From: Gemmatimonadota bacterium
GTDB taxonomy: Bacteria; Gemmatimonadota; Gemmatimonadetes; Gemmatimonadales; Gemmatimonadaceae
Direction: 5' to 3'
DNA: 35,610 bases
Assembly (NCBI GenBank): GCA_031127095.1
Contig: JARIEX010000020.1
Coordinates: forward strand, 1-35,610
In this document: positions 1 through 35,610 of the stretch, in pieces
Position numbering within the stretch: position 1 is the stretch's first letter
Layout: every line of letters begins with the position of its first letter
The notes under the pieces: model-generated
Seen by the model: the letters and a program-made list of their open reading frames with translations, nothing else
What the model was told of the DNA's origin: nothing
The model's database searches: none
Position numbers and translations under genes: made by a program

Positions 1-14
1 ATGCGAGGCGTCGC

Positions 15-1547
15 ATGCTTCGCCGTATGGACCGTCGACATTTTCTTTCGCTGGGAAGCGCGGCCGGGCTCGCCGTGGTGGCGCACCGGGGGCCGGCGCT
101 CGAAGCCGCGATGGCCGCGTATCACGCCAAGCGGCCGCGGCGGCATCCCCATCTCGATCGGGCGCTGTTGCGCCCGCCGCCCGAGGTCTCCGCCGCCAAT
201 CTCACGCTCCGTGCGGCCGCGCGGCGGGTGGAGATCGCGCCGGGCGTCCCGGTGGAGGTGTGGAGCCCCGGTGACGGTCCGGTGGGACCAACCATCCGCG
301 CGCGGAGCGGTGACACGGCCACGATCACGCTCGAGAACGCGCTGGCCGAGCCTACGATTCTGCACTGGCACGGGCTGCGGGTGCCTGAGGCGGCTGACGG
401 ACATCCCCGGCTCGCGATCGCGCCGGGGAGCACATATCGCTACACCTTTCCGGTGATCGACCGCGCGGGCACCTACTGGTATCACGCGCATCCACATCAC
501 CGTACCGGGGTGCAGGCCTATCGCGGCATGACCGGGGTGCTGCTGGTGAACGACGCGGCCGAGGAGGCGCTGGGGCTCCCCGACGGCGCGCATGAGGTGC
601 CGTTGCTCATTCAGGACCGACGCCTCGCGGCCGATGGCACCTTCGCGTACGAACCGGCGATGCACGAGCAGATGGAAGGCTTCTTCGGCGATGCCGCCTT
701 CGCCAACGGCATCCGCCTGCCGACGATGCCGGTGGAGACCACCACGTACCGTCTGCGGGTAGTGAATGCCACGACGTCACGGCTGCTGCGGCTCGCGCTG
801 TCCAACGGCCACAGCATGACGCTGATCGGCAACGATGGCGGTCTGCTCCCCGCCGCCGAGACCGTGACGTCGGTGGATCTCGGCACCGGGGAACGCGCGG
901 ATCTGCTCGTCGACTTTGCGCACCTGCCCGTGGGGTCGCGCGTCACGCTGGTGTCGGCGCCGTTCGCCTCGCCGGCCCGCATGGGCGGCATGGGGATGGG
1001 CATGGGCGGCATGGGACGCGGCATGGGGCGCGGCGCGGGCGGTATGGGCGCGGGCGGCGTGCCGCAGGGGGGCGCGATGGATCTGGTGGAGTTCACCATC
1101 GATCGCGCCGTGACGCCACGTGGTTGGACACCACGCCCGCTACCGACGCTGGTCTTGCCTGATCCGCAGCGGGCCACGCGCACGCGCACGTTCCGCTTCA
1201 ACAGCGCCATGATGCAGCACGACATCAACGGCCGTGCCTTTGACATGGAGCGCATCGACGAAACCGTGCGCTTCGGCGACACCGAGGTGTGGACGTTCGT
1301 GAACGACGGTCCGTTTCCGCATCCGGTGCATGTGCACGAGGTGCAGTTCCAGGTGATCGAGCGAGTCGGGGGGCGCGCCCGCGTCATGCCATGGGAACGC
1401 GGTCTCAAGGACACGGTGCTGGTGCATCCCGGCGAGCGCGTGTCCGTGGCCGCCACCTTCGACCGCTACCGCGGCCGCTTCCTCCTGCACTGTCACAACA
1501 TGGTGCACGAGGACATGGGCATGATGATGAACTACGCCATCGTGTAG
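15..1547 (+). CDS. Exported multicopper oxidase (CueO/SufI-like)
   Basis: Predicted periplasmic three-domain multicopper oxidase of 510 residues. The N-terminus has a Tat-like signal (DRRHFLSLGSAAG). All copper motifs are present: HWHG at 117-120, HAHPHH at 157-162, HPVHVH at 436-441 and the C-terminal HCHNMVHEDM at 492-501, which supplies type 1, 2 and 3 copper ligands and the axial Met. A Met/Gly-rich insertion at about 323-347 recalls the methionine-rich copper-binding segment of CueO-type cuprous oxidases, so copper detoxification is a reasonable inference; a bilirubin-oxidase or laccase activity is an alternative. ATG 15 is preferred because GAGG at 5-8 sits six bases upstream; an in-frame ATG at 27 would also keep the signal peptide. 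It converges on the hydroxy-acid dehydrogenase gene 20 bases downstream. Confidence 0.93.
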   Translation: MLRRMDRRHFLSLGSAAGLAVVAHRGPALEAAMAAYHAKRPRRHPHLDRALLRPPPEVSAANLTLRAAARRVEIAPGVPVEVWSPGDGPVGPTIRARSGDTATITLENALAEPTILHWHGLRVPEAADGHPRLAIAPGSTYRYTFPVIDRAGTYWYHAHPHHRTGVQAYRGMTGVLLVNDAAEEALGLPDGAHEVPLLIQDRRLAADGTFAYEPAMHEQMEGFFGDAAFANGIRLPTMPVETTTYRLRVVNATTSRLLRLALSNGHSMTLIGNDGGLLPAAETVTSVDLGTGERADLLVDFAHLPVGSRVTLVSAPFASPARMGGMGMGMGGMGRGMGRGAGGMGAGGVPQGGAMDLVEFTIDRAVTPRGWTPRPLPTLVLPDPQRATRTRTFRFNSAMMQHDINGRAFDMERIDETVRFGDTEVWTFVNDGPFPHPVHVHEVQFQVIERVGGRARVMPWERGLKDTVLVHPGERVSVAATFDRYRGRFLLHCHNMVHEDMGMMMNYAIV

Positions 1548-1560
1548 CGCCGGCCGGCGC
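1547..1560. terminator. GC palindrome between convergent genes
   Basis: A perfect 14-base palindrome (gcgccgg/ccggcgc) fills most of the 20-base gap between two convergent stop codons. It has no loop and no T-tract, so a role as a bidirectional terminator is only a suggestion. Confidence 0.22.
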
Positions 1561-1567
1561 CGGCGTC

Positions 1568-2884
1568 CTAGGCCGGCGTGATGTGCCGGTTCGTGATCGC
1601 GGCGAGCGAGGTGGTGCCGCTCTGCTTCATCGCGACTTCGAATTCGCGGCGCAGGATCCCCAGCACGGCCTCCACGCCCTCCTGACCGAAGGCACCGAGT
1701 CCCCAGATGTAGGGACGGCCGATGCCGATGGCGGTGGCGCCGAGTGCCATGGCCTTGAACACATCGGTGCCGCGGCGGAAACCGCCGTCGCAGATCACCG
1801 GGATGCGTCCTGCCGCGCCGAGCACGACCTCCGGCAGCGACGTCACGGTGGCGCGCCGCGAATTCTCGGCGCGTCCGCCGTGATTGGAGACGAACAGGCC
1901 GTCCACGCCGTGCTGCACGGCGAGCTGCGCATCCTCCGCCGTCACGATGCCCTTGAGCAGCACTTTCATCGACGTGCTCTGCTTGAGGCGATCGACGAAC
2001 TCCCACGTGGGCGTGCCCACTTCGGGGATCGGTGTGGCCTTCTGGTAGCCCACGAGATTCGGCTTACGGCGGTTGTCGCGATCGTCCACCCGGCCGCTGA
2101 TCCCCGGCAGCGGGGCGCCGCCGAGGTGGCACTTCGTGCAGGTGCGGGTGTCCTTCCGCGCCTCGCGGATCATCGTTTCGCGGTTGCTGCCACCCAGCAG
2201 ATCCACCGTGAACACGATGGCCGGTGCCCCGGCCCGCTCGGCGCGCTGCACCATCTGCTTCGTGATCGCCCAGTCGGATTGGTGATACAGCTGGAACCAC
2301 ACCGGGCCGCCGCGCGCCGCGATGGCGTCCTCGATCGATGTGGTGGCCACCGTGGAGAGCACCATCAGGTGGTCCTTCGCCTTGGCCGCCCGGGCGACCG
2401 CGACTTCGCCAAGGGGATGAAACGCCTTCTGACTGCCGACCGGATTGATGACGATCGGCGTGGGATAGCGGGTGCCGAACAGTGACAAACTGGTGTCGAG
2501 TCGGCTCACATCGATGAGGCGCCGTGGTTTGAGCGCCCACCGATCAAAGCCCTGCCGGTTGGCCTGAATCGTGGCGTCGTCGTCGCTGCCGGTTGCGAGA
2601 TAGCCCCAGTGCGCCACGGGGATGTTCTGCCGGGCCACCGGCTCGAAGTCGAAGACGTCGAGCGCCTCGGCGGGGGTGCGGATATCCGACGCGGCGGCGG
2701 CGAGTACCGGCTTGGCCGGCGGCTGCGCGAGCGCGTGGGCGATGCGCAGGGCGGCGTCATCCGGCTGGCGATCGCCGCGCAGGAGACGCGTGAGCAGGGT
2801 GTCGTCGAGGCCGGCGGCGGCGAGCAATGGACTGCTGGCCAGGAACGCGAGGAACTGTCGGCGGGAGGGCTCGTCGAAAGGCAT
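1568..2884 (-). CDS. Tat-exported FMN-dependent alpha-hydroxy-acid dehydrogenase/oxidase
   Basis: 438-residue member of the glycolate oxidase / lactate dehydrogenase (LldD) FMN family, which oxidises L-2-hydroxy acids to 2-keto acids. The TIM-barrel signals are clear: GYLATGS near 94-100, WFQLYHQSD at 196-204, the active-site SNHGGR at 333-338 (catalytic His335 and substrate Arg338 by family analogy), and the FMN-phosphate segment DGGFRRGTDVFKA near 366. Unusual for the family, it begins with a Tat-like signal (SRRQFLAFLASSP at about 7-19), implying export of the folded flavoprotein. It also carries a CXXCH motif (CTKCH, residues 249-253, bases 2126-2140) in the loop after barrel strand 4. 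The ATG at 2884 is chosen because the signal starts there, although the frame stays open far upstream. Substrate (lactate, glycolate or other) cannot be read from sequence. Confidence 0.9.
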   Translation of the reverse strand: MPFDEPSRRQFLAFLASSPLLAAAGLDDTLLTRLLRGDRQPDDAALRIAHALAQPPAKPVLAAAASDIRTPAEALDVFDFEPVARQNIPVAHWGYLATGSDDDATIQANRQGFDRWALKPRRLIDVSRLDTSLSLFGTRYPTPIVINPVGSQKAFHPLGEVAVARAAKAKDHLMVLSTVATTSIEDAIAARGGPVWFQLYHQSDWAITKQMVQRAERAGAPAIVFTVDLLGGSNRETMIREARKDTRTCTKCHLGGAPLPGISGRVDDRDNRRKPNLVGYQKATPIPEVGTPTWEFVDRLKQSTSMKVLLKGIVTAEDAQLAVQHGVDGLFVSNHGGRAENSRRATVTSLPEVVLGAAGRIPVICDGGFRRGTDVFKAMALGATAIGIGRPYIWGLGAFGQEGVEAVLGILRREFEVAMKQSGTTSLAAITNRHITPA

Positions 2885-2962
2885 GTAGCCCAAGAAGCAC
2901 CAGTCGCCCGACGTTGTCCAGCGCCATACATTGCCCGCGAGACATTCTTTCCCGCGTTCCAC
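2885..2962. promoter_or_regulatory. Divergent intergenic region (promoters expected)
   Basis: The 78 bases between the divergent dehydrogenase and DUF5916 genes must carry both promoters if each gene has its own. I see no convincing -35/-10 pair on either strand. Confidence 0.35.
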
Positions 2963-5317
2963 ATGACTCCGCCTGCCATGACCGTGTTGATCCGCCGCAT
3001 GCCGCCGCACACCCGGATGCCGCTCGCCCTCGCCGTGGCTGTTCTGGCCACCGTGACCGCCGCCCGTCCGTCCGGCGCGCAGAGCGGTGGCGCGCCTCCG
3101 GCGCCCGTGCGCCTCGACGCCGCCGTGGCGGATTCGTTCGCACGCGCGGCGCGGGCCCGACCGCGGCCCACGTTCGGCACGCTGCGCGTGACGACGCCAC
3201 CGACCATCGACGGCAAGCTCGACGAGGCGATGTGGTCGCAGGGGACGCCGATCCGGGATTTCGTGCAGCGCGAGCTCAACGAAGGGGTGCCGGCCTCCGA
3301 GCGCACCGAGGTGCGCTTGGCCACTGATGGTGTGAATCTCTACATCGGCGCGCGCATGTACGACCGCGAGCCGCAGCTGATCGTGCCGGGTGAGAAGATC
3401 CGCGACGTGCAACTCGCCAACAGCGATCACATCGCGTTCATCTTCGATACGTACCACGACAATCAGAACGGCTTCGTGTTCGCGACGACCCCCGCGGGCG
3501 TGGAGTACGACGGGCAGGTGATCCGCGAAGGGGAAGGGGGCGGTGCGCAGGTGGCGGGGCAGAACCGTACGCAGGCCGGCGGACTGGGCGGCTTCAATGT
3601 GAACTGGGACGCCAGCTGGACGGTGGTGACGACGATCGACTCGCTGGGGTGGACGGCGGAGTTCCGCATCCCGTTCTCGACGCTGCGCTATCAGTCGGGT
3701 GCCGCCGAGCAGACGTGGGGCATGAACGTGTCGCGCAACATCCGTCGTAAGAATGAGGAGTTGTATTGGGCCTTCATTCCGCGCCAGTTCAACCTGTATC
3801 GCCTGTCGGTGGCCGGTAATCTGGCCAACCTCACGCTGCCGGTGCGCCGGATCCGCACGGCCACACCGTACGTGCTGGGCGCGTCGCAGGAGCGCTGGAG
3901 CGGCGGCGCGAAGCTGCCCACGTCGCGCCCGCTGGAGTTCGGCGGCGAAATCAAGTACGGCGTCACGCCGGCGCTCACGCTCGACCTCACGGTCAACACC
4001 GACTTCGCGCAGGTGGAAGTGGATGACCAGCGCGTGAATCTCACGCGCTTCCCGATTTTCTTCCCGGAAAAGCGGCCGTTCTTCCTCGAGAACGCGGGTG
4101 TTTTTTCGGCGGGCACGCCGCAGGCGGTCGATCTGTTCTTCACGCGCCGCATCGGGATTTCCAACGACGGCACGCCGCAGTCCATCCTGGGTGGCGGCCG
4201 CTTGTCGGGGCGGGTGGGCAGCACCACGGTGGGGCTGTTGCAGATGGTGACCGATGCCTCTGACGCGCAGAACGCGGGGCAATCGTTCACCGTGGGACGC
4301 GCCACCCGTGAATTGTCGGCGCGCTCACGCGTAGGCGCGATGGTGGTGCAGCGCATGGCCACCGACGATGGCAGCGACGTGAACCGCACCTTCGCGGTCG
4401 ATGGCCGGCTGGGACTCGGCCAGCGCTGGACCTCCGACTGGTGGGCAGCGCGCACCACGACGCGTGATCGCGACGGCGATGCCAACGCGTTCAGCGGCCG
4501 CGTGGCGTATCAGACCAACGTCTGGAACCACAACGCGCGCATCGCGCAGATCGGCGACGATTTCAATCCGGAAGTGGGCTTCATGAGCCGGCCGGGCGGC
4601 TATCGCGCCTACGATGTCTCGCTGATGCGCTTGGTGCGCAAGCCGGAGTGGGCGTGGTTCCGGCAGTGGAATCCACACGTGAGCTATCGCAGTGCGTACG
4701 GACTGACCGATAATTTCTATCAGTCGGGCTACCTGCATATCGACCTGACCGAGATCGAGCTCGCCAACAGCACCAAGTTCGGCCCCGAGTACAACCTCTC
4801 GCACGAAGGGCTGCAGGCGCCGTTCACGATCGCGCCGGGCGTGGTGCTGCCCGCCGGCCAGTACGACTGGGGGACCTTCGGCTGGGACTACGTCACCGAC
4901 CCGAGCGAAAACATCACGGCCACGGGCCGCTTCGATGTGGGACAGTTCTGGACGGGACGCCGCAGCGGCGGGAGCGGCACGATCACCGTCCGGCGCGGCG
5001 CCACGTTCTCGGGCTCGTTCACGGCCGATTACAACGACGTGCGCCTGCCGCAGGGCAATTTCATCCGCTCGCTGCAGGCGGTGCGGTTGAACTACTTCTT
5101 CTCGCCCCGCGTGTTCGTACAGACGCTCACGCAGTACAACAACCAGCAGAACATCTTCTCGGCGAACCTCCGCTTCGGCTGGTTGAACACGGCGGGCACG
5201 GGACTGTTCGTGGTGTTCAACGACGGTCGCGGCGCCAACAACTTCTTCGACCTCGGCGCCCCACAGCAGCGCTCGGTGTTCCTGAAGTTCACGCGCCAGT
5301 TCGGCACGGGCGGCTGA
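2963..5317 (+). CDS. DUF5916 outer-membrane protein with N-terminal CBM9-like domain
   Basis: About 784 residues. A signal peptide (hydrophobic MPLALAVAVLATV, ending near SGAQ) is followed by a CBM9-like beta-sandwich: the diagnostic start TPPTIDGKLDEAMW, then LYIGARMYD and HIAFIFDTYHDNQNG. The rest is a DUF5916 region with FFPEKRPFFLENAGVF and FFTRRIG, then alternating beta-strand-like sequence to the end, consistent with an outer-membrane barrel. These proteins are common in Bacteroidota and Gemmatimonadota; the ligand is unknown, and carbohydrate binding is inferred only from the CBM9 fold. Possible starts are ATG 2963, 2978, 2999 and 3017, all upstream of the hydrophobic core; 2963 is reported. 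It is divergent from the hydroxy-acid dehydrogenase. A hairpin overlaps the stop codon. Confidence 0.88.
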   Translation: MTPPAMTVLIRRMPPHTRMPLALAVAVLATVTAARPSGAQSGGAPPAPVRLDAAVADSFARAARARPRPTFGTLRVTTPPTIDGKLDEAMWSQGTPIRDFVQRELNEGVPASERTEVRLATDGVNLYIGARMYDREPQLIVPGEKIRDVQLANSDHIAFIFDTYHDNQNGFVFATTPAGVEYDGQVIREGEGGGAQVAGQNRTQAGGLGGFNVNWDASWTVVTTIDSLGWTAEFRIPFSTLRYQSGAAEQTWGMNVSRNIRRKNEELYWAFIPRQFNLYRLSVAGNLANLTLPVRRIRTATPYVLGASQERWSGGAKLPTSRPLEFGGEIKYGVTPALTLDLTVNTDFAQVEVDDQRVNLTRFPIFFPEKRPFFLENAGVFSAGTPQAVDLFFTRRIGISNDGTPQSILGGGRLSGRVGSTTVGLLQMVTDASDAQNAGQSFTVGRATRELSARSRVGAMVVQRMATDDGSDVNRTFAVDGRLGLGQRWTSDWWAARTTTRDRDGDANAFSGRVAYQTNVWNHNARIAQIGDDFNPEVGFMSRPGGYRAYDVSLMRLVRKPEWAWFRQWNPHVSYRSAYGLTDNFYQSGYLHIDLTEIELANSTKFGPEYNLSHEGLQAPFTIAPGVVLPAGQYDWGTFGWDYVTDPSENITATGRFDVGQFWTGRRSGGSGTITVRRGATFSGSFTADYNDVRLPQGNFIRSLQAVRLNYFFSPRVFVQTLTQYNNQQNIFSANLRFGWLNTAGTGLFVVFNDGRGANNFFDLGAPQQRSVFLKFTRQFGTGG

Positions 5318-5360
5318 TCGGCGTCACCCGTAGCGAAAGTGTCCATGACGGCCGATCTTT
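5316..5360 (+). terminator. Possible terminator after the DUF5916 gene
   Basis: Arms at 5316-5326 (gatcggcgtca) and 5346-5357 (tgacggccgatc) pair over 11 bases with a one-base bulge and a 19-base loop. A short TTT follows. The loop is long and the T-tract weak. Confidence 0.33.
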
Positions 5361-5397
5361 CGGATTCGCCGTCACCAACACTTTTTCATTGCCCATC

Positions 5398-5958
5398 ATG
5401 AACGTTTTCGACGCCATTTCCGGCCGCCGCTCCATTCGTAAGTTCACCGACCGCACGCCCACGCAGGCGGAGCTGGAGCAGCTGCTGCAGGCCGCCGTCC
5501 TGGCGCCGATCCATCGCCTCACGAATCCGTGGCGCTTCTACGTGCTCGGCCCCGAAGCGCGCGCGGCGTACGGTCTGGCGCTGGGCAACCGCAAGGCCAA
5601 GAAGGCCGCTGACGAAGCGCAGGCCGAGTCGATCCGTCGCAGCACCAGCGATGAGCATCGTGCCCAGCCGTGCATGTTGTTGGTGGCGATGGTGCTCAAC
5701 GAGAACGCTGAAATCCGCGAAGAAGACTACGCGTCGACGATGATGGCCACGCAGAACATCGGTCTCGCGGCCACCGCCATCGGACTCGGCACGCACATCC
5801 GGTCCGGCGCGATCATGGACGACCCGGCCGCACGCGCCGCCGGTGGCGTGCCCGAAGGCGAGCGTATCATCGCCGTGCTGACGATCGGTGAGCCGCTCGA
5901 AACGCCCGAGGCCAAGCCGCGTCTCGCGGCGGCGGACGTCACGCATTGGCGCGACTGA
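5398..5958 (+). CDS. Nitroreductase family FMN oxidoreductase
   Basis: 186-residue cytosolic member of the nitroreductase superfamily, which uses FMN and NAD(P)H to reduce nitro groups, quinones or similar acceptors. The FMN-phosphate-binding start SGRRSIRKFTDR is near residue 8, followed by the helix TQAELEQLLQAAVLAPI, NPWRF at about 42-46 and the C-terminal hallmark segment MMATQNIGLAATAIGLGTH. Its length fits the short YdjA-like group. The open frame begins nine bases earlier at a TTG, but ATG 5398 gives the typical N-terminus. No SD is obvious. The gene lies 80 bases after the DUF5916 gene and its stop is seven bases before the 188-bp satellite, so the repeats may lie in its 3' untranslated region. 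The physiological substrate is not predictable. Confidence 0.9.
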   Translation: MNVFDAISGRRSIRKFTDRTPTQAELEQLLQAAVLAPIHRLTNPWRFYVLGPEARAAYGLALGNRKAKKAADEAQAESIRRSTSDEHRAQPCMLLVAMVLNENAEIREEDYASTMMATQNIGLAATAIGLGTHIRSGAIMDDPAARAAGGVPEGERIIAVLTIGEPLETPEAKPRLAAADVTHWRD

Positions 5959-5964
5959 CCTGTT

Positions 5965-7293
5965 ACTGCTCGGTGCGTGGCGGTGAGATCGTTAACCGCC
6001 GGAACACGGATGACACGGATTACACCGAAACCACACGGATCATCGGTGTGTACGTCCACGGATGATGCGCAACGCAGGTGTAGGCTTTGGCTTATCCGTG
6101 TTGGTTCCGTCCATCGGTGTCATCCGTGTTCGAGCTGTTTCGGGGCTCGCGAACTGCTCGGCGCGTGGTGGTGAGATCGTTAACCGCCAGAACACGGATG
6201 ACGCGGATCACACCGAAACCACACGGATAAGCGGTGTGTACGTCCACGGATGGTGCACAGCGCAGGTGTAGGCTTTGGCTTATCCGTGTTGGTTCCGTCC
6301 ATCGGGGTCATCCGTGTTCGAGCTGTTTCGGGGCTCGCGAACTGCTCGCCAACTGCACGATGCGTGGTGGTGAGATCGTTAACCGCCGGAACACGGATGA
6401 CGCGGATTACACCGAAACCACACGGATACGCGGTGTGTACGTCCACGGATGGTGCGCAACGCAGGTGTAGGCTTTGGCTTATCCGTGTTGGTTCCGTCCA
6501 TCGGTGTCATCCGTGTTCCGGCTGTGTCGGGGCTCGCGAACTGCTCGGCGCGTGGTGGTGAGATCGTTAACCGCCAGAACACGGATGACGCGGATTACAC
6601 CGAAACCACACGGATAAGCGGTGTGTACGTCCACGGATGGTGCGCGAGAGCATCAACGATGTTGGCTTATCCGTGTTGGTTCCGTCCATCGGTGTCATCC
6701 GTGTTCGAGCTGTTTCGATGCCCGCGTACTGCTCGGTGCGTGGCGGTGAGATCGTTAACCGCCGGAACACGGATGACGCGGATTACACCGAAACCACACG
6801 GATAAGCGGTGTGTACGTCCACGGATGGTGCGCGAGAGCATCAACGATGTTGGCTTATCCGTGTTGTTTCCGTCCATCGGGGTCATCCGTGTTCGAGCTG
6901 TTTCGGGGCTCGCGAACTGCTCGATGCGTGGCGGTGAGATCGTTCACTGCCAGAACACGGATGACGCGGATTACACCGAAACCACACGGATCATCGGTGT
7001 GTACGTCCACGGATGATGCACAGCGCAGGTGTAGGCTTTTGCTTATCCGTGTTGGTTCCGTCCATCGGTGTCATCCGTGTTCCGGCTGTGTCGGGGCTCG
7101 CGAACTGCTCGGCGCGTGGCGGTGAGATCGTTAGCCGCCAGAACACGGATAACGCGGATCACACCGAAACCACACGGATAAGCGGTGTGTACGTCCACGG
7201 ATGGTGCGCAGCGAAGGTGTCGGCGTGGGATTATCCGTGTTGGTTCCGTCCATCGGTGTCATCCGTGTTCGAGCTGTGTCGGGGCTCGCGAAC
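5965..7293. repeat. Seven-unit 188-bp tandem satellite of long imperfect hairpins
   Basis: The sequence gagatc that opens each unit's shared block recurs at 5985, 6173, 6372, 6560, 6748, 6936 and 7124. The period is 188 bases, except one interval of 199 where 11 bases are inserted near 6350-6360. Every unit contains two arms of about 39 bases in inverted orientation (unit 1: 6002-6040 and 6094-6131), matching at about 32 of 39 positions, with a perfect outer block of 15 pairs in unit 1 and an inner block extending to 12 pairs in units ending the arm with ataagc. A loop of about 53 bases separates the arms and a spacer of about 58 bases separates units. The heptamer CACGGAT and its complement ATCCGTG occur about 36 times in total. 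The open frames running through it on both strands are made of the same repeated peptide and are not credible genes. Confidence 0.96.
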
Positions 7294-7299
7294 AATGAC

Positions 7300-7335
7300 A
7301 ACACCCGCTGTCGCATTCATGCGACAGCGGGCGTT
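7300..7335 (-). terminator. Strong terminator hairpin for a reverse-strand gene
   Basis: A 17-position stem (7300-7316 with 7319-7335) has one mismatch (7303/7332). Its core, cccgctgtcgcat, is perfect. On the reverse strand it is followed by the T-rich TTGTCATTGTT, and it lies 22 bases past the stop of the reverse open frame at 7358. The forward-strand flank is not T-rich, so the reverse direction is favoured. Confidence 0.7.
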
Positions 7336-7357
7336 GGGTCGATCCGACAGTGCGCGA

Positions 7358-7582
7358 TTACTCGAAGACGAGCTCGGCCGTAGTCTGTCCGCCACCGTTC
7401 ACCCACGGAATGAAACCAGAGTCATCCGTGCGCGTGTCCGTCGGCGTGGCGGTACAGATCACCTGGAAACCGGTGTCGGTCACGTTGAATGCCACTGCCT
7501 TCGCGACGCCCTTGTTGTTCGTGAGATGCGTTTGCGTCCCCGTCTGTGACGTGCCCGCCGCATCGCTGTAGAACGCGAACAC
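7358..7582 (-). pseudogene. C-terminal remnant of an unidentified gene
   Basis: A reverse open frame of 74 residues from GTG 7582 (the frame is open back to 7666) ends at 7358 just before a strong terminator. The sequence is beta-rich and Thr/Gly-rich (SDAAGTSQTGTQTH, NNKGVAKAVAFNVTDTGF) and resembles the last strands of an extracellular Ig-like or similar domain. There is no ATG, no SD, no signal peptide and no plausible N-terminal part in the other reverse frames upstream. The retained terminator suggests the 3' end of a once longer gene. It could instead be a small intact protein. I do not recognise the family. Confidence 0.35.
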
Positions 7583-7788
7583 ACACGACGGCGCGAATCG
7601 GACCGGACGAGGTGATGGCCCCGCGACGACACGCCGGCGCGGCCCCCTCGCGAGAGCAGGGAACGCCTACATTACCGGTTCGCTGCCAACGATCAATCCG
7701 CGTGTACCATGGGCGCGCCGGCACGGAACCCCTCCACCGTCTCACCGCGAGCTCTGACGCCGTGCCCACACACACCCCGTACACGCCC

Positions 7789-8974
7789 GTGCCAACCAGA
7801 CGGCGGGGCACCTGTATCCGTCCCTTGATCCCGCCGTGCCTCGCACTCCTCGGCCTCGCCGGATGCGCGGACAGCATCGGCACGGCGCCGATCCCGGCCT
7901 ACGCGCCGATGGCCACGGTAGTGTGGAACGCCGAGGCGCGGCTCGTGGTCACCGCGAACGCCACTCACCTCCCCCACGGCGACCCGCGCCTACACGCTCC
8001 AAAGCCTCGCGCAGCGCATCGTACTCGCACGGATCAGCGACACGGTGCTCACGTCGCGACGGGCAGCCGTGAGCTATGCGTCGTCACGCGTGCTCACCGC
8101 GATGGCCCCCACGAAAGCCGCCGCGATCCAGGTCACACTGCAGAATGAGTTGCGCCAGCCCACCGCCGGCACGCCGGCGGCACAGGCCGCGGGGAAAACA
8201 CTGGGCGAGTTCATTGCCGACTCCCTACTGCGGCTGCGCGCCGCCGACACCACCGCTTTGCTTGGTGCGGTGACGCTCCCCACCGGACCGGGCATCTGGG
8301 TCTCCACTGCCGGCAGACTGCCGGTGAATCCGCGCTGGGGCGAGGCGAAGCCGTGGCTGCTCACGTCGGCCGCGGCGATCACCGTGCCGCCGCCCCCTGC
8401 CCTCAACTCGTCGGCGTTCCTGACCGGGCTGGCGGAAGTCCGCCAGATCAGCGACACGCGCACCAGCGCCCAGCTCGCGAGCGCCGTCTACTGGTTCTAC
8501 GGCTTCGGCACCCCTACGCCACCGGGCTACTGGAATGGCGTGGCGTCCGACCTGTGCGTGCATTATCGGGTCAGCGAGCTGCAGTGCGCCACGATCCTCA
8601 CCACGATGAATCAGGCCATCATGGACGCCGGCATCGTGACGTGGCTGGCGAAATACCGCTACCTGCTGGCGCGCCCGAACCAGATGGATCCGGCCATCAC
8701 CATGCCGATCACGTTGTCCAACCACCCGTCATACCCCGCCGAATCGTCGTACTCGACTGCCGCCGCAGCGGTGTTGTCGTGGTACTTTCCGCGCGAACAG
8801 CCCCTGCTGGAGAGCTGGGTGAAGGAGTCCACCCTCTCGCGGATCTACGGCGGCGTGCACTACCGCTTCGACGGCGATGCCAGCGATACGATCGGCCGTC
8901 AGGTCGGGGCGCTGCACGTGGCCACCCTGTCGGCCGCCGGGCTGCGGCCGTTCCAGACGATGGTCCGGCCGTAG
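7789..8974 (+). CDS. Vanadium-haloperoxidase/PAP2-like lipoprotein, apparently frameshifted
   Basis: The C-terminal 309 codons (8045-8974) have the acid-phosphatase/vanadium-haloperoxidase layout: KYRYLLARP (K-x6-RP), HPSYPAESS in the place of PSGH, and SRIYGGVH (SR-x5-H). A matching N-terminus lies in a different frame: GTG 7789 (or 7762) encodes a lipoprotein signal with TRRR and the lipobox LAGC, then VVWNAEARLVVTANATHL. The two parts join if one C is removed from the run at 7971-7975, giving an uninterrupted product of about 394 residues continuing TATRAYTLQSLAQRIVLARISDTVLT. This may be a sequencing error in a homopolymer or a real inactivating change. The catalytic PSGH histidine is replaced (PAES), so even the repaired protein may not be a normal phosphatase or haloperoxidase. 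It converges with the binding-protein gene 7 bases downstream. Confidence 0.75.
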
Positions 8975-8981
8975 CGCGCCA

Positions 8982-10157
8982 TTACTTCTTGTACAGCACG
9001 AACTGCCCACGGTCGTCCACGACGTACGCGCGGTGGATCGTCCCCAGCCGGTCGCCCTTGTCGTCGAAGCCGATGATCGGACCCGTGATCGCGGGATAGT
9101 CCTTGAGGCTCTTGTGCAGCCACTCGGCCAGCACCTTCGGATCGGTGGACGTGGTCTGGGTCATCGCATAGCGCACCACCCGGAAGGCGTCGGCCGCCAT
9201 CATGGTCCACACGCTGTTGGGGGCCGCGCCGTACTTGGCCGTGTAGTCGGCCACGAACTGCTTGGCCTCCGGCGAGTCGAGATCGCCCGGCAACGGTTCC
9301 GTGGTCACGATGACCCCCTTGGCAACGCCCACACCGGCCGCCGTGATGAGCTCCGTGGTGCTCATGCCGTTGCCACCGATCCACTGCATCTTGAGCCCCA
9401 TCGCCGCCGCCTGCTTGAGCAACAACGCCCCCTGCGGAAAATACCCCGTGAAGTACACCACCTCGGGGTTCGTCGCTTTGAGCTTGGTCAGCGTCGCGCC
9501 GAAGTCGCTCTCCGCCGGATTGATCGCATCGTAGAACGCGATGTTGGCACCCTGCGCCTCGAGGTACCGCTTGGTGGATTCGGCCAGCCCGAGCGCGAAT
9601 CCGGAGTTGTCATGCACGAGGGCGACCTTCCTGAGCCCCAGCTGCTGCGTGATGAACGTGGCCGCGAACAGCCCCTGCCGCTCATCGAGGAAGCAGACGC
9701 GGAAGAATTGCTGGTAGCCCTTGGTGGTCAGGCGCGTGGCCGTGGAGGCGGGCGTGACGTGCAGGATACCGGCGCGATTGTAGGTGGCCGACGCCGGCTC
9801 GGTGGCGCCGGAATTCCACGCCCCGATCACGGCCACGACCTTCTTCGCCACCAGTCGATCGGCCACGAGCGCCGACTCCTGCGCGTCACCTTTGTCGTCT
9901 TCGATGACGAGCCGGATCTTCCGTCCGTTGATGCCACCGGCGGCGTTGGTCTGATCCACCAGCATCGTCACAGCGTTCCGGTACCCGAGTCCTTCCGCGG
10001 CATACTCACCCGTCATCGGCCCCTGCAGCCCGAGCATGATCAGAGTGTCGCCGTCCGGTGCCGCGACAGAAGAACAGCCCACGAGGGCCAGCGGCAGCGC
10101 AACCCGCGCGCGGGACCACGCGCGAGACCACGCGCGGGACAGGGACCAACGATTCAT
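8982..10157 (-). CDS. ABC-transporter substrate-binding lipoprotein, branched-chain amino acid (LivJ/K) type
   Basis: 391-residue periplasmic binding protein of the Leu/Ile/Val-binding family. After the signal peptide with lipobox LVGC (Cys28) comes LGLQGPMTGEYAAEGLGYRNAV, then INGRKIRLVIEDDKGD, VIGAWNSGATEPAS and HDNSGFALG, the usual two-lobed Peripla_BP_6 landmarks. Start ATG 10157 is chosen over ATG 10163 because GGAG at 10168-10165 lies seven bases upstream of 10157 but only one base from 10163. No permease or ATPase gene accompanies it, so it is an orphan component. It lies 120 bases downstream of the TonB receptor on the same strand and may be cotranscribed with it. The signal peptide contains a 12-base tandem repeat encoding SRAW-SRAW-SRAR. 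The ligand is unknown; amino acids, small amides or organic acids are possible for the family. Confidence 0.88.
   Translation of the reverse strand: MNRWSLSRAWSRAWSRARVALPLALVGCSSVAAPDGDTLIMLGLQGPMTGEYAAEGLGYRNAVTMLVDQTNAAGGINGRKIRLVIEDDKGDAQESALVADRLVAKKVVAVIGAWNSGATEPASATYNRAGILHVTPASTATRLTTKGYQQFFRVCFLDERQGLFAATFITQQLGLRKVALVHDNSGFALGLAESTKRYLEAQGANIAFYDAINPAESDFGATLTKLKATNPEVVYFTGYFPQGALLLKQAAAMGLKMQWIGGNGMSTTELITAAGVGVAKGVIVTTEPLPGDLDSPEAKQFVADYTAKYGAAPNSVWTMMAADAFRVVRYAMTQTTSTDPKVLAEWLHKSLKDYPAITGPIIGFDDKGDRLGTIHRAYVVDDRGQFVLYKK
10108..10143. repeat. 12-base tandem repeat inside a signal-peptide coding region
   Basis: Three copies of gcgcgggaccac (10108-10119, 10120-10131, 10132-10143, with changes in copies two and three) encode the positively charged SRAW/SRAR stretch of the binding-protein signal peptide. 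Copy number can change without breaking the frame. Confidence 0.75.
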
Positions 10158-10164
10158 TGCCATG

Positions 10165-10168
10165 CTCC
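10165..10168 (-). promoter_or_regulatory. Shine-Dalgarno GGAG that decides the binding-protein start
   Basis: GGAG on the reverse strand has seven-base spacing to ATG 10157 and one-base spacing to ATG 10163, favouring 10157. Confidence 0.6.
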
Positions 10169-10191
10169 AAAAAGATGTGTGTGACCGGACA

Positions 10192-10206
10192 CTCGGCCGG
10201 GCCGAG
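10192..10206. other. Palindrome between TonB receptor and binding-protein genes
   Basis: Perfect inverted repeat ctcggcc-g-ggccgag in the 120-base gap between two reverse-strand genes. It has no adjacent T-tract; a reverse-strand CTTTTT begins about 17 bases beyond it. It could be a weak intercistronic hairpin. Confidence 0.3.
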
Positions 10207-10277
10207 CGCAGCAGCCTACGGGACATCGGCTGTCGCCGCAAGCGCCGCGGGCGGCGCCGCCGCGTGCGCGGTGCGCC

Positions 10278-12695
10278 CTAGAACTTCCGGTTGTATCCCA
10301 CCCGGATCACCTGCGTTTCGGCGTAATCCGTGCTCACCATGCGGAAATCCGTGCCGCGGATCGTTCGCCGCAGCTGCATGGTGTTCAGGAGATCGGTCGC
10401 GTTCACCACCAGTTCGCCGCGCCCCTGTTGCACGCTTTTCTTCGCGCCCAGATCAAGCGCGTAGCGGCTGTCGATGCGCCCTTGCGGAAGCAGATCCGGT
10501 GCGAGGTACAGCTGCGAGAGCTGCGCCTGCCACCCGTACGGCAGCGTCATGACCGCGTTGAGCTTGACGGTGCCCGACGTGAGCTGCGCGCGCGCCGCCT
10601 CGTATCGCACCGGCACCGGATATTGATTCACGACCGCGAAGGCGTGGACCGTCTTCCGATATACGGTCGCGTTGGCGCTGAGCGAGAGCGCGCGGGACAC
10701 GGCGTGCTGCCACACCAGCTCGGAGCCCGTACTCACGCTACGTCCCGCATTCTGGAACACGTGGTATAGCAGCACACTTCCCGGCGCCTGCGTGGCGATC
10801 CGCGTGATGGTGCCGTCCACGATGCGGTGATACGCCGCCACGTACACGCTCCCCTTCGCGCCGCTGGTCTTGTACCCCGCCTCGGCGGACGTGGCGTACT
10901 GCGGTTGCAGGCCGGGGTTGCCCACCTTGATCAGTTCCGGCTCGTCGTACTTGGGGAAGATCCGGATATCCACTTCGTTCGGCCGGTCCACGCGCCGGTT
11001 GAAGAACAGCGACAGCTTGCTGGTGTCGTCGAACTTGTAGGCGGCCCGGATGTTCGGGAACGGCTGCAGGTAGCGATAGCCGTCGCTCGCGTAGGTATTG
11101 TGATCGGGATTCACGTCGTAATCCACGCGCACGCCTTCCAGGCGGATGCCACCCTCGAGCTCGACGTGCTGGCTCTCGAACACGTACGTGCCGTAGAGCG
11201 CCGGAATGGTTTCGCGGTATGTGGCCCAGCCCCCCGCCCCGGTGTCGATCGGTGACTGCTGCCCCGCGAAGAATTGCATGTTGACCGGGATCGAGCGGTA
11301 GCGCCCCTTGAAGCCGGCCTCCACGCGCCCCTGCCGCAGCGGCTTGATGTAGTCCGCGTTGAGATCCACCACATGCTCGTCGGAGAGCAGTGCGAAGGCA
11401 TCGGTGCCGACGAACGTCGGCCGCGTGTTGGTGAAGGTGTACCGCTCGTCTTCGCGGTGGAACGAATAGTTCGCGGTGAGCGCGAGCGTGTGGCCCGGCT
11501 GCGCGAAACGATGCGTGACCACGGCGCTGCCGAAGGCGGTGTACTTGACTTCATCCTCGAGGAACTGCCACAGCCGCGTCCGATTTTGCAGCGAACCAGT
11601 GAAGTACGGATTGTCCCCGTTGTCCAGGATTTTTTCGCGGTTGAACAGCCCCGACACGCTCACACTGTTGTGGGCGTCAACCGCGTGGTCCATCCCGGCG
11701 CTCAGCGTGGCATAGTCGGTGCGCCGGTTCCGCTTCACCTGCTGCAGAATCACCGTCCCGTCGTCGTACGTGCGCGTGGCCAGTTCGTTCTTGTTCAGCG
11801 TGGGCGCATACATCCAGTCCCCCTGCAGAAACGCGTTCGTCGCACCATGCCGGTAGTTCACCGACAGCGACGGATTGAATTTCGGCGTGCCCCGGAACTG
11901 CGGCCGGATGGTGGGCAGGTTCTCCTGCTTCACCCACAGCGCACCGGCGCCGCCCATCACCCCGACCTTGCCGTTGAACCCCTGCTGCTCCTGCTTCCGG
12001 AACACCAGGTTGATGATTCCGGCGCTCGCGTTCGCGTCGAATTTCGCCGACGGGTTGTTGATGACCTCGATGCGCTCCAGCGCCGACGCCGGCAGGTTGT
12101 CCAGGCCGCTCTGGGAGCCGAAGCCGGTCAACGCCGTCTGCTTGCCATCAATGAGCACCACGACCTTGTCGCTGCCGCGCACCTGGACCTTGCCGTCCTG
12201 TCCCACGGTCACGCCCGGCAGCGTGGACATCGCCTGCAGCACGGAACCGCCCGCTTGACTGATGTTGTCGGCCACGGTGAACGTCTTCCGGTCCATGGTA
12301 CCCGACACCCCCTCGGCAGTGGCCGTGACCACGACGTCGCCCAGGGTTTGTGCGTCCGCGCGCATCAGTAATGCCCCGAGATCGAGAAAGGCGCTCAGTT
12401 CGCCGATCACGACGCGCTGGCGGATGGGCTGATAGCCGATCGACCGGACCACCAGCACGTAGCGGCCCTTCACGAGCCCGCTAAACGTGAACGCGCCGGT
12501 CTCGTTCGTGATCCGACCGGCCACGAACGCGCTGTCCTGCTCGGCGAGCAGCTGCAGATTGAGAAACGGCAGCCCCGTTCTGGTGCGGGCGTCCTGCACG
12601 GACCCGGACAGCGTGACACCACCGACCGGAGACTGCGCCGGCAGGGCGGTTGCAAGACCAAGCGACAGCAGCAACAACACAACGGCTCGCAACAT
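10278..12695 (-). CDS. TonB-dependent outer-membrane receptor (CarboxypepD_reg, plug and barrel)
   Basis: 805-residue outer-membrane protein. A Sec signal (LRAVVLLLLSLGLATALPAQ) precedes a carboxypeptidase-regulatory-like domain at about 26-110 (VTLSGSVQDARTRTGLPF, GYQPIRQRVVIG). The plug at about 118-235 shows GDVVVTATAE, PGVTVGQDGKVQVRGS, VVLIDGKQ and IEVINNPSAKFDANASAGIIN. The remainder is a barrel of the outer-membrane beta-barrel family 3 type, with NRRVDRPNEVDIRIFP and NPGLQPQYATSAEAGYK, ending in the aromatic IRVGYNRKF. Such receptors take up ligands too large for porins using TonB energy, or act as beta-barrel transporters of unknown ligand. The ATG at 12695 begins a clean signal peptide. 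A perfect dyad lies 27 bases upstream, suggesting specific repression or activation, and the orphan binding-protein gene follows downstream. Confidence 0.92.
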   Translation of the reverse strand: MLRAVVLLLLSLGLATALPAQSPVGGVTLSGSVQDARTRTGLPFLNLQLLAEQDSAFVAGRITNETGAFTFSGLVKGRYVLVVRSIGYQPIRQRVVIGELSAFLDLGALLMRADAQTLGDVVVTATAEGVSGTMDRKTFTVADNISQAGGSVLQAMSTLPGVTVGQDGKVQVRGSDKVVVLIDGKQTALTGFGSQSGLDNLPASALERIEVINNPSAKFDANASAGIINLVFRKQEQQGFNGKVGVMGGAGALWVKQENLPTIRPQFRGTPKFNPSLSVNYRHGATNAFLQGDWMYAPTLNKNELATRTYDDGTVILQQVKRNRRTDYATLSAGMDHAVDAHNSVSVSGLFNREKILDNGDNPYFTGSLQNRTRLWQFLEDEVKYTAFGSAVVTHRFAQPGHTLALTANYSFHREDERYTFTNTRPTFVGTDAFALLSDEHVVDLNADYIKPLRQGRVEAGFKGRYRSIPVNMQFFAGQQSPIDTGAGGWATYRETIPALYGTYVFESQHVELEGGIRLEGVRVDYDVNPDHNTYASDGYRYLQPFPNIRAAYKFDDTSKLSLFFNRRVDRPNEVDIRIFPKYDEPELIKVGNPGLQPQYATSAEAGYKTSGAKGSVYVAAYHRIVDGTITRIATQAPGSVLLYHVFQNAGRSVSTGSELVWQHAVSRALSLSANATVYRKTVHAFAVVNQYPVPVRYEAARAQLTSGTVKLNAVMTLPYGWQAQLSQLYLAPDLLPQGRIDSRYALDLGAKKSVQQGRGELVVNATDLLNTMQLRRTIRGTDFRMVSTDYAETQVIRVGYNRKF

Positions 12696-12721
12696 CAGGG
12701 CGCCGGCGAAAGGGGTGGAGA

Positions 12722-12742
12722 CGACATGAGGTGCTCATGTCG
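12722..12742. promoter_or_regulatory. Perfect 9-3-9 dyad, candidate operator for the TonB receptor
   Basis: Arms cgacatgag (12722-12730) and ctcatgtcg (12734-12742) are exact inverted repeats around gtg, 27 bases upstream of the receptor ATG. Its AT-containing arms stand out in GC-rich surroundings. The size suits a dimeric helix-turn-helix regulator. No -10/-35 is clear. Confidence 0.5.
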
Positions 12743-12800
12743 CGATCTCGTACGCCGCAACATCCGCTGCGTGCACGAGCTTCACAACGGGCGCCGCGAC

Positions 12801-12870
12801 GCCCACCGCCTATGGCCCACCGCCCACGGCCCACCGCCCACGGCCCACGGCCCACCGCCCACGGCCCACC
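12801..12870. repeat. Heptanucleotide tandem repeat GCCCACS
   Basis: Ten consecutive 7-base units of the form gcccacc or gcccacg run from 12801 to 12870; only the second (gcctatg) deviates. The array is in the 316-base divergent gap between the TonB receptor and the small membrane-protein gene. Apart from this and the dyad I see no gene in that gap. Confidence 0.9.
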
Positions 12871-13011
12871 GCCGCCATACCAACGCGGCACCCTTCACGC
12901 CGGTTGTCTGGCCTCGCACATTGGGATCGTGGCTGGGCTGAGTCACGCCGGTCCGGCATCGCGCCGACGCCGTGCGCCACCCCGTGGCGTGTCCTTCAAC
13001 AACCGCGCCCA

Positions 13012-13392
13012 ATGCATCCCGCCGCCACCAGCATCACCACCTTCGGACTCTACGCCGTCGCCACCGGCATCGGCCTCACCCTTGTACCCGAGCTGGTGCT
13101 GTCGCCGCTGGGCATCCCCGCCCCCACCGAGATCTGGATCCGGATGGTCGGCGCGCTGGCCGTACCACTAGGGTACTACTACTGGGTGTGTGGGCGCGCG
13201 AACGCGGTGGCGTTTTTCCACGCCAGCGTCCACGGGCGCATCGTGTTCGCGGCGCTGCTCGCGCTACTGGTGGCCCGCTTCGCGGCCCCGGTGCAGCTGC
13301 TACTCTTCGCCGGTATCGACCTCGCCGGTGCGGCGTGGACGGCGTACGGTCTGCGCACGGCGGCGCGCGCGGAGAGTGGGACCCCCGTGTAA
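13012..13392 (+). CDS. Small integral membrane protein, function unknown
   Basis: 126 residues from ATG 13012. Four hydrophobic segments are visible: TFGLYAVATGIGLTLVPELVL (about 9-29), MVGALAVPLGYYYWV (about 44-58), IVFAALLALLVARF (about 75-88) and LLLFAGIDLAGAAWTAYGL (about 94-112). There is a conserved-looking polar stretch, CGRANAVAFFHASVHGR, between segments two and three. I do not recognise the family. The frame is open upstream to 12904, but those residues are not hydrophobic and look non-coding, so the methionine directly before the first membrane segment is chosen. It is divergent from the TonB receptor and 177 bases ahead of the amidohydrolase pair; no functional link is evident. 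Confidence 0.7.
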   Translation: MHPAATSITTFGLYAVATGIGLTLVPELVLSPLGIPAPTEIWIRMVGALAVPLGYYYWVCGRANAVAFFHASVHGRIVFAALLALLVARFAAPVQLLLFAGIDLAGAAWTAYGLRTAARAESGTPV

Positions 13393-13558
13393 CGACCAGG
13401 CGCCGCCGGGCGCGAGGCCAGCGCCCCGATTTGCCCCACGCGTGCGCCGACCCCATCATAAGTCAGCCCGCCCGCGTATCTCAGTGCACCCGGCACGCGC
13501 GCCGGCACCACCCCCCTTTTCTAATTCTCCATCGACGGCCGCCCCCCAGCCGTCCCCC

Positions 13559-13563
13559 GGGAG
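13559..13563 (+). promoter_or_regulatory. Shine-Dalgarno GGGAG supporting a GTG start
   Basis: GGGAG with six-base spacing precedes GTG 13570, supporting that non-ATG start for the large amidohydrolase. Confidence 0.6.
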
Positions 13564-13569
13564 CCCTTC

Positions 13570-16500
13570 GTGAGCGTGTTTCGTCGTCTCCTCCTCCTCG
13601 GCCTCGCGGCATGCGCCGCCGGTTCGCTCGAGGCCCAGCAGTCGTCCCGCACGCAGCCGGTTACCGGCCTGCGCGACAACACCACGGGTTACCACGCCCT
13701 CGTGGGCGCGCGCGTCGTCACCGCCCCCGGGCAGGTGCTGACCAACGCCACCGTCGTGGTCCGCAACGGACTCATCACGGCCGTCGGCGCCGGGATGACC
13801 CCGCCCGCCGGTGCGCGGGTGTGGGACCTCAAGGGTCTCACCGTGTATCCCGGCTTCATCGACGCCTCCGCCGACCTGGGCGGTGACGCGCCCCCGCAGG
13901 GCGGCGACGTGGGCCCCACGCACTGGAATCCGCAGGTCCGCGCGTGGTTCAGCACCACGTCCAATCTCAAGGACGACTCCACGCGCCGCGTCGCCCTCCG
14001 CTCCCTCGGCTTCGGCACCGCCCTCGCCGTGCCGCGTCAGGGGATCTTCCGCGGCACCGCGTCGGTCCTCAACCTCGGCGACGAAGGCGTGCGCGATCGC
14101 GTGCTGCGCCCCGACCTCGCGCAGTCCATCGGCTTCCAGCGCTCCTTCGCGCTGGGCGGCATGTACCCCAACTCCGCCATGGGCACGATCGCCCTCATGA
14201 AGCAAACCTTCATGGACGCCGAGTGGTACATCCGCGCGTGGGGGACCTACGAAACGAGCGGACGCTCGCTCCTCCCCCCCGAGACCAGCGAGGCGCTCGC
14301 CGCCCTCGGCAAGGCCGTGCAGGGCAAGCAGCCCGTGATGTTCGAGACCACCAGCGAAGAGGACTACCTCCGCGCGTACAAGCTGGCCGGTGACTACAAG
14401 CTCACGCCGTGGTTCCGTGGCAGCGGGCAGGAATACCGCCTGATCGACGTGCTCAAGGGGCGCCCGCAGCCGCTGGTGATCCCGCTCGCCTTCCCCGATG
14501 CCCCGAACGTGTCGAGCCCGGAAGCGGCCACCAACGTGGCGCTGGCCGACCTGCGCCACTGGTATCTGGCGCCCACCAACCCGGCGCAGCTCGCCGCGGC
14601 TGGCGTGTCGTTCGCCATCACTGCCGACGGGCTCTCGTCGCTGGCCGAGTTCCTCCCCAACCTCCGCATCGCCGTCGCGCGCGGCCTCGCCCCCGACAAG
14701 GCGCTCGCGGCGCTCACCACGGTGCCCGCCACGTGGCTGGGCATCGAGAAGACGCACGGCACCATCGCCGTCGGCAAGGCCGCCAATCTCGTGATCACCG
14801 AAGGCGACCTCTTCACCGAGGAATCGGCGGTGCGCGACGTGTGGGTGAAGGGCACGCACTACGCCGTCACCCGGCCGCCGCAGGTGGATCCGCGCGGCAC
14901 GTGGGCCATCACCTCCGACGACGCCGGCACGTTCAAGAACGCGACGCTGCGCCTCGAAGGACCGCTGAATCGTATTCGTGGCACCGTCGAAGTGGCGGGG
15001 CGTCGCGCCGTGCCGCTCACGTCGGTCCGCGTGATCGCCGAGACCGGCCGCCTCGAGGCGACGTTCGCCGGCGAACCGCTCGGCCAGGAAGGCGCCATGC
15101 TGTTGTCCGGCTCCGTGCGCGACGCCGAGTTCTTCGGCTGGCTCTCGCTCCCCAACGGCACCGACGCGAAATACCGCGGCACGCGCAGCGAAGTGTACGA
15201 AGGCCCCGCGCGCGGTACGATCGCCGTGAAGGTGCCCAAGATCGACCTGCCGTTCATCCGCCCGTCCATGGAATTCGGCCGCGCGGCGGCACCGGTGCAG
15301 CCGGCCACCGTCGTGGTGCGCAACGCCACGGTGTGGACGCAGGGACCGCAGGGTCGCCTCGAGAACGCCGACCTGCTGGTGCAGGCGGGCAAGATCGTGA
15401 AGGTGGGGCAGAAGCTCAGCGCCCCCGCCGGCGCGGTGATCATCGACGCCACCGGCAAGCACGTCACGCCGGGGCTCATCGATCCGCATACGCACTCGGG
15501 CGTGAGCGCGGTGAATGAATCCGGCTTCGCGATCGTCCCCGAAGTGCAGATGGGCGATGTGGTCACGCACAACAACATCTGGTTCTACCGGCAGCTCGCC
15601 GGCGGTCTCACCACCACGATGATCAAGCACGGCTCGGCCAACCCCATCGGCGGCGAGAACGTGTTCGTGAAGACGCGGTGGGGCTCGCTCCCCGACGAGT
15701 ACAAGATCGTGGGCGCGCCGCGCACGGTGAAGTTCGCGCTGGGTGAAAACCCGAAGCGCAGCCCCACGCGCTATCCCAACACGCGCATGGGCGTGCAGGA
15801 AATCATCCGTGACCATTTCCTCGCCGCGCGTGACTACGAGAAGGAATGGAAGGCGTGGGAGAAGACGAAGACGGGCATTCCGCCGCGCAAGGATCTGCGC
15901 ATGGAAGCCATTCTCGACATTCTCAACCAGAAGCTGCTCGTCTCGTCGCACGGCTACCGCGCCGACGAGTTCCTCGCGTTGGTCCGCCTCGCGGAAGAAT
16001 TCGGCTTCCGCATCCAGACGCTGCAGCACGGCGTGGAAGCGTACAAGATCGCCAGTGAGCTCAAGAAGTCGGGCGTGGCGGCGGTGGTGTGGAGCGACTG
16101 GGGTGCCTTCAAGCTCGAGGCGTACGACGCCACGTCGTACAACGCGCGCCTGCTCATGGAAGCCGGTGTGGTCACGTCGCTGCACTCCGACGATGCCGAA
16201 ATCTCGACGCGCATGAACTGGGAAGCGGGCAAGCTGCTCCGGTCGGGCGTGGACGAAGTGATGGCGCTCTCCACGGTCACGAATCAGTCGGCCAAGGCCA
16301 TCGCGATCGACAGCAAGGTCGGCTCACTCGAAGCGGGCAAGGATGCCGACTTCGTGATCTGGAACGGCAACCCGCTCTCGCAGTTCACCAAGGCCGAGCA
16401 GACGTGGGTGGATGGCCGGAAGTACTTCTCGCTGGACGAAGACAAGGTGCTGCGCGAGGACGTCGCCAAGCAGCGCGCCCAGCTCATTCAGGCCGTGCTC

Positions 16501-16572
16501 GCGGCCGGCGGTAGCGAGACGCCCGCCGCACCGGCCCGTGGTGGCCGCGGTGGCCCGGGAGCGCGCCAGTGA
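13570..16572 (+). CDS. Exported tandem amidohydrolase-family protein (one degenerate, one intact module)
   Basis: 1000 residues with a signal peptide ([20 protein letters not shown]). Two amidohydrolase modules are joined head to tail. Module 1 (about 40-430) keeps the beta-sandwich start and YPGFIDAS but has DASAD (98-102) where active enzymes have the HxH metal ligands. It still ends with the family's [14 protein letters not shown]. Module 2 (about 578-960) is complete: DPHTH with H640 and H642, K721 as a possible bridging lysine, H794, H820 and D874 (LHSDDAE). The enzyme class hydrolyses amide or imide bonds (imidazolonepropionase, dipeptidase and similar); the actual substrate is unknown. 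The C-terminus is Gly/Arg/Pro-rich ([10 protein letters not shown]). GTG 13570 has a good SD. The next gene is a second amidohydrolase-like protein with no gap. Confidence 0.9.
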
Positions 16573-16601
16573 CCCGCCCTTTCCTTTCGACTCTCCACAC
16601 C

Positions 16602-17996
16602 ATGCGAACCATGAACAACACCGCACGCCTCACGAGCACTGGCCTCACGACGCTCGCGCTGGCGACGGCCACGGTGATCGCCGGCCTGGTCGCGCCCCGC
16701 GCAGCCTCCGCGCAGGAGCGCATGACGGTGGCGCCGCAGGAGCAGCCGGTGGTGCTGCGCGGCGCGACCATCCACACGGTGACCAAGGGCACGATCACCA
16801 ACGGTACGATCGTGATGGAGCGTGGCAAGATCACCGCGATCGGCGGGGCCGAGGTGGCCACACCACGTGGTGCCAAAGTGGTGGACCTGACCGGCAAGCA
16901 CATCTACCCGGGGCTCATCGACGCCTACAGCACCGTCGGGCTCACCGAGATCGGGTCGGTGGACATGTCCAACGACATCAGCGAACTCGGCGACTTCAAC
17001 CCGAACGTGCGCGCGGAAGTGGCCGTGAATGCGGAAAGCCGGCACATCGGCACAACGCGCTCCGCGGGCGTCCTGGTGGCCTTCAGCACGCCGGAAGGCG
17101 GCGTGATCTCGGGGCTGTCGTCGGCGATGTCGCTGGAAGGCTGGACGTGGGAAGAGATGTCCATGAAGGGCGCTGCGGCGCTCAACGTGAAGTGGCCCGA
17201 CCCCAACGCCCAGCCGCGGCGCGGCGGCGGACCGGGTGGCCCCGGCGGTCGTGGCGGGCCCGGCGGCCCGCCGCCCAAGAGCTACGCCGAGCAGGTGCAG
17301 GCGATCAAGGATTACTTCGCGGAAGCGCGCGCATACCGCGATGCCGTGAAGTCCGATCAGGTGATGCGCACCGATCCGCGGTACGCCGCCATGACGCCGG
17401 CGCTCAATGGCGCGATTCCGGTGGTGGTCGCGGCCGAAGGGGCCGCGCAGATCAACGACGCCATCACGTGGGCCAAGGCCGAAGGGGTGAAGCTCGTGAT
17501 CCGCGGCGGGCGTGATGCGCTGTTCGTGGCCGATCGCCTCAAGGCGGAAGGGGTGCCGGTGATTCTCACCTCCACCATGTCCGCCCCCGACCGGCAGTAC
17601 GAGAGCTACGACAACGCGTACGCAACGCCCGCCAAGCTGCACGCCGCGGGGGTGAAATTTGCCATCGCCGGTGGATCGGGCGGGCTGTACAGCTATCGGC
17701 TGCCGTGGGAGGCCGGGGTGGCCGTCGCGTTCGGCCTGCCCGAGGAGGAAGCCCTCAAGGCGGTGACCATCAACGCCGCCGAATTCATGGGCGTCGCCGA
17801 CAAGGTGGGCTCGCTGGAAGTGGGCAAGGAAGGGACGCTGCTCATCACCACGGGCACGCCGCTGGATATGACCAGCACCATCATCCAGTCGTACATCCAG
17901 GGGCGCGAGATCAACATGATGGACATCCACAAGCTCTTCTTCCAGAAGTACATGGAGAAGATCAAGCAGCAGGCACCGAGAAAGATCACGCCGTAA
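16602..17996 (+). CDS. Exported amidohydrolase-family protein lacking the HxH metal motif
   Basis: 464 residues from ATG 16602. A signal peptide (TTLALATATVIAGL, ending near RAASAQ) precedes an amidohydrolase fold: VVLRGATIHTVTKG, GKHIYPGLIDAYSTVG, then the C-terminal KAVTINAAEFMGVADKVGSLEVGKEG. The HxH position reads DAYST, and I see no replacement for the other metal histidines, so catalysis by the normal metal mechanism is unlikely. A Gly/Pro/Arg-rich loop (RRGGGPGGPGGRGG) near residues 205-225 echoes the C-terminus of the preceding protein. The frame extends upstream to GTG 16569, which overlaps the previous stop (GTGA) and would give translational coupling; ATG 16602 or 16611 gives a more usual signal peptide. 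The two genes surely form one transcription unit and the products may form a complex (inference). Confidence 0.87.
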   Translation: MRTMNNTARLTSTGLTTLALATATVIAGLVAPRAASAQERMTVAPQEQPVVLRGATIHTVTKGTITNGTIVMERGKITAIGGAEVATPRGAKVVDLTGKHIYPGLIDAYSTVGLTEIGSVDMSNDISELGDFNPNVRAEVAVNAESRHIGTTRSAGVLVAFSTPEGGVISGLSSAMSLEGWTWEEMSMKGAAALNVKWPDPNAQPRRGGGPGGPGGRGGPGGPPPKSYAEQVQAIKDYFAEARAYRDAVKSDQVMRTDPRYAAMTPALNGAIPVVVAAEGAAQINDAITWAKAEGVKLVIRGGRDALFVADRLKAEGVPVILTSTMSAPDRQYESYDNAYATPAKLHAAGVKFAIAGGSGGLYSYRLPWEAGVAVAFGLPEEEALKAVTINAAEFMGVADKVGSLEVGKEGTLLITTGTPLDMTSTIIQSYIQGREINMMDIHKLFFQKYMEKIKQQAPRKITP

Positions 17997-18010
17997 CGGG
18001 TGTGGTCGGC

Positions 18011-18040
18011 GTGTCGCGTCTCCGGTGAGAGGCGCGGCAC
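18011..18040 (+). terminator. Possible hairpin after the amidohydrolase pair
   Basis: The sequence gtgtcgcgtctc, loop cggt, then gagaggcgcggcac forms an imperfect GC-rich stem 15 bases after the stop codon. It has no T-tract. Confidence 0.28.
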
Positions 18041-18094
18041 GCGTGGCGCACCGACGCCCGCCCGCCTCACGTCTGCCACATCCCGCACCCCGCC

Positions 18095-18979
18095 ATGACG
18101 CCGCCGAACGATCACGCCGTATTTCACCTCTGCCGTCGCGAGGCGGCCGTGCAGGCGCGGGCGACGGGCGAGTATCGCGCCGACAGCCTCGAGCATGAGG
18201 GATTCATTCACCTGTCGCGGGCGCATCAAGTAGTGCCCACCGCCGCCGCCTACTTTACCGGCGTGCCCGACCTCGTGGTGCTGGTGATCGATCCCACCCT
18301 GCTCACGGCGCCACTGGTGTACGAACCACCGGCCCCGCTGCCGTCGGCCGCACCGAAAAAAGACGCACCGGGCGAGCTGTACCCGCACTGCTATGGTCCC
18401 ATCGATCTCGCGGCCATCGTGGACGTCATGGAGCTCGCGCACATGAGCGGCCTCGCGGTGCACGCCGAGACCATGGCCCTCCTGCGACAATACCGCTTCC
18501 AGCGCCTGCCGATCGAGGGGACACTCTACCGCGAGACGTGGCGCTCGGACGACGCGGACACCGCAGGCACGCCGGCCGGCACCGCGATGATCGGGTGCTA
18601 TGCCGAAAGCCTGGGCAGCCTGTCGCGCTTTCATCGGCTCACGCACGACGAAGTGTGGCATGCCTATGCCGGCGATCCGTTCGTGCTGTATCTGCTGCAT
18701 GCCGATGGCCGCACCAGCGACGTGCTGATGGGCACCGATCCCCTCGCCGGTCAGCAGGTGCAGGTCGTGGTCCCCGCCGGCACGTGGCAGGCCGGGGGTC
18801 TGCTGCCCGGTGGCCGGCATGCGCTGTTCGGCTGTACGATGGCACCGGGATTCACACCGGCCGGCTTCGAGGCCGGGCGTGTACATGATCTGACGGAACG
18901 CTACCCGCAGGCGGCCGACATCATCGCACGGCTCGGCGTCACCGACGGCGACACGCGGATGCCCGACACGCTCGCCTAG
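18095..18979 (+). CDS. DUF952-Cupin_5 (DUF985) fusion protein
   Basis: 294 residues, no signal peptide, probably cytosolic. The N-terminal part (about 8-113) matches the DUF952 pattern: FHLCRREAAVQARATGEYRADSLEHEGFIHLS, VLVIDPTLL and LYPHCYGPID. The C-terminal part (about 118-270) matches Cupin_5/DUF985: LRQYRFQRLPIEGTLYRETW, CYAESLGSLSRFHRLTHDEVWHAYAGDP and a late GFTPAGFEAG. Both families are usually separate small proteins. The cupin core retains RFHRLTHDEVWH, which could hold a metal, but neither family has a well-established reaction, so no function is assigned. ATG 18095 begins directly before the first DUF952 strand. The SCP2-R2lox gene follows after 145 bases; a shared promoter is possible but not shown. 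Confidence 0.86.
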   Translation: MTPPNDHAVFHLCRREAAVQARATGEYRADSLEHEGFIHLSRAHQVVPTAAAYFTGVPDLVVLVIDPTLLTAPLVYEPPAPLPSAAPKKDAPGELYPHCYGPIDLAAIVDVMELAHMSGLAVHAETMALLRQYRFQRLPIEGTLYRETWRSDDADTAGTPAGTAMIGCYAESLGSLSRFHRLTHDEVWHAYAGDPFVLYLLHADGRTSDVLMGTDPLAGQQVQVVVPAGTWQAGGLLPGGRHALFGCTMAPGFTPAGFEAGRVHDLTERYPQAADIIARLGVTDGDTRMPDTLA

Positions 18980-19124
18980 GCGCCGCGTCGGCGTGGGGCG
19001 CCTCGAGGTGAAGTCGGTGGAGCCGGGGTGGTACATTCCGCGCATGGTGATCGTGGAGCCCACACCGGCTCGGCGCACACCGCCACGCGCATCGCCACGC
19101 AGCCGCTCACCCTGATCCACCGTT

Positions 19125-20471
19125 ATGCATCCCCTGTTTTCGCACAAATGGGCGTTGGCGCTGGGCGCGGCGCTGGAATCCAGCGCCGCCTACCGCGACG
19201 CCGCGCGCCGTTGGGATGGGGCCGTCTGCCTGGAACGCACCGCCGACGCCGGCGACGAAGCGCCAGCCGTCGCCGTGTTCCTCGACTTGGCGCACGGGCG
19301 CTGTCACGCGGCGCGTCTGGCCACGGACGCCGACCGGCGACAGGCCCGATACATCATCAGCGGACCGCTCACCGCGTGGCTGACCGTGCTGCGCGGCGAC
19401 GAAGCGCCCACGGTCGCACTCATGCGCGGCCATCTCACGCTGTCCAAGGGGATGCTGCCCATGTTGCTCCCGCACGTGGGAGCTGCGAACGCGCTCGTGG
19501 ACGTGGTCCGCACGGTGAGCCCGTCCGCCGTAAGCCCGTCCGCCGTGAGCCCGTCCGCTGCGACCGCCGTGCCCCCCACCGCGGCGCCGACGCGACGGAC
19601 CGGGTTTCGCAGTCTCGAAGCGGGGGCGTTGACCGATGCCTCGGTGCCGTGGCGCTTGTGGGAGAAAGCCAAGCGGCACGGCATCTGGAATCCGGCCGAC
19701 ATCGACTTCACGGTGGATGCGGTGCAGTGGCGCGCGCTCACGCCCGGCGAACAGGACCTGCTGCTCCGTCTCGTCACCCTGTTTCAGGGGGGCGAAGAAG
19801 CCGTGGTCATCGACATCCTGCCGCTGCTGGATGTGATCTCGCAGGAAGGGCGGCTGGACGAACAGCTGTATCTCACGTCCTTCGTGTGGGAGGAAGCGAA
19901 GCACGTGGAGGGGATGCACCGGTTTCTGCACGCGGTGGGCGCGCTCGACACCGATCTGACCCGCTTCCACACGCCCGCGTATCACACGATCATCACGCAC
20001 GCGCTCCCGCAGGCCATGCAACGGCTGCGCCACGACAGCTCGCCCGTGGCGCAGGCCCGCGCATCCACCACGTACAACATGATCGTGGAAGGCGTGCTGG
20101 CCGAAACCGGGTATCACGTGTTCCACGAAATCCTCGTGACCCGCGGCATCCTGCCGGGGATGCAGCAGATGACCGCGCTGCTCAAGCTGGATGAGTCGCG
20201 GCACATCGCCTACGGGCTGTATCTGCTCTCGCGGTTGGGGATCGAGCACGGCGCACCCGTGTGGGACGCCATTGCCGACACCATGAACGTGTTGATGGAC
20301 CCCACCATTGCGGTGATCACGGAAGCGTTTGCGGCGTATCCGGCCGATGCAGTACCCTTCGCCCTGTCCGCGGCGCCGTTCGTGGAGCACGCCATGTCGC
20401 AGGGCGCCAAGCGCCTCGAACGACTGGAGCGGGCCCGCGCGCAGGGCGTGCCGGTGGGCACGAAGGAATAG
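19125..20471 (+). CDS. SCP2-like domain fused to an R2-like ligand-binding oxidase (R2lox)
   Basis: 448 residues. Residues 160-440 form a ribonucleotide-reductase R2-type helix bundle of the R2lox group, which assembles a Mn/Fe cofactor, activates oxygen and binds a long-chain fatty-acid-like ligand. Expected metal ligands are present: E225 (GGEEAVV), E257 and H260 (EEAKH), E322 (MIVEG), E357 and H360 (DESRH). The two residues that form the R2lox ether crosslink are also present: V228, three after E225, and Y317, five before E322. The N-terminal 130 residues look like an SCP2 sterol/lipid-carrier domain (FLDLAHGRCHAARL, YIISGPLTAWLTVLRGD, ALMRGHLTLSKGMLPMLLP); this assignment is by pattern only. 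A low-complexity linker (VSPSA three times) joins the parts. It is not a normal class I reductase R2, and no large subunit is nearby. Confidence 0.85.
   Translation: MHPLFSHKWALALGAALESSAAYRDAARRWDGAVCLERTADAGDEAPAVAVFLDLAHGRCHAARLATDADRRQARYIISGPLTAWLTVLRGDEAPTVALMRGHLTLSKGMLPMLLPHVGAANALVDVVRTVSPSAVSPSAVSPSAATAVPPTAAPTRRTGFRSLEAGALTDASVPWRLWEKAKRHGIWNPADIDFTVDAVQWRALTPGEQDLLLRLVTLFQGGEEAVVIDILPLLDVISQEGRLDEQLYLTSFVWEEAKHVEGMHRFLHAVGALDTDLTRFHTPAYHTIITHALPQAMQRLRHDSSPVAQARASTTYNMIVEGVLAETGYHVFHEILVTRGILPGMQQMTALLKLDESRHIAYGLYLLSRLGIEHGAPVWDAIADTMNVLMDPTIAVITEAFAAYPADAVPFALSAAPFVEHAMSQGAKRLERLERARAQGVPVGTKE
19515..19559. repeat. 15-base tandem repeat encoding an interdomain linker
   Basis: Three copies of gtgagcccgtccgcc (with single-base changes) encode VSPSA-VSPSA-VSPSA between the SCP2-like and oxidase domains. 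The repeat length keeps the frame, so linker length can vary by slippage. Confidence 0.8.
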
Positions 20472-20524
20472 CGGCGTGCGCGCAGGGCTCCTGATGGCAC
20501 ACTTCTCGTAACGATGGACATTCC

Positions 20525-23080
20525 GTGACGGCCGACATCCAGAACGCACTCGACGGGCGTTATCAGGTCCTCCGCGGCATCGGCGAGGGCGGCATGGCCA
20601 CGGTCTATCTCGCGCGCGATCTGCGGCATGACCGCGACGTGGCGTTGAAGGTGCTGCGCCCCGAACTCGCGGCCGTGATCGGTGTCGACCGGTTTCTGGC
20701 CGAAATCAAGCTCACGGCCAACCTGCAGCATCCGCACATCCTCCCCTTGTTCGATTCGGGATCGGTGAACGGCGCCGTGTACTACGTGATGCCGTTCATT
20801 CAGGGCGAGACGCTGCGTGGACGCATCGAGCGCGAGAAAGAGCTCCCCATCGCGGAGGCGTTGCGCATCGCGTCGGAAGTCGCGAGTGCGCTGGACTACG
20901 CCCACCGGCAGGGGGTGATCCATCGTGACATCAAGCCGGAAAACATTCTGCTGCATGATGGTCGCGCGCTGGTGGCCGATTTCGGGATCGCACTCGCGGC
21001 CAGCTCGGCCGACAGCCGGATGACCGCCACCGGCATGTCGCTGGGGACACCGAAGTACATGGCCCCCGAGCAGGCCATGGGCAAGCGCGAGATGACCCCC
21101 GCCTGTGACGTCTACGCGCTGGGGGCGACCCTGTACGAAATGCTCGTGGGCGATCCGCCGTTCATCGGCGCCACCGCGCAGGCCGTGGTGGCACGCGTGC
21201 TCACGTCGGCGCCGGAGTCGCTGCGTGCCCGGCGTCACACGGTCTCGCTGGCGGTGGAGCAGGCCGTGCTCAAGTCGCTCGAGAAGCTCCCCGCCGACCG
21301 GTTCGCCTCCACGGCCGACTTCGCGACGGCACTCAACGCGCTGCCACCGGTCGAGAGCACGTCGTCAGCGTCGCGGCCCGCGCGGCGGGTGCTGTGGGCG
21401 CTGACCACCATCGCGCTGGCCGTCGCCGCGGGGACCGGAGGATGGTGGGCGCGCGACCGTGTGCCGGTGCCGAAGGCGCCCGTCGTGTCCTTCGACCATA
21501 TCACCTACCGATCGCAGACCATTTTCAATGCGCGGTTCGGCATCGACGGCCGGTCCATTGTGTACAGCGTGGCGAGCGGCGGCACAACGCCGACGGTGTA
21601 TGTGCGCCGCCCCGATTCGCCCGAACGCGAACAGATCGGCACCGAGAACATGCATTTGTTGGCCGTCTCGCCCAAGGGGGAGCTGGCGGTGCTGGTGAAC
21701 CCCACCTACCTGTACGATCGCGTGTTTAGTGGGACGCTGGCCGTGATGCCGATGGCCGGTGGGGCCCCGCGAGCGCTGAAGAACGACGTGCGGGAAGCCG
21801 ACTGGGCCCCGGATGGGAAGCGCATGGCGATCATCACCCAAGTGGATGGCCGCAGCCAGCTCGAGTATCCCGTGGGAACGCCGCGCTACTCTTCGGGGGG
21901 GTATCTCAGCGATCCGCGCATCTCGCCCGACGGTCAGCGCGTCTCGTTCGTGGAGCACGCCGTCTACGCCGACGACCGGGGCCGCGTCGCGGTGCTGGAG
22001 TTGACGCCGGCCCCGCCGAAGGGCGCCGACACGGCGGGCGCCGCGCGGATCCCGCCCGCTGTCCGCATGCTCACACCGGAATTCCCCACGGTGCAAGGCA
22101 CCGTATGGTCAAAGACCGGTACCGAAGTACTCTTCTCGGCCGGCAGCGACGTATCGCAACGGGCGGTGCGCGCGGTGTCGCTCTCGGGCGTCATCCGCGA
22201 TGTGTACGTCGGGCCGGGTAGCGTCGTGCTGACCGACTGGTTGGCCGACGGCACGGCGCTGGTCTCGCGCGAGGATGTGGCGCTGCGGCTCATGTTGCAT
22301 CAACAGGGCGCACCTGCCGATGCCGATGTGTCATGGCAGGAATTCCCGAACGAACCGGTCTTCTCGCACGATGGCACGCAGCTCGCGTTCACCGATCAGT
22401 CGGTGCAGGGTGGGCCCACCTATGCCACGATGCTGCGGCATGCCGACGGCAGCGTGGTCCGACTTGGCGTCGGCCTCCCCATCGCATTTTCTCCCGACGA
22501 CCAGTGGGTGCTGGTGCGGATATCGACCACGGAGACCCGGCTGGTCCTGCAACCGGTCGGGCCGGGGGCCGAGCGGGCGATCGACCTGCACGGACTCAAA
22601 CACGTCACCGCTGGCGGGTGGTACCCGGATGGACGGGCCATCCTGATCTGCGGCGATCACAACGACGACGTACGACGCTGCTATCGCGCGCCCATCGATT
22701 CGGGCGCGTTGACTGCGGTGACACCGGCCGTCGCATCGTACGGTGGGCAACTCTCGCCCGATGGGACGCAGGTCGTCGTCGAAGGCCGTCGCTACAGCGG
22801 GCCCGCCGATTCCGGACAGACCGTGGCGGGGCTCGACGGCCGCGCGGTGATCCGCTGGAGTGCCGACGGGCGGGCGCTGTACGTGCGCGACGGCGCCTTT
22901 CGCGTGAGCGCGCTCTCCCTGGGCACGGGCGCATCATCGCTGCTGCTCGATGTCACGCCGCCGCGCGGCAGTGCCGTAACCACCGCGGTCGCCTTTGCCA
23001 TCGCCGACGATCCCACGCACTACGCGTACGTCGCGTCGGAATTCAACTCCAAACTGTTCGTCATTCGAGGCCTGCGGTGA
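20525..23080 (+). CDS. Transmembrane Ser/Thr protein kinase with C-terminal beta-propeller
   Basis: 851 residues. A Hanks-type kinase domain (about 13-272) has the glycine loop GIGEGGMATVYLA, the ATP lysine K42 (VALKVL), the catalytic HRDIKPEN at 133-140, DFG at 152-154 and APEQ at 180-183, so it should be active. One membrane segment (about 289-308, ALTTIALAVAAGTGGWW) follows. The outside region (about 320-851) has repeated TolB/WD40-like blades such as ADWAPDGKRMAII, PRISPDGQRVSF and GGQLSPDGTQVVV. This architecture, sensing by a periplasmic propeller coupled to a cytosolic kinase, is frequent in Gemmatimonadota and Acidobacteriota; its ligand is unknown. GTG 20525 is the only in-frame start before the glycine loop. 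The amidase gene starts inside its stop codon (GTGA), so the two are translationally coupled. Confidence 0.92.
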   Translation: MTADIQNALDGRYQVLRGIGEGGMATVYLARDLRHDRDVALKVLRPELAAVIGVDRFLAEIKLTANLQHPHILPLFDSGSVNGAVYYVMPFIQGETLRGRIEREKELPIAEALRIASEVASALDYAHRQGVIHRDIKPENILLHDGRALVADFGIALAASSADSRMTATGMSLGTPKYMAPEQAMGKREMTPACDVYALGATLYEMLVGDPPFIGATAQAVVARVLTSAPESLRARRHTVSLAVEQAVLKSLEKLPADRFASTADFATALNALPPVESTSSASRPARRVLWALTTIALAVAAGTGGWWARDRVPVPKAPVVSFDHITYRSQTIFNARFGIDGRSIVYSVASGGTTPTVYVRRPDSPEREQIGTENMHLLAVSPKGELAVLVNPTYLYDRVFSGTLAVMPMAGGAPRALKNDVREADWAPDGKRMAIITQVDGRSQLEYPVGTPRYSSGGYLSDPRISPDGQRVSFVEHAVYADDRGRVAVLELTPAPPKGADTAGAARIPPAVRMLTPEFPTVQGTVWSKTGTEVLFSAGSDVSQRAVRAVSLSGVIRDVYVGPGSVVLTDWLADGTALVSREDVALRLMLHQQGAPADADVSWQEFPNEPVFSHDGTQLAFTDQSVQGGPTYATMLRHADGSVVRLGVGLPIAFSPDDQWVLVRISTTETRLVLQPVGPGAERAIDLHGLKHVTAGGWYPDGRAILICGDHNDDVRRCYRAPIDSGALTAVTPAVASYGGQLSPDGTQVVVEGRRYSGPADSGQTVAGLDGRAVIRWSADGRALYVRDGAFRVSALSLGTGASSLLLDVTPPRGSAVTTAVAFAIADDPTHYAYVASEFNSKLFVIRGLR

Positions 23081-24882
23081 ACACCCGTCGCCAGTTCTTA
23101 CTGCAGGCGCCCATCGGCATGCTCGCGGCGGCCGCCGCCTGCCGCGGTACGGAGCCCACGCCAACCACGGCCACGAGCAGCACGCCCGGTGCACCGCCCA
23201 CCTTCGGCACGTCGGCCGCCGCCGGCCCCTCCGTGACGGCCGAGAGCTTCGCCGCCGCCGAGCCGCTGATGCAGGTGCAGATGACCGAGGCCGAACGCAC
23301 GCAGGCCGCGGCGAACTGGCGCACCAGCATGGCGGGCACGCTCGAACGGCGCGTGGGTCCGCGCAGCGTGCCGCTGGACGACACCATGGTGCCGGCGTCG
23401 CAGTGGAATCCCGCCGTCGCCGGCGCACCGCGTGGCTCCACGCGCGATCGCTTTATCCGCACCGTCGTGAACCCGGGGCCATTGCCCACGTCGGACAGCG
23501 CCATCGCGCTGGCGCCGGTCACGCAGCTGTCGCGCTGGATCGAAACGCGACAGCTCACGTCCGAACGGCTCACGAACATTTACCTCGCCCGCATCGCGCG
23601 GCTCGACGGCACGCTGCGCAGCGTCATCACCGTCACACGCGAGCTCGCCCTCACGCAGGCGCGCGCCGCCGATGCGGAGATCGCCGCCGGCCGGTATCGC
23701 GGACCGCTGCACGGCATCCCGTACGGCGTGAAGGATTTGTGCGATACGGCGGGCATTGCCACCACCTACGGCGCCGACATCTATCGCGACCGCATCCCGA
23801 CCGCCGACGCCGTCGTGGTCACGCGCCTGCGCGAGGCCGGTGCCGTGCTGATCGCAAAGCTCAGCCTCGGCGCGCTCGCGCTCAACGACATCTGGTTTGG
23901 TGGACAAACCATGAACCCGTGGCTGCCGGAGGAAGGCGCGTCGGGTTCGAGCGCCGGGCCGGGCGCGGCCACGGCGGCCGGACTCGTGGCGTTTTCAATC
24001 GGCAGTGAAACGGGGGGCAGCATCATCAGTCCCGCCATGCGCTGTGGCGTGACGGGGCTGCGTCCCACCTTCGGCCGCGTCCCGCGCACGGGCGCGATGA
24101 CGCTGTGCTGGTCGTTCGACAAACTGGGCCCCATGACGCGCAGCGTCGAAGACGCCATGCTGGTCCTGCGCGCCATCTCCGGGCCCGATGCGGGCGATGT
24201 GGCGAGCGTGCCCAGTACGCTCGACTACGACGCGAACGGCAGTGTGAAGGGGCTCCGCGTGGGCTACTTCCCGCAGTGGATGCAGGAGCACCCCGCCACC
24301 GACGTGGATCGCGCCGCACTCGACGCGGTGCGCACGTTGGGGATGGTGCCGACCGAGGTGTCGCTCCCCGACTGGCCGTACGGCGCGCTCACGTTGCTGA
24401 TCTTCGCCGAAGCCGCGGCCTCGTTCGAAGACATCACGCTCAACGGCAAGACGAGCCAGCTGACATCGCAGACGAACGACTCCTGGCCCAACCTGTTCCG
24501 GCAGGCGCGCTTTCTCTCGGCGGTGGACTTCGTGCAGGCCGACCGCTTCCGCCGTCGCGTCGCGAACGAGATGGCGCGCATCTTCACCGAGGTCGATGTG
24601 CTGCTGGTGCCGTCGCTGCGCGACGAAATGCTCACGCTGTCCAACGCCACAGGGCACCCCAGTCTCACCCTGCGCGCCGGCTTCGTACAGGTGTCGGACG
24701 CGCGCAGCGACTGGGCGCCCAACCCCGAGCGTCCCCTGCCCCACTTCAGCACGCCGCGCCGCGTGCCGCATGGCATCACGCTGCTGGGGCGGCTGTTCGA
24801 CGACGGGCTGGTGGGACAAGTGGGCGTCGCACTGGAACGGCACTTCAAGGTCGTGGGCGAGCATCCCCCCGGCGTCGCGTAG
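23077..24882 (+). CDS. Exported amidase-signature hydrolase
   Basis: 601 residues. The N-terminus combines a twin-arginine motif (TRRQFLLQAP) with a lipobox-like AAAAC (Cys22), then a Thr/Ala/Pro-rich linker, suggesting a periplasmic lipoprotein. The amidase-signature domain (about 145-600) has the catalytic lysine K219 (YGVKDL), the serine/glycine segment GASGSSAGPG at 287-296 and the nucleophile Ser315 in ETGGSI, so the Ser-cisSer-Lys triad is intact. The family hydrolyses amides, and GatA is its best known member, but export rules out the tRNA amidotransferase role. The GTG start at 23077 overlaps the kinase stop; the next gene begins at or shortly after this stop. The substrate is unknown; the adjacent glycosyltransferases make a cell-surface amide plausible, as a weak inference. 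Confidence 0.9.
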   Translation: MNTRRQFLLQAPIGMLAAAAACRGTEPTPTTATSSTPGAPPTFGTSAAAGPSVTAESFAAAEPLMQVQMTEAERTQAAANWRTSMAGTLERRVGPRSVPLDDTMVPASQWNPAVAGAPRGSTRDRFIRTVVNPGPLPTSDSAIALAPVTQLSRWIETRQLTSERLTNIYLARIARLDGTLRSVITVTRELALTQARAADAEIAAGRYRGPLHGIPYGVKDLCDTAGIATTYGADIYRDRIPTADAVVVTRLREAGAVLIAKLSLGALALNDIWFGGQTMNPWLPEEGASGSSAGPGAATAAGLVAFSIGSETGGSIISPAMRCGVTGLRPTFGRVPRTGAMTLCWSFDKLGPMTRSVEDAMLVLRAISGPDAGDVASVPSTLDYDANGSVKGLRVGYFPQWMQEHPATDVDRAALDAVRTLGMVPTEVSLPDWPYGALTLLIFAEAAASFEDITLNGKTSQLTSQTNDSWPNLFRQARFLSAVDFVQADRFRRRVANEMARIFTEVDVLLVPSLRDEMLTLSNATGHPSLTLRAGFVQVSDARSDWAPNPERPLPHFSTPRRVPHGITLLGRLFDDGLVGQVGVALERHFKVVGEHPPGVA

Positions 24883-24912
24883 GTGAGACGGCGCGCGGTG
24901 CATCCCGTAGTG

Positions 24913-25869
24913 ATGCGTGCGGGTGAACGCACCACGCCGGACGCGGGGACCGTGGCACCACCGACGCTGCGCGTGTCCGTCGTGACCATGGCCTTCAACC
25001 GGCCTGCGGCGTTGCGGGCCTGCTTGTCGTCGCTGGCTGCACAGTCGCTGCCCCGGTGCGATTTCGAAGTCGTGGTGGTGGACGTGTCCGCGTCGTCTGT
25101 CGCGTCCATCCTCGCGGAGTTTGCGACGCAGCTGCAACTGGTGCACCACGTGGTGCCCAACGGTGGTGTGGCCGCCAACCGCAATGCGGGCGCCGACCGG
25201 GCGCGCGGAGCGGTGCTGGCCTTCCTCGACGACGACTGTCGCGCGGATGGTGAGTGGCTGGCCCACCTCGTGCCCCTCGTGGAGCAGCACCGCGACGCGC
25301 TGGTGGCCGGGCGCGTGGTGCACGACGCACGGCACGCCGCGCTCCCCGCAGCCGGCCAGGTGATTACCGACGCGGTGGACGCCTTCTTCAATCCGCCCGG
25401 TGCCCCACCGCGTTTTCTGCCGGGGCTCAACTTCGCCCTCAACCGGGACGCCTACCTCGCGCTGGGTGGGTGCGACGTGCGCTATGGCCGGCTGGCGGCG
25501 GAAGACCGCGACTTCGTGGACCGGTGGCGGCAGGCGGGCGGGCAGCTGGTGCGCTGTCCGCACACGCACGTGCACCACGATCACCGGAGCTCGTTGAGCG
25601 GCTTCGTCCGGCAGTATGTCAACTACGGCCGCGGCGCGTGGCGCTACCACCGGGCGCGCCGCGTGCGGCGCAGTGGGCGGATGGCCGACGACCTGCGCCT
25701 GCATGTGGGGCTGCCGCGGTATCTGCCCGCGTCGCTCGCCCGCCTGCCGTGGCCCACGCGCCTGCCGGTCCTGCTGTTGCTGGGCGTCTGGCAGGTGGCG
25801 AATGCGGCCGGCTTTGTCTGGCAGGCGGTGGCGGATACGCTCGCACCGACGCGTTCGGGCAGGAACTGA
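24913..25869 (+). CDS. Family 2 glycosyltransferase
   Basis: About 318 residues from ATG 24913; GTG 24883, immediately after the amidase stop, is an in-frame alternative. The GT-A fold is clear: VSVVTMAFNRPAALRACLSSLAAQSL, then NGGVAANRNAGADRARGAVLAFLDDDCR, where DDD is the nucleotide-sugar/metal motif, and the acceptor-side AAEDRDFVDRW. The C-terminal 60 residues include a hydrophobic stretch (LPVLLLLGVWQVANAAGFVW) that could anchor it to the inner membrane. It probably transfers a sugar from a nucleotide-sugar to a surface glycan. The next glycosyltransferase starts two bases after its stop, so it belongs to the kinase-amidase-glycosyltransferase transcription unit. Donor and acceptor cannot be predicted. 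Confidence 0.9.
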   Translation: MRAGERTTPDAGTVAPPTLRVSVVTMAFNRPAALRACLSSLAAQSLPRCDFEVVVVDVSASSVASILAEFATQLQLVHHVVPNGGVAANRNAGADRARGAVLAFLDDDCRADGEWLAHLVPLVEQHRDALVAGRVVHDARHAALPAAGQVITDAVDAFFNPPGAPPRFLPGLNFALNRDAYLALGGCDVRYGRLAAEDRDFVDRWRQAGGQLVRCPHTHVHHDHRSSLSGFVRQYVNYGRGAWRYHRARRVRRSGRMADDLRLHVGLPRYLPASLARLPWPTRLPVLLLLGVWQVANAAGFVWQAVADTLAPTRSGRN

Positions 25870-25871
25870 CC

Positions 25872-27002
25872 ATGCACGTCTGCCTGATGTGCATCGAGTT
25901 CTTCGGGGATTCGATCTATGGTGGCTTTGGCCGCTCCACGCGCTTTATCGGACGGGAACTGGCGCGTCGGGGGGTGCAGGTGTCGGTGGTCGTCTCTCGG
26001 CGGTCACCCGATCGCCCGGACCGGTACGAGCTCGAGGGGATGACGGTGCATCAGGTGGCGCCGGCCCGGATGGACCACGCCGTACGGTTGTTCCGCACGC
26101 TCCGCGCCGATGTGTACCACTCGCAGGACACGTCGATGCTCACCCTGCTGGCCCGGATCGCCTGTCCGCAGGCGGCGCACGTGGTGACCTTTCGCGATCC
26201 CATGGACCCTGTGGACTGGCGCATCGAATCCGACCACGCCGGCATGCCGGCGGCCGGGTGGTGGAGTTACCGGCAGTTCATCGGCAATCCGCTGGTCACG
26301 CGCGCGGTGCGGCAGGCCGATGGGCGCTACGGGGCGGCCACGTTCATCGGCCCCAAGGCGCAGGCCATTTTCGGGTTGCCGGAGACGCCCCCCCTGTTGG
26401 CATCGCCGGTGGACCTGCCGCGCACCGACACCCCGAAGGCCACGCGTCCCACGATCTGTTGGGTGGGGCGATGGGAGGGGCGCAAGCGCATCGAGCACTT
26501 CTTCGCGCTCGCGGCCGCCAATCCGCACGTGACCTGCGTGGCCGTGGGTGGCGCGCGCGACGCGCAGCGCGACCGGGCGCTGCGGGTGCAGTACAGCGGC
26601 CTGCCCAATCTCCTCATGCCCGGCGTGCTCGATCAGTTTGCCGACCCGGCGTGGAGCCGCGTGATGGGCGAAAGTTGGGTGCTGGTGAACACCTCGCTGC
26701 GCGAGGGGCTGCCCACCACGTTCCTGGAAGCGGCGGCCCACCGGACCGCCATTCTGAGCGGCAACGACCCGGACGGGTTTGCCAGCCGGTTTGGTGCACA
26801 TGCCGAGGAGGGGCGCCTGCAGGAGTCGCTGACGTGGCTGCTGGCGCACAACCGCTGGCGCACGCTGGGGCAGGCGGGATACGCCTACGTGGCCCAACAG
26901 TTCGCGACCGAACCGGCACTGCAGGCACACCTCGATGCCTACGCCGCGGCCATCGACGCGGCGCGGCGCCGCACGGGGGCCTCGTCGCGCCGCGCCTCAT
27001 GA
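25872..27002 (+). CDS. GT-B glycosyltransferase (GT4-like)
   Basis: 376 residues. The N-terminal half shows the GT4 start MHVCLMCIEFF with a glycine-rich YGGFGRSTRFIGRELARRGVQVSVVV. The C-terminal half has a nucleotide-sugar binding Rossmann fold: ICWVGRWEGRKRIEHF, followed by VLVNTSLREGLPTTFLEAAAH, where the family's E-x7-E pattern is represented by REGLPTTFLE. ATG 25872 lies two bases after the preceding stop and is the natural start, although the frame is open upstream. Its own stop overlaps the next ATG (ATGA), so translation of all three transferases is probably coupled. Likely role: retaining transfer of a hexose to a surface polysaccharide or lipid-linked glycan. Confidence 0.9.
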   Translation: MHVCLMCIEFFGDSIYGGFGRSTRFIGRELARRGVQVSVVVSRRSPDRPDRYELEGMTVHQVAPARMDHAVRLFRTLRADVYHSQDTSMLTLLARIACPQAAHVVTFRDPMDPVDWRIESDHAGMPAAGWWSYRQFIGNPLVTRAVRQADGRYGAATFIGPKAQAIFGLPETPPLLASPVDLPRTDTPKATRPTICWVGRWEGRKRIEHFFALAAANPHVTCVAVGGARDAQRDRALRVQYSGLPNLLMPGVLDQFADPAWSRVMGESWVLVNTSLREGLPTTFLEAAAHRTAILSGNDPDGFASRFGAHAEEGRLQESLTWLLAHNRWRTLGQAGYAYVAQQFATEPALQAHLDAYAAAIDAARRRTGASSRRAS

Positions 27003-27922
27003 CCGGCGCGCCCGACGTCACCGTCATCATCCCGACCCGGAACCGACGGGCGCTGCTGCAGGAGTGCCTCGACAGCCTGCGGCGACAGGAGGGCGTGCCG
27101 TGGGAGGCCATCGTGGTGGACGATGCCTCCACCGATGACAGCTGGCGCTGGTTGGCGCAGCTCGACGACCCGCGCGTGTCGGCGATCCGGCAGGAGGTGC
27201 CGCAGCGACAGGCGGTGGCCCGCAACCGGGCGCTGCCGATGGCCCGTGGCCGCCACGTCCTGTTCCTCGATGACGACGACCTGCTCACGCCCGGCGCCCT
27301 CGCGGTGCTCTCGGCGGCACTCGACGCGAACCCGCAGGCCGTGGCCGCGGTGGGCACGCGCGAAGATTGGTTCACGGCGCAGGGCTATCGGCGGCGGCAG
27401 ACGCACCCGCGGGGGCGTGGACCGCGTGACATCACCATGGCACTGCTGGCCGGCTGGTCGGCCATTCCCAGCCAGACGCTGCTCGTCACCGACGTGGTCC
27501 GCGCAGTGGGCGGCTATGCGCCCGAGCTGGTGCCCTGCGACGATCGCGACCTGATGCACAAGGTCACCCGTCACGGCCCGGTGGTGCTGTGCCCTGAGGT
27601 CGTGGTGATCTACCGCATCACGCCCACTCAATGGCGACCGGCCAACGTGCGGCAGCTGCGCGAGCGCGTGGCACGTCGCGCCATCCGGGAACTGCCCAAA
27701 TCGCAGTGGCGGCGGGCGCTACGCATCCGGCGGCTGGTGCGCCTGGTGGACGACGCGGAAGACCGGTGCACCACCGGCTCGCCGCTGCGGGCGCTCACGC
27801 CACTCGTTCAGGCCCTGCTTACCGCGCCCACGGTGCTGTTGTCGCCCATGATCGGGCCGTGGGTGGCGCGCCGGCTGGCCGGACGACTGGCGCGACGCCT
27901 GATCCCGGCGCCGTCGGTGTAG
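26999..27922 (+). CDS. Family 2 glycosyltransferase (second)
   Basis: 307 residues. GT-A motifs: VTVIIPTRNRRALLQECLDSLRRQ at the N-terminus, AIVVDDASTDDSW, then ARNRALPMARGRHVLFLDDDD (metal/nucleotide DDDD at about 91-94) and the acceptor-side LVPCDDRDLMHKV. The C-terminal 90 residues are Arg-rich with a hydrophobic stretch near LVQALLTAPTVLLSPMIGPW, possibly membrane-associated. ATG 26999 overlaps the TGA of the preceding transferase. It ends the forward cluster that starts with the kinase at 20525; the following ABC-F gene is on the other strand. As with its neighbours, a role in surface polysaccharide assembly is likely but the sugar is unknown. Confidence 0.9.
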   Translation: MTGAPDVTVIIPTRNRRALLQECLDSLRRQEGVPWEAIVVDDASTDDSWRWLAQLDDPRVSAIRQEVPQRQAVARNRALPMARGRHVLFLDDDDLLTPGALAVLSAALDANPQAVAAVGTREDWFTAQGYRRRQTHPRGRGPRDITMALLAGWSAIPSQTLLVTDVVRAVGGYAPELVPCDDRDLMHKVTRHGPVVLCPEVVVIYRITPTQWRPANVRQLRERVARRAIRELPKSQWRRALRIRRLVRLVDDAEDRCTTGSPLRALTPLVQALLTAPTVLLSPMIGPWVARRLAGRLARRLIPAPSV

Positions 27923-27929
27923 CCCGCGC

Positions 27930-27943
27930 GGCGGGCGCCCGCC
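27930..27943. terminator. GC palindrome between convergent genes
   Basis: The perfect palindrome ggcgggcgcccgcc lies in the 48-base gap between the last glycosyltransferase stop and the ABC-F stop. It has no T-tract in either direction, so a termination role is tentative. Confidence 0.27.
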
Positions 27944-27970
27944 CTCAGCGGACCCCCCTCGGTGGGCCCG

Positions 27971-29593
27971 TCAGCGCGCCCCGGCAGCCCGGCGGGCCCG
28001 ATCCGCCTCCCACTCATCGAACGGGCCGTCAAAGTCCATCAGGCGTGTGCCGTTGAACCACCACACGCGGGTGGCCACCTGCCGCAGAAAGGCGCGGTCG
28101 TGGCTCACCAGCAACACGGTGCCGTCGAACTCGTCGAGCGCATCTTCGAGCACTTCGATGTTCTCGACGTCGAGGTGATTGGTGGGTTCGTCGAGCACCA
28201 GCAGGTTGGCGCCGGTGAGCGTCATGAGCGCCAGCGCCATGCGGGCCCGCTCGCCGCCACTGAGGGTGCGGATTTCGCGGAATACTTCGTCGCCGCTGAA
28301 CCCGAAGGCGCCGAGATGATTCTGGATGTTGCCGCGGCTCCAGAGCGGCCGCTGCGCCTGAATGGCGTCCGACAGCGACAGCTTGAGCGGAAGGTCGGCC
28401 AAGTCCTGCCGGAACCACGCCGGCGTGATCGAACTGCCCACGCGCGCCTGGCCACCGGCCGGTGCGAGATCGCCGAGCATCGTGGAGATGAACGTGGATT
28501 TGCCGGCACCGTTGGGGCCCACCAGCGCCACGAAATCGTTGCGCCGCAGTGTCGCCGTGAAGTCGCTCACGAGCACGCGCCCCGGCACCTCCACGCGCAG
28601 CTCATCGATGGAGACCACCTGGTCGCCGCCGCGATCCGCGATCTTGAATTCCAGCGACATCGCGGCGGGATCGCCGACGGGCGGTGCGAGGCGCGGCAGC
28701 CGTTCGAGTCGCTTGCGTTTGCCTTTCGCCTGAAACGAGTTCACGCCGGCCAGATTCCGCCGGATGTACTCCTCTTCCTTCTTCACGTACGCGCGCTGCT
28801 TTTCCACTTCACGCTCGCGCGTCAGGCGTCGTTCGGCGCGCTGCGGTACGAACTGGCTGTAGTTCCCCTTGTACGCCTCGCTCGTTTTCGCCTCGATGTG
28901 CAGGATGTTCGTGCAGACGGCATCCATGAACGCACGATCGTGCGACACCACGAGTACGGTTTCGTCGCACTCCTTGAGCCACTCCTGCAGCCAGGTGGTG
29001 GTATCGAGGTCGAGGTGGTTGGTGGGTTCGTCGAGCATCAGCAGGTCGGCGGGCGCAATCAACTGCGCCGCCAGCCCCACTCGTCCACGCTCTCCACCCG
29101 ACAGCGTGGACACGAGCCGCGTCTTCGACTCCTCGGCATCGAAGCCGAGTCCCTGCAACACGGCATCCACGCGGGCGTGGTAGATGTACCCGCCGAGGTC
29201 GGCGAAGCGTTCCTGGTCGTGCCCGAATTTTTCGAGCATTTCGTCGGTGCACTTGTCACCCATCTCTCCGAGAGCCATTGCTTGGTCGGCAATGCGCTGT
29301 TCGAGCGCGATGACCTCACGCCAGGCGGCGGCGCCCGCCTGCCACACCGTGGTGGCGCCTTCAAAGGCCCGGTGCTGATCGAGCAGGGCATGTCGGAGTC
29401 CCGGCTTCCGGGCGACGGCACCGACCGTGGGCTGGATGTCGCCGGTGATGACGCCGAAGATCGACGTCTTGCCGGCGCCATTGCGGCCGATGATCCCCCA
29501 CCGCTCACCTTCGGCGACGGTGAAGGTGATGTCTTTGAGGAGTTCGGTGGCTCCGAAGGAGATACCGATATTGGAGCAGGAGAGAAGCGTCAC
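27971..29593 (-). CDS. ABC-F family ATPase (ribosome-associated, Uup/EttA-like)
   Basis: 540 residues with two ABC modules and no membrane segments. Module 1: Walker A GRNGAGKT (36-43), LSGGE (164-168), LDEPTNHLD (187-195). Module 2: Walker A GPNGAGKS (359-366), LSGGE (444-448), LDEPTNHLD (467-475). Between them is a charged linker of about 55 residues (RRLTREREVEKQ, KGKRKRLERLPR), the domain that contacts the ribosomal P-site in ABC-F proteins. These ATPases resolve stalled ribosomes, gate elongation or protect against ribosome-targeting antibiotics; which of these applies cannot be told from sequence. The start is GTG 29593, since no upstream ATG fits and the protein begins at the normal position. 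It is divergent from the phosphatase gene with only 48 bases between. Confidence 0.93.
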   Translation of the reverse strand: MTLLSCSNIGISFGATELLKDITFTVAEGERWGIIGRNGAGKTSIFGVITGDIQPTVGAVARKPGLRHALLDQHRAFEGATTVWQAGAAAWREVIALEQRIADQAMALGEMGDKCTDEMLEKFGHDQERFADLGGYIYHARVDAVLQGLGFDAEESKTRLVSTLSGGERGRVGLAAQLIAPADLLMLDEPTNHLDLDTTTWLQEWLKECDETVLVVSHDRAFMDAVCTNILHIEAKTSEAYKGNYSQFVPQRAERRLTREREVEKQRAYVKKEEEYIRRNLAGVNSFQAKGKRKRLERLPRLAPPVGDPAAMSLEFKIADRGGDQVVSIDELRVEVPGRVLVSDFTATLRRNDFVALVGPNGAGKSTFISTMLGDLAPAGGQARVGSSITPAWFRQDLADLPLKLSLSDAIQAQRPLWSRGNIQNHLGAFGFSGDEVFREIRTLSGGERARMALALMTLTGANLLVLDEPTNHLDVENIEVLEDALDEFDGTVLLVSHDRAFLRQVATRVWWFNGTRLMDFDGPFDEWEADRARRAAGAR

Positions 29594-29641
29594 GCGGCGA
29601 GGAAGGCGTCAGGTGGAAGAGGTCGCCGTAAATTACACTGT
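29594..29641. promoter_or_regulatory. 48-base divergent intergenic region
   Basis: This gap should hold promoters for both the ABC-F and phosphatase genes. A TACACT at 29634-29639 resembles a forward -10, but it lies only two bases from the phosphatase ATG, so it would imply transcription starting inside the gene; this argues against it. Confidence 0.3.
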
Positions 29642-30628
29642 ATGCGTACCATCCTCCCCGTCCTCCTCGGCCTCACGTTGCTGTCGGCTTGCCGTCTCCC
29701 CGTAGGCCGGACCGCGCACGTCCCGCGCAAGGCCGTGTTCATTTTGCTCGATGGCATCCCCGCCGATGTGATCGAACGGGTGGACACCCCGATGCTCGAT
29801 GAGATCGCCGCGGCCGGTGGGTACGCACGCGCCTCCGTGGGCGGCCAAAGGGGTGGGCGCACCGAAACGCCGACCATCTCGGCGCCCGGCTACATGAGCC
29901 TCCTCACGGGCACGTGGGCGAACAAGCACAACGTGTGGAACAACAGCAACCAGTCGCCCAACTATGCGTACTGGAACCTGTTCCGCATCGTGGAGTCGGT
30001 TGACCCGTCCCGGACCACCGCGCTCTTCTCCACGTGGCTCGACAATCGCACGGTGCTCGTGGGCGAAGGGCGCCCGGGGGCGGGCGACTTCCGGCTTGAT
30101 CACACCGCCGACGGGTTCGAGCAGGACACCGTGGCCTTTCCGCATGATCGGGCGTCGCGATACATCCAGGCCATCGATGAACGCGTGGCCACGGACGCCG
30201 CGCAGTACATCGCGGCGAACGGGCCCGACCTGTCGTGGGTGTATCTCCAGCACACCGACGACGTGGCCCACGCGAATGGTGACAGCGAGGCGTTTCATGC
30301 CGCGGTGCGTCAGGCGGATGCTCGGGTGGGACGCATCTGGTCAGCCGTGAAGCAGCGCCAGGCGCTGGGCGAGCATTGGATGATCGTGGTGACGACCGAT
30401 CACGGGCGCGATGCCCGCACCGGGAGAGGGCACGGCGGGCAGTCGGAGCGGGAGCGCATCACCTGGATCGTGACCAATCAGTCGCGGCTCAATGCGCGCT
30501 TCACACGTGGCACGCCGGCGATCGTGGATATCGCGCCCTCGATCCTGCAGCATCTGCGCATCGCGGTGCCCGCCGCGGTGGCGCGTGAGATGGATGGTGT
30601 GTCGTTCCTGCGGCGCGGGGCGCGCTGA
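29642..30628 (+). CDS. Alkaline-phosphatase-superfamily lipoprotein (NPP-like)
   Basis: 328 residues. A lipoprotein signal (LLGLTLLSAC, Cys17) is followed by a nucleotide pyrophosphatase/phosphodiesterase-type core. Metal and catalytic landmarks: LLDGIPAD with D37, the nucleophile region ETPTISAPGYMSLLTG with Ser80 at the usual Thr/Ser position, HTDDVAHANG (second metal aspartates and histidine) and VVTTDHGRD, with a later histidine in GRGHGG. It should hydrolyse phosphomonoesters, phosphodiesters or related esters outside the inner membrane. The open frame extends far upstream, but ATG 29642 directly precedes the signal peptide. It is divergent from the ABC-F gene and converges on the BTAD regulator with 37 bases between. 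No phosphate-regulation site is visible. Confidence 0.87.
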   Translation: MRTILPVLLGLTLLSACRLPVGRTAHVPRKAVFILLDGIPADVIERVDTPMLDEIAAAGGYARASVGGQRGGRTETPTISAPGYMSLLTGTWANKHNVWNNSNQSPNYAYWNLFRIVESVDPSRTTALFSTWLDNRTVLVGEGRPGAGDFRLDHTADGFEQDTVAFPHDRASRYIQAIDERVATDAAQYIAANGPDLSWVYLQHTDDVAHANGDSEAFHAAVRQADARVGRIWSAVKQRQALGEHWMIVVTTDHGRDARTGRGHGGQSERERITWIVTNQSRLNARFTRGTPAIVDIAPSILQHLRIAVPAAVAREMDGVSFLRRGAR

Positions 30629-30665
30629 GCCGTGTGATGCCGTCGACGTCCTGCGACGCGCGGTC

Positions 30666-33605
30666 CTATGGCCTCGTGATGGCAGCTGGCCGCGCGGAGG
30701 TCGCATCCAACCGGCCCATCCCCGCCTCCGCGAGGTCGCGGAGCGGACGGAGTTCGGCCTCCGCATCCGCCAGCAGCACCACGGCCTGCCGGTAGTGACC
30801 AAGGGCGTCCGCGCGGCGACCCGCCCGTTCGGCAAGCTCGCCGCGCCGCACGAGACTGGGGGCGAGGTACACGTAGTCGAGCCGCGCCCCAAGCGGGATG
30901 GACGCGAACGCTGTGGCGGCCAGCACATCACGACCGGAGGCCACCAGTGCGTCGGCCCGCTGCCATCGTTCACGGGTGCGGGAGAAGTACGTGGACCGCC
31001 CCGCAAATTGATACGGAACGACCGGCACAAAGTCTTCGAGCACACGCGGCGCGCGGCGTCCCGCCCGCCGACCGGATTCGGTGGTCAGGCCGAGCTGCAG
31101 ATCGGGGCAGAGCGCCCGCACGCGGTCCAACGCGCCGCTGTCACAACGCAGCGGCGGCGGCACGCGTCCGTCGGCCAGCGCGAGTTGCGCTTGCAGGTAG
31201 GCGGTGAGTACACGCGCGGCCGGGACGTCAACACCGACATCGAGACTCAGCGGCAGACTGCCGGTGGAGAGCCCCGCGAGGTTATCGAGGCCTCGTTGGG
31301 CGTCGCGCCGCCGCTCGGCGCTGACCATCGCAAAGGGGAGCGTCGCGAAGTACGCCCGGCTCCAGGCCGCTGCGACGGGGTCGAGCGGGGCCGCCAGATC
31401 GAGCTCACGCCATGCCTCCGTGAATCGCCCGCGCGCCACGGCCAGATGTGCCAGCGCAACGTGCCCCTGCGCCTGCACCGTGCGCGGGTACGATGCGACC
31501 GTCAGCCGCCGCGCGAGCGGGGCCGCGGCGGACGGATCCGCCATCATACCAGCGAGCATGCTGTGCAGATAAAAGAGCGAATAGTCGGGGAGCGAATCGA
31601 GCAGTGGCTGCACGGCCGCGATCGACGCCGTGGTGCCGATGCCGTACGCCGCGAGCACACGCGACTCGCCGGCGACGGCGCCGCGCGCGCCGAGACGCTC
31701 GAGCTGGCGCAGTAACGCGCGCAGTGCCGGCGCATTCCGGGCCCGCGCCTCGGTGCGGAAACCGTGGACGATCGCTTCGAAGTTGCTGCTGTCGAGCGCG
31801 ATCACCATGCGCCACGCATCGGTGGCGTCGTCCATTGACTGCCCGAGCACGGCGGCGCCATGGAACAGCACCTCGGCCAGCTGGAACCACGCGTCGCGGT
31901 CGAAGCGGTCGCTGGTCGCGAGCTCGCGGAAGATCGCCTCGGCACGAACCCCGTCGCCGGCGCGCCACCGGGCGTACCCGGTGAACAGCTCGCGATTGCG
32001 ACCGGTGATGGCCGTGGCGCGCTTCAGCGCCTCCACGATGGCGCTGTCCGCATCCTGCGTACGCTGGGTGTACTCGGCGGCGATAGCGCGCCGGTACCAT
32101 GCCTCCGCGAAGCGCGCATCCAGCACGGTCGCGTCACGGAACGCCTTCCATGCCCCATCGAAGTCTCCCCGACGCAACAGCATCTCGCCGTCGAGGTACG
32201 TGCGGAGCGTGCCGGGCACCACGCTGCCACGCAGCCCGGCCGCGCGGGTGCGCTCGCCCAACTCCGGATACAGCGCCGCCGTGAGTTCGCGCGCGAGCTG
32301 GTCGGCCACCACGAGCACGGAGTCTCGGGAGCCCGTGACCGACAGGTGCACCGGGCTCGTGGCGTTCAGGTCGAGATCGACACGCAGCTGACTCGACGCG
32401 AGGTCCAGCGAACCATTGACGACGACGTGGGGCGCGAGCGGTTCGCCATTGCGCGGATTTGACGCCGCGCGGTGCACGAGGCGGACCCCATTGGCGCCCT
32501 GTGCCCCACTCACGAGGGCATCGGCCAGCACGGTCGCCAGCGCTCGCGCGCCGACGCTATCGCCGCGCAAGACAAAGGGCTCAATGATCACGTCACGCGG
32601 GGGTGACGCGGCATTTCGGAAGGGCTCGACGTCGGGCTGGGTGCCGGAGCGGCGTACCGCTTCGGCGGCCAACGCTACCACACCAGCCACCAGTGCGACC
32701 GCCAACGTACCGCCACGCCAGCGCGGGATACTGGCACGGCGGGGCACGGCCGGCGGTGGCGGAGGTGGAGGAGGTGCGGCCGGTGCAGCGGGCGGTGCGG
32801 CCGGTGCGGCCGACGGTGCGGCGGGCGGCTCCGCTTCACTGCTGTCGGCGGACACGGGCGCAGCCGTCCACGCGGCCGGGCGCGCGACGAATCGCTGCGC
32901 GAGGCGCGCCAGCACCTCCGGATCGGGCTCGACCTCCAACTCCGTGCGCATCCGCCGCTCCCACGCCGCGGCGGCGGCCCGCGCGGCCGACGGGTCGCCG
33001 GCACTGGTCACCGCATACACGTACCCGAGCAACGCGCTGCTGTCGAACGGAAACAGCGACAACACGCGCTCCCGGCAGCGTCGAGCGGCCGGCCAATCGC
33101 CCTGCGCTTCGTCGGCGTCGGCGCGTTGCTCGAGGGCGGACCGGAGGCGTTGCGCGGTGTCGACGCGCACCGCGTCCACCCACCGTTCGAATTCTGCGGC
33201 GCCCTTGATGTAGAGCCCTTCCACGAAGGTGCCGCGGTAGAGCGCCACGGCGCGAAACACATCGCCGTCCGCCAGCGCTGACCGAAACCGGATCAGATCG
33301 GTGGACAGCGCGTCGGGGTTGAAGGTCAGGTCGTGCGCGGTCGCCCGAATGACGTCGTCACCCAGTTCCCGCTTGAGCACATACAGGGCCTGCGTGAGCA
33401 GCCGGCGGGCGCCGGCGATGTCTTGCTCGGGCCAGAGAAGACCAATCGCCCGTTCGCGCGCGACGGGCGACGGAAACGCCTCGGCGACCACAGCCAGGAG
33501 CGCGAGGCGTCGCGGCTGCGCGGCGCCGGCGGGCACCGCGGTGGGGGTGTCCACCACGGTGATGGCCGCCGCGCCAAGCAAATGCAGCTCGAACGCGGAC
33601 GGCAT
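30666..33605 (-). CDS. Membrane-anchored BTAD/SARP-type regulator with TPR-like C-terminus
   Basis: 979 residues from ATG 33605. An OmpR-like winged helix (about 3-95, FELHLLGAAAITV then LLTQALYVLKRELGDD) is followed by the bacterial transcriptional activation domain (about 95-236; DVFRAVALYRGTFVEGL, PAARRCRERVLSLFPFDSSAL, ELEVEPDPEVL). An Ala/Pro linker with eight prolines precedes one membrane helix (about 299-316, GTLAVALVAGVVALAAEAV). The outside part starts with a FlgO/TolB-N-like segment (RDVIIEPFVLRGDSVGARALATVLADAL) and then helical repeats resembling TPRs. A DNA-binding domain tied to a membrane is unusual for this class and suggests direct signal transduction. ATG 33632, nine codons upstream, is an alternative that would give a nearly leaderless mRNA relative to the TATAAT at 33643-33638; 33605 gives the typical family N-terminus. 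Confidence 0.87.
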   Translation of the reverse strand: MPSAFELHLLGAAAITVVDTPTAVPAGAAQPRRLALLAVVAEAFPSPVARERAIGLLWPEQDIAGARRLLTQALYVLKRELGDDVIRATAHDLTFNPDALSTDLIRFRSALADGDVFRAVALYRGTFVEGLYIKGAAEFERWVDAVRVDTAQRLRSALEQRADADEAQGDWPAARRCRERVLSLFPFDSSALLGYVYAVTSAGDPSAARAAAAAWERRMRTELEVEPDPEVLARLAQRFVARPAAWTAAPVSADSSEAEPPAAPSAAPAAPPAAPAAPPPPPPPPAVPRRASIPRWRGGTLAVALVAGVVALAAEAVRRSGTQPDVEPFRNAASPPRDVIIEPFVLRGDSVGARALATVLADALVSGAQGANGVRLVHRAASNPRNGEPLAPHVVVNGSLDLASSQLRVDLDLNATSPVHLSVTGSRDSVLVVADQLARELTAALYPELGERTRAAGLRGSVVPGTLRTYLDGEMLLRRGDFDGAWKAFRDATVLDARFAEAWYRRAIAAEYTQRTQDADSAIVEALKRATAITGRNRELFTGYARWRAGDGVRAEAIFRELATSDRFDRDAWFQLAEVLFHGAAVLGQSMDDATDAWRMVIALDSSNFEAIVHGFRTEARARNAPALRALLRQLERLGARGAVAGESRVLAAYGIGTTASIAAVQPLLDSLPDYSLFYLHSMLAGMMADPSAAAPLARRLTVASYPRTVQAQGHVALAHLAVARGRFTEAWRELDLAAPLDPVAAAWSRAYFATLPFAMVSAERRRDAQRGLDNLAGLSTGSLPLSLDVGVDVPAARVLTAYLQAQLALADGRVPPPLRCDSGALDRVRALCPDLQLGLTTESGRRAGRRAPRVLEDFVPVVPYQFAGRSTYFSRTRERWQRADALVASGRDVLAATAFASIPLGARLDYVYLAPSLVRRGELAERAGRRADALGHYRQAVVLLADAEAELRPLRDLAEAGMGRLDATSARPAAITRP

Positions 33606-33637
33606 GGCGCGCCGATCACCGGACTTAGGCATTGCCG

Positions 33638-33643
33638 ATTATA
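33638..33643 (-). promoter_or_regulatory. Consensus -10 (TATAAT) upstream of the BTAD regulator
   Basis: TATAAT on the reverse strand in an otherwise GC-rich gap predicts a transcription start near 33631, 26 bases before ATG 33605 or exactly at ATG 33632. No good -35 is visible; that position lies in a GC hairpin. Confidence 0.5.
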
Positions 33644-33655
33644 GTGTGCGTACCA

Positions 33656-33679
33656 CGCCGCCGCTTGCGGGCGGCGGCG
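33656..33679. terminator. Nine-base-pair GC hairpin between the Ig-like gene and the BTAD promoter
   Basis: Arms cgccgccgc (33656-33664) and gcggcggcg (33671-33679) are exact complements around a six-base loop. They sit 83 bases after the upstream gene's stop and over the -35 region of the TATAAT promoter. It could terminate transcription of the Ig-like gene or act as a regulatory site. It has no T-tract. Confidence 0.35.
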
Positions 33680-33761
33680 CGACACACACGCACGGACGTA
33701 ACGGTTCGCGCAACGCGCGTTCGACGTCCAGGAACGACGTGGCGCCCGCTGCCGCGACGCC

Positions 33762-35345
33762 TTACGGCGTCACACCGCGCGACACGGACAGCGTGTAGTT
33801 GATCACGGGTTGTATCCAGTCGCCTTGAAAATTCGCGAACTGGAATCCACCCGAGCTGATCTCGATCGTGTAGTTCCCCGCCGTTGCCGGCGTCACCGTG
33901 ACGGTGCGCACCCCATTTACCGTCGCACCGACATTCTGCGCTGCTACACCACTGCGGAATATGGTCAGCGCACTCTGCCCCGGCATGCCGCTCACGCTGA
34001 TCGTGTACTGCTTGCCCGCGTCGAGCTTGGTGAGGAGGTAGTGCGCGAGAATCGGCTTTCCGATGACGGCGGGGAACGGCGAAAACTGAATGTTGAACGT
34101 ACAGCTGTTCTGCGCGGTCACCGCATCCTGATACGAGGCGCCGGGCACGATGTACAGAATTGGCGCGGCCCCACCGGAGGCGCAGGCATGACCGACCGCC
34201 GCCGACTTGGTGAGCGTGTACGCGCCGGTCGTCGTGGATGTCATACCGCTCACAAAGAGCTGCATCGGATCACCGTTGCCGACAATCCGCAGTTCGGGAG
34301 TCGAGCCCGAAATCGTACCGTACACGAGCCCGGCCGCCACGTCGGCCGTGGACTCCTTCATGCCGAACACGCCAGCGAAGTCACGCGTCCACCGGATCAC
34401 CGTGACCGTGTTCGCCGGCGGCACCATCCGGTAGTAGTCCGAGTAGCGCTGGGATGCGACGAACAGGCAATCCGACGTGGTGATGGTGCCACTGATGACG
34501 GTGGGGTTGCCGTTCTTCAGCGCGCACGGATCCACCACGACCCGGTAAGGGGAGAAGTGGCGCGTGGCCGCACGCACCGTGTTGGTGATGGAATCGACGC
34601 TCACCGCTTCGGTGAGCGGGACCCACACGCCATCCTCGAAGCGGGCCACGCGCAGGGTGCCCTGATCGGTGTTCGGTGGCAGCAGCGTGGGGTCATACTT
34701 GAGCGCCATCTCCACCGGCTGGTCGAATTGCGTTCCGCTCGGCCCGAATTCGTAGGCGGGCCCGACCGTGTTCGGTGTGTCTTCCGCCTCGGGGTCGAGC
34801 GTGACCGTGATCGGCGTGGTGGTCGTCAGCGCACCTTGCGGGAGCACCAGCGTGACGTCGCCGGCATAGCCGGAGACCGTGCCTCCCGCTGGGGAGGTTA
34901 CAGCGAGTTGGCCAACGATAATCGTGCTACTACCGCTCACGGCGCTCGACACGCTGCCGCTCGACGCGTGATTCGCCTCCCCGAACGTGGCCGTGATCGT
35001 GGCCGTACCAGAAGCGACGGACGTGACGACACCCGCTGGCGATACCGTAGCCACGGCCGTGTTGGAGCTGTGCCAGGACAGGCTCGCGTTGGGCAGGGGC
35101 GTTGGCCGACCGTTAATGGCAGCGGTTGCTAGAATCGCGACCCCTTGGACAATCGGGCCAGTTCCAACAGTGACGGTGAGCGCGGGCGCGGCGGCGAGTG
35201 CGGCAGCGGCCGCCGACGCCGCCGAGGTGGGAGAGGGCGCGACGTCGCGCGGGGTCGTGGGATCACCGCAGGCAGTGGCGAGCAGCACCACGGCGCTGAG
35301 GACCGAGCCGCGACCGGCCCGGCCGAGAAGAGCGGATTGAGACAT
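33762..35345 (-). CDS. Ig-like (BIG2-type) and ZU5-like surface lipoprotein
   Basis: 527 residues from ATG 35345. A lipoprotein signal ends in LLATAC (Cys26), followed by an Ala/Ser/Thr-rich spacer. A BIG2-type immunoglobulin fold (about 55-145) shows SLSWHSSNTAVATVSPAGVVTSVASGTATITATFG. A ZU5-like module follows (about 155-275: GGTVSGYAGDVTLVLPQGAL, AYEFGPSGTQFDQPVEMALKYD, RHFSPYRVV). The C-terminal 250 residues are beta-rich with paired cysteines and end with a pre-peptidase-like pattern (YTISVSGMPGQSALTIFRSG, AGNYTIEISSGGFQF). It is probably anchored at the cell surface or periplasm; ligand and role unknown. The frame is open 15 codons upstream, but the signal peptide begins at 35345. It lies 129 bases upstream of the BTAD regulator on the same strand. 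Confidence 0.85.
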   Translation of the reverse strand: MSQSALLGRAGRGSVLSAVVLLATACGDPTTPRDVAPSPTSAASAAAAALAAAPALTVTVGTGPIVQGVAILATAAINGRPTPLPNASLSWHSSNTAVATVSPAGVVTSVASGTATITATFGEANHASSGSVSSAVSGSSTIIVGQLAVTSPAGGTVSGYAGDVTLVLPQGALTTTTPITVTLDPEAEDTPNTVGPAYEFGPSGTQFDQPVEMALKYDPTLLPPNTDQGTLRVARFEDGVWVPLTEAVSVDSITNTVRAATRHFSPYRVVVDPCALKNGNPTVISGTITTSDCLFVASQRYSDYYRMVPPANTVTVIRWTRDFAGVFGMKESTADVAAGLVYGTISGSTPELRIVGNGDPMQLFVSGMTSTTTGAYTLTKSAAVGHACASGGAAPILYIVPGASYQDAVTAQNSCTFNIQFSPFPAVIGKPILAHYLLTKLDAGKQYTISVSGMPGQSALTIFRSGVAAQNVGATVNGVRTVTVTPATAGNYTIEISSGGFQFANFQGDWIQPVINYTLSVSRGVTP

Positions 35346-35610
35346 AAACAGGAAGGGGCAATAGGTGAATGTGGTGCGACTCGTCCGCACACGCCCCCAC
35401 CGTACCGTCCGCCGCTCAACCCGCTCTGCTACGGGGAGTCAACTGCGCGCCGAATGGGAGTTTTTCCACCGTCAATGCACGTACACGCCGGTAGGGCACG
35501 GTCGCGCGGCGACGGGCCAGCGCCGATACTCCGGCGCATGACCCCCGTCATCTTTCCGGCCGCACACCGCCCGCGCCGCACCACCGACCGCACCGGCGCC
35601 CGACTCGGGA
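35346..35610. other. Intergenic end of window; possible start of a forward gene
   Basis: No convincing gene, promoter or terminator is seen in these 265 bases. An ATG at 35538 opens a forward frame to the window end (24 codons, MTPVIFPAAHRPRR onward), too short to judge. Confidence 0.3.

Follow-up and report, generated by a model that had tools for sequence, protein, structure and literature searches.

What are the seven tandem hairpin units that lie directly behind a nitroreductase gene in this Gemmatimonadota genome, and how did they come to be there? An earlier note on this DNA, made from the letters alone, had described a satellite array with a strict 188-base period and offered three suggestions for it, a structured 3' RNA, a protein-binding array, or the relic of a hairpin-mobilised element. 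We examined the locus within the whole stretch of 35,610 nucleotides that was analysed (the window), and the features on which the argument draws are as follows.

5398 to 5958, plus strand: nitroreductase gene bordering the array on the left (PF00881, E 4e-25)
5965 to 6152, no strand: unit 1, made of left flank, hairpin and right flank
5998 to 6135, no strand: hairpin core of unit 1, with outer arms at 5994-6020 and 6113-6139
6153 to 6351, no strand: unit 2, longer by 11 bases at its end; spacing 199
6352 to 6539, no strand: unit 3
6540 to 6727, no strand: unit 4, ending in GATGCCCGCGTAC
6728 to 6915, no strand: unit 5
6916 to 7103, no strand: unit 6
7104 to 7293, no strand: unit 7
7300 to 7335, no strand: separate near-perfect GC-rich stem past the array, terminator-like by eye
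7358 to 7570, minus strand: apparent 3' gene fragment right of the array, its start seemingly lost (by eye)
8045 to 8974, plus strand: PAP2-like gene, scoring below the Pfam cut-off

The array itself is confirmed. Seven hairpin units of about 188 bp occupy 5965-7293, for which Tandem Repeats Finder (TRF) gave a period of 188, 7.0 copies and 90% matches; the period is real but not strict, as one of the six unit spacings is 199 and the others 188, unit 2 being longer by 11 bases. The motif CACGGAT/ATCCGTG had been put at about 36 occurrences against well under one by chance, and this count stands: on both strands together there are 43 CACGGAT words in the whole window, 36 of them at 6005-7267, against a mean of 6.95 and a largest value of 14 when the whole window was dinucleotide-shuffled 100 times, or about 0.26 per 1.33 kb. 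The inverted arms are also real, but the inverted-repeat search on unit 1 returned arms of 27 nt that are 85% complementary and 92 nt apart, in place of the arms of about 39 bases and 82% matching reported before; the fold continues inward with interruptions, so that the earlier figures describe these arms more loosely. When the unit-1 core was folded on both strands against shuffled controls, as the earlier note had suggested, it did better than all of them, with z-scores of −5.1 (plus) and −6.3 (minus) for RNA and of −3.9 and −4.2 on the two strands for DNA, none of 200 shuffles being as good on either strand in either case. Point changes separate the units, and two loop haplotypes are interspersed among them. 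Rfam covariance models gave no match at E up to 1 in 5800-7500, and a plasmid search returned nothing.

The origin of the array can be read from the same site in related genomes. Nitroreductase matches were found in 18 relatives, and the downstream side was viewed in nine; in six of these (G014, G015, G017, G023, G024 and G029) the gene is followed by a single hairpin and then by nuoN. The hairpin is a clear CACGGAT one in G015, G017 and G023 and a clear CGCGGAT one in G029, it is weak in G014 (CGCGGAT, score 24) and it has decayed in G024 (internal deletion, score 29), and in the more distant G004, G006 and G019 the neighbours are different and the roughly 720 bp after the nitroreductase contain no hairpin of this kind. 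The seven-unit array at this site was seen in one genome, where the relatives carry one hairpin. Outside their hairpins, the window units carry both flanks of the single copy, TGCTCGGTGCG... on the left and GATGCCCGCGTAC on the right; GATGCCCGCGTAC is the right flank before nuoN in G017 and G023, and in unit 4 it runs into left-flank sequence. The two flanks meet at the junction of units 4 and 5 with a 3-bp overlap, TAC, and we infer that this boundary is likely the original duplication joint. Since the relatives have a single hairpin and its flanks recur inside the units, the comparison shows, as judged from sequence, that a single ancestral nitroreductase/nuoN hairpin was amplified locally in tandem together with its flanks, the copies having then been reshuffled.

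The hairpin is a member of a dispersed family. A search with unit 1, one of the checks proposed at the outset, did find copies elsewhere in its own and related genomes: its own genome (an assembly of 3.50 Mb in 229 contigs, 83% complete) gave 44 match segments on nine contigs, and among 61 genomes matches were obtained in 15 including its own, all of them within the genus, to which 30 of the 61 belong, and in none of the 31 others, the counts per genome being lower bounds as at most 13 candidates were scored per relative. Other copies in the same genome form an array of 6.6 units of 255 bp (C110) and one of three units of 136 bp (C138), and single hairpins stand at C55, C202 and C91. By TRF, hairpin arrays were present in three of the seven loci that we ran (L311, L032 and L036) and none was detected in L312-L314 and L317; the three further arrays have periods of 255, 136 and 228. 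Where their sites were examined, the hairpins adjoin the 3' ends of genes, and their arms are built of 7-nt CAC(G/C)GAT words at a spacing of 9-12 nt. At three single-hairpin sites the hairpin is kept in 11 of 12 aligned relative loci, G015 having lost nearly all of one, and the G029 stretch at the C55 site holds a hairpin. In G023 a single hairpin and its right flank are duplicated in tandem (L232, G023:C82), apparently a first step towards an array, and in G014 a 188-type unit stands at another locus (L049, G014:C534:1-290), beside a gene that by eye resembles one for a metal-transporting ATPase.

The conservation of these hairpins is concentrated in the words. At three orthologous sites the words, as defined on the reference sequence, are 90.1% identical (590/655), compared with 73.2% (1222/1670) for the rest of the hairpin, 73.6% (823/1118) for adjacent intergenic DNA and 87.4% (7255/8305) for the remaining, mostly coding DNA. 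In an alignment of 27 copies, 85.7% of cells pair, which is above all 500 shuffles, with several middle pairs mostly broken. The covariation score of this alignment likewise lies above all shuffles, but the shuffle count is 10 of 500 for pairs in which both sides changed, it is 99 of 500 for additional pair types, and RNAalifold gives a covariation term of just −0.3. Because many middle pairs are unpaired, the search pattern had itself fixed the outer words and the covariation term is so small, we claim no RNA structure from covariation. The identity of the words above that of the rest of the hairpin, together with the broken middle pairs, rather indicates that the words appear to be conserved as sequence more than as base pairs.

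The hairpin family is physically tied to genes of the GxxExxY family. The genome of the window has two PDDEXK_3 genes, both GxxExxY (TIGR04256) by NCBIfam; at one (L039) a CACGGAT hairpin begins in the stop codon, as it also does at L102, L104, L107 and L170, and the hairpin at the other (L040) is made of CGCAGAG words. Within the genus, 31 of 85 GxxExxY gene matches became loci, one of them without downstream sequence, and a downstream hairpin with a score of at least 30 was found in 17 of 30, against 4 of 17 for PAP2 genes and 2 of 12 for nitroreductase genes outside the array site (G020 and G021); overall, 7 of 19 nitroreductase controls have such a hairpin, five being array-site loci. Flanking inverted arms with a score of at least 31 surround only a few of the genus genes, 6 of 30, and in the genus the whole hairpin lies downstream. 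Speaking against the link, no CACGGAT-linked GxxExxY gene was detected in three hairpin-rich genomes (G015, G024 and G026, assemblies 82-88% complete); each has two GxxExxY matches, the fetched one without a CACGGAT hairpin and the other, by its flanks, at the L040 site.

Beyond the genus, inverted word arms bracket GxxExxY genes in several phyla. A scan of named genomes provided a first multi-phylum set of 46 GxxExxY loci, of which 43 were used, with titles from Chloroflexota, Bacteroidota, Planctomycetota and Gammaproteobacteria and 17 from Gemmatimonadota, several sharing contigs with the genus loci. A downstream hairpin was present in 13/43, a flanking inverted repeat in 20/43 and either in 32/43, and the control ORF ends had hairpins in 20/223. 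At least two window-type words followed the stop codon in 16/43, including 11 of the 26 not titled Gemmatimonadota, compared with 3/203 controls, the word pattern for this set having been written after some loci had been seen. Among those 26, the locus titled Candidatus Kuenenia (L187) holds the sequence of a genus locus (L105, genome G010), and its title or binning is therefore doubtful.

Further paralogues were then drawn from 24 first-set genomes, and are thus new loci in the same genomes. Of 84 matches, 15 that were weak, short or adjacent were omitted before their flanks were viewed and 69 were taken; 23 already in the first set and 2 too near contig ends were dropped, leaving 44. The word rules applied to these loci had been set down beforehand with a Chloroflexota set in mind, and the inverted-repeat measure with its cut of 31 was taken over from the S23 (see below) and first multi-phylum analyses, outside the preset word rules. 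By this measure, a flanking inverted repeat of at least 31 was found in 39/44 against 0/17 control ORFs. Window-type words lay downstream in 13/44, upstream in 13/44 and on both sides in the correct orientation in 12/44, with two loci on each side showing wrong-orientation words and none of 36 control ORF ends showing any; downstream hairpins numbered 9/44 versus 2/27 in controls. A second count at the cut of 31 gave 68/3000 for mismatched upstream and downstream pairs, 6/30 for the genus, 19/29 for a reduced first set and 39/43 for the further paralogues. Among 53 arms the periods peak at 9 (15 arms) and 10 (11 arms), and for 26 of these arms none of 50 shuffles did as well. That genes of PF13366 and PF05635 lie among repeats of this kind was the background to looking at these two families.

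The words also follow the protein. Among 104 loci, of whose proteins 8 lack the motif, the GPG-type proteins have CT-class words at 17 and AT-class words at 2, and the other GxG proteins AT-class words at 29 and CT-class words at none, 48 of the 96 motif-bearing loci having no clear word and the word classes having been written after the sequences were seen. On a quick tree of few columns with many open forks, the word class changes 3 times over 53 labelled rows, against a shuffled mean of 16.9, with 0/500 shuffles as low. Protein identity correlates with arm similarity (rho 0.22, reached in 0/500 permutations) when pairs with alike outer flanks are left out. The word of the window is of the AT class, as in Gemmatimonas GWG-type proteins. 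This agreement of word and clade may be explained, without recognition, by gene and arms having descended together as a single element; recognition of the words by the protein would explain it equally.

The AlphaFold model of one GxxExxY protein (L168) has a mean pLDDT of 92.7. Its best PDB matches by Foldseek are SSO0001, which we take to be a Cas4 protein, and the A. fulgidus and other archaeal Hjc Holliday junction resolvases, with an identity of just 15-22%. Four matches have E below 0.001 with query-normalised TM-scores of 0.41-0.59, and over the best seven the range is 0.39-0.59 with an rmsd of at least 6.6, which amounts to modest fold similarity; by sequence, no PDB relative was found at E up to 1. 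Residues D69, E79 and K81 are invariant in 29 sequences and fit the PD-(D/E)XK pattern, and the protein is predicted to have a PD-(D/E)XK-like nuclease fold. The literature searched, in which most subscription papers were beyond reach, gave no function for GxxExxY, no account of inverted arms around its genes and no match to printed motif forms of the repeat; the passage of one paper that names GxxExxY concerns a CRISPR neighbour (PMC8934634).

Small genes within inverted arms are known from another system. Two papers place the S23p ORF of 23S rRNA intervening sequences within inverted repeats (PMC4990558, PMC11270868), and one of them places heptameric repeats upstream in the Coxiella intervening sequence (PMC4990558). 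The S23 loci of the genus (34 of 110 matches) share this anatomy: flanking inverted repeats of at least 31 occur in 21/34 against 0/19 for nitroreductase, and 13/34 lie above the 99th percentile of mismatched S23 pairs. The S23 genes, of the four-helix-bundle type, stand within long inverted repeats of many different sequences (L041-L045, L119-L147). The comparison speaks for a wider class of small genes enclosed by inverted arms, but the hairpins of the window differ from intervening sequences in lying between protein genes, in holding no S23 ORF and in having GxxExxY-type words. The array lies outside any rRNA gene, with the nitroreductase at its left and with nuoN after the hairpin in relatives and on contig C204 of the same genome, and the five S23 matches of its own genome are all on contigs other than that of the window.

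Taken together these data suggest that the array units probably derive from a GxxExxY fold-back element with REPIN-like anatomy, as copies without the gene that multiplied locally; the fold-back anatomy is found at the gene loci, and the window units themselves hold no gene. Of the three original suggestions, the relic of a hairpin-mobilised element comes nearest, given the dispersed and GxxExxY-tied family, but the link to TnpA-REP that accompanied it was not found in this genome. We propose that gene and inverted word arms would form one fold-back mobile element, whose GxxExxY protein would recognise the words or an extruded cruciform, and that gene-free hairpins could have spread in trans with GxxExxY help in an ancestor and would now be mostly inherited vertically. 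The array itself could have grown by duplication across the 3-bp overlap, followed by unequal exchange or slippage at the palindromes.

No fresh hairpin insertion was found, and no empty site with clear borders was seen in 20 regions covering 7 of the 8 sites compared. The hairpin sites are old and shared, and present-day activity may therefore be nil. Sites without the gene do occur: the L043 site in G026 and the L045 site in G027 are free of the S23 gene and look like deletion remnants, the L045 site in G028 has neither the S23 gene nor a recognisable remnant, and the L040 site lacks the GxxExxY gene in G020 and G028, its flanks being too diverged to define borders. At the site orthologous to L039 in G028 (L227, G028:C1:223500-225200), a different long imperfect inverted repeat surrounds a terminator-like stem, with no GxxExxY gene in the stretch viewed, and in G020 (L228, G020:C1:134600-135800) a GxxExxY-type arm is apparently interrupted by an insertion-sequence-like reading frame. 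MITEs and non-autonomous fold-back elements are gene-free, palindromic and dispersed, as are the window hairpins; the difference is that neither a target-site duplication nor a transposase was identified for the hairpin family.

A wider proposal, which we put forward tentatively and hold to be possible rather than probable, is that GxxExxY proteins might be junction- or hairpin-processing PD-(D/E)XK nucleases of undescribed multi-phylum fold-back elements, each clade recognising its own 7-nt word (of the ATCNGYG or CTYYGYG class), with the gene-free hairpins, some of them in arrays, as passengers. The finding of GxxExxY genes inside inverted word arms whose class tracks the clade offers a testable role for the family and a possible origin for the CACGGAT/ATCCGCG-type repeats beside GxxExxY genes in several phyla; if true, a nuclease-linked class would join the REPIN and intervening-sequence kinds of hairpin elements.

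The alternative that survives best, although we consider it unlikely, is that the hairpins, in line with the structured 3' RNA of the earlier note, are selected host 3'-end RNA structures, such as RNase III sites, mRNA stabilisers or two-way terminators, and that their adjacency to GxxExxY genes is incidental. Its expectations agree with the hairpin sites kept between species, with RNA folding that reaches a z-score of −12.2, and with the hairpins after some control genes noted above (nitroreductase 2/12, PAP2 4/17). The neighbour orientations point the same way, with 9 convergent, 8 tandem and 0 divergent among 17 hairpin loci by a crude ORF caller and with the array site scored by the doubtful right flank of the window, but they give weak support because several loci are orthologous, leaving about 10 distinct sites. 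RNA structures of the host would not lead one to expect conserved words where spacers and many pairs drift, nor inverted word arms that stand on both sides of GxxExxY genes in other phyla and go with the clade of the protein, and by eye no T run follows the stem of the array units.

It is improbable that the CACGGAT words serve as binding sites for a sequence-specific host protein of the nucleoid, gyrase or regulator type, and the array as its titration or docking site. The protein-binding array suggested earlier draws some support from the conserved words at orthologous sites, spaced by 9-12 nt within the hairpin, and the arm words around GxxExxY genes are most often 9-10 nt apart, near one helical turn. 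The part of that suggestion that does not hold is the 188-bp period, which had been taken as close to 18 helical turns: the sister arrays of 255, 136 and 228 share no phase at about 10.5 bp per turn, and helical phasing as a rule is thus unsupported. Moreover, a docking site fits poorly with an array at the nitroreductase site of one genome where relatives manage with one hairpin, and with a word class that follows the GxxExxY clade.

Repeats of the REP/REPIN type, moved by a RAYT (Y1) transposase that is missing from the incomplete genome or was lost, are a highly improbable source, for all their similar anatomy. REPINs are inverted word doublets that form hairpins, are dispersed in extragenic DNA, sometimes in tandem arrays, and are related to repeats beside a single gene (PMC3116915), and the REP head carries a GTAG/CGTC tag (PMC3733652). 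The window unit is also an inverted doublet that forms a hairpin, but its arms are of tandem words, most often spaced at 9-10 nt, and its linked gene is GxxExxY, with a predicted PD-(D/E)XK fold. The RAYT/TnpA-REP link raised by the earlier note found no backing, as Y1_Tnp (PF01797) had 0 matches in the 83% complete genome of the window and the same search was positive in 5 of 14 control genomes. Derivation from a GxxExxY fold-back element thus remains the reading that we prefer.

At the right-hand side of the array the contig deviates from its relatives. The window at 7294-7600 opens with the apparent gene fragment and has no match to the conserved neighbour nuoN, while contig C204 starts inside such units, runs through 2.7 of them and continues into nuoN (TIGR01770 at cut-off; PF00361). 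From the synteny with nuoN in relatives and on C204, the junction near 7293 is therefore a rearrangement or a misjoin, and the right-hand join of the contig is doubtful. The PAP2 orthologue in G015 and G024 is preceded by other sequence, and the upstream stretch viewed there contains no hairpin of this kind. That an assembly artefact accounts for the seven-unit array itself, as the 229 contigs, the right flank at odds with synteny and the start of C204 within the array could be read, is the least credible explanation, since unit-specific point changes and two interspersed loop haplotypes argue against simple assembly duplication, as does the single spacing of 199. Elsewhere in the window, a 7-bp repeat, CGCCCAC in 10.6 copies, lies between genes at 12800-12873, and by its GGCCCACGG-type words it is similar to the inverted arms that surround an S23 gene in L042.
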